Of a DNA stretch of 64,000 bases, positions 1-64,000 are shown in pieces (positions within the stretch are counted from its first letter, which is position 1; each line of letters starts with the position of its first letter). The notes under the pieces are model-generated. The model worked only from the letters and a program-made list of their open reading frames with translations. It had not been told where the DNA came from and made no database searches. The stretch is from Auricularia sp. M13. Lineage: Eukaryota; Basidiomycota; Agaricomycetes; Auriculariales; Auriculariaceae. The position numbers were made by a program, and so were the translations under genes. The stretch lies in assembly GCA_037042915.1 (NCBI GenBank), contig CM073194.1:496001-560000 (forward strand), written 5' to 3'.

Positions 1-1142
1 CAGAAGTCGGATAGGGTGTTGTCCTGTCTGACGAGAATACGATTGCACGACTTGAAGTGAAGGTGCGTACATTCGCTCGAAAGCGAGGGCTTCAGCGTGC
101 AGCCGCGCGTGCGTCCGATGCGTTCGTAGAACGGCGTGTGCACGCCCGCGAAGCGGAGCCAGCGTGACACGATCCAGGGAGCGCTCATCAAAACTTGTGT
201 CTGTCCAGATGTTGGATCGCGGTAAATGTAGCAGTCGATCATGGCGTAGAGCTGCCATCCAGCCGAGGGGTGGTATCGAAATCCGATGGGAATTCTGTCA
301 TTGCGAGGTTAGCATAATCGTCCCCCCGGCCGATGGACGTACAGCATCATTCGATGCGTCTCTTCTCCCTCGAAGTCCGCAGCAGAAGTGCGTTCGCCCG
401 TAAATCGCTCGTACATTTCCGCAAGGCTCTGAATGGCTCTCAGAAATGAACGCTTCTAGTAATTTTCAACACTCACATTGAGAGACGTTCGGCCCATGGG
501 CATGTAGTACTTCCCATCGAATGGATCTTGGAAATGAAAGGCCGGTATCGCGCCGGTGAAACGGGTGGATATATCCGTCACGACTTCGGATACTCTCGTG
601 AGCGTAGTTCCATGCTGATTGACGGCTTCGAGGAGTCGTGCCTGATCATTGCTGGTCTGCAGTATCAGATCTTTCAAAGCTATCAAACTCGCCGCGCACC
701 TTTGAGCCAGGGAAAGGTAAGTGTGTACGGCCTGGACCTGCTCGGACAACCTCTGCTTCAAAGCATCGACCGCCTTCTTGCCGCCAAGCACACTCCAGGC
801 CACCATGCTCCAATACTTACGCCACGAGACGCCGTGTTTGCGCATCAGGCTCTTCTTGTACGAGGAAATCCGATGCTCGACAGCGCGCAGAACCTCGTGG
901 CAGATCGACACAGCGTGCGTGATGCCGTTGCAGATGTCTTGATTTAGTTCTATGCTGCGGCCGTCGATGACTGCCTTGACCTGCTGTAGCGATCGCGTGA
1001 AGGTATCCATATCGTCGATCAGCTGCTGGATCTCGCCTGCAGCCCCGGCTACATCGCGCAGTGCCGAAAGAATGGCCCACGCGAGCTGCAGTACGGCTGT
1101 GATGTCCCCGAACGATCCAAAGGAGAACTGGGCGACGGGCAT
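1..1142 (-). CDS. Uncharacterised agaricomycete protein, family copy A (3' end cut by the window edge)
   Basis: The start is the ATG at 1142-1140 (MPVAQFSFGSFGD). Exon 1 encodes a helical N-terminus. Exon 2 carries the block DPFDGKYYMPMGRTSL, and after an intron the next exon reads LAEMYERFTGERT. A further intron leads to IPIGFRYHP, and the frame then runs on to base 1 without a stop. Copies B (6815-8455) and C (8871-11254) have the same exon order and the same conserved blocks. The N-terminus resembles the helical domains that open many fungal NLR-like proteins, and the middle block loosely recalls a ubiquitin-like fold. Both are inferences from sequence flavour, and the function is unknown. 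The gene is minus strand, facing away from its relatives. The last roughly 100 codons lie outside the window. Confidence 0.75.
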
Positions 1143-1787
1143 GCGGGTCGAGTGGACAACGATTGAAGCGGTCTATTGAACCCGACACTCAGCCGGAAAG
1201 ACAGCGGAACCGGCGATGCAGCTGTGCAGCTGCTTTGGGGCGGAATTCGAGGCCAATAGAAGGCGAAGAAAGCCCATCCGGGATTATCAAACTGCATCAT
1301 CTGACCAGCGCTTCCTCCCTGAAATTACAACATGAGCCTGCCCCGCGTTTTCCGCTACTTTATAAGCGCCGGGAAGATAGACACGAAATCTGCTTGGATC
1401 GCGTCTTGGTGAAAATATTCTTGCCTACTTGCCGATGGCTCTGGAACTCGAAAACCTCTGATTGGCGCGCGGCTCAGTACTACTACTACAGTTACAAGCA
1501 CCCTTCGTAGCCCTGCGGTACGTAGTCTATTTTATTAACCACAGTAATCATTGCTAGTTGAAATGTAGAAATGGCTAACCGGACAGATCATTCCTCCAGC
1601 AGTCTACCGCCTGTCAGCGTCGCGCCCGGCGAGCTGGGCGATCCTCGCCCTGTCAGCGGGACCTGAGAAGCGCGGGCCACGAAAGCAATGGATAATAGCA
1701 TCGGGGCGCGAAAGAGATGTAGGAGAGGAGAGTGGGAGAGAGGAAGGAAGAGAGGCGCTTCCGCGGACTCGGGAGTCGATCAGCGCA
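1143..1787. other. Intergenic, no gene seen
   Basis: This holds the upstream region of copy A and a G/A-rich run near 1720-1760. No reading frame here resembles a known protein. Confidence 0.5.
1359..1367 (-). promoter_or_regulatory. TATA-like box for family copy A
   Basis: Read on the minus strand this is CTTATAAAG, about 217 bases before the ATG of copy A. It is the only TATA-like stretch I see between that gene and the repeat at 1.79 kb. The distance is long for a fungal core promoter, so an unseen 5' UTR intron or another start site is possible. Confidence 0.35.
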
Positions 1788-1985
1788 GTCAGAGCGCGTT
1801 GCCCGGTCGTCACTCAAGCAGTCAGGCAGCAAAGAGCAGCGTCAGAATGGGCTATCCGAGCGTCGGAGAAGAAGCAAGACCCGGAGCGCACAAGCTGGCC
1901 GCAGCAAAATTTGCGCACCCCCGCGGCCTCGCCGTAACGAGCATCGTCGTAGCCGTTCTACAGGGCTAAAGCAGCGCAGGCGGAC
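1788..1985 (+). repeat. Dispersed repeat R1, copy 1
   Basis: This stretch matches the reverse complement of 15290-15492 over about 200 bases. Shared blocks include GTCAGAGCG, GAAGACCCGGAG-like, AAGCTGGC and GCAGCAAAA. Nothing suggests a protein, and no terminal repeats or target duplications could be defined. Confidence 0.6.
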
Positions 1986-2244
1986 CTCGTTATTTCAGAT
2001 GGGCAAGAGCCAGATTGCGAGCAAGGCGGTTGCGGCGCTGTTCACCATCTGGCGGGCGAGTGCTGAGATGATGAGGCGAAGACTCAAACGCGGAGATCGA
2101 ATCATTTCCGGCTCTTTGTCTCGTACCCCCACGTCTGCTTCACGCGCCTTCAATGACGCGGCCGAGAGGTCCTTTAATTGATATCTTCCTTAGCAGTCTG
2201 CTCGCCCGACTGCGCGGTATTTCAGAAACCACTCAGAGTTGCCA

Positions 2245-3439
2245 TGTGCCTCTACCCGGACGCGCAGCTGCTTGACTTTCGCCGGCCCGCTCGAACTAAT
2301 GGGCTTCCTGGCGCCCGCCACGGCCGCGCTCAGTAACCCGCCGCCGTCGTATATGCTGAAGTTCACCCAACTCGGCGTGGGCGAGACGACGACGACGACG
2401 ACTGTGGGCCTCATTCTGAATGCCGACTCGATATCGGAAACAAGACACATTCCAAAAGCATCTGCCAATAACTCCCCGACCCCTCCGATTGCACGCCGTC
2501 GCGCCAGTCTGTGCTCTCGAGGCCGGCCTTGGACACTCTGCGCGTGGGCTGGAGCGTGCGTCGACGGGGCAAGGCGATGAAGAAAGCGACGCATGAGAAA
2601 CGCCTGCTCATGCTGAGCTCCGTCTCACGCAGCCTGGCAACGCGGCTCGCAAAGTACGTCTCCCAGGCGTACATCTTGGCGGTACGAATGTCGGAGAAGA
2701 CGTCCTGCAGCAGGCGCACGCGCACGTCCGTAGTGCGGGTGTTGCGCCGGATCGCCTTGAACATGACGACGCGTATGAGAAGGAGCTTCCAAAGGCTGGT
2801 GTGGAGCAGGTTGACGTCCCCTCCGTTCCTGGAGGTGCGCAGGATGCGGGATATCTGATATGGGATCCGCGCTGACGCTCGCGCGGAACGGGCTCATCGC
2901 CCGGCGCGACGCCCGAGGTGCTCATCAAGTCCCTGCAGAAGCAGGCGCCGGGCGCGAAATACATCCTCTCCGTCTGCTCCAGCTCGTGGATTCTGCAGCA
3001 AGCGGGGCTGCTCAATGGCAAGCGCGCGACGACCAACAAGAGCCTGTAGAACGTCATCACCGTGCGTCCTCTCTGCCTCCGCGCGATCTGGTGACAGAGA
3101 TGGCTATGGGAAGGCGGCGTCGGCGAAGGAGGTGCAGTGGGTGCCCAAGGCGCGCTGGGTCGTGGACGGGAACGTCTGGACGGCGTCGGGCGTCGCGGCC
3201 GGTACGTGGCAGTCTTTTCCGCCCCTGGATCAGATCGCTGACGTCGGCCTGCCCCAGGCCTCGACATGGCGCTCGCGTGGATCACGCACCTCGCCGGCGC
3301 CAAGACAGCGGCCACGGTCAGCAGCAGCGCTGAGTACACCGGACGTAGCGCCGACCACGACGAGTTTGTGGACATTTGGAGCGAAGAGGCGCAGGCGGCG
3401 CTCGTCAAGTCGCTCGGCGAGTGGATGAAGAGTCTTTGA
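2245..3439 (+). pseudogene. Dead DJ-1/PfpI family gene (copy A of the DJ-1 set)
   Basis: The order of conserved blocks matches the intact genes at 12.6, 16.2 and 17.6 kb: AMCLYPDAQLLDF, then GPLELMGFLAP after a one-base frameshift near 2280, then VPGG at an exon end near 2833. Next come SSPGATPEVL, the nucleophile block SVCSSSWILQQAGLLNG, ARWVVDGNVWTASGV and a normal C-terminus ending at the TGA at 3437-3439. Damage includes the frameshift, an in-frame TAG just after ATTNKSL near 3048, and a 330-base insert at 2488-2817 that carries a stop in this frame. A GAC/ACG triplet run (about 2381-2402) adds a Thr stretch. An N-terminal start equivalent to the paralogues' MSTPQFETL is missing, so the left limit is approximate. 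Confidence 0.85.
2488..2817 (-). pseudogene. ABC transporter gene fragment inserted in the dead DJ-1 gene
   Basis: On the minus strand all 330 bases (110 codons) are open. They encode a piece typical of the membrane domain of MRP/ABCC-type exporters: RVRLLQDVFSDIRTAKMY, then AWETYFASRVARLRETEL, the intracellular-loop/coupling-helix region. No nucleotide-binding domain, Walker motif, start or stop is present. The fragment sits between two copies of CCCCTCCG (2480-2487 and 2818-2825). Removing the insert and one copy restores a DJ-1 exon with exactly the paralogues' length across that stretch. I see no terminal inverted repeats and no poly-A tail. Confidence 0.8.
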
Positions 3440-4485
3440 GCGCCACCGCGCTCTTTCTGTACAGATTTGTACCATCAGCTTGGAGGTGTAACAACAATGC
3501 AATCCCCGCTCCCTATGAAAGCGTCTATGTACAGTATGAGTTTCTCGGAGTCGCTTATCGCGCAAGTCTTTCATGGACGACGGCGAGCCTCGGAAGCTTA
3601 GAGCTGAGCTCAGCGCTCGGCACTTTCAGCATCGCCAGAGACTACAGTTATTTTAATTGCATTTCAAAACCCATACAAAGTTGCAAACATACCGCTACTT
3701 CGCTCGCAGAAAGGGCTTGCGATGATTCTCGGCAACTTGCCTCCGTTGACCGAAATCACGGTCGGAAGCATGAACGCGTATCACCGAGCGGACTTTCGGA
3801 CGTTGCTGACTTGCTTCTTACCGCGATGCACCCGCGAGCCACATTCGCCAGCATCCTCGATACGCGCGATAGAGCGCCCGCGCAAGCTCCATAAGAGCTT
3901 TTACGAGCACCTGGTCGTTTTTTTGCTCTTTGTGTCGGCCTCGGTTTCGATTCCCAACTGATCTGGCTTGCGCCGCTCGGTGCGCACGGATTTAGTGGCT
4001 ACATGAATGTGGCTAATCGTGGATTTCAGCTACCTTTCCTCTGACCAGTGCGTTCCGGGGTTAATAATTCCCTTCAATATCGTTTTTGGGTCACAATGCG
4101 CGGCCCACGCGCGGATTCAGTTCGACATTACCTCCTGGCCGCCTCTCTGCTCGCCGCGGCGGCTGTCCTTCCATCTCCACCAGCCTACCCCATACCTACA
4201 TCTTTCTGTACTTTTTCCTCATCGACCACTGCTACGGCATGGAGGCCCCGTGCCCGACTCAGCGCGCACCGTGGAATTCTGGCTCTGATTGGCCGTCAGT
4301 TCCCTTGCATTCTGATTAAACAATGATCTGCTCCAGCCAGATGGCTCCAGGCGCTACGCGGTCTTTTCCAGCACCTCAGCACAATGGTCCGCAGGCGCTC
4401 GCCACCGCGTCTACCCACGATTGTGGCTCGTCACACCCTTTCGGATGATCCAGCCACCCGCACGCTCAAGTTGAGACTCATTGGT
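3440..4485. other. Intergenic, no convincing gene
   Basis: A 92-codon frame at 4048-4326 contains a Leu/Ala-rich hydrophobic stretch like a signal peptide (from the ATG at 4096), but the rest is low-complexity and matches no family known to me. I treat it as a chance frame. Confidence 0.4.
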
Positions 4486-4920
4486 GACTGAGATCAAGAT
4501 GTGCGCCGGGCGCGCGCTGTACTCGCCGCCGCGCTGGAAATCTGGTACTTCCTCACACGATTGCCTTCCTGCCAAAGTTGCACTGCCTCGTCCGAGTCAT
4601 AACATTCGACGTATCTTGCTTGTTCATTTCCGATGCATAACTTCCATTCGACACCCGCTCTCGCTTCCTTCCAATCCGGGGATGCGGGCTCCTGACATCA
4701 AAATGTGCGGCTAGACGCGCACTCTGCTCGCCGCCGCGGTGGAGCTCCGGTGCTACCAATTCCAGTGCTTCATTCCATCGCCGTCTCTGCCTATGCACCG
4801 CCTCGCGAGACTTGAGTTATATCATTCGAAGTACCTTGGCTTGTTTTTCTGCACATCACAATAGCCGCCTGCTCTCGCTCTTGCTTCCTTCCACTCTGGG
4901 GATGTCCGGCTGGTTCTTCC
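4486..4920 (+). repeat. Imperfect tandem repeat of about 205-230 bases, two units
   Basis: Unit 1 (about 4486-4690) and unit 2 (about 4691-4920) share GA(C/G)ATCAA(A/G)ATGTGCG near their starts, CTCGCCGCCGCG, CATTCGA(A/C)GTA and CTTGCTTCCTTCC-like ends. The units are diverged with small indels. Function unknown. Confidence 0.6.
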
Positions 4921-5265
4921 TCAGTCCTCTTTCGGGCACCAGTGTTTGTGCCTGATGTATTTGGGACCGCCTTCGGACTGCTGCGTTGTGCAGAAGCAGT
5001 CGAGTCTTCTCGTCGCGATGCAGCATAATATCCGCGGGGCGCGCTAACGGGTCCCGTCCAGCCGCGTCCCATGCTGTGCTCCTCCTTCTTCCTCGTTCCT
5101 CTTTCGGGCACCAGTGCTTGTGCCTGACTCATTTGGGGCCATCTCCGGATTGTTGTGTTGTGCAGGAGCAGCCGCGTCTTCTTCTCGCGATGCAGCGTAA
5201 TCTCCGCGGGGCGCGCGAGCTATGTAACGTGTCGCGTCTAGACGTCTCGCAGGCTGTGTACATGC
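4921..5265 (+). repeat. Tandem repeat of 172 bases, two units
   Basis: CCTCTTTCGGGCACCAGTG begins at 4926 and again at 5098, a 172-base step. Both units go on with TTGTGCCTGA, TCCGGATTG-like, GCGATGCAGC and CCGCGGGGCGCGC. A third, much weaker unit may follow to about 5480. The step is not a multiple of three, so the similar reading frames on the minus strand shift from unit to unit and are unlikely to be one protein. Confidence 0.7.
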
Positions 5266-6814
5266 TCTCACCGGGATTGCACACCTCCTTCGCTGCTGTC
5301 ACGCGCTCAATCCTGCGGCTTCTTGCTAATACGGCCGCATGCCCGCGGGGCCACGCACAACGTCCTGCTGTGGCTAACGTGGCAACTTCGCCGTTATCTC
5401 CGCGGCGGAGACGCCTTTCTGCACAAGGCCACAACGGCTGCCCGGACGTGCGCCGCGCGAGTGTGTGTAGTCGTTAGGCCTTTCGTATATATAAGCTCGG
5501 AAAGGGCATGCTTGCGGGATGACGTATCCGCTGTGGCTTTGCCCTTCATGACTGTCGACGGCGAGTTCGATGGTCCGTAACGCCTTGACTGTCGAATGTA
5601 GCTTGTAGCTTAACGACGGTCAGAATCTCCCATATCTGATCCTCAGCTGAGAGCGCTGCTGGAGGCTGTGGGAACTTGCGATCACTTCAGACAGGTGTCG
5701 TCGCGCGCTGTCTATTGCAGTATACTTACACCTTTCCAGGTCGTCATCAGAGCAGACGCGCCGATATGCTTCATCCGTATTTGTTGAATTCCCGAGAAAG
5801 TGCCACGCGCTGATTTCGTGTAGGTCATATAGGTGGGGATTACACTGTCCGGGGGACTGCATCTACCTCGGAGGAAGCAATCCGGGTGACATCAACAGAA
5901 GCTGTGAATGACTTGACTCTGCGGTACCGACAGTGTACTGCTCTTGTTGTTCGATGGTTTTCTTTCTCAGCTTTTGAACGTACTGTAGGTTTTCATAATC
6001 ATTCCCACCCGGGTATTATTAATGGCTAGGCGATCAGTGCTGACCAGCGTTGCTTGGTCCTTCGAACACAGCGCCATGCGGCATATCACACCTGTTCTAT
6101 TCGAAGTATGGAGATTCTACTGCGGTATGAGACAAATACTGACGTTACAGTCAATGGGACCATTTACCATACCAGCCACAATACTTCTGAAGAATATGCA
6201 TCGATGGCTGCTTCTAGGCACGTGCTACGACGCTTGAAGCGCGAGATACTGGGCACGAATCATACAAGGAAGCCTTTAGAGCAGCTTTTAGAGCTTATGC
6301 ATCTTTGGGGTTTTCCAGATCCCAAGGTGGTGCGTAATTGTTTCCAGGTACCTAACCCTCAACTCAAATCGACAACTGAATTACTAGTTCCCATCGATTT
6401 CCCCCATGGGAAAATGGGGCTGCCAGGTTGTTCGTGAGTTGCAGTGCTTATGTTAATACGCCGGGCACGACTGATGAGACATAGTGTTGGGAGGCTTTTC
6501 TATTTCATCGCAGGTCCACCCAGACCATGAAACGCTCGAGCATGCCCAACAGTGTGCCAGCTCGAGTGCGCTTAAAGACCTGATAGAGAAACTGGAGATC
6601 GCTTTGCACCCTCGCGCTGGAGTAGAGAACTGACCTCAACGACCCCTTGGAGTATTGAGACTAGCTAGCTATAACATGCTAGCAAAAAGGATAGTCTAGG
6701 CTTGCTTAGGTTCACCGGTTTTCATCGGTAATACCGGCCCGGCCGACTTGCCTCTTGAGCGGGAGTAATAGATGGCAGAGATCGTTGCTTGTCATCCTTA
6801 CGCTCTGGTTGAAC
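5266..6814. other. Intergenic before family copy B
   Basis: Contains a TATA-like CTATATAAG-type stretch near 5484 with no recognisable gene behind it. A 127-codon plus-strand frame at 6054-6437 has ordinary-looking residues but matches nothing I know. Confidence 0.4.
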
Positions 6815-8455
6815 ATGCCCGTCGTTGCCTTCTCCATTGGCGCCTTTGGGGACATCGCTTCGCTTTTGCAGCTTGCGTGGTCTGTCCGCGCAATGCTGAA
6901 GGAAGCGGCTACCGCGACGACTGATATGCGTCAACTCGTGGACGATATGGACACCTTCTCACAGTCACTGCAGCAGGTCAAGTCCCTAATCGAGCGCCGA
7001 GGCGAGCTAGAAACCGAGGTCTGTAATGGCATCGCACACGCTCTCTCGATCTGTGAGGGTGTGCTGCGCGCCGTAGAGGGTCAGATGACATCGTATCGGC
7101 GTGGTCTTATGCGCAAACACGGAGCCGCCTGGCGCAAATATTGGGCTATCGTTGCATGGGGCGTTCTAGGTGGTAGAAAGTCCGCAGATGCTTTGAAACT
7201 GCGGCTGTCCGAGCAGATGAGAGCCATCAACACATACCTAGCTCTTGCTCAAAGGTAAGCGCTTGACTCGGGTGCGAATATGTGTAGTATAAACTATATT
7301 TCTGCAGTAACGACCAGTCCCGGCTTCTGGACATAGTATCCCAACAAGGAACCACGCTCGCAAGAGTCCACGACGTAGTCACAGACATTTCAAAACGATT
7401 CGACTTTGGTATTCCGTCTTTCCACTTTCAGGACCCCTTTGACGGCAATTATTATCTCCCGATGGGTCGAACGTCGCTTCATGTGAGCACTGTGTAGTGT
7501 GATCTATTGATTGCTCCTCAACTGATGTGTTCCCCAGAAGCTTGCGGAGCTCTATGAATTGTTCTCCGGCGAGCGCACGGGGGTTGTGGATTTTCCCGGC
7601 GAACGGGCCCATAAAATCATGCTGTACGTACGCAAATAATCCTTGCTTTTATCATTGCCAATTGGGAATTAGGATCCCAATAGGCATTCGCTATCAGCCT
7701 ACATGCTGTGACCCACCGTTTGCCATGGTGGATTGCTTCATGTTTCGAGACCCAGCGTTCGGACAGCCTCAGGTTCTGATGAGTGTCCCTTGGCTGGTTT
7801 TCAGGCGCCGGCATTTGGGTCGCGCATACACCCCGTTCTATCAACGCATTCCCAATGGGTACTGCTATATGCGCACCTCGGACAGACTGGCGCATTTTCA
7901 CCTCAGATCCTGCGAACAGATCTTTGTTCGAGAGGAACTCTGCTTTTCCGACTTCTGGGAGAATCAGCGCGATGTACCGCTGACTGTGGCTATGTGTTTG
8001 GCAGGCGACCGAGATATGGATAAACCTCCCAGCCTGCTCCATAAGCTCGAGGAAATTGATGATCATGGTCGCGGTGTAGTGGAAGTACTGTGCAGGGGCG
8101 ATTATCCACTCCCGGGTCAGGCTGCGGGGTGCGTCGTTTACTCAGGAGTCAGGATTGCTTACATGCTGATGACTGTAGTGTCGAAGTATGTTTTGGTATT
8201 TCACCCATCGTGAAGTTGCGACAGGTAGCGGATTGTCGCACATTGTCGCGAGCGTTGAAAGACCACGATACGGCACTGCTACGGCAAGACTTTCTACGCC
8301 GCATTGACACCGTAAGTCATTCTCACCTATTTCTTCGTGCTAGCGATGACCATAGATAGCACTGCAAAATATTCGACGCTGAGGAAGACATCCAGCTTCT
8401 CTGGATGTGTTGGGCGGAGGAGTTGCGCAGGGCCATCTTAACTACGTCCTCGTAG
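6815..8455 (+). CDS. Uncharacterised agaricomycete protein, family copy B (intact)
   Basis: The start is the ATG at 6815 (MPVVAFSIGAFGD) and the stop the TAG at 8453-8455. Exon 1 ends at 7254, followed by an intron at 7255-7307. Exon 2 ends at 7482 with DPFDGNYYLPMGRTSL, followed by an intron at 7483-7537. Then come KLAELYELFSGERTG, an intron to about 7671, RIPIGIRYQP and a long exon of Trp/Phe-rich sequence (QPQVLMSVPWLV, SDFWENQRD). Two short 3' exons share FGISPIVKLRQ and LWMCWAEELRRAIL with copy C. The protein is about 480 residues, with no signal peptide and no catalytic motif I can name. A helical N-terminal domain with the GSFGD-type opening recurs in fungal NLR-like proteins, so a regulatory or scaffolding role is possible but unproven. 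Confidence 0.75.
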
Positions 8456-8870
8456 CGTGTAGACGAAACGGGGCATGGGATCTCCCCGTAGCAGGCTGCG
8501 CTTATGAAGGCTATCGGAGAGGCGATTAGGAACATGTGATCATACAGCTCGATTATCCAGGACCTCTGTAGTGCGAGATGTAGTCACACCTAACGTGCGT
8601 CTGGGAGCATTATCAATCCAGAACAATGCGCGAGGGCCGGAATCGCGCGTAAGTGGGCGGGTTGAATTGTTCTCTATCATCCATATCCATTTGCTACATC
8701 GCCTTGCCATAATTCCTGAGGGTGAAGGCGCAGCGTCCCGAGAATCCGGAGATGCCGCGGCAGCCGGGCTGTGCTACAATTCCGATGCAGAAGCGGGTGC
8801 TTTTCCGCCCGTCTCGGGAACATTCTTTGCGCGCGATAGTTGCGCTCTACCTGCGACTTATCGACCCAAC

Positions 8871-11254
8871 ATGCCCGTTGCCGCCTTCACGATTGGTTCT
8901 GTCGGAGATATCACCACGATCTTGCAGCTCGTGTGCGCCATACTGGCAGTCCTGAACGATGCGGCTAATGCGAGTAACGATATCAAGCACCAGGCCCCTG
9001 GCATAGGTCATTAGAGGTCCCATCCGCAAAATCCGGCCGCGGGGCCCGTTTATAACCTCAAAAATCGGCCCTGGCGGGGCCCGTTTACATGGAGGTTCGG
9101 CTATTCCGGGTATCCGCGGAAGTAAAGTTTCCTCCGAGATCTGCTGCCGGCGCACTCTCAGATAGTCAATATGTATATCAATGCTCTCTACCGGTCAAAA
9201 TCTCATTGTTTGTACACTCCTCATCCTCTGATACAACTTTGCAAGGGCAGAGAGCGAAGGATCACTAGAGCTGGAGCTGGAGGATGATGCAACGGGCATT
9301 ATCGCCCCTTATATATGGGAGGCGGGCGCGTGGGCCACACTGCGCTACCTACACCACGATTACAATTCATTTTGCCCACCACAGCTCAAATGAAGATGTC
9401 TGGGCGACGAGCACAGCAAAATCACGTCAGAACGCGCCCAGAACGGTCATCGTGGTGTGCACCTGGTGCATTTGTGGCGCATAATGGTCTTCGGACCTCG
9501 CTTAACGCGATTGGCGCAAGGCAGCTGCATCGGTCATCCAGAAGCGTGGTGCTGGGAGCGGCCGTCCACGTCGACGTCAGCACTGCCGCGGGTCCCGTTT
9601 AGATGGACCATGGACGCACCTGACGGCCACCGCGGGTCCCGTTTAGATGTATGGAGCGGCCGCGAAACGCGGCGATACGGGTCCCGTTTAGATGGGACCC
9701 TTATCGGACTTTGCCGGGGGCCTCAAGCACCTCACTGAAGACCTCGATTCGTTCTCGCAATCGCTGCAGCAGATCAAGGCGGTCATTCAGGCCCGTGGGA
9801 ACGAGCTCAACGTCGACATCCGAAACGGCATCGAGCATTCTCTCTCGATCTGCGACGGTGTGCTGCGACTGGTCGAAGCTCGGCTTTCATCGTACAGACA
9901 AGGCCTAATGCGCAAGCACGGCTCATCCTGGCGCAAATATTGGACTATGCTTGCTTGGAGCGTTCTCGGAGGGCGCAAGGCCGCAGATTCACTCAAACAA
10001 CGTCTATCGGAACAAATTCACGCCGTTCATACATACCTCGCGTTGTCGCAAAGGTACCTTTCCTTACCTAGCTGCTGCTTGCGTCGTTCACAACTCTGGC
10101 TAGTAACGATCAAGCGCGACTGCTAAACCTTGAGAACGAGCAGGGAATCCTGCTCACTCGAGTCTATGAAGTTGTGGAGGACATATCGAAGCGCTTTGAC
10201 TTCGGCATACCATCCTTCAAATTCCGAGACCCATTTGACGGCCAATACTACCTCCCTATGGGTCGAACATCGCTTCAGGTGACTAAGGGGATTTATCATG
10301 GTGACTTCACTTATAGTGCCTGCAGAAGCTCACGGAACTGTACGAGTTGTTCACGAGCGAGCGCACTTGCATCCTGGACGTCCCCGACAACCTGACGCAT
10401 AGAACTATGCTGTTCGTTCACCATCCTCCGTTCGAATCCTCTCACGATGTTTAAATGTTTTTAGGATACCTATCGGATTTCGTTACCATCCCACGTTAGG
10501 CGACCCGACCTATGCTGTTGTGGACTGCGTCATATTCCGCGATGCGCCATTTGGTCAACCCCAAGTGTTGCTGAGCGTCCCATGGCTCGTCGAAAGGCGA
10601 TGCAATCTCATTAACGCCAATACATACACACCCTTTTACGAACGCACGGCAGTCGGCAAATGCGCGTCTCACGCCAGGTCGGCCGAAGGGGCGCACATGC
10701 ACTTTCGAGCCTGCGAGCAAATACTTCTGCGGCAGGACATCCATTTTGATCAATTCTGGGACAGTTACCGTGATAGACCGCTCATCGAGCTCACCTGCTA
10801 CTACCAACGGTCTCGGGAGAAACCCATGAATCTCCTAAACAAGTTGGAAGAGCCGGATGCAAAATCGCAGGGGTTCATCAAGTACCTGTGCTCAATGATT
10901 TACCCCGAACCCGGAACAGCTGCGAAGTAACCCATCTTTCAACACGGTTCAATAGTTGCTAACGCAATCCTCCAGCCGCAGCGTGTGCTTCGCCATGTCT
11001 CCAATTGTTCGGCTGAGACAAACAACGGATTGCGAGCTCTTGCCGTATCATCTGCGGAAAAACGTCAATTCTTTGCTCTCAAAAGAATTCCTACATAAAG
11101 TTGACAAGGTACGCACCGAATAGTCGCAGTATTTGTCAATGCAAAAGTTAATTGCCAATAGCATTCGTCTCTTTTTGATGTGGAGAAGGGTAGCGAGCTT
11201 GTCTGGCTGTGTTGGGCGGAGGAACTTCGCAGGGCCATACTCAACATTTCTTAG
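8871..11254 (+). pseudogene. Uncharacterised agaricomycete protein, family copy C, exon 1 split by a hAT-like insertion
   Basis: Exon 1 starts at the ATG at 8871 (MPVAAFTIGSVGD) and reads to ASNDIKH at 8990. It is then broken by 732 foreign bases and resumes with LTEDLDSFSQSLQQ. The rest is well preserved: YLALSQR, an intron, DPFDGQYYLPMGRTSL, an intron, KLTELYELFTSER, an intron with donor GTTCGT, RIPIGFRYHP, the long exon, VCFAMSPIVRLRQ and WLCWAEELRRAIL, ending at the TAG at 11252-11254. Every other exon stays open and the paralogue's splice sites are kept, so the insertion looks recent. The frame after 8990 reaches a stop at 9012-9014. Unless the insert is spliced out, only about the first 40 residues are made. 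Confidence 0.8.
8991..9722. mobile_element. Non-autonomous hAT-like element with 8-base target duplication
   Basis: The 732-base insert is flanked by TCAAGCAC at 8983-8990 and 9723-9730. Removing the insert and one copy restores the reading frame of family copy C. The ends are related inverted repeats: the left begins CAGGCCCCTGGCATAG, and the right, read on the minus strand, begins GGCCCCCGGCAAAG. Both then reach GGTCCCATC within about 35 bases. GGG(T/G)CCCGTTTA recurs five times near both ends (about 9039, 9075, 9587, 9630, 9680), as subterminal transposase sites often do. No transposase frame is present. The 8-base duplication fits hAT, but the terminal bases do not fit the usual hAT consensus perfectly. 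Confidence 0.8.
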
Positions 11255-12602
11255 TTGCGCCGCCGGCCATTGTTCCGGAGACCAATCCTGCTTATCCACA
11301 TGTGTGCCCGCCAGCGCTGATACTCGCCGTGCCTCGTCTAGGCATTGCGCGAGTGCCGTGACTGGTGTCGCCAGAGGCGCGGCGCGCTTTCCATCTGAAG
11401 GGCGTCGTATCGAAATGAAGTGGTTCGCGATCAGCTGAAGAGCTGGAGCACATGGCCGGACGAGCGTCTCAAGGACTAAGCGCTGCAGTAGCCGAAGCCT
11501 CGGGCAAGAAGAGCGAGCCTTGAGAAAGCAATTATGCGAACGTGTTTCACCGCATTTAAGCATGAGCAGCCTGCGCAGCCTCCTTTGGGGCGGGCACAAG
11601 CATAGCAGAAATTAAATTTGTCCGTACGCGTGCTAGGCCGCCGGCTTTTACTTGGCTAAGTTGTGCTTCGCCTGCCGCGGCGAACGTGGCGGGCCGGAAG
11701 AAGAAGCGGTTCATCGGACTTTAAATATGTTCCCGTCTTTGCCTCCTGCAGTTCCGTCCAAGCGTCCGATCCTACCGCGTATATAGCGCAGCCAGCGTTA
11801 GCAAGAACATGGAGCTCGGGTTTGAAATTCTTTGCGCGCCTCGAAAATGCCCTTTTTCCGTGCAGACCGATGCCGACGCTCTGGCCTCGCTGCCGCGGCT
11901 GATCCTGACCTTGACCTATACCCGGCGCTCCGCTTGCTTGCGCAGTAACGTATACAAACACAGCGGGGGGCTTGCACCATATTCTTTGCCTTCAGCCTTT
12001 GATTTGCTTTCGTGCGGCTTGCGTTATCTAGCTTCTCGTATTTCCTGCTAGTGTCAGCCTTGGGTGCTACAGTCGACAGGTTGCCTCGGAAGTGTTTCAG
12101 TTCCACATGGAAATCATTGATTTCCAAGCCTTAAGCGCCATCTGCATCTCGATCTCTGCATTCCTCTTCTGGACCTGCTTTGTTCTCTCTGAATCCTCCG
12201 CAATACTTGGCCCGTCGTCCTATGCCATCCCTCCCTGCAACCACTGCGCTTCCGCAGCAATTAACTCATATGGATAGGCTGCCCTTGTCGTCTCGCTCAT
12301 TCGAAGGCGACGACTGACTCTCACCTACTGTATCATAGCATGGCTCGGATTCACCTCGCAGCACGCACCTCGGCGCAAAGCTCGTGCGAGGATCTGGATT
12401 GTAAATCTGGCGTGCGCCACGTGGCTTCACAGCAATTGCGACACCCAGGACTCATTCGGCCGCTAAACCGATTGCCCAAGTATCAAGCGCGCGCAACGCG
12501 TCTTGGATAACAAAGCAGAGCGCTTCCGGTCGCGAATAAAACGCGAGGTACGCTCACCACTGGCAGCACATCCCAGCACCAACGCACCAACTCACCACAG
12601 AA
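11255..12602. other. Intergenic, no gene recognised
   Basis: This is the 3' flank of family copy C and upstream DNA of the DJ-1 gene at 12.6 kb. No frame longer than about 110 codons with protein-like content stands out, and no repeat from elsewhere in the window was seen. Confidence 0.4.
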
Positions 12603-13506
12603 ATGTTGCTCCCCAAGATTCTTAAGATCGCCCTCTGCCTCTTCACGGACGCGCAGCTGCTCGACTACGCCGGGCCGGCCGACCTGCTCGGCTTCCTCAA
12701 CGCGTCGTCGGTCGTCCGGCCTGTGCCGCCGCACCTCTTCCAGTTCACGCATATTGGGCCGGAGGAGTTCGTCTCGCCCACTGCGGGCCCGCGCGCGAAG
12801 ATGGACACGACGTACGCGAAGCTGCTTGATGGTGGAGGCCACAAGGAGCAGTTCGACGTGATACTTGTTCCTGGAGGTGCGTCCAGCTCTCGCGTTTATG
12901 CTGCAGTGCTGAGACGGTCTTGATATCCATGACAGGATGGGGAACGTCGCCGTCGCGCACGCCGCCCGACCTCATACGTTTCTTGAAGGCTCAGGCGCCC
13001 GGCGCGAAGTACGTCATGTCCATCTGCACGGGCGCGTGGATTCTCGCGCGCGCGGGTCTGCTCGACGGACGCAAGGCGACGACCAACAAGTCGCTCTTCG
13101 ACGTCGTAACGGTGCGCTCCTGTCTCCCTCCGCTTCTACGGCTGCTACTGATGACAGGCCGCAAAGTCCCGCTCAAACAGCAGCACGATCGAATGGGTGC
13201 ACAAAGCGCGCTGGGTCGTCGACGGCAACGTGTGGACCTCGTCGGGCGTGTCTGCCGGTGAGCGCATATCGGTGCACCTCTGCTTGGCCTTGAACATTCA
13301 CTGACGCGTTGAATTTGCACAAAGGACTTGACATGGCATACGCGTGGCTGACCGAGCTGAACGGCGCCGACGTCGCGCAGCAGATGGCCGGCATACAGGA
13401 GCACACGCCGCTCGCGCAGGACGACGACGTCTGGGCAGACTACTGGACGCATGAGAAGCAGAAAGCGTTGGCGGAGCAGCCTGAGGTCGCTCCGCTGCTA
13501 CTCTAA
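12603..13506 (+). CDS. DJ-1/PfpI family protein (class I glutamine amidotransferase-like), divergent copy B
   Basis: Four exons start at the ATG at 12603. Exon 1 reads LKIALCLFTDAQLLDYAGPADLLGFLN and ends in VPGG. Exon 2 holds the nucleophile-elbow motif SICTGAWILARAGLLDGRKATT with its cysteine. Exon 3 is ARWVVDGNVWTSSGV, and exon 4 ends at the TAA at 13506 after LDMAYAWLTELNG. The protein is about 240 residues. The order of motifs, including the late 'DG..WT.SGV' and 'G.D' blocks, is that of isocyanide-hydratase-like and AraC-associated DJ-1 proteins. Such proteins act through the cysteine, but the substrate cannot be read here. It is more diverged than the tandem pair at 16.2 and 17.6 kb. 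Introns are about 45-67 bases. No signal peptide, so probably cytosolic. Confidence 0.88.
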
Positions 13507-13719
13507 GCTACTCTAATTTATGTCCTGGAAACGAGGAATCGTCACGGAGGATGCAGTGGCGTATGTATGAGACTCGGAGTCTAGTCGCTGGAATCATTGT
13601 GACGCGGCTCCGCAATAAACACGCACAATAGCTTCTCAGCATAAACCAGGAATGCACTGGCAGCAGGCGTCGGCGTCGCAAACGGCAGCCTCGAAGAACC
13701 TGAGACAATGGAGCACGCT

Positions 13720-13886
13720 GCGTGGTAACGAAAGGCGCGTTGTGATCATGTTCGTTCTGCATATACACAATGCAACGAGTGCCACCCCGCGGGCCAGGTA
13801 TAAAAAGCTGCCGCGGTGCCACTAGACGGCCAAGCCCAGCCATAAAGTCTCTAACATTTTCTACGCTCACGCTCTCATCATCTGCT
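13720..13886 (+). promoter_or_regulatory. Recurring TATA-promoter module, copy 1
   Basis: Contains GCCACCC, then GGTATAAAAAGCTG near 13797, then the exact 16-mer GCTCTCATCATCTGCT at 13871-13886. The same order is seen at 19.6 kb, 44.6 kb and, on the minus strand, 59.9 kb. I cannot identify the gene it drives: frames behind it up to about 14.2 kb look partly protein-like (YLSLNVDVWNADN near 14160) but match no family I know. Confidence 0.6.
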
Positions 13887-15289
13887 GCTCGCCAAATGTC
13901 ATAATGAAGAACGCCCCACCGACAGTTTCGAGGGGAAGGAAGTAGAGCCCCATAAGGTAGTCCGAGTTGTGACAATGATCAGGCGCGCTCGAGAATGCTG
14001 ATTCATCCGCAGTCCAGGCGTACGACCGTCATGTTCCACTACGAGACCGTACTTTCTCTACTCGGACATGGAGCCCAGTGGAGAAACACTAACGCCCAGT
14101 TGTCTCACGGACTTCCGCAATCGCCCTCACGCCCGCGACGAGCGTCATCCCCAGGTCACCTACCTGAGTCTGAATGTGGACGTTTGGAACGCTGACAATG
14201 GTAAGGGGACCATGGCGGCAAATCTATGACAGGAAAAAAGTGGATTTAGTATCAGAAGAGGTCATGGCTGATGGGTCCTGAGCTGAAAGTATCCATGCAT
14301 CCATGGAATATGAGAGGATCAGGATAAAGTCCTGCGTGATACACCTCAGAAATCTCTGCCAAGTATTTTATCGTTCAGTGTGCGGACGATTGAGGCATCC
14401 GGCGAACGCCCTGCCACCGGCGCAGACACTCCGGCGCGGGTTCGGTGATAAGCACCACAGCGACGCGGAGTTCTATGGCAAGCATATCATGCGAGGCCGT
14501 GGATCTGCACTGGCACTACGAGCGCAAAGCTGGCTGAGGAGCGCGTCAACATTGTGACTGTTAGGTGCGCCCGCATAATGGAAACGCGCCCGACAAGCCG
14601 TGAACATCCTTGCGGATTCGACACTCTGATTTGGGCGATAAGGAAATATGTAGGCGCACATGTCAGAAGGAAATATACAAAGAGATGCGCTGTTTACGAG
14701 AGTTGAGCGCGGCTCGGAGTTCAGGGCAAAAAAGTAAAAAGCTGCCCTTCGAAGGTGGTACACTCGGCGAGGGTCAGAGGAATGCAAAGTGAAATCGAAA
14801 TGAGCAAGGTCATACGAGATGCTCTCCTCGCAGAAGGCCTAGAGCTAGAGTGCCGGATGCTCCACTCAAAGCGAAATCTTTCAAGGTAGCGCAAAGTAGT
14901 AGACCCAGAGAGACCGCGAGCTTGTGTCGTCGAGCACAAGTCGTATAATAGAGCGGTAAGGCACCTCAGAAGAGTACGATCGAGTAGAGAATGCGAATTG
15001 ACAGAAGCCCGGAAAGTAACCACGTAGAGCAGGCGTTTGGCCCACCTGAGTGCCATCCGACGCTGCCGTGTGAGCAGACAGTAGTTGATATTCGGAGATC
15101 AAGCGCTCTCGGCCGTGTTGTTAGAGGCGCGTGATGCGGAGATGAGAGCACGAGACAGAGAGCCGTAACCGGTTCGATCTCCGCGCTTGTCGCTCTTTCA
15201 CCTCCTCGTCTGCGCAACCGCCCCTCGGTCGGCGAAGACCCCCCGGCTGCTCTAAATTGTGTTCTTGTGCATCTAGCGTATAACGTGCT
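13887..15289. other. Intergenic with an unidentified possible exon
   Basis: One plus-strand frame at about 14040-14200 is open and compositionally protein-like, ending before a possible GGTAAG donor. No family was recognised. The rest shows nothing I can support. Confidence 0.3.
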
Positions 15290-15492
15290 CCGTTTGCGCT
15301 GCGTCTAGGACTCGCGGGACGTCTGCAACGATGCTGACAACGACAACGCCCGCTTGCGCGATTTTTGCTGCAGCCAGCTTATGCTCTCCGGGTCTTCTGC
15401 TGCCACCCCCGGGCTCGGACATCCTACGCCACAACAGCTGCTCTGTACTGCACGACTGCTCGAGCGACGACGCCTGCAGCGCACGCTCTGAC
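15290..15492 (-). repeat. Dispersed repeat R1, copy 2
   Basis: The reverse complement of this stretch aligns with 1788-1985. The motif GCGCGATTTTTGCTG occurs at about 15354 and again at about 15505. Related CGATTTTTGC motifs recur at 43926 and 44057, hinting at further diverged copies. Confidence 0.6.
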
Positions 15493-15534
15493 CGGTGCAA
15501 TGCGCGATTTTTGCTGTGACAGGGACCGGCGCTT

Positions 15535-15570
15535 GTGCTTCAGAGTCCGCTGGTGCTTCAGAGTCCGCTG
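15535..15570 (+). repeat. Perfect 18-base tandem duplication
   Basis: GTGCTTCAGAGTCCGCTG occurs twice in a row. It is short and of no evident function. Confidence 0.85.
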
Positions 15571-16219
15571 GTCCGATCCGCGATGGGATCAAAGTAGCTG
15601 CTCGCTTGGTCATGACCGCGGTGCTGGGCCGGCCCGCCGTCGCTGGTTGTCCAGCGCGCAAAGAGATCTGGACGTTGTTTCTAGGGATAAAATCTTGCAT
15701 CAGCCGACCGGCGCCGTGCTTGCGCGTCTCGTACGTCCATCGGCCAGGCTAGAATTCGTAAACCACCTGTCCACTCGTGACTTGCATTCCTGGCGCTCCT
15801 TGGTCGCCTTTCTGAACTGTGACGCACGCAGACTGCATCTTTCTACCAAGTAATGAGGCACGAACGACAAACTGCGGTCTCATCACGTTCCCTGGTGTCT
15901 TCGCGTTCAGCAGCATGTTCATGTTAGGGGTGGTTACACGTCAGCTTGCTGGCACATCTAACGCTGGGTGTCGATGATTGGATCGTCTATCAGCATCGGC
16001 CAGCACTATTGGTCTGATGCGGGTCCAAGCTTCGATTAGAACGCTCTCCACACCCTGTCAAGCATGCCAAGCGAGCCGCTGGCGTATCCTATGCCGTATC
16101 CTGTCAAACGCGCCGTTCTACGCGTGTACCGTCTGCCGTCTACTCCCCTTCCTGCATAAATTCGGCTCAGACCTGCTGTACCTCGAATACTGCATCCACA
16201 CCCACATCCCCACAACGCG
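15571..16219. other. Upstream region of the DJ-1 tandem pair
   Basis: No gene seen. The last 100 bases are the C-rich leader usual before fungal start codons. Confidence 0.4.
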
Positions 16220-17230
16220 ATGTCGACGCCTCAATTCGAGACCCTCGCCGTAGCCATGTGCCTCTTCCCCGGCGCGCAGCTTCTCGACTTCTCCGGCCCG
16301 CTGGACCTGATGGGCTTTGTCGCCCCGCAGACGGCGCCGTTCATCTCGCCGCTGCCGCGCTACGCGCTGACCTTCGCGTACCTCGGCACCGAACGCAGCG
16401 TCTGCACGTCTGTCGGGATGCGCGTGGAGGCGGACGCTACGTACGCCGAGGAGCTCGCGAAAGAGGGCGGGGATGCGAGGCAGTATGATGTTCTGTTCGT
16501 TCCTGGTGGTACGTTCTTTCAGTGTAGTTCTTCTCAGCGCGTCAGTTGTCCTGTTATTGACGACTCGCGCTGTGTGCAGGAATCGGCTCCTCGCCGGGCC
16601 TCACGCCGCCCGCGCTCATCGCGTTCCTCCAGAAGCAGGCGCCTGGGGCGAAGTACATCCTGAGCGTGTGCTCCGGCTCGTGGATTCTGCAGCAGGCCGG
16701 CCTGCTTGACGGCCGGAAGGCGACGACCAATAAGGCTATGTTCAACCTCATCACGGTGCGTTGAGCGTCCGAGTCGCCTCACGAATCCCTCGCCCGCGTC
16801 TCAGTGTTATTCGTTTATTGCACTGGCTGATGATGAACTGTTGTGCTATCGCTCTGGCAGGGCGCATCGGCGCAGGAGGTGCAGTGGGTGCGCAAGGCGC
16901 GCTGGGTCGTCGACGGCAACACCTGGACGGCGTCGGGTGTCACGGCCGGTAAGTACGACTCCCCACCATCTTATCTCTCGCCCCCGCATACCTCACCGCC
17001 CCGAAAATCTACCTCTCGCCGCGCGCAATTGCTGACGCAATTCCGCAGGCCTCGACATGGCCGTCGCCTGGCTTGCGCACCTGATCGGGCCCGCGGGCGC
17101 GGCGAGCGTCGCAGTGAACGCCGAGCACGCCGCGCGCGCGGCGGATAGCGACGAGTTTGCGGACTTCTGGACGGACGAGAAGCAGGCGGCGCTCGTTGCG
17201 GCGTTTGGTGAGGGCATTAAGCGTTTGTGA
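16220..17230 (+). CDS. DJ-1/PfpI family protein, tandem copy C
   Basis: Starts at the ATG at 16220 (MSTPQFETLAVAMCLFPGAQ) and ends at the TGA at 17228-17230, with four exons at the same intron positions as its neighbour at 17616. Conserved blocks are LLDFSGPLDLMGFVAP, DVLFVPGG at the exon 1 end, GLTPPALIAFLQKQAPGAKY, SVCSGSWILQQAGLLDGRKA with the predicted nucleophile Cys, VRKARWVVDGNTWTASGV and LDMAVAWLAHLIGPAGAAS. Length is about 243 residues, normal for single-domain members. The family includes isocyanide hydratase-like enzymes, chaperone/glyoxalase-type DJ-1 proteins and transcription-factor amidotransferase domains. No DNA-binding domain follows here. The substrate is unknown. The C-terminal Ala-rich helix is shared only with copy D. 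Confidence 0.9.
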
Positions 17231-17615
17231 TTCGATATTGGGGAATTTTGACGGTCTAGGGTTGTTGCTGCTTTGAAATGTACGATTCACCGTCGCGAAA
17301 CGTATAGAAGACCATCGCTCGTTACCAATCTGCGCGCTTTTACATCGTTCCGAGGACAACGGACAAAGGTAAAGTAGATGTAAGCGCGTGAACTGCGGTC
17401 TGATCATGTTTGCACTTCGCTCATAGTAAGTACAGTATTCACAGAGCGCAATCACCGCTGACGATAATCATTCCGCAGCGCAAATCGACCCGATTTGACA
17501 GACATACTTAAATGCAAACTGCTGTCACGTCCGCTCGCCCTGCCTCGGCTGTTACTGCCATCCCCACATCTTTGCAGCGCCCATTGCCCACTCGCCAGCC
17601 AAATTTTACCTCAAG

Positions 17616-18668
17616 ATGTCGACCCCTCAGTTTGAAACCCTCACCGTCGCCATGTGCCTCTGCCCCGGGGCGCAGCTGCTCGACTTCTCCGGCCCGCTGG
17701 ACCTCATGGGCTTCGTCGCCCCGCAGACAGCATTCATATCCCCGCTGCCGCGCTACGCGCTGACGTTCGTGTACCTCGGCACCGAGCGCAGCATCCGGAC
17801 GTCCGTCGGGATGCGCGTGGAGGCGGACGCTACGTTTTCCGAGGAGCTCGCGAAGGATGAAGGGAGTGCGGTGCAGTATGATGTGCTGTTCGTGCCTGGC
17901 GGTATGTCTTCGCGCGTGCCCAGCTTGCAGTTATCCATCGTAGACCGCTTTGCTGACATTTGTTTGCCACCTCGCGCGCTGGCGCTGCGGTTCGTAGGCA
18001 TAGGCTCCTCGCCTGGCCTCACGCCCCCGGAGCTCATCGCGTTCCTGCAGAAGCAGGCGCCCAAGGCGAAGTACATCCTGAGCGTGTGCTCCGGCTCGTG
18101 GATCTTGCAGCAGGCAGGCCTGCTCAACGGCCGGAAGGCGACGACGAACAAGTCTCTGTTCAACCTCATCACTGTGCGTTCGGCTTCCGAGTCGCCACAT
18201 ATATTCCTCGCCCGCTTTTCAGCGTATGCCGCCATTTGCGTCGGCTGATGCCTCATAGGGTGCGTCTGCGAATGACGTGCAGTGGGTGCGCAAGGCGCGC
18301 TGGGTCGTCGATGGTAATATCTGGACTGCGTCGGGTGTCACAGCCGGTCAGTGTTCTCCTTGCCAACCGCCCCTCTCCCTCTCGCGCACTCGCTCCCCTT
18401 GCGAATTATCCATCACAGCGGCCTCTCACTCAGTCCGACCCTAGTCCTGAGCGACCTGCTAACGCCCCCCTCCCCGCCACCGACAGGCGTCGACATGACC
18501 GTCGCGTGGCTCGCGCACCTCATCGGGCCTGAGGGCGCGGCGAGCGTCGCGGTCAACGCGGAGCATGCCGCGCGCGACGCCGAGCGCGACGAGTTTGCGG
18601 ACTTCTGGACGGACGAGAAGCAAGCTGCGCTTATTGCGGCGTTTGGCCAGGGCATCAAGAATCTGTGA
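17616..18668 (+). CDS. DJ-1/PfpI family protein, tandem copy D
   Basis: Starts at the ATG at 17616 and ends at the TGA at 18666-18668. It is nearly identical in protein sequence to copy C 385 bases upstream, so this is a recent tandem duplication. Exon 1 is about 96 codons and ends in VPGG. Exon 2 holds SVCSGSWILQQAGLLNGRKA with the cysteine near residue 126. Exon 3 is VRKARWVVDGNIWTASGV and exon 4 is the Ala-rich C-terminus ending FGQGIKNL. Its third intron, about 140 bases of C/T-rich DNA with donor GTCAGT, is longer than the matching intron of copy C. Both genes keep their own upstream region, so separate control is likely. Confidence 0.9.
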
Positions 18669-18782
18669 GTGTACGGTTCCGGGTTTTGTGTTGTCCATGA
18701 TCATTAGTGCTGGGCGGTCTGTACAGAGTAACGTCTCTCGCAACGCGTCTCGAGAACAATGAACAAGGATAAGTAAGGATTA

Positions 18783-19459
18783 GGGGGTTTCACGGTAGCG
18801 TTTCTGGGCCGTTTCTACGCCATTTCTAATGGCGTTTTGTTTGTCCATTTCTGCAAAAACGGGACCCCGGAACACACGAAACAGTACCGGAAACGGCCTA
18901 GAAACGGCTTTTGCAGAAACGGCTTCAAGTTGTTTCTGCGGTCGTTTTTGGTACATTTCCAATTTTCCCTTGCGTGCGGTCCGCGGTTACTGGTGCCCCA
19001 GCGGCAAAGCCTCAGGGTTCCCACGCTGTAGACCCGCCGTAAAGCTGTTCCGCTCCTCGTGACGCAGCAAAGAACCAGGCTGAAGGTCTCCTATGGTGCA
19101 TATATTGGTACATAAGCTCTGAAGCACCCTATGCTATACTTTTCTCACTCTATTCGTCTTTGCCCTGCTAAATACTATCTGTACAAATCATAGAAGAACT
19201 CGGGATATGTCTATATAACTATTCAACCCTTCGGAACAAGTTCATCGACATAGATAGGGGCCTGGAGGGGAGTAGGGACTCGTTCTCGGGATGGGGAAAA
19301 AGACATCAAAACTGACTGTAAAATGGATTTCTGGAGGGGGGTTTCACAGTTCAGGTCGTTTTTGATGCCTTTTCTCAGCTCGAAATGGCCGTAAAATGAC
19401 TCCAGAAACGGCATCAAAACGGCCCAGAAACGGCCTGAAAAGCCTACCGTGAAACCCCC
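18783..19459. mobile_element. Inverted-repeat MITE with TA target duplication (Tc1/mariner-like)
   Basis: The left end begins GGGGGTTTCACGGTAG after TA (18781-18782). The right end is its perfect reverse complement for 16 bases, followed by TA (19460-19461). Further inward both arms are built of GTTTCTGG/GGCCGTTTC blocks. A second partial copy of the tip, GGGGGGTTTCACAGTTC, lies inside at about 19335. The element is 677 bases with no transposase. It lies about 115 bases behind the stop of the DJ-1 gene copy D. Confidence 0.85.
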
Positions 19460-19594
19460 TATTGGAACTCGCGCGCAGGTGCCACGGTTAAGTTTTGCTT
19501 GAGACATGGCAACAATGAACATAGCTTGCTGTGGGGAAATAGAGTTCCCAGTGTGAAGCTACATGTTTCCACAGATAATGGTGCGGGTATGTGA

Positions 19595-19771
19595 AACGCA
19601 CGCCCAGCGCGTGTTGTGCTCAATTCACGACTACAATGGAACGAACGCCACCCGTTCTCCACGGTATAAAGGGCTGTCCCGGAGCAGCCATTGATCGTAT
19701 CCAGCTGCATATGAAGTCTTGCAACATCGTCGCCAGTTTTCTTCGCTTTATGCGTGCTCTCATCATCTGCT
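19595..19771 (+). promoter_or_regulatory. Recurring TATA-promoter module, copy 2
   Basis: GCCACCC, GGTATAAAGGGCTG near 19662 and the exact 16-mer GCTCTCATCATCTGCT at 19756-19771. An ATG at 19709 opens a 45-codon frame starting MKSCNIVAS, in the same place as the short frames of copies 3 and 4. No larger gene is recognised behind it. Confidence 0.6.
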
Positions 19772-20513
19772 TCATGCCTGGCGGGCTGATGCCACGCACC
19801 AACCTACTGCCTTTTGCCTGTCCCCTGCCCGCGGTCGTATGCACATAGTGCAGGTCGTAGTGTACATCGCGTGTGCTGTGTGTGGTAGTACACGTCTGCA
19901 CCTTTGGGGGTCAGGCGCACAGGAGCGCGCGCCAGTGAGCACCGACTCCGACCACCAAACGAGGCTTTCCATGGGTGCGTAATTGGACCCATGGCACAAG
20001 CATTTTCTTCACGAAAGGCTCTGACGACGCCGACAAGCTTTTACTGTCATTTGGTGTACCTCAGCAGGTCGGCAAGATGGTCAATGTCTCGGCCTCGACT
20101 GCTGGATGCGCCGCACAACCCGGATATCGAGTCTACAAGCATCGAGAAGCATTGAGGGCTCAGCCGTGAGTATGGGCTGGAGCTACTACAAAACAGCCGA
20201 GGCCGAACGACAGCTCTGGCGCTCCCGACGGCGTAAGGTCCGAATTGCGTGATTCTATTTTCACCTCACACAACATCTCCGCCAATGAGGATGCGTGGCG
20301 AACAGGAACAGATACTGTATCAATGTTTGCGCCGTGGGAATAGATGGCTCGATCTCAGGACGACCGAGTTAACGCCGTTCTCCGGAGCAGGGAGAAAAGT
20401 GTGAGTCCGAAGCGCAGTGCAGCAGCGCGCATCATGCAATAGAGAAACCAGTACAGTACCAGCTGATTAGAAGGCGCATCTCGTGCGAACGTCCGCGGGC
20501 TTGTATCGCAACA
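19772..20513. other. Intergenic with an unidentified exon-like frame
   Basis: At about 19975-20169 a 64-codon frame looks protein-like (TKGSDDADKLLLSFGVPQQV) and may be a leftover exon of a gene once driven by the module at 19.6 kb. No family identified. Confidence 0.3.
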
Positions 20514-21477
20514 ATGCTGGAGCCCGGCGGCATCGCGGTTGAGCGGAACTTACGATTTCATTCTCCGCCGACTGAACTTGTGCCTTTCCGACGCGTTGCC
20601 GAAGTCGCACAGCCGAGCGCGAACTGCCTATCTGTTGATTTGACCAAGCTCTTGTGGAAGACAGAAGGTTTTACTAGGCCGGCGTCATTCCACGGCTCCA
20701 ATTGGGATTTCTTTTCTTGCGCCCAGCTTGGGCTCGCATCATGCGCGATGGCATTGGAACCGGTTCTATCCTCGTGCTTCTTCATGGGGACCGGCCAATG
20801 GGACAGTATGTTTGAGAGAGAATGCTCTCCGGCAACCAAATTCTCGTCGCGACGCCCCTCCTTTCAGGCTTTCGTAACGCCGGCTCCAGATTCTAACAAT
20901 CCTTGTTCCCTCGAAATGCTGGCTATCATACTCAACATCTACTACGGCACTGCTCGGGTTTTTTCACGTGCCGTGCAGCGTGGTGGCGGGAGGTGGATCG
21001 TGTTCGGCAGCCACTTCCAGTGCTCAGCGCTCAGCAACAGCATTTCGAGCACCCTACTACTTCAGAAGCTTGTCGCCACTCGAGGTCTGCCGGCATTTGT
21101 ACATCGTCATTGCGAACCTACTCCTGGGCGATCTTGCTGTTGCACTTGCAAAGACTCTAGAGACTTGCGTTGTGATCTGCTTGTATGACTATATGATCAA
21201 TACCGTAATCCTGCCGGTCCTGGCACGTCCCTGTCTACCTGTGAAACTCTTCTTCTGTGGATCTGTCGCATCTCAGCATTCCGAAGTCAGCCTTCTGTAT
21301 GCTGCCATCTGTGCCGATCAGGACGATGAATTCGAAGTTTCGTCCTTGTCGTGGGATATCTTGGTCTTCTGCACGCTTGCCTCGGCATTCCCCTTTCCCG
21401 GGTTTCACTGTACACAGCACCGCTGTGAGCCTGCGCCGGCCTTGCATTTCATTCTGTGGAGCGCATTGCTGAGGTGA
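20514..21477 (+). other. Unidentified coding-like region, several overlapping frames
   Basis: A 224-codon frame from the ATG at 20514 and a second 169-codon frame at 20968-21477 overlap. The second has hydrophobic stretches (HLYIVIANLLLGDLAVALAK) and could be a membrane-protein remnant. Neither resembles a family known to me, and I cannot place introns. One of them may be a decayed gene. Confidence 0.25.
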
Positions 21478-22059
21478 GTTGTGGGTGACCGGTGAGTAGC
21501 CAGATTCCCACCGCTTCGCACAGCCTTTTCAGATGTGTAGGGAACGTCATCTCTCTGTGGGCACTCGACATACTGTATGCCAAGTAACTTGTCTCATCGC
21601 AGACATGCCGCGTGTCAACTCAGCCGGAATGCGACAAATTGCGCGTTGAATCTCTGCAACTCTCAGTTGTGCGCAATCTTAATCCAGGTGCGGTCAGCGC
21701 ACAAGGTCTCGGCAACAACTGTATGCACCTGGCTCACACACGTCAAAGCAAATCGGCTACTCACCTAGCACCACGTCACATTATTTCTTACCGAGCCGGA
21801 GCGTACAGCTCCACTTGCATTCCTGTCAGACGACCGCAGGTTCTTATGCTGTTTCAATGCCACTGCTCCGTCCGCATGATTGAGTCGTCGACCGCGAGAA
21901 GCACCTCACAAAGCTCAGCGAAATCGACAGAGGTGATCATGAGTTTTATGCCGCGACGAGCGCCTGCATGCTTACTGTGCGGATCCCAGTGATTGAAATA
22001 GAATTGCGCCGCGCTGCGCAAAAGGATCTACTGCCGATCTCGGCCGGCTTCTCGCAGAG
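21478..22059. other. Intergenic, nothing recognised
   Basis: Upstream DNA of the secreted-protein gene at 22144. No repeat or gene seen. Confidence 0.4.
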
Positions 22060-22066
22060 TATAAAA
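22060..22066 (+). promoter_or_regulatory. TATA box of the secreted-protein gene
   Basis: TATAAAA, first base 84 bases before the ATG at 22144. The paralogue at 40992 has its TATA at exactly the same distance. Confidence 0.75.
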
Positions 22067-22143
22067 ACACAGGACGCCAGGCAGCAACTCACTCACAGCA
22101 CTCGATCCCTCTCATCTCCCATCTACACTACAGTACCTTCCAC

Positions 22144-22797
22144 ATGCTCGCGTCTTCCCTTGTCGTCCTCGCCGCCACCCTCAGCGCGTTCGCCATGCCC
22201 GCCAAGCGCGCCACCTGCGCCGCCTCCCAGACCGGCACGCTCTCCATCGTCGACCCGCGCCCGGGCTCCCTCGTCCCAAACCTTGGGCTCACCCCGGTAG
22301 CGGACGCGAACCGCAAGCCGTACCTGCAGCGCGCCCAGGAGGACCAGGCATTCACGCTTGAGACCTGCGACGACTTCATGTATGGTTTTTACGTCCGTTG
22401 CACCCTCGAGTTGTCTGCTAACGCGAACTACCAGGCGCATCTCCGCCCAGTTCAACGGCACTCGCGGATGCCTCACTGTCGAGGGCGGTCTCGGCCTAGT
22501 TACACTCCAAGACTGCGACCGCACGCAGCTTGAGCAGGGATGGGTAGGCACTCAGGTTGTCCCGTGGTTGTTTGAGTAACTCACCACTGCACCAGACCGT
22601 CGACGGCCAGAACGGTGTCCACTTCGTCGGTAACGGGAAAGACTACCACATCTCGTTCGGCTTCCTTCACGGCAACCAGGTTGTCTCTCGTGAGTTGGCC
22701 ACTCTTCTGGAAGTTTTTCAGTTCCTGGAGCTCATTGCTTGTAGAAATTAACGTGGTCCCTGTCCCCGATTACACCATCAACTTCACCCCGGCTTAG
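22144..22797 (+). CDS. Small secreted protein, paralogue 1
   Basis: Starts at the ATG at 22144 with a signal-peptide-like N-terminus (MLASSLVVLAATLSAFAMPA) and an early Lys-Arg that could be a processing site. Four exons encode about 163 residues. Exon 1 holds GTLSIVDPRPGSLVPNLGL and a Cys-Asp-Asp block, exon 2 GTRGCLTVEGGLGLVTLQDC, exon 3 TVDGQNGVHFVGNGKDYHI and exon 4 ends DYTINFTPA at the TAG at 22795-22797. Four cysteines remain after signal removal and could form disulphides. The paralogue at 40313-40992 has the same intron positions. No family is known to me; a beta-rich extracellular protein is a guess from the repeated short strands. Confidence 0.8.
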
Positions 22798-23556
22798 AAA
22801 AACTCATATATACGGTACTCACTGAACGCTTAAATCCTCCTTCATTTATGCTTTTGCCTACGGCACAATACACCGCAATTTCTAATACGCTCATCGCGTC
22901 AAATTTTCAAATATCAAGGGTCAAAGTCTTACAGGCAATCAATTTCAAGACCAACACGGTGAATTGCTTGATCGGTGTAACAAGTTACCCCAGAGAAGTC
23001 CCGGTTGATCGGGGTTTGAAATGCTTGCTCCTCGTCTTCATGACCGGCACTAATGGCCACCAATGGCTAACCACTTGGTCGACTTCTGGCTCGATGTATA
23101 CCGGCATGGGGCTTTGGCCAGTGAACGCGCTGCTGGCCTCGACGCGGCGTTTCGCAGTTCATCCGCTGCAGGCGTTTAATTTGCTTTCAGCAGTCTTCGG
23201 TAGACTACAGCCTAGGCTGGGACGAAGTGTCCTAAAAAGCCTACTTACTGCTACCCTAGCTGTGCTTGCAGCGTGCATCCGACTGGAACTGGGTATCATC
23301 GTCGGTCTCCGAGACAGCACCTTCGTTCGCTGCATCATGGCTACCCTGGCGCAGTGATTCCACGCGGAACCGCTCGCCTAACTGATGAGTTCCGCCGTCC
23401 ATCTGGCAGGCGCCCAATGATCCCACCAAACTGTTTCTGGGGCCGGCGACAGCAACCGCTGTTTGCCTCGACTCGTCCCGCGATTTGGGGTACTTCTCCA
23501 GCAGTGCAATGATGCGTGCTTCGCTGATTCTAATACTCGCTGTCTACCTCGTGCGC
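22798..23556. other. Intergenic, one long unrecognised frame
   Basis: A 169-codon plus-strand frame at 22848-23357 has no signal, motif or resemblance I can name. Without splice context I do not call it a gene. Confidence 0.35.
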
Positions 23557-23564
23557 GCGCACAG

Positions 23565-24059
23565 TAGCGCTCAGTTAGTTACTCAAAGTTACTAACTTTG
23601 TTACTAACATGTTAGTTACTAACACGTTAGTAACGTTAGTGCTCGCGGGAGCTCAGGTTACTAACTTCTGAGGTATCTCAAGCGGCGGACTGGAGAAGAG
23701 ACACTGACCGTCAAATGAGTACTGTCGGGTGTCTAGTAGCTCTGAGAACATCCCAGGGTATTACTTTCTTTGGAGACTGTGAAAGGTTGCTGATCCTCAT
23801 TCTCCCAAGCCTGTCACCGATCATGAGCAACTGAGATGAAGGCAATGAGCCAGATCTGAGCACAGTATGGATGTCTCGCACCTTCAGATCCCTTCAACTC
23901 TTCAATTACTCAATCAGGGAGAAGCCCTTGATGCACTCTGGATGTATAAGATATTATATAAGCATAAGTGTTATTAACAATGTTAGTAACACGGTGTTAG
24001 TAACATATAATGTTAGTAACGTGTTAGGTATCTCGTCGGAGATAACTAACTGAGCGCTA
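23565..24059. mobile_element. hAT-type MITE with perfect 17-base TIRs and 8-base target duplication
   Basis: The left end TAGCGCTCAGTTAGTTA and the right end are perfect 17-base inverted repeats. The direct repeats GCGCACAG at 23557-23564 and 24060-24067 are the 8-base target duplication. The tip TAGCG fits the YARNG start usual for hAT elements. The interior has many GTTAGTAAC/GTTACTAAC motifs near both ends, a likely transposase-binding array. It is 495 bases with no transposase frame, hence non-autonomous. Confidence 0.93.
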
Positions 24060-24067
24060 GCGCACAG

Positions 24068-24900
24068 ACTACGGGCCTGGGTGTCCGCGGCGACGGCGGA
24101 GACCGCGCTCACCGCAGTCCGCCTGCATCGCCTATCCTGTCAATCTGGCGGCACCGGCCTGTGATTAGACGAGCTTCCCGCGTGCTAGAGAGTCTGAGAT
24201 TCGCATCTCAGAGCGAAGGGACGCCTGTTTAACCATCATTAATATCATTGTCCGTCGGCGCATGGGCTGAGCTATGTTTCGCACTTCGACTGATGCGCTA
24301 GCAATGCTTGTAACTCTCGTAGCCTACAATCTCATGGTGCGGCGGGAACAATTGGAATCCAGATCTGTAAACGCAGCTGAGCCCACCTCGATGACGCGCA
24401 GAGGCCAGTACAGCCTCTGTATTTTTGCCCCGATTCTTGATCTTCACTGTTCAGCTGCCACGAACGGTCTTTCCGTGTAGCTACACTAATCGGCTGACTC
24501 GGATTATTCGGCTACTTCTTGGAGGCTGTTATCTGTCAAGCTAAGCCGACAATGCATGACTACATCGCCAGTATGCTCTTTGGAAAAGGCATATCCTCGG
24601 CTCGGCAGCAGAACCAACCGGGACGCACGTCTCTCACAGCTATGATGTCCCTTGTCCTCGATGTCCTCGTGCGGTTTTCACCACTCATACGACGAACGCG
24701 TGGACAGAAACCGGCCTACGACTCCGTCCGCGCATCGGCCCTCAAATCACAGGGGCTTCTCGGGGTATGATTTGCTGCTCCGAGCGGGTGAATTATAATA
24801 GCGTTCTAGGTCCTGTGCACACACCCTTGCCGTGCAGTGACCCTCGAGGCTCTGCAAGCGATGCAGTGATACATCTCGCCACCGCACTCGTCGATCCTTC
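24068..24900. other. Intergenic, no gene recognised
   Basis: An 83-codon frame at 24519-24770 is open but matches nothing. The region ends at the TATA box of the WD-like gene. Confidence 0.4.
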
Positions 24901-24910
24901 TATATATAAG
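24901..24910 (+). promoter_or_regulatory. TATA box of the WD-like gene
   Basis: TATATATAAG, 125 bases before the ATG at 25026. A pyrimidine-rich leader follows. Confidence 0.7.
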
Positions 24911-25025
24911 CGAGTGTTTCTTACTTCCCTGAGGCCTCAGCACAGTCTCCCTCACTGCTTTCATACCTAGCACACCCTTCCAACCGTGAGGATCACAATG
25001 TTGTCAATGTGGGGAACTCATACTG

Positions 25026-25583
25026 ATGAAGACCCAGGCCAGCATGTTCATCATGGAGATCCTTATCGGCATTTTCGTCGTCGCCGCGCAGACCTATGCC
25101 GCTACAACTCCGCCGCTGCCTATCCCGAGTGCCCTGGCGACAATTAAATACGTCCCATTGAAAACTCTAGACACGCCAGCCGGAACACTCACCTACTACG
25201 GCTTCGGGCCAGGAGTCAACGCGACCGAGCCAGCACCTCGTCGTCTCAGCAAGCGTTGCGGCTCGAACGCCGTGGGGTGCGACAGTGCCAACGTACCGGG
25301 CACTGACCCCTGCGCCAGGCTGATCTTCGGCTCCGGCATCGAGACGAACAACAGCATCCTCGACGACTCGGTGCGCGCGATCTGCCTCAACTCAAGCAGC
25401 CAATGCTGCATCAGCTGGGGTGCACCAACGTCGAAGCTGCCGCTTTCCGCGCTCTTCAAGGCCGCTGAAAAGACTTACAACACATGTGTCGCCCGCAGCC
25501 AGTCTGGGTTCAGCCGAGACACGAACCTGAATGGCGTCTGCACCGATCAGTGTCTTTCGAACCGCCCTGATGGATGTACATAG
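25026..25583 (+). CDS. Secreted WD-like domain protein, paralogue 1
   Basis: Single exon of 185 codons, from the ATG at 25026 to the TAG at 25581-25583. The N-terminus is hydrophobic and secretory (IMEILIGIFVVAAQTYA). Then come a pro-like segment with TPAGTLTYYGFG, an Arg-rich step ending SKRCGSNAVGCDSANVPG, and a cysteine-rich domain with CLNSSSQCCISW and the ending CTDQCLSNRPDGC. The run of RCGSN, C..S, QCCISW and QCLSNR is the signature of the fungal WD-like domain family, which is secreted and of unknown function. The Lys-Arg before Cys suggests Kex2-type cleavage, by inference. Its paralogue lies at 34236-34799 in the opposite orientation. Confidence 0.85.
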   Translation: MKTQASMFIMEILIGIFVVAAQTYAATTPPLPIPSALATIKYVPLKTLDTPAGTLTYYGFGPGVNATEPAPRRLSKRCGSNAVGCDSANVPGTDPCARLIFGSGIETNNSILDDSVRAICLNSSSQCCISWGAPTSKLPLSALFKAAEKTYNTCVARSQSGFSRDTNLNGVCTDQCLSNRPDGCT

Positions 25584-26952
25584 CCTGTAAGGAAGGGTTT
25601 CACTCAGGCAAATGTATTTCTGAAAGTTCCAGGCTAAGAAATATATTAATATCCTGCTCCCCGCTCTTTTTATCAGTTATAATACGTTTTGACGATTAGC
25701 CACCGTACCTGCAATCCTTGTGTCAAAAAGACAAGTGCTTTTCGAACTCCGCCTCCGCTCTTCTTCCTTCGCCCGAACATGACGAGCCACAACGCGTTGA
25801 CAGTACCGCGCACTGCGTCTCTTCGTGATATATCGTTACATCGAGCACTATCATGATCTATTGCTGGTTCAAATGCTCTGATACTGCTAACCAGCATTCG
25901 TGGTCCGCTACCTCAATGCTCAGGTTGCACTCTTTCTCGGCGTTGCTTGGCCTCGGCCGAATCGTTAGCAGCCCAACGTTCCTCCGCAAAGTTGCGCAGT
26001 GCCAGTTCAACTGCTGTGATTCAGGTCGCCGGCTTCCAAGTCTTTTTTCCCACTGGTCTGGTAAGCCTGCATTGACGCTGGGTTCTGAGGCTCACGGTCG
26101 TCTGTGCATGGCTATTTTCTGTCGCATCCCTGCCGGTACACTTGCACGGTTCACTTTCTGCGTTTCTCGTTGCAGTTGCACTGGTATTTTCTTACGCCCA
26201 CTGGACACCGTCGTTGCCGCGGGACCACTCGTAACTGACTCGTACAACACCTTTCCCGAGCTCCTTTTTGCCGCAGGCTCTGCGTCCCCTCTTGCGTTCC
26301 CAGTAGCACGTCGCATTCCCCGCGAAGGCCCGGTCTCCCCTTGTACTCTTGGCATACGTGTCTTACTGAGACAATGACGCGCCGGCGCCCATTACCTGGT
26401 ACCTGGGGACCATAGCCAGAAAATCACACTTTCTCCTCCTTGAAGGTCCTTCGACGCATGCAGCACTCCGGGCTTCCGCTCAACTTCTGCTTCACTCCAA
26501 GTAGACTATCGGCGATCTTTGCGTTGGGCACGAGCACGGGCCATCCTCACAAAAGAATTGGAAATCGGGCACCGGCACGTTCTGCCTGAGAATCCGATAA
26601 GGCCTCTGCCCGCCGCACCCACGTGAGTATCGCCAAGCCCTTATGTTGCTGCATTTTCGCTGCGCGTTTCCTGGGTCATGCACATGTCGGACGCGCCATC
26701 GCGATATTCGAAGTCCTGCTCGAAAGGGAATGCCTTGACACCGGACCGGTAAGCCCGTGTTCCTAGGCCCCAATTCGCCCATGCATGTTAATCCGATGAT
26801 CAGATAAGTAGCGGGGATTGTGCGAGCTGAGCACATGCTTGCGCGATATCACGCCACCGTCCAGCTAAAAGGAAAGGATCTTATCGGCGCTCCTCGGAAC
26901 GTTGCGCCGACGCTCTGCTCGCCACATCCAAATTCCAACTCCTGCTTTCACC
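25584..26952. other. Intergenic, pyrimidine-skewed stretch
   Basis: About 25740-26370 is unusually rich in C and T on the plus strand, with long but featureless frames on both strands. No LTR ends, TIRs or gene could be defined. Confidence 0.4.
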
Positions 26953-28914
26953 ATGGTCACCGCTCCGCGCGCTGCTGTCCTCGGGCCCAGCACGGACCTG
27001 ACGCCAGCCATCGGGACCGTCTTCCCCTCGAGCGTGCAGCTCAGCCAACTGCTCGGCTCCGACGAGCTCATCGCCGAGCTCGCCAAGCTTGTCGCGCACC
27101 GCGGCGTCGTCTTCTTCGAGCGCCAGGACCTTACGCTGCCGCAGCAGAAGCAGCTCTGCACGCGCATGGGCGCGCTCACCGGGCGTCCCAGCGAGTCTGG
27201 ACTCCACCGACACCCCATCAGCGAGGACAGCCCCGAGCTCGGCGCGGACACCTCAGTCATCACGAGCCAGGGCGGCATCGCGCGCGCGGGCTACGTCCAC
27301 GGCGCGCGAGCCAGTGCTGGCTGGCACTCGGACATCTCGTTTGAGAAGGTGCCGAGCGACTTTACGCTGCTCAAGATGCATACTCTTCCGCCTACCGGCG
27401 GCGACACGCTGTGGGCAAGTGGGTACGCGGCGTACGACCGCTTGTCGCCTGCGTACCAGAAGTTCTTGGAGGGCTTGACTGCCGAGCATGACGGCAACTT
27501 CTTCCATCGCGTGCGTGGAACATTCAGTCTTCGTGCGTGTTGAAGATTGTACTGAAATGGGCTCGCGTTTTCAGACAGCGAAGCTGGAGAATAAGCCTAT
27601 CCAGAGTCCGCGCGGACATGAGCTTAATGCAGGCGAGGACCTGCGTGCCGTACAGTCAGTCCTGTCCTTGGGTTGCTCGGCCTAGACTGACCGGCTCCCA
27701 GCCCCGTCATCCGCACGCACCCTGTCACGGGCTACCGGGCCCTTTTCGTTAACAAGACGTGCGTATATTTTCTTATTCGCTGTTCCCTTCCCCTGCCACC
27801 GTGGTCGCTGTTCTGAATGCGCCCTCTTCCTGTGCCCCCTGCGGGACTTCTACTCGCTGTTGGGCCGGCTACCTGCACGATTGTTCGCTGTGTCTTTCTC
27901 TGTCTCACCCACTGACTCGTTCGTCGACCGCGGCTTTACCACGGCTCCTGCCTCTGATCACCATCTTTTCGGCCTCTCTTGACTTCCGCGCGTACGCTGG
28001 CAGCTGGCGGCACTGTGTCACCATTCCCCAGCCACGCGCTATCCCAGAATTCCTCGTTGCTACCCGCTGCCTCTCTGCTGCATCCTCTCTCTTCTGGCCA
28101 GGCAATCCAATATCCGCGCAATCGAGTCAGCTTTTTCGTTGCAGTATCTCGTCAATCTGGTCGTCTTCGGCTTTGCTCTCCTCGCACGGTCGTTCTTTGC
28201 CTCGTCCAACGATTTTGCGACAGGCGTGCGCACCTCTTGTATTGCACAGCCTCAGGGCCGGCCAACCTTTTGCGCAGTGCGAGATTCCTCTGCCGACCGC
28301 GACAATACCTTGGACGCTGTCCACTGTTGCTTCGCTGGCACTACGCTGCGGCAGCCTGGATTCGTCTTGTTTGCGTCTTCGCTGGGCGGCGCTGGAATTA
28401 TCTTCGCCTCATTCGCGCCCGTTGCATCGCTCCGTATCCCTCCACATAATCATCGCGCCCTGTCCTGGTCATCAACTCGCGATCCCTCCCGCCTGAACGA
28501 CCGCTCGCTAACCGACACTCCCTCACAGTTTCACGACGCGCATCCTCGAGCTCGCGCAGGCCGAGAGCGACTCGACGCTGGACTTCCTCACGCGGCATAT
28601 CAGCGAGAACCACGACTTGCAGGTGAGTTTGTTGCTTCTGTCACTGTTAAGCGCCGCCACTGCCGTCTCGCGGCAAGCCATTGTCGCTTGTCGCTTTTCA
28701 CTGACCCTCGTATCAGGTGCGCTACCGCTGGCAGACGAACGACGTCGCAATCTGGGACAATCGGTGCACGTTCCACACCGCGACGAACGACTACGGCGCC
28801 GCGCTGCGCGCCGGCGTGCGCGTCGTCGGCATCGGCGAGGTGCCGTACTTTGACCCTAAGTCCAAGGGCGAGGCGGAAGCCAAGGCGGACGGGGAGGGTG
28901 AGAAGACGAAGTAG
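26953..28914 (+). CDS. TauD/TfdA-family Fe(II)/2-oxoglutarate-dependent dioxygenase
   Basis: Five exons (26953-27510, 27575-27654, 27702-27758, 28529-28622, 28717-28914) encode 328 residues, the usual size. The iron-binding facial triad is visible: His125-x-Asp127 in GWHSDISFEKVPSD and the distal His283 in VAIWDNRCTFHTATNDYG. The Arg-rich RAGVRVVG block behind it fits the 2-oxoglutarate-binding arginine. Other family blocks are GGDTLWASGYAAYDRLSP and PVIRTHPVTGYRALFVN. Relatives oxidise taurine, sulfonates or other carboxylates, releasing CO2 and succinate, and the substrate here cannot be told. The start ATG opens MVTAPRAAVLGPS. The protein ends in a charged Lys/Glu tail. No operon-like neighbour. 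The third intron is 770 bases. Confidence 0.92.
27759..28528 (+). other. Unusually long (770-base) intron of the TauD gene
   Basis: The donor GTGCGT and acceptor CTCACAG join FVNKT to FTTRIL without loss of frame. Most other introns in the window are 45-75 bases. The interior is C/T-rich and has no protein resemblance. I found no clear TIR, LTR end or target duplication that would prove an insertion. Confidence 0.7.
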
Positions 28915-29463
28915 GTCTACTGTAAAGTTCGCCGGGTTGTTAAGGTTGGACGCACATAGGGAATTGGAGAAATTAAAAGGAAATAGACGGTGTAATTTCT
29001 ACACATGTATAAATTCACGCTGGTACGTTTTCTGAACGATCGAGCAGTGAGCGCTGGGCATCGGTTGCAGTTGTCGGAGTTTCAACGCATCTCTTCCTTA
29101 GAAAGTTGCGCACTGTTCACCAGTTGGCACATACTCTGACAGCGGCACGCGCGCATCTTCTGCTAGTCAGTGGTCTGAGCGCCTAGTCTTCATAGGCGCT
29201 GGGCTTAGTGGCACTTTTGGGACTGTACCGCGCCCATGCACCCTGATAGTGATACCGTCACCATCCGACGCCACGAGGTGCTTAAACGGTCCTGTTTCTC
29301 CGGAAATATGATTCCAAATGGAACTCCAATAACAATGGCCAGGGACTGTAAGTGTAACACCTCCGAGCTGTCGCCTGCTTCGGTCCCGCTGACAGACATC
29401 CCCCGGATAAATAGAGCCGTAAGACACTGTGTGCTCCAACAAACCCCCTCTGAATGGACACCG
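28915..29463. other. Intergenic, contains promoter of the 7-TM gene
   Basis: An A/T-rich ATAAATA at about 29407, some 57 bases before the ATG at 29464, is a possible TATA box. Confidence 0.4.
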
Positions 29464-31307
29464 ATGTCGTCGCCTTATCACACCCAGCTCGTGAATCTGG
29501 ATCTTACATGTGAGATCTTACGTTTATGCCCTGGCTTTCGAGACAAGCTCATTGAGCCTCGTGATCTAGACATCTCCGTGTCCCTCTTCGCATATGACTG
29601 GGGTACGTCGATGCTCGTTTCACCTCAAGTAGCTTATAACTGAATGTGCCACCCTTTAACAGCGCTAACTATAGGAGACGAGGTAAAGCTCAAAGATCAA
29701 CGGTAGACTCAATCAGGCTGGACGCTGCGCAGGTGGACCTCATCTGGGCAAGGCATACCGTTGACCGTGAGAGCAACGGCTGGCTAACTCTTCTTAAAGA
29801 GTCAGAAGCCGTGCTTGAAAAAGGAGAATGCTATGTTCCTGGCGGTGCGCTTACTTAAGAATTCGGGGGCAGTTTGGAAGTGCTGATGAAGGGTTTGACT
29901 GATAGCTTCGCTATGGACCCCTCCCTCTTCTGATATACCTGGGTGCCAAATTGATTGGCGGGGTTGAAGCTGTCCATCGCTCAAATCCAACAAACGTGAC
30001 GCTCAGCCCTTCTCAGGCGTATGGACGTGGTATAATTCTCCGACTTGGTATTCTAACTAGTTGCTTCAAGAAAGACTGAAACAATTGTTGGCATCTCGGG
30101 GATGCTGGCGATCTTCGTGCTTGTGCAAGGTGCGTCATCACCATGGTCGGAATTCCTTGTCCGTCTGACCTTCTCAACACTGGCAGTTGTGCTCCAAGTT
30201 CGGATATACATCATGTACGGCCGCTCGCGCGCCGTGCTCTGGATGAATTGTGCGCTGTTTGCCGCGGAGATGGCCACTGCGCTATACATATTTCTACAAC
30301 ACGTCGTATTCGCGAATAGTGCGCACGCCAGTTTATCCGAGCCAATGAAATCGACTGAACACTCAACGATGCAGTGGTTTGTCATGACCGACTATGCAGT
30401 CCGCCCCCACGTTCGGGCCTGGTATTTGCACCGCGTGAGTCCTGCGCACTACTCGCGCCTCCTACGCTTGCTGTTGATCATTCTTCCTGCTAGCATTTGC
30501 GTTCGAGATATATCTTTTCGTGCTGGCGTCTTGGAAATGCTGGCTTGAGCGCGACATCCTGCGTATTCTAGGAGCGAGGAGCATCCTCGACGTTCTAATA
30601 CGTGGCTCCGTTCTCTATTTCGCGCTGTGAGTTGTCTTTCACCATTATATCCCCGCCCCGTAGTTGAGCGCCATTCGCCCACCGTCAGCGTTGCGAGCGG
30701 AATGGTGTTCTCTATCGCTCCATTCCTCGCAGCTCCAGTGAGTCGGCTACTAGTATGCTACCTCCAATTGTACTCAGCGAAGTCTCGTCGGCTCTCATAG
30801 CGTCACATTAACAGCCTGGACCCGTTGAGTGCCGCACAGACGACGTTCGCGTTGTATAGACTCATAATTTTCAGAATGTCCGTCGTAACGTGCAGCATAG
30901 GCGGGTCGCGTCTGATTCTTTCGACCCGGAAAGCTCTGCTTCAACCACAACTGCTATCCTTGGTACCTTTATCTGCCGCTGTTCAATCCGGAGAAGCCGG
31001 TGCCTGTTACGACCCGTGCTCGTCCGACCCTTCTCTACCCTTCGCCCTTCTCTACCCTTCGGGACTCTCGCCTCGCCCTTCCTTCGGTTCGAGTATATCT
31101 ATTCTTCACTCGCTTCCCTTCGCTTCCCTTCGCTTTCCTTTCCCTTTGCCTCGCTCCCCTTCGATCCTATCGGTCTCGCCTCGCCTTCGCATCGCTCCGC
31201 TCGACCCGGATCACCTTCTAACACATTCTAGTATCTTTCTAATCATCTTCCGTCACTCCCTTTCGCTTCCTAAGCACTCTGTCATCATCCTGACTCACTC
31301 CGCTTGA
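29464..31307 (+). CDS. 7-TM protein of the fungal DUF6533 type, copy 1, with LTR-derived tail
   Basis: Starts at the ATG at 29464 (MSSPYHTQLVNLDLT). Short exons give YISVSLFAYDW, GDEV-DLIW, FLAVRLLKNSG and LRYGPLPLLIYLG. Longer exons give SGMLAIFVLVQ, VVLQVRIYIMYGRSRAVLW, FEIYLFVLASWKCWLERD, SILDVLIRGSVLYFAL and SIGGSRLILSTRKALLQP. Hydrophobic helices alternate with short loops as in this receptor-like family, whose ligand is unknown. Exon boundaries in the middle are inferred by comparison with copies 2 and 3. The native stop would follow SGEAGA, but a solo LTR inserted there so the frame runs 100 codons further to the TGA at 31305-31307. Whether this tail is translated is unknown. Confidence 0.7.
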
Positions 31308-31774
31308 GATCGGATCACTCTGACTGCGATCACTGCGCATTCCTGTGTTTCGTACTTCTATTGTTGATCCGACCGGTCTAGCAGTTACCCGAGTGTCTCC
31401 CATGTGATTCTGTGCTTTCCTATTTGTATCCTTGCCTCGCTTTGATGTACTCTAGTTCGAAAACCGACTTAGCAACAACCTAGCAACGAGTTAGCTTTGT
31501 CCCACCTCGCTAGAGCCGCGCCACTTAATCCGGCCGCTCTCCTCGCTCGCCTCGCTTTCTATCGGCACCTTCGGCTCACTCTTCCTTCTATCGACGCTCG
31601 AGTACCTCGATTACCTCTCGAGCACCCCCGTTCGCCTACTACGGGCTCTGGGGGCCATAGGTCATCTGTCGGGCCACCCGTCAAGGTTCCCCTTCTGCGC
31701 CTGGCTCCCCGTCTTAGACATCGGTCTATCGGTCGATCCGAGGCGTCCTAGTCGGTTCGGTCACGCGCTTAACA
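31005..31774 (+). mobile_element. Solo LTR (gypsy-like) with 5-base target duplication
   Basis: The 770-base sequence starts TGTTACGACC and ends TTAACA, i.e. TG...CA with a TGTTA/TAACA terminal inversion. It is flanked by GTGCC at 31000-31004 and 31775-31779, the 5-base duplication of LTR elements. The first 300 bases are a C/T-rich low-complexity run (repeats of CTTCGCTTCCC). No internal gag/pol is adjacent, so this is a solo LTR left by recombination. Assignment to gypsy rests on the TGTTACG start and is tentative. Confidence 0.82.
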
Positions 31775-32228
31775 GTGCCTAGAAAACCGTTTCTGCGTTC
31801 CCAGGTCAATGCGGCGATGATTTCGCTCAAGTTCGACTAACCGGCGTCGCCTACCCAGACAACTACAGCCAGACACCTGCAGAAACCTACAACCTACAGG
31901 ACATCGCTGTATGGAAAGCCGGACTGACCAGCCTCGGGTTTGATGCTGATTGATGCGCGGAGCAATCCTTCGAGCACGTTCCGAGAGACGAATCGACAGT
32001 GCAACAGTCAACGCGGAGGTAATGTGTTACGGCCGCCAGTATGTCCGTCGGTCGCTGCGCCCAGCGACGGACATCACGTCGATGGCGAGGCACGTGACCA
32101 CGTCATGGCTACTGTCTTACTGCAATCATCTCAAACGCTATGAGCATCCGAGACTGGTATTCCCGTAGCCTATCCGGTATCTATGAGCCAGTTACAGTCA
32201 CATAGCCCAGCAGAAGTACAAGCTTCGC

Positions 32229-32440
32229 ATGCGAGTCCAAGGCGGCAAACTCTGCGACTGGCGCTACACGTTCGAAGTGAACCTCTTCAGCATGGTCGCT
32301 CAACTTCAGGTCGCCATTCCGTTTCTGTGCGACAGCACAGAGAAGGGTAGAGGTGTGAGAATTATCCTGGACTCCTGGTCAGCTCTGTTGGCGGCCATGT
32401 GCTGGGTGTCGGCCTCGCTACCTGCGGCTAGTTTTGTCGG
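32229..32440 (+). pseudogene. Short-chain dehydrogenase (SDR) gene fragment inside the long-TIR element
   Basis: About 65 open codons read GGKLCDWRYTFEVNLFSMVA then AQLQVAIPFLCDSTEKGRGV. The W..TFEVN.FS..A..Q.A.P.L block is the stretch of SDR enzymes just before the catalytic serine region. The cofactor-binding Gly motif and the Tyr-x-x-x-Lys active site are absent, so it is a piece and not an enzyme. Confidence 0.6.
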
Positions 32441-32684
32441 GGAAAGCTTGCCGATTGCGATCAGGCCCCATGCATGGAAACGCGGAGATGGAAGTGTGGG
32501 GTAAATATAACTTGTAAAAGATTGAGTGCGATGTTGTGAACCACAACTGCTTTTGACTTGAGGAGAGCAGGTGAAATATCGTGTTCGTGGCCCGCAGAGC
32601 GGAGAGCGAGGCCCTGGTGGTATTCAACTGATCTGCCGCTGTGGAGGTAGCAAACGAATGTGAGGACATCATTGGGTACGATCA

Positions 32685-32843
32685 ATCAAGAATAAACATC
32701 TCAGATTGGCAATGCAAATCCAGGAGCTTGAAAGCAAAGCTGAGTTCTGTAATATACCGAAGAGTCCCAATCTCCTCTTCCAGTCTATGTGCACAAATTT
32801 CCTCCAACATCAGCTGCTTGATGAGCTCATCCCTCGTAAGTGT
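32685..32843 (-). pseudogene. Unidentified gene fragment inside the long-TIR element
   Basis: The minus strand is open for 52 codons with strongly helical, protein-like content (RDELIKQLMLEEICAHRLEE, then EIGTLRYITELSFAFKLLDL). It lies opposite to the SDR fragment. Family not recognised. Confidence 0.45.
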
Positions 32844-33107
32844 GACTCTTCTGACTTCCAATACTGTTGCTTACAACATAATTGAGCTTACTGGTAGAGC
32901 TGCAGCCTTTGCTAGGCTGTGCCCCGCCAGCGATGCCGGCGGTCATTCTCTAAGCTCGATGACCGGACATACTGGCGGTCGTAACACATTATCTCCGTGC
33001 TGATTGTTGCACCGTTGATTTGTCTCTCGGAACATGCTCGTTGGATTGCTCCGCGCTTGATCGAGCATCAGATCCGAAGCTGGTCAGTCCGGCTTTCCAT
33101 ATCGCTG

Positions 33108-34235
33108 CGTATTACAAACTTCGGAAGTTCGGAATATGCGCTGAATGTTGTGAATGTTGTACGATAAGCTCCGCAAATAGTAAAAGCGGCAAGATTCGCT
33201 GAGATCAACGTGCTGCCACGCTGTCTGTGCAAGGGATGAATGAATTGAATCGCAAAAGTTCGATGACAACAGAGATTGAGACTGCCGTGGGCCATCGCTC
33301 ATGCCCGCTGGCGCGTATGATACACACATAGAAGCTACTGGACTCTGGAGCGCATCCCCTTCCGAGAGCAGCAGGATGTCGCTGATCGACGAGCACAGTC
33401 TACGCGTGACAATATTTTTTTGTAATGCCGATTTTGCGAATCGCGACTCATGGGGAATGCAGTCGCGCTTCGGATGTGAAGAAAAGTTGCACCAGTTGAG
33501 GTCGTACAGTAACTGGCCAGGGCGCCTTCGATTCGTGGGAGAGGTTGAAGCTGCGTTGAAGGTTGGCAGAAGGAATCGGATGACTCGGGCCGAACCGGTT
33601 TGATCTTTGACCTGCCACGTGGCACTTGCTTGCCTTCCAACTTCCAACTCGTCCGCTTCCAGCTTGTCCGTGACAATATGGACCGATGCTGGCGACTTCC
33701 ACGCGCGGATAATTGCCTGCCAGCTTATCAGCTCCGGTTCTCTTGCGTCATGTAGCCCGGCTACCCCCAATCTTGTCGCTGCTCAGTTCTGCACTGTCCC
33801 CAATCTGTCGCCTGCTTTTGCACCCAAAGCCGAGACGGGCGACTGCCAAATGTCGTCTGCCACCGACTATGCTATCTCCTGCACTCCATTATCTTTATAA
33901 AACTCTGCTCAGTGCTGACGACTCTCTCGTGTTGTATGGACCTCCTGCTACAGTATCGGTACGCCGCGGTGCGCCGCTCGCCGTTTTCTTTTCGCCGGAA
34001 GCTCCAATCCGAAAGGTCGTTTTCTTTTCAATTCCAAGTCTATTTACTTACCCAAGTACTCGAAACCAGTGGCACGCCAACCAGGCCCAATGTGACGACC
34101 TCGCCCCAATTAACTCGACAGACTCCCATTGCGACGCATTTACACACTCAACATCACTGCAGCAAACAGAATCCCTACGTACTCTGAGCACATTGTCCCC
34201 TGATTCGACGACCTTTCTTCTGATCGCTGCAGCTT
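33108..34235. other. Intergenic, no gene recognised
   Basis: Contains TTTATAAAA at about 33894 followed by TGCTGACGACTCTCTCG, which faintly resembles the leader of the recurring promoter module but lacks its 16-base core. Long minus-strand frames at 33.1-33.8 kb match nothing. Confidence 0.35.
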
Positions 34236-34799
34236 TCAGCCGCATGTCGCACATCCATCGGGGCGGTTGGAGAGGCACTGCGAGCAGCACACGCCATCGA
34301 GGTTCGTGTCCGCCGTAATTCCAGAATAGCCGTATTGAACGCAGCCGACATAGGTGGAAGCCGCCGCGGGATAGAGGTCCGCGTAGATGAGGTTGGACGG
34401 GCGCGCGGTCCAGCTGATGCAGCATTGGCCGTTCGTCGTCAAGCAGAGTGCGATCGCGTTTGCTGGAAGCACAGCGGCGTTGGACGACAGGCCAATGTTG
34501 TAGATGAGGTTCCAGCAGGGGTCGGCGTTGGGCACGTTCGAGCCGTCGCAGAACACCTGGTTCGAGCCGCAGCGCTTCTGGATGCTGCCGAGCCAGCCCG
34601 CGCTCCGAGCTACCGCCGGTGTTGTGATGTTTGTGCCGTCCGCGAGACCGTAGAACACGATCGGGCCGGCGGGCGACTGGACCGTCTCGATGGGCGCGAC
34701 CTTCTTGGGGCTTGCCGCAGCAGTAGCGTGCGGAAGCTCCGGCAGCGCAAAGACCTGCGCAGCAACGAGCAAGGTGACAACGAAACCCGCAAGGAACAT
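34236..34799 (-). CDS. Secreted WD-like domain protein, paralogue 2
   Basis: Single exon of 187 codons starting at the ATG at 34799-34797. The signal-peptide-like start is MFLAGFVVTLLVAAQVFALP. A pro-segment with SPAGPIVFYGLADG is followed by IQKRCGSNQVFCDGSNVPN, CLTTNGQCCISWTARPS and CCSQCLSNRPDGCATCG. The order and spacing of cysteines match the gene at 25026, with extra cysteines at the C-terminus. A Lys-Arg before the first domain Cys again suggests processing. The function of the family is unknown. It faces the opposite way to its paralogue. Confidence 0.87.
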   Translation of the reverse strand: MFLAGFVVTLLVAAQVFALPELPHATAAASPKKVAPIETVQSPAGPIVFYGLADGTNITTPAVARSAGWLGSIQKRCGSNQVFCDGSNVPNADPCWNLIYNIGLSSNAAVLPANAIALCLTTNGQCCISWTARPSNLIYADLYPAAASTYVGCVQYGYSGITADTNLDGVCCSQCLSNRPDGCATCG

Positions 34800-34942
34800 G
34801 CTGCAGGGCAGACCAGGTCCGTGTCAGCTCCGGCGGGAAACCCGCGATTATAGCACACGCTCACGCTTCCGCGCAGGAAAACCCAAAGCAGTAGATCAGT
34901 ATGTCGTACTGATCTGGGTGGTCCTAGGGGCGCAGCTAAGAG

Positions 34943-34950
34943 CTTATATA
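34943..34950 (-). promoter_or_regulatory. TATA box of WD-like paralogue 2
   Basis: Read on the minus strand: TATATAAG, about 151 bases before the ATG at 34799. Same sequence type as the box of paralogue 1. Confidence 0.65.
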
Positions 34951-35877
34951 CTGGAATCGCCAGGCGCATGTTGCGCATCCCGAATGCCGGCCGCGTACCA
35001 ATCATACCAAAGGTATGGCGCTTTGGGGATCAGTGCGTGGGAACTAACCTCTGTCAGAATGCACGACCGTCGATTCTCAATTGCCAGCTAGACGCGCCAA
35101 TCGTCCAAACCGGGGGCGACAGCGGCGGTGGCGAGCTTCCAAAGCCGGGAATCACTTCGGCGCATGCTGACTATTGACGGGACCGCCGCTCGTTCTCCCG
35201 CGTTGAATGCATGGAGCACCCGGGTTTTGTTGGACCCAAAATGGCTCCGGCCTCCACCCAGCCGATCATCCTTCAGCGGAACACGGACGGCGCTACCTTA
35301 CGGACTCGTTCTTCTCATACACGGTACACAGGCCCATTTTGTCCGACGGTCGCGTGTCATGGAGACTTCGTTTGCTGAATCCGCCCTGGCCGGGCTTCCT
35401 CGTTTGTGTATTCCTCTCAATGGGGAAGTCAGATCCGCTCGCCGAGGGTCTTCGCGCTGCTCGGGCTACATGCTTATCCGCGGTACCGCGCTCCTACGCT
35501 TCAAGCTGTATCTTCGCGGGACTCAGGCATGCTGGCGCCTGCATCTCACCTCAAACATCACGCTAGGCAACACCCCCTCAGATGATAGTAGGAGAGCTAT
35601 ATTAGACATGATTGCGTACTTCCGCACGGGCTGCAGTTTCCGTTCTCGCGTGCTTGTTTGCCCTGGCCTGCGGCGATAGGCGCTCATAATACCGGCACCA
35701 AGACGATCTGCACACGGAGTAGCAATACGGCAGCTCCGGCGGAGGTACTCGTCGGATACGGCCAGGCCAGTCCTGCCGTATCGGCATTCCCGTGCGACTG
35801 TGGAGGCTATGAACCATCAAATACATAAGACCCGCAGATAGCCAGAGCTTCTCCCTGAGCCTCTTGCTCTGGCGCAG
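34951..35877. other. Intergenic, one long unrecognised frame
   Basis: A 183-codon plus-strand frame at 35128-35679 shows no motif, signal or membrane pattern that I recognise. It is probably non-coding. Confidence 0.35.
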
Positions 35878-37563
35878 ATGTCTTCTCGCGAGGAAATCCA
35901 GTTCGTGAACAACTGCTTGACATGTGCGCGCTCTCGCTTCCGGCGGCGAAACTCCATTGCTAAGATGACGGTGCAGGCATCCCCATCACGCTGTTTTTTT
36001 ACGACTGGGGTACGCCCGCACGAAGTCTGCGACCGACTGATGGACAGCTGACCACAAGTTTCGAATAGTCCTGACATTCGGTGACGAGGTGCGCATGAAC
36101 GCGCTACCGGCCGTTGTTCCCTCGTAGCTCATCAGAACGGGAAGGTGGAATTTATATGGGTATCCGTTCTAACTTGCGCGCGCGGGGGACTATCTGCCAA
36201 GTTGACGCCTCCCCCAGCGCCGGAAACTGAGCTGGAAGATCGATCAGCCTATCTTCCTGGGGGTGCGCCGCTCGATTCAACCAAAGTAGGTTGTTGACCA
36301 TGACGGTACCGTCCCAGCTTCGTTATGGGACCCTGGCTCTTATGGCGCTCATGGGCGTGCTGTTCAAACACGTCTCAGAAGCCGTGAGTCTGTTTGCCAC
36401 TGCGGTCGCAAAAGCGTTCTAAGATCGTCACGCGGCACATGGCTCAGGAGTGAGTCTTCCGAATCGAATCACTGCGCCACACCGTGATCGCATTCCCGAC
36501 CTCCGACCAACAGACACCGACGGCAAACATTGGCGAGCATCGCCGGAACGCTCGTTATCTTCGTTCTCGCGCAAGGTACGCCAACTCAGTCTCACACACA
36601 GCTAGGCTCGTCCATGTCTCAATGCTGCCGCTCGATCACACAGTGCTGCTGCAATTCCGCGTGTACATTATATATAATCGCTCGCGGACTATCCTCTGGA
36701 CGAACATCGGGCTGTTCGCCATTGAGGCGGCCGTGACGATTTATCTATTCTTGCACTTATTCTCGAAGTCTAATGGTGCGTTCGCTTGGGCACGTTCATG
36801 TGAGAAGCAATCTTGATGCCACGCGCTCCAGTGACTTGCCACACTATGACATGCAAAGCATATCCGCCCGAGTTCGGCTTGGTATACGTAGCGCGTAAGC
36901 ACCCTGAACTGGCCGCAGGAACTGCTGAAACTTACTCACCCCACCCTTAACTGCAGCGCTCCTTTATGAAACATATCTGCTTGGGCTCGCAGCCTGGAAA
37001 TCATGGGTCCAGCGGGAGAGCCTGCGCCAATTGGGAACCGGAAGCATCCTCGATATTCTGGTCCGCGGCTCCGTTCTTTACTTCGCACTGTACGTCGCAT
37101 TTGCACACATTCCCCACAACGCAGGCTGCCTGAGCGTCGGTCATCTAGTGTTGCAAGTGGAATGGCCATCTCTATGATAATCTTCTTCGCAGCTCCGGTA
37201 AGCTCATGAGCATTTCTTTCACGTGAGACGACGCTCAGAATCAGCAGAAATATGTCGACTGGCTAGATCTGCGCGTTTAGTGCCCTCCGCACGCTCACCC
37301 AGCTGATCATGTTTCTCTTCAGACTTTCCGACGCTACGGGGAGCATAGGCGGAACACACTTGATACTTTCAATGCGCGAGGCCCTCCTGCGCCCGGTCTT
37401 GCCAACTCAAGCATCCACAACCCTCTTCATCAATCACGACTCGCGCAGCGTCCGAATGCCTTGGAACTCGCGGCGAAGATATAACGCATCTCAAAGTTTG
37501 AAGGGTACAACGCGAGAGAGCGAGCATTTTTCTGATGGGAAGGACATCTTGGTTATCGTTTAA
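35878..37563 (+). CDS. 7-TM protein of the fungal DUF6533 type, copy 2
   Basis: Starts at the ATG at 35878 (MSSREEIQFVNNCLT). After an intron comes IPITLFFYDW, then GDEV and VEFIWV, IFLGVRRSIQPK, LRYGTLALMALMGV and ASIAGTLVIFVLAQ. VLLQFRVYIIYNRSRTILW, NIGLFAIEAAVTIYLFLHLF, YETYLLGLAAWKSWVQRES, SILDILVRGSVLYFAL, SGMAISMIIFFAAP and SIGGTHLILSMREALLRP follow. The frame ends at the TAA at 37561-37563 after a hydrophilic tail. Each block has a counterpart in copies 1 and 3 in the same order. About ten small exons are needed, and the exact splice sites of the first few are inferred. Predicted plasma-membrane receptor-like protein; ligand unknown. Confidence 0.7.
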
Positions 37564-38561
37564 CTACTAGCTAGTTTGGTAGTTAGCAACGTGACTTGAC
37601 TTTGTTATAAGGTGTTTTTTTTGTGGCAGAATTCAGACGTAATAAATATGTATGAAGCACTCTGTTTTATTATAGAGGGGAAAGGAATCTTGGAAGATAC
37701 AAAATTGAAAGAAGACTCGACGGAGCAACGGAGTTGTCGGATGTTAAACTGCTTGACCCGGAACCAGACGCATCAACTCAGCGTGCTACTGTTCGCCACT
37801 ACTGTCCATCTGGCGCCTTAGCATCCTGGAAAAGGTTGATTGATCGAGGACCCGAATGCTTGCCACTTTGCGCAGCCCGCTTACAGTATCCTGGCCAACA
37901 GTTCTGGCCGAAATCTTTTGCAGCGACATTTTGCAGGCCGAGCCGTCTGTGCTAGACACTGGAAGCTTTACTTCTCAATACTGCGTCCAGTTTATCTATG
38001 TCTTTGCCGGCATTGGGCTACCTCTGGCGCGGCGCCGGAGAACTTCCTGCGGCTCCGAACTGAGAAGTGGCGCAAAGAACACTGGCAATTCTTCCCGACG
38101 TGCTCTCTTGGATGTGCTCGCCTGGATATTGACCAGATTCCTGTCTGTTGAGCACACAATACCCCATACGCCGGCAGTGACTGTGTGCTCGATGCAGCGA
38201 CGCTAGAAAGCAATGCATTCCGACGCGCGTGACCTGTTCGTCTGCTGGATCTTCCTCAAATACGACGCTACTAGTCCTAAAAGCCCATAATATTCCCGTC
38301 TAAAGCGACCTTTGAACCGTTCAGGGCGACACGGTCGGTTGCGATCGGCTCCAAGCACACGACCGTCCCGCGGCACCGAAAACACACTGCAAAAATCCTG
38401 TCCTGTCATGCGCTCCCGCAGATTCCCTGCGCTGTAGCTTCTTGAACACGCTTCCCGCCAATTTCCCGACGACAGGGCCGCTGTAGACCCGCAGAAGTCG
38501 CTAGGCGATAAATACCTGGAGCATAGGGCTTTTTTGCCCTTCTCGCCGCTGGGACCACACC
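37564..38561. other. Intergenic between 7-TM copies 2 and 3
   Basis: The first part is A/T-rich (37.56-37.75 kb). The rest has long frames on both strands with no recognisable content. Confidence 0.4.
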
Positions 38562-40129
38562 ATGTCAACCATGTCGATTGATATGGTCGACACCTCTTTA
38601 ACATGTGAGTCCGTATCGCCATTTTCCGCCCTCTTAACTGACGAACATTCAGTTATCCCACTTACACTCGTTCTATATGACTGGCGTGAGTGATTTCCGA
38701 AGATTCAATCGTCTATCTTGACCAAAGGTCGCAGTTCTAACATTCCATGAAGAGGTAGGTGGACCCGGCATGAACCTTTTGACCCGTGGACCCTGACCAG
38801 ACGTGTCAAGGTCGAGTTCATATGGGTCAGTCCAAGTTCAGACTGCAGCTCTCGATGACTCTGCTAAACGCCGTCCCAGCGTCTGCGACCCATACAGAAG
38901 CAAATTCCATTCGTACTTGTGAGCTGCCAGCTGCCGCCATCGCCGCACTGTTCGCCATAGGAAATCCGGGCTGATTATCGCAGCTCAGATACGGCACCCT
39001 GGTGTTCGTGACGCTGGCCGCCATGTCCGTCGAGCCTCTTTCGCAACACGTCAGTACCCTAGCTGTTTCAATTCATTCGAACCTTGACACCCCTATGCAG
39101 GCGTGAGCTGCTTCGGACGATATCCAGGACTGCACAAAGCTCACCAGCGGCAGCATCTACATCAAGGCGTGGAATCGCGAAATAGTGATGTGTATTATCG
39201 TCGTCGCTGTGCACAGTACGTCCTCCTTCGCTGCACTGGACGCGTTGCTCATCTTGTCCTTCCCTAGTCCTTCTGCAGCTCCGCATCTATGTCATGTACA
39301 ACCGCTCGCGTGTCATCCTCTGGGTCAACGCCGCGCTATTCCTCGCCGAATGCGCGGTTACACTCTATTTGACGTTGGATCTTTCCAAGAGAATCGTACG
39401 TCCATATGCGTCTCGCCTGAATCCTCGACTAAACACGGATCCTGCACTGGCAGAAATTCACAGGAACACCAGCTCCCGTTCTGGCTGATGGATGCCGCAC
39501 ATGTAGTGCATTCCCGCGGTCATATGGCTATGCCTACATCGCCCGTGAGTGACGTACCATCGGGCGTAATGGTGAGTCACCGGGTTTGCGGTGTAGCTAT
39601 GACGTTCGAAGCATACCTTGTCGCGCTGGCCGTGCGCCAGAGTTGGATCAACCGCGAGGCCACGCGCGAGCTCGGATCCAGCAGCACGTTGGACATCCTG
39701 GTCAAAGGATCCGTGCAATACTTCGCGCTGTACGTCTGTCTTCCTGCACCTCGTGCTGTAATATCGCCTCTTGAATTGTTCGTTCTCTTGTCGTAGGGTG
39801 GCGGGTGGCATGGCTGTCTCGATGATCATGTTCTTCGCGGACGCAGTAAGGACCGGCGGCTATTCCAGTTTGGTTAACGCCCTGAATAATGTGCAGAAAC
39901 ACGCACTCTGGGTCGATCTGTACGTTCTGATCACTGATTTCATTTGGCCTGACACCCAGGACGTCGGTACAGATTGACAGATGCAACTGCGAGCATCGGG
40001 AGCACTCGCCTGATTCTCTCGGTGAGGAAGGCTTTACTCAACACATCGGTCACGCAGCGCACCACGGAGCATGGCATTTCGTTTCAAAGGTTCGAGCGAG
40101 AGGAGGTGGACACGTACGGGAATGTATGA
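38562..40129 (+). CDS. 7-TM protein of the fungal DUF6533 type, copy 3
   Basis: Starts at the ATG at 38562 (MSTMSIDMVDTSLT). The next exon reads IPLTLVLYDW. Further blocks are EEV-VEFIWVS, LRYGTLVFVTLAAMSVEPLS, LQLRIYVMYNRSRVILWVNA, ALFLAECAVTLYLTLDLS, FEAYLVALAVRQSWINREA, STLDILVKGSVQYFAL, AGGMAVSMIMFFADA and SIGSTRLILSVRKALLNTS, with the stop TGA at 40127-40129. One exon between 39080 and 39190 is hard to place, so a small lesion cannot be excluded. The cytoplasmic tail is hydrophilic. It ends 184 bases before the stop of the convergent secreted-protein gene. Confidence 0.68.
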
Positions 40130-40312
40130 ATGAAGGTAAGCTTCGCAGTGCCTGCTGTTGACTGGAGTGACGACTCAAATCGAGCGGCAGGAGTATGAAA
40201 AATAGCAATGTATTAGCCATCAGTATTTAGGCCATCGGTATGTAGCAATGTCCATTCTGCTAAGGAGCTAGTTCAAAAGAAGGTCGGGGAGTCCGCATCC
40301 GAGTCCGTTCGT

Positions 40313-40992
40313 TTAGTTCGGCGTGAAGTAGATGGTGTACTCGACGGGGAAGGGGGCATCGTGAATTTCTACGCAGCGGCGCGTGAGCTTCAGGCACGAG
40401 TCTTGGTATCAGAGGGCGGGAAGACTCACCAGAGACGACCTGGGTGCCGCCGAGGAAGGGGAACGCGGTGTGGTACGGCTTCTCGTCGCCGAGGAAGTGG
40501 ATGGCGTTCTCGCCGTCGATGGTCTGGCATCGCGTGTGTCAGAAAAATGCGTGGCAAGATAAATGGCTAGTCGTGTGCTTACCCATCCCTGCTCGAGCTG
40601 CGCGCGGTCGCAGTCCTGGAGGGTGACGATGCCAATCCCGGTCTCGACGGTGAGGCATCCGCGGCTGCCCTGGAACTCGGCAGAGATGCGCCTGCCGGTG
40701 CGTCAGCAGACCGCAAACGCTGAGCGACTGGAGACAGTATAGGGAGCGTCACATACACGAAGTCGTCGCAGGATTCGATCGTGAACTCCTGGTCCTCGTA
40801 GGCGCGCTGCAGGATCGGCTTGAGGTTCGCGTCGGAGATGGGCGTAAGCGCGAGCTTGGGGTTGAAGGCCTCCGGGCGCGGGTCGACGATGGTCAGGTGA
40901 CCAGTGCTGGTAGCGACGCAGTTTTCGCGCTTGGTGGGGATGGCGAACGCGCTGACGGCGGCGGCGAGCACAAGGAGGGACGAGGCGAGCAT
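40313..40992 (-). CDS. Small secreted protein, paralogue 2
   Basis: Starts at the ATG at 40992-40990 (MLASSLLVLAAAVSAFAIPT, signal-like), followed by GHLTIVDPRPEAFNPKLAL, a CDDF block, an intron, GSRGCLTVETGIGIVTLQDC, an intron, TIDGENAIHFLGDEKPYHT, an intron, and the final exon ending EYTIYFTPN at the TAA at 40315-40313. It has the same four-exon plan and cysteine positions as the gene at 22144. About 160 residues, extracellular by prediction. No known domain. Confidence 0.8.
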
Positions 40993-41068
40993 GGTGATGT
41001 TGGTAGTGTAGGTGGGAGGGATCGAGTACCGAGAGTGGTTGATGCCTGGAAAGCCTGCCAGCCTCTGG

Positions 41069-41076
41069 TATTTATA
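41069..41076 (-). promoter_or_regulatory. TATA box of secreted-protein paralogue 2
   Basis: TATAAATA on the minus strand. Its first base is 84 bases before the ATG, exactly the spacing found at paralogue 1. Confidence 0.75.
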
Positions 41077-42314
41077 CTTTGTGGATAGCAAGCCGAGATC
41101 GACAGACCGCCGAGATCGACAGTGCGCAGCGCAGCCCGATTTGTCTTTCGGCACAATCATGTGGATCCGCGCAGCATCAAAGCGTGCAGCAGCGAATCGC
41201 GGCATCATAGTCTCGTGATCATCGGTCAATGGCCATGTCTCTGAGGGCATTGACTGGAAGACGCTATTTTTGTGTTCAGCGATGCCGACAATGAGCGCTC
41301 AAGCAGCCGCGCGCTCTGAGCCACCTACTCACGACCGGAATGAAAGTAGAGCCACATATTGAAGTGAGTTCGAGGAGTAAACCCAACGTGACGAGATCTG
41401 CCAAAATGTCGATCCTCAGTCTGACAGGCTGTGCGGTCGATCGAGCCTCTGAGATCTTTGAATGCTGGGGCTGCCTGGACTGCGCAGAACGGTGGAGCAA
41501 ATTTGGCGATGTTCGGAGGGCGGCCGGGGGTTTGTGTCAGCAGCACCCGGCGGCGAAGGACTGGTACGTATTCCACATTGAACGAGAGCCGAGGCTATGC
41601 GATGCTTAATTACTTTGTCAAGGTCCCGCAGTACGTCCAGACCAGAAATACGTTTTATGCAGTTGCAGACTCGGCACGAGCACATGTAGAAGGCGGTGTT
41701 TTCAATTTCAGGCGAAAGGCAGGCGCGGGGAATTTTGACAAGGTGAAGGCAAGCACACAGACAAGATAGACTTCCGGGCAGCGAAAGCGTCTGGAGAATT
41801 TGCCCCTCGTATCCCATTCAATTGTAACGCACGGGAACCGTTCATAGTGTGCAGCAGCATAATATGGAGCTCAGCGGCGACAGGCTGGAAGCAAGAGCGG
41901 CGTCAGGAATCTTTTTGTTCCTACCGTGCGTACGAGCCGGCAAAGGCAACATGGTGCATTTAACGTGGTTTCCAAATCCTCCTCGTTTCCCCCCACCCCG
42001 CGGGTGAACCTTTCCCGCGGCTCAGTCCCTGTGCCAGTCGCAATCCAACGGCGCCGATGTCGACTTCTTCGAGCAGCGCAGTCAACAGACCAGAAGGGAA
42101 TATAGCGCTGGCGTGAAAGCGACTCTGATGATCTACAAATACAGCTGATGGAGCACACGCGCATTTTCCGTCGGATGCGACTAAGGGTGCGAGTCTTCCC
42201 ACAAACCCTCGTGGTAGTCGTCCATCACGAGCTGCCGTCGCACCACAGCAGAAAAAGTGGCATCAAACAGGCAGAGGCTTCGGGCTCTCCAAGCTGGACG
42301 CCCATCTGGACGAG
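41077..42314. other. Intergenic, no gene recognised
   Basis: Left part is the upstream region of the secreted gene. Right part is downstream of the dead F-box gene. Frames on both strands lack recognisable content. Confidence 0.4.
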
Positions 42315-43708
42315 CTACGCATTCTTCTCTTGGGACCGTTCGAGTTGGCCGAGCGCGCGGCCCAGGAACGCAACCTGCGAGGGCACCACGCGATAGTCCC
42401 ACATCTCCTGAGTCGCGACGAGGCCGTGCTGCTCGAGCACAGCACATGGCAGGTGATAGATGCTCTCGTGGCGAAACGCAGGCCCCGACCAGATATTAAA
42501 ATCGGGGTCCCACGGGCGGTCGGGCGGCCACAGCAGCGGGCGCCTGGTGTCGTAGTCGGTAAAAGTGACGTCGATGCGCAGCCTGCGCAACGCCACAAAG
42601 GCGACATCGGTCGAGAGAACACCCGGCAAGGGCGCGTCGTCGATGCGCAGGTACGTCAGATGTTCCGAGCAGCCGCTTTTTTTTGGCGATTGGCAGCTCG
42701 GGCGCCCAGTAGCCTACGTAGTACACGCGCCGCCAGTGCCGACGCAGCAGGACGACGGTGACCAATGCAGAGTCCAATCCCTCGAAGGTGATGCAGATAA
42801 GACGCATATAAGATTCGGCATTACTGTCGTCTGGCTCAATCCGGGTAGTCACGTCCCACCAGCAAGACAGTCGGATGAATGGAATCTCGTCAAACGCCGT
42901 GATACGCTTAAGGAGATGTATTGGGATCTTTGCGTACATCGAGTGACTGCAAGTGGACACCGGACAGATTGATATGTAGCTCGTCATACGATCCATCGGT
43001 CCTAGATACGTTGAACTGAGGCGGAGGTGGACGAGGTTTGGGAAATAATGTGAGCAGGAGATATCTAGAGCTTCGTCAAGCTGCACCAGGCGCAACAAAG
43101 GCACGTTGACAAACGCAGGAGACGGCGTGCGACCCAGCGTAATCTGTTCCAATACGAGCGTGTGAAGAAACGGCGCGCGTCCGCTGAATTGTTCCTGGGA
43201 TAGAAGGAGTCATTGTTTCCCTGGTGTCAGATAACTGGAGAGTTCTAATCTCCGGAGACGCGGCACGGCGTGACACAGCGGCTCAGTTAAATCGTAGTCA
43301 TCCAGTCTCAGAGATAGGTCGACGAGGATAGGCATAGCAGCTGTTGTGGCAGAAACGACAGTACGTCAGTGAGCAGCCCTCATGTGCTATGAAATAGGAG
43401 GCAGTGAAACTATCGAAACGGGAAGGGGCGACCGTGAGGTGTAAGGGAAGATTTTTTGGGACCGCATACTGGAGAAGCTCCTCCAGTTCCCGCAGCCTCC
43501 GCGTGCACGATAATGTAAAGAAATATATTCCCCTTGAAAGATATAGCCCGGCGTCACAAGCGCATGCATAGAATGTGCGTGAAACGCACGCAGCTGGGCG
43601 AAGCTCGCACTCAAGATATCCAAAGATCTCGATGATGAGCTCTGCGGGAAGGACGCAGGGAGAGCAAGACGAGAGGCTCGGCTTGCGCTCGTGGCCAACG
43701 TCGGCCAT
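42315..43708 (-). pseudogene. Decayed F-box/LRR-like gene
   Basis: The minus strand starts at the ATG at 43708 with VLPAELIIEIFGYLECELRP, a clear F-box motif. Leucine-rich blocks follow: MPILVDLSLRLDDYDLTEPL, PLLRLVQLDEALDISCSHYF, FPNLVHLRLSSTYLGPMDRM and VAFVALRRLRIDVTFTD. A frame change lies near 43330, an in-frame TGA follows TPGK Q near 43216, and an A8 run near 42685 shifts the frame again. F-box proteins usually hand substrates to SCF ubiquitin ligases, but this copy can no longer make a full protein unless introns hide the breaks. It is not closely related to the F-box-like set at 47.9 and 57.6 kb. Confidence 0.7.
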
Positions 43709-44239
43709 GCAGCGCGCAGGTAGGAAGCAGGATAGTCAGAGGCAAGTTGCGGAGATTTCCGACCGGGTTCAATTTGCCTTCCGCTTCCGCTCTACATCGT
43801 CTGCACCTCGCACGCCACCATATGCACATGCTCTATAATAGACCCGTGGCCGCGCCCTGCCTTTCCTGAGCCTGAAGAGGTCCGCGCGAGCTTCACGACG
43901 ACTATAGCACGAGTCTGAAGACAGCACGATTTTTGCTACGGCTGTCCAGCGACAATCGTGCCCGTTCTCACCCCCATCTCTCTGCTTCCTGCAGTGGATG
44001 GTACTAGAACGACGGCGAGGCTGCTTCTTCGTTCTCACTGCTGGCGGCAGGCTGGTACGATTTTTGCAATTGTCACGTCGTTTTCGAAGTCTCGAAACCG
44101 CATCGTCTCTCTCCACTCCGGCTGCAGCAATGATTTATCATGTCTACAAACTTCTGTAACCCTGAGCGTCTCCCGCACCTGAACGGCTTGCGTCGCCAGC
44201 TTCCTAAAAACGCGAAGGAATCGTGATACGGTCGCCAAT
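43709..44239. other. Intergenic, diverged repeat motifs
   Basis: CGATTTTTGC occurs at about 43926 and 44057, like the R1 repeat. No gene seen. Confidence 0.35.
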
Positions 44240-44544
44240 ACTGTCCATCTGCGAGATGCACGCCCAGAGCCTGTGTTGTGGGGATAAGGACACCGTGGAG
44301 CTGTGACTTACTGCACTGCGTCGTCATCTGCGATGGATCGGAATCCCTACTTGGGAACCTGCCTCCCATTTCGACATTTATGACTCATGTGCGGTATACG
44401 GGCTCTAGTCAGCGCGCCACGCTTCTCGGATGTGCTGCACAAAAACCCTGTCTTGTCCGGCAAAGCACGAGGCTCTTTATCGTCAACGCCTCGCTGTGTT
44501 GCATTGGTAGTCCAGACAATGCGACCATGAAACAATGTTGAGCG

Positions 44545-44733
44545 CGCCAACAACGAGAAAGGCTGCTATGACTCAGGCGAGGCTTTGTCTTCACAATGCA
44601 AGAGACGCCACATGCGAGCTGCAAGGCATAAAAGAGCGCTGTCCGTATTCCACGTGGGCTTGAAGTTCCATCATGAAGCCTCAATTTCCCGCTGACGACT
44701 CGCTCTCTCCGAGAATCGCTCTCATCATCTGCT
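44545..44733 (+). promoter_or_regulatory. Recurring TATA-promoter module, copy 3
   Basis: GCATAAAAGAGCGCTG near 44629 and the exact 16-mer GCTCTCATCATCTGCT at 44718-44733. A short frame from the ATG at 44673 reads MKPQFPADDSLSPRIALIIC, like the one in copy 4. Confidence 0.65.
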
Positions 44734-44789
44734 CTTATATCGCGGCTCGTGTTTGAATAAATGACGGAGGGTGCGTATCCAATGAGTCT

Positions 44790-45737
44790 TTGTACATAGA
44801 AATCGTCACTGAAACACGTGTTGCGCTCAATTTCAGCATGACGTTGCAGGGTTTGTGGGACACGGAGGACGAGCCATTTGTCTGGGCGCGTCTCGAGGTC
44901 CTGCGCGTAGACGTCCAGACGATCTACTCTGAGTCGATGCCGTACCGCCTGCAGCTGCCGGCGCTCAAGCAGCTCCAAATTCGGGACGTGAAATAAGCGT
45001 ACCTTCATGGACTTCGAGGACGTGATGGATACGGCGACCAACCCGCTCTGGGGCGCGAGGACACTGGAGGTCGAGCGGGCCGAATACACCTTGGGCGAGC
45101 TGCGTGGCCTGGCGTCGGTCACACCGGAGCTCCTCGATTTTAGCATGACGGTCCAGGGCCTCTGGTACACGGAGGACGATCCCCTTCGTCTGGGCGCGGC
45201 TGGAGGTTCTGCGCGTAGATGTCACGACCATCTACTCGGATGCAATGCCCTACGTTGCTCGAGATCCGCGACGTCAAGTACAACTGGGGCATCTGGCGCC
45301 AGTTTGTCGAGGTATCGTGCCCCGGCCTGGAGCAGCTCTGTGTGGTCCCCAACCGCATGGCCCAGGGGCAGCAGTTTGTTGACGGCATGGGCGCGCTGCG
45401 GCAGATTCGCCGACTAATTCTGCGCGACGGGAGCTTGAACGAGCACCTGATCAGGCTGCTCGTATTGCCGCAGCAGCACGGGCTCGCGTTCCCCAACCTG
45501 CGCGAGCTCTCGTTTGAGAACACGGTTGCCAAGCCCGGCTTTCGCCTCCCCGGGCTCCAGGGTCCCCTGCGTCTGCGGTACGACTATCTGCGGCGCACGC
45601 ACCTCGACGGCAGCTTCGACCTGCGGTGCACCTTCAGACGCCGGGTGAATGACGAGGCGAACAACGCGCTGCAGTCGAGCGTGGAATCGCAAACAGCGGG
45701 TTGGAACCTCGATGCTCAGCGGGCGTACGTTGCTTGA
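44790..45737 (+). pseudogene. Broken F-box-like gene, 3' half, internally rearranged
   Basis: The first piece (44.83-45.0 kb) reads FSMTLQGLWDTEDEPFVWAR to LQIRDVK and stops. The sequence then jumps back to an earlier part of the protein (TFMDFEDVMD, EYTLGELRGLASVTPELL), repeats the TVQGLW block with a frameshift at 45180, and runs from LEIRDVKYNW through LRQIRRLILRDGSLNEHL to the normal end at 45737. It lacks the N-terminal repeats and the F-box. Confidence 0.85.
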
Positions 45738-45840
45738 AGCGGATCGATGACGGTAAATCTTGTGTCTTGCTTTCGCGCTGTCCACGGCTCTGTACATGCT
45801 CTGATGTACCCGCTGTGACTCGACTTATCAATACAAATCT

Positions 45841-46190
45841 GTATGGTTTCTAACCATATGGACCAGGGGAAACATCTCCTTGACGCGGTGGACGCACTTC
45901 GCCAGATCCGGCACCTCATCTTGCGCGATGGAAGTCTCAATGAGCATATCGTCGCTTTCCGTGGCCGGCAGGCGGGATCGCTTTCCCACACCTGCGAGTT
46001 CTTCTGTTCGAAAATTCCCGGAGCAATTAAACCCCTGCAGCTGCGACAGGAGCTGGCGCGGCGCATTGAATCAGCCGGCTCTACCTGCGCTGCGCCTTCA
46101 GGCGCAGAACTCGCGTCTCGGATTCGGAGGAGAAGGTTCCGAGGTGGAACTTCGCTGCTCCCTCAGGCTACGCAGCATTGGTTTATGTGA
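45841..46190 (+). pseudogene. Second F-box-like gene fragment
   Basis: NHMDQGKHLLDAVDALRQIR, then HLILRDGSLNEHI, matches residues near the end of the intact F-box-like proteins, followed by frameshifted remnants. It lies right behind the previous copy, so a small tandem duplication preceded the decay. Confidence 0.75.
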
Positions 46191-46559
46191 GAGAATGTGG
46201 GGACTGGCAAATGAGGAGGCAAATGCGGAGTTTCGGACGTCTCGGCCGATGACCACACATTTTTGCCCTCTCCTCCTTGCTCGCAAAAACAGACAAGAAT
46301 CCAGCAGATACTCATTGTTGGCCAGGCGGGAGATACGTTTGTAGCTCGAGTGTGCGTCTTCCGAGCATTGGCTCGCGAAATGTCTTCGCCATCCGAGATT
46401 GCGCGTTCCACGACACAGTTTCAACGCTTCCGCAGCGCTGTTACAGTAGCTCTCCCGGCACCGAGCACGCGACGTTTCACATACTTTGGGAGGGATAATC
46501 TCACGGTTTCCTTGCTTTGGGTCTGTTGCAGTCTGTTGGTTGCATACGTCGTTCACTGC
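46191..46559. other. Intergenic, nothing recognised
   Basis: Between F-box fragments and the broken 7-TM copy. No supportable feature. Confidence 0.4.
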
Positions 46560-47339
46560 ACTGACATACAATCTCGATAGCGCTAACGCTAGGAGCTGCG
46601 CGAATGCAGCGCTATTCGCTGCCGAGTACTCCGTTGCGCTGTTTCTCTACATACGTCCCTCTGCGGGTGAGTGCTGCGTCGTCTGACTCCTCCTTTACAG
46701 ATATTAACAGGTATCCAGTCACTTCAGCCCAACAGAAGCATTGTCCCACATGCAACGTACATCTGAAGACTCCCGTCTTGGTGTAGATTGCGCGTGGGTG
46801 GTCATGGATCTAGGCGTACGGAACGCCTCACTCACTACCGCATCAGAGCTGATCTCAGGCTATGAGACGTACCTGGTTGTACGGGCAATTTGCCAGCGAA
46901 GGCTGGCCTCTGAGATATCCTTGGGACTCGGCAGCAACAGCTTACTGAATGTTCTCATTTGAAGCTCCGTGTGGTACTTAACACTGTCAGTATACCACTC
47001 GCAAGACCGCAGACGCACTTAGTAATACATGAAGAGCGAGCGCAGAGCAGCTAGTGATATGGCGATATCTATGCTGCTATTTCTTGCTGCCCCGGTAAGA
47101 ATTATTACCTCGGCGCACGCAAGACTGACACCTTCTTTCCTGTAGGAGTTCACCTTCTGGCTCGATGTGTATGTCCTCGCAACGGTGAATCCGGCGCTAG
47201 AGCGACATCTGACCTGGTTTATTGTAGCCTGCTCCTCGCGGCGGCTAGTATCGGCGGAACTCGCTTGATTCTGTCGGTCAGGAAGGCCCTGCTGGTACGC
47301 GAGCAGGATTCCCACCCTGCTTCGTTGTATGTTTGGTAG
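46560..47339 (+). pseudogene. Broken 7-TM gene (DUF6533 type), copy 4
   Basis: Retained blocks are CANAALFAAEYSVALFLYIR, YETYLVVRAICQRR, SNSLLNVLI followed by an in-frame TGA where the others read RGSV, SDMAISMLLFLAAP, FWLDVYVLAT and SIGGTRLILSVRKALL (interrupted in the reading), ending at the TAG at 47337-47339. The N-terminal third is missing. Confidence 0.78.
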
Positions 47340-47771
47340 TCAGCGAAGACACCTACGTGAAGGAGTGCATGCCACGGAAGGCGAGGGTGCTTGCGGACTG
47401 TAACGAAAGGTACGGCATCGCAGAGCCTGGCACAGCGGAATCAGCTTACACGCGCCCGAACCTTGTTTTCAGACGACACAGTCACTCACGCGGCCTGATG
47501 GACGAAAGCATATCCGCCGCAAGAGCCGAACGTGGTGGTGGGATTTCATTTCGGCATCCGGTCGGCACCAGCATTAACCCCGATGTCCAGCCCTCTGCCC
47601 GCCCATTCTCCAGAGCTTCTTGACGACTTCAAGGCTGCCCTTGTCTTTACCGCCCGCAGAACCAACGCATTTCTCCGAGAGGGCGCACAGGGGCGTGGAA
47701 CAGGCAGGCGGTGGAACGGATCCGGGCCCGGTTTCCGAGTGTGGTTCCAGCAACTGTGGTGGGGAGGACGG

Positions 47772-47778
47772 TATAAAA
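47772..47778 (+). promoter_or_regulatory. TATA box of the F-box-like gene (direct copy)
   Basis: TATAAAA, 101 bases before the ATG at 47873. The inverted copy has the same box at the same distance. Confidence 0.8.
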
Positions 47779-47872
47779 CACCCCCGACGGATCAGCCGAA
47801 AGATTTTCACTCTTGCCTCCTCCCACCACCTTCGCAGTTGCTCTTCGCCCCGCTCTCACGACACACGACGAC

Positions 47873-49672
47873 ATGGACGCCAGCCCGACGCCGACCATCC
47901 CACTGCGCGGCCCGCGGTTCACCTCCCCTGCCGTGAACACTTCCCGGACGCCGTCGCCCACGGTGCCATTGCGCGGCCCGCGTTTTACCTCCCCCCGCAA
48001 CGACACGGCCGCCAGTACCTCCAGGACGGCATCGCCGACGGACGGCTTGCGCGGCGCCCCGTCCACTGCACGCCAGGCAGACGATGAGCCGCCGTCTCCA
48101 CCGCCCTCCCGGCCGCGCAGCAGCTCAATGCCGGTTTCGATGGGCACCGGCCGTCTTCGCAGTCGCCGGCCGGACGAGAGCGCGAGCGGCTCTGGAAACG
48201 TCGCGGTGCCCGTCGCTGGCGACGTCGTGATGACAGACGATGCCTCGACCTCCGCCCCCTCGCGAGACGAGCTCATGGCCATCGATCCCGCGGCCCCGCC
48301 CACAGCCTCGGCCGATGTCGCGATGGCGGACGAGCCCAGCACGAGCACCACGACGCGTCCCACTACATTCGCCGCGCGCCGACATTCAATGGCTCAGACA
48401 CTGCCGCTGGATGTTCTGTCGCTGATTATCCTGGCGTGGTACGACGCAGAGGTGAACGACTCGATCTGGACCGCCCGCCGCATCCCATTCGCAGCGTCGC
48501 GCATCTGCGGTTCGTGGCGATACGCTGCCCAGTCCACGCACCGGCTCTGGACAGACGCGTCCTTCTCCCTAAGCGCAATGGTCGGCCGCCGCGCCTGGCT
48601 CGCGTACCAAGAATGCTACGCGCGGTTCTCGGGTGCGCTGAGTGTCAGCGTGCGCATCTCCTGCGACGCGTCCGCAGCGCCGGCCGGCGACCGCGCCTGG
48701 GATCTGTTCCGCGCTCGCATCCTCCCGCGCGCGCGCGTAATCGACGTCGAGGTCGACGAGCTGACCTCGTACACCGGCGTACTGGCCGGCCTTGCGCTCC
48801 CGCACCTGACGACGCTGCGGGTCGCGTCGTCGTATCACCTCCCGCCCCAGGACTACCCGTACCTGAACCTCAGCATGCGTGCGCCGCGGTTGAGGACCAT
48901 CTCGTTCCTTCGCACCTTTATCGACTTCGAGGACGTGATGGATCCGGCGACCAACCCGCTTTGGAGCGCCACAACGCTGGAGGTCGAGCGCGCGGAGTAC
49001 ACCCTCGGGGAGCTGCGGGGCCTGGCGTCGGTCACGCCTGAGCTGGTCGACTTCAGCATGACCGTCCAGGGCCTCTGGGACACGGAGGACGAGCCATTCG
49101 TCTGGGCACGGCTGGAGGTCCTGCGCGTAGACATCCAGACAGTCTACTCCGCCTCGATGCCGCACCGCATCCAGCTGCCGGCGCTCAGACAGCTCGAAAT
49201 TCGGGACGTAAAGTACAACTGGGGCTTCTGGCGCCAGTTTGTCGAGGTATCTTGCCCCGGCCTGGAGCAGCTCTGTGTGGTCCGCAACCACATGGATCAG
49301 GGGCAGCAGTTCGTGGAGGGCATGGGCAACTTGCGGCAGATCCGCCGCCTTATTCTTCGCGACGGGAGTCTCAACGAGCACCTAATCTGGCTGCTCGTGT
49401 CGCCGCAGCAGCACGGGCTCGCATTCCCGAACCTGCGTGACCTCTCATTCGAGAACACGGTCGCCAAGCCCGGGTTCCGGTTTCCGGGTCTGCAGAAGTT
49501 CCTGCGCCTACGGTACGACTACCTTCAGCGCAGCCACTTGGGCGGCGTCTTCGACCTGCGCTGCGCCTTCAGGCGCCGGGTGAATGACGAGGCGCACAAC
49601 GCGCTGCAGTCTAGCGTGGAATCGCAGATAGCGGGGTGGAACCTCGATGCTCGGCGGGCGTACGTTGCCTGA
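47873..49672 (+). CDS. F-box-like protein, direct copy
   Basis: Single exon of 599 codons. The ATG at 47873 (MDASPTPT) is the first in frame behind the TATA box. The N-terminal 175 residues are low-complexity with repeats of PLRGPRFTSP and Ser/Thr/Pro-rich acidic stretches, probably disordered. From about residue 177, LPLDVLSLIILAWYDAE opens an F-box-like helix set. The rest is a long Leu-spaced region with LPHLTTLRVASSYHLP, LRQLEIRDVKYNWGFW and LRQIRRLILRDGSLNEHL, as in basidiomycete F-box/LRR-type proteins. By family knowledge it would act as an SCF ubiquitin-ligase adaptor; the target is unknown. It is nearly identical to the inverted copy at 57565-59376. The F-box assignment is by pattern and moderately sure. 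Confidence 0.82.
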   Translation: MDASPTPTIPLRGPRFTSPAVNTSRTPSPTVPLRGPRFTSPRNDTAASTSRTASPTDGLRGAPSTARQADDEPPSPPPSRPRSSSMPVSMGTGRLRSRRPDESASGSGNVAVPVAGDVVMTDDASTSAPSRDELMAIDPAAPPTASADVAMADEPSTSTTTRPTTFAARRHSMAQTLPLDVLSLIILAWYDAEVNDSIWTARRIPFAASRICGSWRYAAQSTHRLWTDASFSLSAMVGRRAWLAYQECYARFSGALSVSVRISCDASAAPAGDRAWDLFRARILPRARVIDVEVDELTSYTGVLAGLALPHLTTLRVASSYHLPPQDYPYLNLSMRAPRLRTISFLRTFIDFEDVMDPATNPLWSATTLEVERAEYTLGELRGLASVTPELVDFSMTVQGLWDTEDEPFVWARLEVLRVDIQTVYSASMPHRIQLPALRQLEIRDVKYNWGFWRQFVEVSCPGLEQLCVVRNHMDQGQQFVEGMGNLRQIRRLILRDGSLNEHLIWLLVSPQQHGLAFPNLRDLSFENTVAKPGFRFPGLQKFLRLRYDYLQRSHLGGVFDLRCAFRRRVNDEAHNALQSSVESQIAGWNLDARRAYVA

Positions 49673-49770
49673 GGCGGATGACGGAGAATTTTGTGTCTTG
49701 CTTTCGCGCTGTCCTTCGCTCTGTGTTATGCTTTGATGTAGTCGCTGTGACTTGATGTACTTGCTCTGTA

Positions 49771-51290
49771 GAATCCGATCACGAAATGATACGATGTGGA
49801 TTTGGTGTGGACTGCCGTACATCGAAAGCGGTCGCGACGCGTATTAGCAAGAAGCGCTAGTCAATGTGGAACTCGAACGCACCAAGCAGAGCGCCGAACT
49901 CGTGAACGGGCGGGCGCGGATGCGGCATTGGTCAGCTTTGTGACCAGAATATGGCGTCTGGTATGAGCGGAATGTCGCTCGAAAATGCGAAGGTCGACAG
50001 ACGTAGACGTTGCATACGAGGGGGAAGAGCTTCTGAAAGAATAAGAATGGGTAGTATGTCTTATCTTGACAGCATCTTAGCGTCGTAGCAGCCTCGAGGG
50101 ACAGGATTCCGATGAGGCCCACTGTGGAACCCTGACCGGCCGAAAAGCGCGCGCTCTTTCCACCAGCCTCCAGAATGAATTCAGCCATCCTCTGGCCGTT
50201 TTGAAACCATGCCTGACGATTTTGTGCCGTCCATTACGGACAATAAAATAGCAGTTTTTGACACATTCCTCCAGTCCCCCGAAGCACGCTCGGAAACGAA
50301 AAACTGACTTCGGCCGGCTGGATTTTTATACTGCTATGAGACTCATTCGGGGTCCTTCAAAAGGCTTTCCCAATCGCCCTTCCCAGACCTTACTGTGACG
50401 TGACAAAAGTAGCAACAATAGTCAATTCTGCCATTACTAATTTACATTCTCATGATGTGACTCTGCTTCCAGCACACACAACAGCTCCAGGCGGCCATCT
50501 TCTGTGGGGGCTGTAGTCAGCACAAGCACATAGAGGTAGGAAGAAGGATGCATACCTGCAAAGGTTCAGGACCTTGGTGGCAATCACGGCTAGAGACGAT
50601 AGTGAGGCTCAGAATGTCAACATGCTTTAGTCGGACAAAAGCTGCACTTATATACCTGAGGACCTAGAGCCAAAATCCGAGTACAAGTCAAGCTCCGCCC
50701 AAGGTCTGGAAGGCGGTGGCCAGATGGAGATTGGCGAGACCGATGCTGCGGCATTCGGTCAGGGCTCGCTTCGGAACCTCCTCACAGGCTCCGAGATTCA
50801 TGGCTCCGTAAGCGCTCCGTCAGACCGACGCTGAACAGCGTCCATGCACGTCCATGAGTTTCCCCTGATGAGCAAAGAATGTCATCTTCTTCAAACAGTC
50901 ATAAACTGTTAAACCCCACCTCTACGAGGAGTCTTTCAGTGATAACTGTCACTGCCGTCAATTCCACCGAAAATCCGGCGGAATCTCGACCGGGGACGAA
51001 TCAAGCTCTTTCCGCCAGACACCGGCCGAAAGTGGAATATCTCGCGTCTACCGGTTGCTGACCGGTGCAAGATCGCGCGGACTGGGTTCCACAGTGGCCG
51101 CGCGCCATCCTGCAAAGCAAAAGAAGATGGTGTGCAATCTTCGACCGTTCGACCGTCTGTGCATGCAACGCCGCACAAAGCTCATGAACAAGTCGTTTGA
51201 TTCAAAGCGAATGCCTTGGGTAACTAGTTCCTACAACAGGGAAAAGTTCAACAGCACAGAGTCCCAGTAAAATCACACGGAAACAAGAGT
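49771..51290. other. Intergenic, one weak minus-strand candidate
   Basis: At about 50188-49860 on the minus strand, MAEFILEAGGKSARFSAGQG opens a 114-codon frame that could also splice at GTCAAG...TTTCAG. No family recognised and no promoter seen. The rest is A/T-richer and empty. Confidence 0.3.
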
Positions 51291-51833
51291 TCACACCTTC
51301 TTCACGCCCGCAACATCCGAGTACGACGGTCTGTCTTCAGCATCGTGCGTCTCGACACGTTCCCAGCCCTCGCCGGGGCCCGGAAGCTCGACGCTGTCGT
51401 CCAGGGCCACGACGCCGCGGTCGCCGGCGGGGCGCACAATTTCAAAGCTATCGGCGGTGTCTAAATAGGCGCACGACGATGGGCCTCAATACAGCTCCTG
51501 TATCGAGACGAGAAAGGCACACTGGCACACACCTTTGCGAGTCATGCGCGGCGAAATCAGCTCAGCGAATGGCACTTCCTTCGGCGGACGGTCGTCACGT
51601 GCCGCGCCGTCAGCTTCGGTCTCAGCTTCAGTCGTAGTGCCAGAGTCGCCCGCTTGGTCGTCTTCGCCGGCGTCATCGTCGAGTTTGAGCTGGACGGCCG
51701 GCCCGCGTTTCGATAGTCGCGGCGACGGCTTGGGCTGCTGCTTCTTGCGCGCACGCTCGGTAGCCTGGCGCGCAGTCTGGCGAGCGCGCTCATCGCTGCG
51801 CTGCGCCTTGGCGCCGTCGTCGGCGCTGGACAT
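51291..51833 (-). CDS. Short charged hypothetical protein
   Basis: The ATG is at 51833-51831 (MSSADDGAKAQRSDERARQT). Exon 1 (51833-51533) is Arg/Lys-rich then Asp/Glu-rich and ends PRMTRK. An intron at 51532-51461 (GTGTGT...TTTAG) leads to an acidic second exon with ADSFEIVRPAGDRGVVALDD, ending VAGVKKV at the TGA at 51293-51291. 156 residues, no signal peptide, no membrane segment, probably soluble and largely disordered. No family known to me. The basic-to-acidic pattern could suit a nucleic-acid or ribosome partner, but this is a guess. Confidence 0.62.
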
Positions 51834-52558
51834 GAGATAGCGGATAGCGGATAGCGGTTTGAGAGAGCGGCGAGACAAGTCGAAGCACGGCAGGCGCCGG
51901 ACACGTAACGCGATTTCGGATGCATATTCCTATTCGAGCGATCAGCGCTGTCCTTGTCCAGACGCGTGTACTTGCCATTGTGATAATGGTATAACATGAG
52001 AATACGTGCTATTTTTGTGTTGTACGGGTCCGATGAGGGAACGAAAGAAGTAAGACTTTACTGGTAGCTTCCTAGCCTGTTTACAGCACTGTAATGGCAG
52101 TGGCACAGCGGGCGACGCTTTATATGGGAGACCAATAGCAATATCTGGAATGCCGATCAATCCTATGCTCGGTACGAATGTAATTGCATCAGAATGCGAG
52201 GCAGATATTGACCTGAGCTGAAGGTGGCCCGCAAGATATTCGTGCATTATAAAACTTATATTGAAGCTTTTCTCTCTTTCAGAACATCGCACAACCCAGA
52301 GATTGTCGGTCGCACCAGCAACGACAGCGTTCATAAATCAGGGACGCAGCGCCACAGGCGCGGCAGGCCGGAAGCGCCGGGGCGGTGCAAGAAGTTGGCG
52401 GCCTTGATCGGGACGCCAGCAACGCGGTGAACCGCTTCTACCCTTTCTCCCAAACCCTTTCTTCCCTTCTACTTTTCTTTCTTCTTGTTCTTCCTAGCAC
52501 TGTTCTTCTTACTGTTGTATTACTATTCCTTATACCTTTAGACCGTTCTTCCCCCTCG
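51834..52558. other. Intergenic between divergent genes
   Basis: Shared upstream region of the charged-protein gene (minus) and the membrane-protein gene (plus). The last 120 bases are strongly C/T-rich, as in many fungal leaders. Confidence 0.5.
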
Positions 52559-53472
52559 ATGCGCTCCGTGTTTGTCGCTGTCATTGTCGCGGCGTCGCTG
52601 GCAACGGCCATCGCAACGCCCTTTGCGGTGCCCGCCAACGACACGCGCTGGGACATCTCACCGCGCCCAATTTCGGAGCGTCGGCTCGAACGCCTGCATG
52701 GGATCGGCTGCTTGCCTGGCGCAGACGGCTTGGTCGTCAACCATGGCGTTCGAGTTGAATTCATCTTTCAGGGTGCGCACCCTCGCACTTGCGCAGCTCA
52801 TCATTATTCTAAATGCTCTTCATTGTAGGGACCCAGCTGCGTCTCTTCGGGATTCCACCACCCCGAGACACGCAGATCCTCATGGACGACGCCCCACTGG
52901 CAGATAGCAAATATCTAGGCGGTCAGGCAGCGTGTGTGCCGTTCGCCGAATGGCCGCAGCTCGCGCCGCAGGAGCGCCACAACCTCACGATCCTGACGTC
53001 CGTGTCGAACCGGCCGAACGAGATGGCGTTCCTAATCGCCAACGCTACGTGCGTCCCTACGTGGCCCTCCCTGGAGTTTTGCGCGACTAATTTAATGCAT
53101 TTGCGCAGCGGAACGGCCCCTGACACCAAGTCGTCCTCACGCAGTTCGACGCAGAGCACACTTCCTACAGCTTCTCCGTCCACATCGGCGTCCTCTCCTG
53201 CTGGCTCGGCGCAATCAGACCATGGCAACTCGCAATCCAGCCCATCCCAGGCCAGCCCGCGCCCAGGCCTGCTGATCGCAGCAGTCCTCGTGCCGCTCGT
53301 TGCATTCCTTCTCATCGGCTTCGGCGCATACTTCTACGTCCGCCGCCGCCGTCAACGTCAGATCCTCAGTGCGCCTACTGTGATTCAGAGCGCGTCGTTC
53401 AAGGGCATGAAGGAGACGCAGTTCGTCATGGTCACTACGCGGCCAGATACGCCGGGTGTGGTGAAGGTGTGA
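52559..53472 (+). CDS. Predicted type I membrane protein with Ser/Thr-rich stalk
   Basis: Two exons (52559-52772, 52829-53472) encode 285 residues. The N-terminus is a signal peptide (MRSVFVAVIVAASLATAIAT). The ectodomain has Asn-x-Thr sites and a few cysteines (GCLPG, ACVPF, NATC, EFCATN). Residues about 166-216 are a Ser/Thr/Pro stalk, likely O-glycosylated. Residues about 218-242 (GLLIAAVLVPLVAFLLIGFG) are a single membrane helix followed by the stop-transfer run RRRRQRQ and a 40-residue cytosolic tail. This layout is common among basidiomycete cell-surface proteins, and no specific domain is recognised. It may act as a wall-anchored sensor or adhesin, by analogy only. Confidence 0.82.
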
Positions 53473-54513
53473 CTGGCCCTGCCTATAGGACAGTGCTATG
53501 TGGGTCATTTTGGCAGTTGGTGCGCATACCGCATACCCGTGAAGTGTAGAGACGTAACTTGATTTCGAATTCTTGCTCTCTGCTTGTCTGTAACCTTATG
53601 GAATAACGTGATAGTTCTACCAGTGCTTCGTTCGCTGTCATGAAAAAATTGTATTATCATGGTGCAACTTCAGTTGGCGCAGTCCTATACATTGCACCTC
53701 CGCGCTCGCGTAGACTCGGTCCGGGAGTCGCATTCTTCGTCGTGCTTGACGGATTGATAGGTCGCGTCAGGCTGTCACCATATAAGCTATACACTTCGGA
53801 GGCTTGTGTTTAGAGCGACGGATTTGAAGCGCCGACATTTTTGGCATGCACTCTTTGCCTTCTACCATCTCCGGCGCGTTTTAGTGCTCCTCGGCCATTG
53901 TTCAGACGCTCTGCTGCTCTTGGCAAAGCGCACGTTGCAGGCGCCAATTATGAACGCGCCGAACCCGGACGAGCCTTTTCCGGTGCTAAGCCCGCGCCTG
54001 TCACTTGCCTCCAGGCCAGACGCGTGCGTAGTAACGACATTTTTCAAGTTCTGGTTGCTTGGATATGATAAGCTTTGCTGCTACACGGGACTCTGCTTCA
54101 TGTTGGGACTGTTGTGCGGAAACCCACGATTTGTGGCAGTCTGCATGTCGGTCATGTCTCATTGACTGCGAGTCGGAGGCCCGCATTGACTCACCGGTCC
54201 CTTTGGCTCCACTCCATGCACTGCGCTACCGACGTTCTCATGCTACGGTTCCTACATCTGGCCTAGATGGCGGCTCATCCCCCGGAGAACATGCATTCCG
54301 ATCGACTGAGCTTCAGATTTCTCGCATCCGCCACGGTGTCGTGCAGAGCGCGAGCCTTCTAGTGCACGTCGTACGCAGTCTGGCTCACACTAGTTCCCTG
54401 AACCGGGAAATAGTGAAAATCTGACACGCTTCTTTCCTTGCCCTGCGCGCTTGATTCAGTAGTGCGTTCTCGCTCATGCCGCCTTCATTTTTATGTTTCA
54501 CGACTCTGTCCGC
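53473..54513. other. Intergenic, no gene recognised
   Basis: A 119-codon plus-strand frame at 53806-54165 lacks recognisable features. Upstream region of PAL at its right end. Confidence 0.4.
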
Positions 54514-54520
54514 CATAAAA
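54514..54520 (+). promoter_or_regulatory. TATA-like box of the PAL gene
   Basis: CATAAAA, 64 bases before the ATG at 54578. Confidence 0.55.
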
Positions 54521-54577
54521 GCTGGCCACGAAGCCTAGGGCAAAGGCTCGTGCTTCATCCCCACACAAAAATTAGCA

Positions 54578-57194
54578 ATGTCTCTGGCTTCTCTCATCTC
54601 CGCTCTTCACAAGGACTCGCAGAACGTAAAGGGCGATGTCGTTCTTGACGGCTACTCCCTCACGCTCGGCGGTGTGGTTGCAGCGGCGCGCTCGTTTGCG
54701 CCGGTCAGCATCCCGAACGACCCAAAGCTGCGCAAGCGTGTTGACGACTCCGTCAACTTCGTTAACTCGAAGGTCAGCCCGCATCGACTCTCCAGCTTCG
54801 GCGAATCGGAGTTGACACGACCCTGCTGGTTTGACGTTTAGGTTGACATCTCCATCTACGGCCTGAACACCGGCTTCGGCGGCAGCGCCGACCTGCGCAC
54901 GCTGGACCCTCCCGGCCTGCAGATTGCGCTCATCGAGCACGTCATGAGCGGCCTCATCTCCACCGCGACCGTGCCCGATGGGCCGCGCGGGGAGCTCTCG
55001 CCGCTGCTGGGCGGCAACACGCTCATGCCCGACGCCATCACCCGCGGCGCGCTCATGGTGCGCACCAACTCGCTCGTGCGCGGTCACTCCGGCGTGCGCT
55101 TCGAGATCCTCGACGCGTTCACGCGCTTGCTCAATGCGCGCGCAACACCGCTTGTGCCGCTGCGCGGCAGCATCTCTGCCAGCGGCGATATTGGGCCGCT
55201 CGGATTCTGCGTCGGCGCGGTCGTTGGCCACCCGGACGTGCGTGTCCACGTGTGGGATGAGAAGTGCGTACATTCCTGTTCATCGCGCGACCATGAATCT
55301 GACTCGATGCGACCTTGCGCAGGTCGCAGAGCGGTTCTATCGTGTCCGCGGTGGAGGCGCTGAAGCTCGTTGGCATGAAACCCATCCCTCTCGGGCCCAA
55401 AGAAGGTCTTGGGTGCGTAATCTACAGTGTTGCCTTTCGGCTATGACTGAATCGTGGTCGTTCGCAGACTCATCAACGGCACTGCGTTCTCGGCTTCTGC
55501 AGGCGCGCTCATGGTCCATAACGCGGCGTTCTTGGCAGCCCTCGCGCTTGGAACCACGGCGTTGACAGTCGAGGCAATGGTCGGACGCGCTGGATCCTTC
55601 CACCCCTTCATCCACGAGGTCGCGCGTCCCCATCCTGGCCAGGCAGAGACCGCGAGGATAATTGCCAGTCTGGTGCGTAAACCTCATGATAACCTTACGC
55701 AGATACTTATGCAGAACTAGCTGTCCGGATCGAATCTCGTGTCGGACGATGAGGAGGTGCCAGTGCGGTCCGAACTTGACAAGCTTATTCTGCGTCAGGA
55801 TCGTTATGCGCTGCGCACGTCGCCTCAGGTATGTGCTCACCGTATATAATTCAATGTTCACTGACTGACCCTCAACAGTGGTCGGGTCCCCAGGTCGAGG
55901 ACATTGTCGCCGCAGCTGTCGCGCTCCAGCAGGAGCTCAATACCACGACTGACAACCGTAAGTGCCGATCAAAATAGCCGCGCACGTGGTTCTCTCTGAC
56001 CCCGATATTTAGCTCTGATTGACGTCGAGCACGGCAAGGTCCACCACTGTGGCAACTTCCAGGCGATGACCGTGACGAACCAGGCGGAGAAGGTCCGCCT
56101 CGCTCTGCAGAACCTTGGCAAGATGAGCTATGGACAGGCGACCGAGTTGATCAAGTGCGCATGTCCCCTTTCTCTCTATGGTAGTCTAACGAAGGGTGTG
56201 CAGTGTGGCGATGAACCGTGGTCTTCCCAGCTGCCTCGCCTTTGACGAGCCCAGCACGGACTACCACTGCAAGGGTCTCGATGTTCACATGGCTTCGTAC
56301 CTCGCCGAACTCGGACATGTCACGAACCCCGTGTCGACGCACGTCCAGAGTGCGGAACAGCACAACCAGGCGATCAATTCGTGAGTGTGCGGTTCTTTGG
56401 ACAAGGATTTGTGGCTTACACATTTCATTTACGCAGAATGGCACTCGTCTCCGCCCGCAAGACCCTCGAGGCGGCCGATCTCCTCACCATGGTGCGCGCT
56501 CTCATCTTGTTCAATTGTGAAGAATTGATATTTATATCATTCTTCGTAGATTCTTGCTTCGCACCTCTACCTCGCCTGCCAAGCTCTTGACCTCCGCGTC
56601 ATCGACTTGACCTTCCGCGCCTCCCTAGCCGCCGCGCTCCCCGAGCAGCTCTCCGCGCACCTCGGTTCCTTCGTCGCGCCGGCGCAGATCCCGGCACTCA
56701 CCAAGGTCGTCGAGGACAACATCCGCACCAGGCTCGAGCACACGGCCGCGATGGACGCACAGGCGCGCATGGCAGACGCATTCTGGTTCGCCAGCGCCGG
56801 TGTGCTCGAGTTCCTCGGCGCGGCGAAGGGCGCGGCGAACGGCAAAGGCAACGGCGTGTCGAACGGCAACGGCGCCGCCACGCCGCTGGGATACGGCGAC
56901 CTTCCTATGGCTGTCGCCGCGTGGCGTGAGGCCGGAGCTAAGAAGGCCTTTGAACTCCTGCGCGCCGCGCGCGACGGGTACAAGCACGGCGCCGCCGCGC
57001 AGCATCTCGGCCGCGGAACGCGCGTTCTTTACGAGTTCGTACGCGTCGAGCTCGGCATCAAGCTGCGCAAGGGCGACGTCTTCAGCGGCGGCCACCAGAG
57101 CCCCAGCATTGGTTCTGCTGTTGGGATTGTCTATGATGCGCTTCGCCAGGGTCGCGGCGAGCCGGTCATCGCTCAGGTCCTCGCGCAGCTTTAA
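54578..57194 (+). CDS. PAL: Phenylalanine ammonia-lyase
   Basis: Catalyses loss of ammonia from L-phenylalanine to give trans-cinnamate. About ten exons encode roughly 700 residues, the normal fungal length. The MIO cofactor triad Ala-Ser-Gly is at about residues 178-180 in [16 protein letters not shown]. The catalytic Tyr lies in [20 protein letters not shown]. Other family blocks are [45 protein letters not shown] with its Asn-Phe-Gln, and [14 protein letters not shown] Gly/Asn-rich loop ([10 protein letters not shown]) sits near the C-terminus. All introns I placed (e.g. 54773-54841) keep the frame, and the stop TAA is at 57192-57194. Fungal PAL feeds phenylpropanoid breakdown. HAL or TAL is less likely given length and fungal-PAL-like blocks, but specificity is inferred. 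Confidence 0.95.
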
Positions 57195-57564
57195 TGCGGT
57201 GACGATGTGCTGATTCAGAACATCTCTGAAAACGACTCGAAGTCGCGTCTACGAAAATGATTCTTGCTGTAACGTTCATAGAATGACTTGCACGACGTCT
57301 CGCTAATTTGAGTTCTTCTGAGCTGAATAGACAAAAGGCATCCGCTCTCAATTTCTGTAATAAGCAAGGCAGTGAACCTCCAGTCAGATTGATCGCCATT
57401 CAAGCCGGCATCACAGGTTTATTCACAAACCGAGCTTGGTTATCGGGCGCCGTGTTCACACGCTCTAAATGATACTTGGTATTGCGAACTACACAGCATT
57501 GACTCGCAGTGGGTACAAAATAGCATACACAGATCAAAGCAAGGGACAGCAAAACACAAATCGG

Positions 57565-59376
57565 TCAGTAGCCCAGGTACTTTTGCCGAGCCTCAGCATT
57601 CCATCCCGCAATCTCCCGCTCCACCAGCATTTTGTGTGCATTCTCCTTGTCGTCGCGGAGCCTGCGCCTGAAGTCGCAATGCAGATCAAACGCGCCGTCA
57701 AGCCCACTGCGCGCCAAGTGCTCATAGCGGAACTCGAGGAATCTCTGCAGCCCAGGGAACCGGAAGCCATACTTAGCCACGGTGTTCTCGAAGCGCAGCT
57801 CGCGCAAGTTGGGGAACGCTATGCCGCCCTCCGGCCGCGGCGTGGCGAGCAGCTCGACGATGCGTTCGTTGAGACTTCCGTCGCGCAGGACGAGGCGGCG
57901 GATCTGGCGCAGGCCGCCCATGCCGTCGACGAACTGCTGCCCCTGGTCCATGTGATTCCGGACGATGCAGAGCTGCTTGAGACCAGGGCATGATACTTCT
58001 ACAAACTGGCGCCAAAAACTCCAGTTGTACTTAACATCCCGTATCTCGAGCAACTTCAGTGCGGGAAGCTGCAGACGGTAGGGCATTGCATCCGAGTAGA
58101 TGGCGGTGACATCGACGCGCAGGACCTCCAGCCGTGCCCAGACGAAGGGCTCGTCCTCCGTGTCCCAGAGGCCCTGGACCGTCATGCTAAAATCAAGGAG
58201 CTCCGGTGTAACCGACGCCAGGCCCCGCAGCTCCCCAAGGGTGTACTCCGCGCGCTCGACCTCCAGTGTCCTCGCACCCCAGAGCGGGTTGGTCGCCGGA
58301 TCCATCACGTCCTCGAAGTCCATGAAGGTGCGAAGGAATGAGATGGTCCTCAACCGCGGCGCACGCATGCTGAGGTTCAGGTACGGGTAGTCCTGCGGCG
58401 GGAGGTGATACGACGACGCGACCCGCAGCGTCGTCAGGTGCTGGAGCGCAAGGCCGGCCAGCACGCCGGTGTACGACGTCAGCTCGTCGACCTCGACGTC
58501 GATTACGCGCGCGCGCGGGAGGATGCGAGCGCGGAACAGATCCCAGTCGCGGTCGCCGGCCGGCGCTGCGGACGCGTCGCAGGAGATGCGCACGCTGACA
58601 CTCAGCGCACCCGAGAACCGCGCGTAGCATTCTTGGTACGCGAGCCACGCGCGCCGGCCGACCATTGCGCTTAGGGAGAACGACGCATCCGTCCAGAGCC
58701 GGTGCGTGGACTGGGCGGCTTGTCGCCACGAACCGCAGATGCGCGACGCTGCGAACGGGATGCGGCGCGAGGTCCAGATGGAGTCCTTCATTTCTGCGTC
58801 GTACCACGCCAGGATAATCAGCGACAGAACGTCCATCGGCAGCTGCTGAGCGATCGATTGTCTGCGCAGGGTGAGCACGGTCGAGGTGCTGGCGATAGGC
58901 GAGTCCGACATCGTAACATCGAGCGAGTTGTGGGGCGGGGGTGCCTGCTCACTGGCCATGAGCACGTCGGGCGAGGTGGCGGAGGCGTTCAAGGCATCGT
59001 CGGCCATGACGATGTCGCCGGAGTCACTCGGGGCGTCGGGCACGGCGACGCTACCAGACCCGCTCGCGCTCTCGTCTGGTCGGCGGCTACGCAGACGACC
59101 GGTGCCCATCGAGACTGGCATCGAGCTGCTGCGCGGCCGAGAGGGCGGTGGTGACGGCGACTCATCGTCTGCCTGGCGTGCAGTGGACGGGGCGCCGCGC
59201 AAGCCGTCCGTCGGCGATGCCGTCCTGGAGGTACTGGCGGCCGTGTCGTTGCGGGGGGACGTGAAGCGCGGGCCGCGCAGTGGGACGCTCGGCGATGGCG
59301 TCCGGGAAGTGCTCGCGGCCGGGGAGGTGAAGCGGGGGCCGCGCAGAGGGATGGTCGGCGTCGGGCTGGCGTCCAT
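57565..59376 (-). CDS. F-box-like protein, inverted copy
   Basis: Single exon of 603 codons, ATG at 59376-59374, the first in frame behind the TATA box. Same layout as the gene at 47873: Ser/Thr/Pro-rich N-terminus with PLRGPRFTSP repeats, F-box-like LPMDVLSLIILAWYDAEMKD, then leucine-spaced repeats with LPALKLLEIRDVKYNWSFW and LRQIRRLVLRDGSLNERIV. Differences from its twin cluster in the linker before the F-box (a few extra codons) and in the last 80 residues, where this copy reads EFRYEHLARSGLDGAFDLHC. Most of the central part is identical, which suggests recent duplication or gene conversion. Probable SCF adaptor with unknown target. Confidence 0.82.
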   Translation of the reverse strand: MDASPTPTIPLRGPRFTSPAASTSRTPSPSVPLRGPRFTSPRNDTAASTSRTASPTDGLRGAPSTARQADDESPSPPPSRPRSSSMPVSMGTGRLRSRRPDESASGSGSVAVPDAPSDSGDIVMADDALNASATSPDVLMASEQAPPPHNSLDVTMSDSPIASTSTVLTLRRQSIAQQLPMDVLSLIILAWYDAEMKDSIWTSRRIPFAASRICGSWRQAAQSTHRLWTDASFSLSAMVGRRAWLAYQECYARFSGALSVSVRISCDASAAPAGDRDWDLFRARILPRARVIDVEVDELTSYTGVLAGLALQHLTTLRVASSYHLPPQDYPYLNLSMRAPRLRTISFLRTFMDFEDVMDPATNPLWGARTLEVERAEYTLGELRGLASVTPELLDFSMTVQGLWDTEDEPFVWARLEVLRVDVTAIYSDAMPYRLQLPALKLLEIRDVKYNWSFWRQFVEVSCPGLKQLCIVRNHMDQGQQFVDGMGGLRQIRRLVLRDGSLNERIVELLATPRPEGGIAFPNLRELRFENTVAKYGFRFPGLQRFLEFRYEHLARSGLDGAFDLHCDFRRRLRDDKENAHKMLVEREIAGWNAEARQKYLGY

Positions 59377-59470
59377 GTCGTTGTCTGTCGTGAGAGCGGG
59401 GCGAACAGTAACTGCGAAGGTGGTGGGAGGAGGCAAGAGTGAAAATCTTTCGGATGATCCGTCGGGGGTG

Positions 59471-59477
59471 TTTTATA
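59471..59477 (-). promoter_or_regulatory. TATA box of the F-box-like gene (inverted copy)
   Basis: TATAAAA on the minus strand, 101 bases before the ATG at 59376. Confidence 0.8.
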
Positions 59478-59819
59478 CCGTCCTCCCCACCACAGTTGCT
59501 GGAACCACACTCGGAAACCGGGCGCGGATCCGTTCCACCGCGCTGCCTGTTCCACGCCCCTGTACGCCCTCTTGGAACAAAGCGTGGGTTCTGCGGGCGT
59601 CAGAGACAAAGGCAGCTTTGCAGTCGTCAAGAAGCTCTGGAGAATGGGCGCGGAGGGGGCTGGACGTCGGCGTTAGTGCTCGTGCCGACCGGATGCCGAA
59701 ATGAAATCCCACCACGACCACATTCGGCTCTTGCGGCGTGTGCGCCTTCGTCCATCAGGCCGCGTTGAAGACTGTATCGTCTGAGAATAAGGTTCGTGCG
59801 CGTAATGATCCATCAGGAA

Positions 59820-60015
59820 AGCAGATGATGAGAGCGATTCTGCGGGGGAGCGAGTCGTCGACGAAGTATCGAAGCTTCATGACCCAAGTTGAGGTCGGCG
59901 TTGAATGCTGACTGCGGCGCTTTTATACGCCTTGACGGGTGCGGGTGGCGTCCATTGCATTTTAGACACCAAGCCTCGCCGAAGTCACAGCACGGTGCTT
60001 TCCCCTTATCGGTGC
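59820..60015 (-). promoter_or_regulatory. Recurring TATA-promoter module, copy 4
   Basis: On the minus strand: GACGCCACCC, GCGTATAAAAGCGCCGC near 59930-59915, an ATG at 59880 opening a 41-codon frame (MKLRYFVDDSLPRRIALIIC), and the exact 16-mer at 59835-59820. It lies about 350 bases upstream of the F-box gene's own TATA box, so it may be a second, distal promoter or an upstream short gene. Confidence 0.65.
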
Positions 60016-60330
60016 GCTCAACATTGTTCCATCGCCGCATTGTCCGGACTACCAGTGCAACTCAGCGAGGGGCTGGAGATCTAACCTCGTGCCGTGTTAG
60101 TGAATCTAAGATTTTGTGATGCCAGGGTAGCACGTCCGAGAAGCTTGGACCCCGGCCTGAGCGACTTGAAATGTTGATGAGCCATAAACGCCGAGATGTG
60201 AAGAATGTTCCAGATTAGGGTTCCCATCCATCGCAGACATCAACACAGTGCAGTTTGAGAGCTCCCCAGAGCCAGATGACAGACGAGCAGGACCTGGTCA
60301 AATCTATGCCGGTGCATATCGACGGTCGTT

Positions 60331-61551
60331 GTGAGTCTTTGGTGGTTCTTCAAGCTGGAGAGGCAGGGAGTTCCAGCATGAAATCATTTCAATATTACAG
60401 GAGGCGGTGGATATGGCGAATCGTTGCTTCAGCTGCAATCAAGAGACAATGGGTTTCGAGGGTACGTAACGATGCGATAAAACCCCGACAAGCCAGCCAC
60501 TAGCAGCGAAAATGGCGCTCAAGTCTAGCCAATATCTTCAGACGGCGCAGGACGAGCTTGACCTGGAGTAATCGGGGAGCGGAAGAGCGCGATTGCATTT
60601 GCCGCTAGCTAGCCATAGCAACAATCGCGCAAGGCAGGCTGACGCAAACCTCGTCAGGCTCAGGAAAGGCGGCGGGTATAGAGCGCGCGAAGATGGTGGC
60701 GAGCGATGAATGGATAGACGATGTGAGTGCAAGCAGCGGAGGGCGGAGCGCAAATTGAGCGGGCCCGGAACGGGAATCTCCGCAACTTGCCTCTGACCAT
60801 CTCTAAGTTTCGAACGGGGTAGATCTCATATAAATGCGCCAGTGGAAACAATCGTGCTGCGTCCTATGTCATCTCCCGCGCTTGCCAACCTTTGCCAACA
60901 TCACTTCTTTGCTACCTGGAGCGAGTTAAAAAATCTCTAGACATCTCCTGCGCACAGCTTTGCGGCATAGGTCTCCGTCGTCCCATAGAACCGGTTCTTG
61001 CGGAGCATATACGACGTTTGCTACTGGCCGACGAAGATAACAATCTCCATCGCCGAAAAGCGCGGCGGGCCGCGGCATCTGAACTATGCACCTGCGCTTC
61101 GACGATACGCTCCTGCACGGCCTTCATCGTCACTTGCATTGACAACGACACGCGCGGCCCGCCGACATCCTGAGGGTCCCCGATTTTGATATCAGATTGC
61201 GCGCCCAGGATCGGTCGGGGTGTACGTTCCGCCACGAGGATGTGTATAGCGTGCCCTGCGTCGGGGCTCAAGCAGCTCATCGCCTTTGCGGCCAAGAGTA
61301 TGTGGGGCTGCCGCGTGGTGCTCCGAGAAGAGCAGAAAACGCGAGTTCATAGTCCGATCAGGGCGGCGCAGACTTCTGAGCACGCGTCTGCTGCCGCTGT
61401 CATCTTCAGCTTCGACGCCTCGCGGCAGCCCGCCTCCGCCTTCCCGCCACCCACAGAGCCGCGACATGTGTGGCAGATGCTGCGAACGTAGGCCCCTGGC
61501 TGACGGTGCATGGGAACCGCATTGGACGCGACGAACGTGCGAGCTGGCCGA
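60331..61551. other. Intergenic, coding-like but unrecognised stretches
   Basis: Frames at 60.9-61.5 kb on both strands are long and GC-rich. None matches a family I know, so a decayed gene is possible. Confidence 0.3.
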
Positions 61552-61558
61552 TATATAA
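61552..61558 (+). promoter_or_regulatory. TATA box of the PhoD-like gene
   Basis: TATATAA, 57 bases before the ATG at 61609. Confidence 0.75.
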
Positions 61559-61608
61559 TCGCGGGCGCCGTCTTGCAGACTTCCGTTTACCGCTCTCGCA
61601 CCAGCAAG

Positions 61609-64000
61609 ATGCTACTGTTTACGCTGGCTGTATTTGCGGCTGCGCTCGCTCGGTATGTCAGCGGCACGGCATCGCCGTATGCGCGCAACATTGCCTTCCA
61701 CTCATGTGAGACGACTTACAAAGATCTCTTCAGTTTTCGGTTACTGATTTTGTGACGTATTTCAGCTCGGCTATGATTCTGCATCGCTTGAACGGCGCCA
61801 TGCGAAGCGCCAGCTCGCTGACGCATCTCGCTTCCGCGACGAACATTATGTGCTCTACGGCGGGGCGGACTTCAGCAATGTGCGTCATTCAGAGTATTCA
61901 ATATATGTGCACCCAATATTCAATACTCACGACGCCCAGGCGCCCTTTATCTGGGCGGGCGGGATCAACTTCACGCACAGCGTCGCCTCCGTGCGTCCAT
62001 TCCATGCACTGCACATGCCAGTTCTCTTTGGAACTTAAAAACGGTTGACGCAGGGCGACCCGCTGAGCACAAGCGTCCTTCTCTGGACGCGCGCCGCGCC
62101 AATGGACGGGACGTCTCCCGACGCGAGCGTACCCATCTGCGTCTCGTTCGCGATCTGGGACAACGCGCACCGCGCCGGCCGGCCTGTCGACTCGGGAGAC
62201 GCGTTCACCAGCGCCGACGTCGACTGGACACTCAAGGTCGAGGCGGCGGGGCTGCTTCCCGATACCGTGTACTGGTGCGTGCGATCCGCGCGCGTGTTCG
62301 GCGCTTTACCGCTGACGCCTGCTGAAGGTATCAATTTGCCGATTGCACGAACAAACAACGCAGCTCGCCCCTCGGCCGCACGCGCACCTTCGCCAATCCG
62401 AACACGCCCGCTGCGAAGGTCAACGGCGGGCGGCCGCTCAAGCTTGCCGTGTTCAGCTGTGCCAACTTCCCGTTTGGGTTCTTCAATGCGTATCGCGTCG
62501 CCGTTGAGCAAAAGGCGGACGTGTTCGTTCATTTGGGGGACTACGTGCGTATTAGACAGCGGTCGACGACGCTAAAGCTGACTGCGTGCAGTATTACGAG
62601 TACAAGGACGGCGATTGTGCGTTCTCCTCTATGTTTAGCTGTGTCGCTGTGCTGACGCATCGGCAGACGGCAACGGGTAGCTCCCTCTCTTCCACTCGCG
62701 TTTTCCTTCCCACACTCACTGTATTGCAGGCACGCAATCAATCGCATCCTCTCTGACCGCGAACTCGCCACGCTCACGGACTACCGAGAGCGTCTCGCGC
62801 TCTACCGCACCGACAGCGCCCTGCTCGCAGCGCACGCGCCGGCGCCGTGGATTGCGGTATGGGACGACCACGAGGTCGCGGACAACACGTGGAAGGCGGG
62901 CTCCACGGACAGTAATGACAGTGTTGCGAGTGGCGGGTGTGCGTTTTCGCCGAGTCAGACGTGAGTGCTTGCGCCTTATCATTTCCCTGGCTGGTTTGTT
63001 CTCATTGTGCGGGGTATTGGATGGTTGATGCGCTGGATGCCTTGCTAGATGCTTCACGGACCGCAAGATGGCGGGCGTGCGGGCGTATCACGAGTGGATG
63101 CCGGTGCGCGTTGCCTGAAATGGCCCTTCCGCTGACGCTGGAACTGGGATGCAGATACGCCAGGTCGCTGCGGACGACAAGCTACGCATCTGGCGCAATT
63201 TCCGCGTCGGGAAGCTGCTGGTGCGTCCCTTCCTCCCCTTCCCACCCTTCTCATCACACGCCGCCCGCGCCATGCCCTTCATTCCACTGCGGCTGACTCT
63301 GCGTGCAGGATCTCACGATGCTCGACACTCGTACGCACCCTCTCTAACAGTCACCCCAGCTGAAGTTATGATGGTGCGATGGTGTAGGACAGTACGACCG
63401 CGATGTGACGGACGACGGGTGGAATCGTGCGCGTGCGTCGTCTTTCATTTCTTCTTCGCCTCACTAACTTCTATGTAGTGGTCGCCTCGCTCGCGGACCA
63501 GCCGCGACGCAGTATGATGGGCGTCGCGCAGGAGGAATGTACGTCTGCACCTGACGCCGGCTGGCGGCAATTCAACTGCGGTTGGGACTCACTGACGCGG
63601 AGCTAGGGTTCTCTGACCGATTGTTGAGGAGCAAGAAACGCGGGGCGCTGTGGCGGGTCGTTGGGTGCGCATTGACTGCATTGGGAATTGGGCTGAGAGC
63701 TGACCACGCGGATGAAGGCAGCAGGTGGTTTTCTCGCAGCTGTCTGAGGGGACGACGTGTGAGTCAGCGCTCTCGCGCCACAGTCCCATCCTAATCGCGG
63801 CCCCTTTCCTGTCAGTCAACTTTGTGGGTTTTCCACCGTTTTTTATGCGCTTGATCATGCTGATGGAACATCTACTGTTGCCATAGGACCAATGGGATGG
63901 CTACCGCGCCAACCGCCAGCGCATCCTTGATCACATCCAGAAGAATAAGATAGATAATGTCGTCGTGCTCAGCGGGGACTCGCATGCGAACTGGGTGTCT
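61609..64000 (+). CDS. PhoD-type alkaline phosphatase / phosphodiesterase-like protein (3' end cut by window)
   Basis: Starts at the ATG at 61609 with a hydrophobic signal-like start ([19 protein letters not shown]). After introns come [20 protein letters not shown], the PhoD N-terminal domain signature, then VYW-YQFADCT and [20 protein letters not shown]. The metallophosphoesterase core follows: [22 protein letters not shown] (metal Asp), [24 protein letters not shown] (metal-binding DDHE), LDTRQYDRDV and, at the edge, [11 protein letters not shown]. Introns of 45-70 bases separate about ten exons. PhoD enzymes hydrolyse phosphate mono- or diesters outside the cell with metal ions. All core metal ligands visible so far are kept. 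The C-terminus lies outside the window. Confidence 0.9.

Follow-up and report, generated by a model that had tools for sequence, protein, structure and literature searches.

What becomes of a gene when a transposable element (TE) lands at its stop codon? A locus in the window (the whole 64,000-nucleotide stretch of DNA analysed here) raises this question, as an initial annotation had proposed that a solo LTR removed the stop of a seven-transmembrane (7-TM) protein gene and gave the protein a new tail. In alleles in which a TE has inserted at the 3' end of a gene, the TE brings a new stop and possibly 3' signals. The window case is alike in both respects, but it extends the coding sequence instead of truncating it, if the TAG beyond the LTR is the old stop. 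Direct reading of positions 31000-31782 gave the order GTGCC, TGTTACG...GCTTAACA, GTGCC, TAG, which bears out the proposed LTR between two copies of GTGCC. The features at the site are:

31005..31774, strand +: solo LTR of 770 bp, TGTTACG...TTAACA, recognised from 21 genomic copies, its ends and target duplications
31000..31004, strand. : 5' copy of the target-site duplication GTGCC, from sequence reading
31775..31779, strand. : 3' copy of the target-site duplication GTGCC, from sequence reading
31780..31782, strand +: TAG right after the 3' duplication, the probable displaced stop; the empty homologous site has GCG in its place

A search for further copies of the LTR in the genome to which the window belongs (52.1 Mb in 14 contigs) gave at least 21, including the window copy, at 90-100% identity; this count is a lower bound for copies at ≥90% identity. 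All 21 start with TGTTA and end with TTAACA. Seventeen are solo, and four form two pairs (L036 and L037). The 5-bp target duplication is perfect in 15 of the 17 solo copies, the window copy among them, and matches at four of five positions in the other two. Both L036 and L037 are LTR-internal-LTR elements with the same LTR sequence as the solo copies, identical internal ends and a run of G, GGGGGGATAC, ahead of the 3' LTR. The LTR pair of L037 is 99.6% identical and flanked by a matching outer duplication (atgca), while that of L036 is 94.9% identical with unlike outer flanks. These dispersed copies, common ends, target duplications and paired-LTR elements confirmed that the insertion is a solo LTR.

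At L036 and L037 we listed 19 ORFs of at least 120 aa, and nine of them, in or overlapping the internal parts, were scanned for gag-pol, with no Pfam match at E ≤ 0.1. Hence the LTR family looks non-autonomous, as judged on these two elements. Non-coding LTR elements of the TRIM/LARD type are reported from three of five genomes compared in PMC5689174. The present family is alike in its two pairs, whose internal parts measure about 1.4 and 2.3 kb (L036 and L037), and in the nine ORFs without a Pfam match. It differs in that its LTRs, at 735-773 bp, are long for TRIMs. From a fission yeast, PMC10085805 describes a solo LTR whose 5-bp duplication is perfect. The window copy resembles the solo LTRs of fungal LTR retrotransposons in its TG...CA ends, its 5-bp duplication and its membership of a family with both solo and paired copies, but differs from them in sitting inside a coding exon.

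Two other copies of the family also lie in open frames. One (L006, C2:376320-377071) sits within a long ORF, by eye that of a retrotransposon polyprotein, with 475 open codons upstream; a second empty site was not obtained there (C2:376320), the flank being a dispersed repeat that recurs elsewhere at 77-80%. The other (L039, C1:4320936-4321688) is a solo LTR that breaks a frame which, read across its empty site, is open for about 330 codons and which would now end with a 26-codon tail.

Which gene, then, did the LTR enter? We built a gene model by eye from the exon pattern of the paralogues L010 and L013; two neighbouring paralogues lie on the same contig, at C2:532.6k and 535.2k.

29464..31307, strand +: predicted 12-exon DUF6533 (7-TM-type) gene running into the LTR, a hand model from paralogues
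29464-29509, 29570-29602, 29663-29682, 29733-29747, 29800-29844, 29906-30018, strand +: exons 1-6 of the model
30071-30129, 30187-30318, 30375-30434, 30494-30626, 30689-30737, 30801-31307, strand +: exons 7-12 of the model
30801..31004, strand +: last coding exon, host portion (RHINSLDPLSAAQ...SRLILSTRKALLQPQ...SGEAGA), from by-eye alignment with paralogues

Translation of the hand model keeps all twelve exons open and in phase. Its introns measure 50-63 nt, ten of the eleven being GT-AG and one GC-AG (donor 29748), and the predicted protein has 403 codons with the LTR tail and 303 without. The spliced model matches PF20151 (DUF6533) at 37 bits against a cut-off of 24.1 (E = 3.6e-9, residues 18-59), whereas a Pfam scan of the three unspliced ORFs of the gene gave no match. 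We rejected the idea that the LTR interrupts a non-gene, since the spliced model matches DUF6533 although the unspliced ORFs do not. A frameshift near exon 11, raised by a by-eye comparison of phases, was also discarded, as the acceptor ending at 30800 (catag) removes the problem, and so was a start of exon 1 at 29454, which breaks the phase that 29464 keeps. By eye, the counterparts of the last exon are ICAFSALRTLTQ...SIGGTHLILSMREALL in L010 and SIGSTRLILSVRKALL in L013, and from 30801 the window exon reads SIGGSRLILSTRKALL against SIGGTHLILSMREALL and SIGSTRLILSVRKALL. Query residues 212-287 match C2:533171-533404 at 39%. As the last exon matches that of the paralogues, the reading frame that the initial annotation had used at the junction was correct.

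PMC10949477 presents DUF6533 as a short region, specific to basidiomycetes, that occurs in integral membrane proteins, and SNB1 of Coprinopsis as having seven predicted helices and a C-terminus inside the cell; PMC8955403 names DUF6533 in a list. The window protein is alike in carrying the domain over its cut-off and hydrophobic segments throughout, but differs in its predicted, LTR-encoded C-terminal tail; we liken it to these proteins by domain and not as an orthologue of SNB1. In a Kyte-Doolittle plot, about six to seven hydrophobic regions precede the tail, which itself has one weak region. With its open model, paralogue-like structure and DUF6533 match, the host gene looks real, and the model supports placing the LTR in its last coding exon, in sense orientation. 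The initial annotation is supported in putting the LTR on a gene of the 7-TM type, within its final coding exon. The insertion itself has good support, as do the gene model and the predicted 403-residue reading.

Beyond the junction, the frame continues into the LTR:

31005..31307, strand +: predicted LTR-encoded tail of 100 codons plus TGA, from frame translation

Translation agrees with the proposed run of 100 codons up to the TGA at 31305-31307, and residue counts agree with its description as rich in Ser, Pro, Leu and Phe (per 100 residues, 21 S, 17 L, 15 P, 9 I and 7 F). Whether this is a special event is another matter. When all three frames of the 17 solo copies were read, 47 of 51 stayed open for 66-118 codons, and the other four closed after 2, 23, 26 and 47 codons; the register differs among LTR copies. 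When the first 312 bases of the LTR were shuffled, 21% of the trials gave a frame open for at least 100 codons and 34% one open for at least 69; for random + strand positions of the window the shares were 11% and 21%, respectively. Taken alone, the open frame in the LTR is not more than chance. The TGA that fixes the tail at 100 codons is private to the window copy, base 31305 being T there and C in all 20 other copies, and without it the next in-frame stop would come at 31365. Hence the frame is open as proposed, but similar tails arise in 47 of 51 frames and the stop is private. The tail is generic, roughly what this LTR would give most genes it entered, because the start of the LTR is C/T-rich. 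One could also suppose that the LTR family is kept as a soft-landing module, with selection on its stop-poor, C/T-rich start to make the tails from sense insertions into exons tolerable, and the 47 open frames fit that idea. It is nevertheless very improbable, as composition explains much of the openness (34% of shuffles reach 69 codons), the register varies among copies and four frames shut early.

An unoccupied version of the site exists in the same assembly. Most of window 20551-64000 has a homologue on the same contig, at C2:261054-302013 (copy A), in which the site lies about 257 kb from that of the window. Matching pieces occur at C2:112k/460k, 120k/480k, 172k/510k, 261k/516.5k, 302k/560k and 329-338k/594-602k, and copy A is either an allele, the assembly having retained a second haplotype, or a segmental duplicate in tandem. 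Many presence/absence differences separate window 20551-64000 from copy A. The alignment has eight main collinear blocks, with identities of 93.5-97.5% in five and 86-90% in the remaining three. A repeat of about 685 bp at window 18779-19468 (C2:514779-515468), with seven further genome copies at 97-98%, is absent from the homologous copy at C2:176.4k.

28355-29118, 30520-31004 and 47041-50119: blocks at 86-90% identity in the alignment of window and copy A
29119..30519, strand +: stretch with 5' exons missing from copy A at C2:269240-269243, from the alignment; paralogues keep such exons

The BLAST alignment of window and copy A ends exactly at 31004, and the empty homologous site lies near C2:269698. 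There copy A reads GCCGGCGCC GCG AAAACCG, where the window without its LTR reads GCCGGTGCC TAG AAAACCG, which shows the insertion as a difference between the two copies. In addition to the missing exons, copy A is short of 19 bases of the last exon; both gaps were read as losses in copy A because the paralogues keep both, by eye. On this alignment, copy A is a broken, diverged pseudogene. Over 30520-31004 the copies are 86% identical when gaps are included, and 42 of the 459 aligned bases (about 9%) are mismatched; at the neighbouring paralogue loci the identity between the copies, leaving gaps aside, is 98.3% and 98.8%. More broadly, identity within window 28355-31004 is 90% and 86% (gaps counted) against 95-97.5% in the flanking blocks. 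The 119 shared codons hold 20 nonsynonymous and 11 synonymous differences, eight gapped codons set aside, and in two introns 14 of 125 positions are unlike; there is no sign of strong constraint on the shared part of the gene. The window LTR has eight private substitutions in 770 bases (about 1%) plus 17 gap columns, a change being called private when at least 19 of the 20 other copies agree. Just upstream, the two copies differ by mismatches at about 9% of bases, and given the lower figure for the LTR we take the insertion to be younger than their split.

Was the TAG the old stop? Without the LTR and one duplication, GCC GGT GCC TAG remains, as first described, and the protein would end SGEAGA. 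That the LTR removed a stop thus has the TAG directly after GTGCC in its favour, but the sole empty site found reads GCG, which is formally at odds with the TAG that the initial annotation expected there. The codon of copy A says little about the original, since a pseudogene is freed from constraint and is only 86% identical here. The frame past the TAG stays open for 56 more codons, to a TGA at 31951-31953; such openness is not rare, as 21% of random window frames are open for at least 69 codons. Counted by eye, the tail after the conserved ALL motif has 57 residues in L010, 29 in L013 and 21 in the window gene. The longer paralogue tails could not be aligned by eye and therefore do not show where the protein first ended. 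In the comparison of the window with copy A, seven gap events fall in the first ~120 columns past the TAG, where a forced end-to-end alignment of dissimilar DNA was used, and three in the 485 columns before it, as expected if coding ended there. An alternative is that the frame once ran the ~56 codons further, that the LTR cut the C-terminus and that the TAG came later. The GCG of copy A, the 56 open codons and the longer paralogue tails fit this account, but the pseudogene is a poor guide, frame-breaking gaps crowd soon past the TAG, and the downstream frame has by eye no residue-level match to the paralogue tails. We regard this account as unlikely, and the TAG as probably the original stop of the host gene. 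If it was displaced, an intact empty allele would read GCCGGTGCCTAG (or another stop). Just downstream of the gene, window 31910-33101 holds 138-bp inverted repeats, 86% alike and 916 bp apart, a possible TIR element, and a peptide stretch similar to this region recurs in L036.

We thus favour, with a probability of about 0.7, the following course of events. An element from a short LTR family, whose scanned ORFs gave no pol domain, would have inserted in sense orientation just before the probable stop. The gene entered, in its last exon, would code for a DUF6533 membrane protein of the seven-helix type and is otherwise intact. Recombination between the LTRs of the element would then have left the solo LTR. 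Transcription into the LTR would carry translation past the old end for 100 Ser/Pro/Leu/Phe-rich codons to the TGA, giving a predicted product of 403 instead of 303 residues, with a cytoplasmic tail if the topology is like the one predicted for SNB1, a member of the family. This extension would be an incidental product of the C/T-rich 5' part of the LTR, probably without a selected function.

The allele might instead be silenced or null, with a transcript that ends in the LTR before the TGA at 31305 (non-stop decay) or an unstable protein, and so no tail. LTRs of replicating elements bring their own 3'-end signals, the gene looks dispensable, copy A being already without it, and the shared exons diverge about as much as the introns. 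Against this, all 12 exons are still open, and none of six distinct hexamers scanned for poly(A)-like and TATAAA-like signals is present in the window LTR, although fungal poly(A) signals are loose. A silenced or null allele is possible, if doubtful. That the tailed protein is made and works, with an LTR-derived, Ser/Pro-rich cytoplasmic tail that may be phosphorylated as a new C-terminus, is very improbable. A dispensable gene with a tolerated insertion is the simplest reading, because the other copy lost the gene. The locus is thus a well-documented but ordinary insertion allele, and insertion before a probable stop with an incidental tail remains our preferred reading of it.

Claims of this kind need two controls, namely whether the composition of the repeat opens frames in any gene entered and whether the new stop is common to other copies of the repeat. 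The locus provides a clean, testable case of a transposon remnant that may give a protein a different end, and its filled and empty sites stand on one contig. Of the two copies of the locus found, the more complete one would, if the tailed protein is made and works, encode a DUF6533 receptor-like protein with a new C-terminus.
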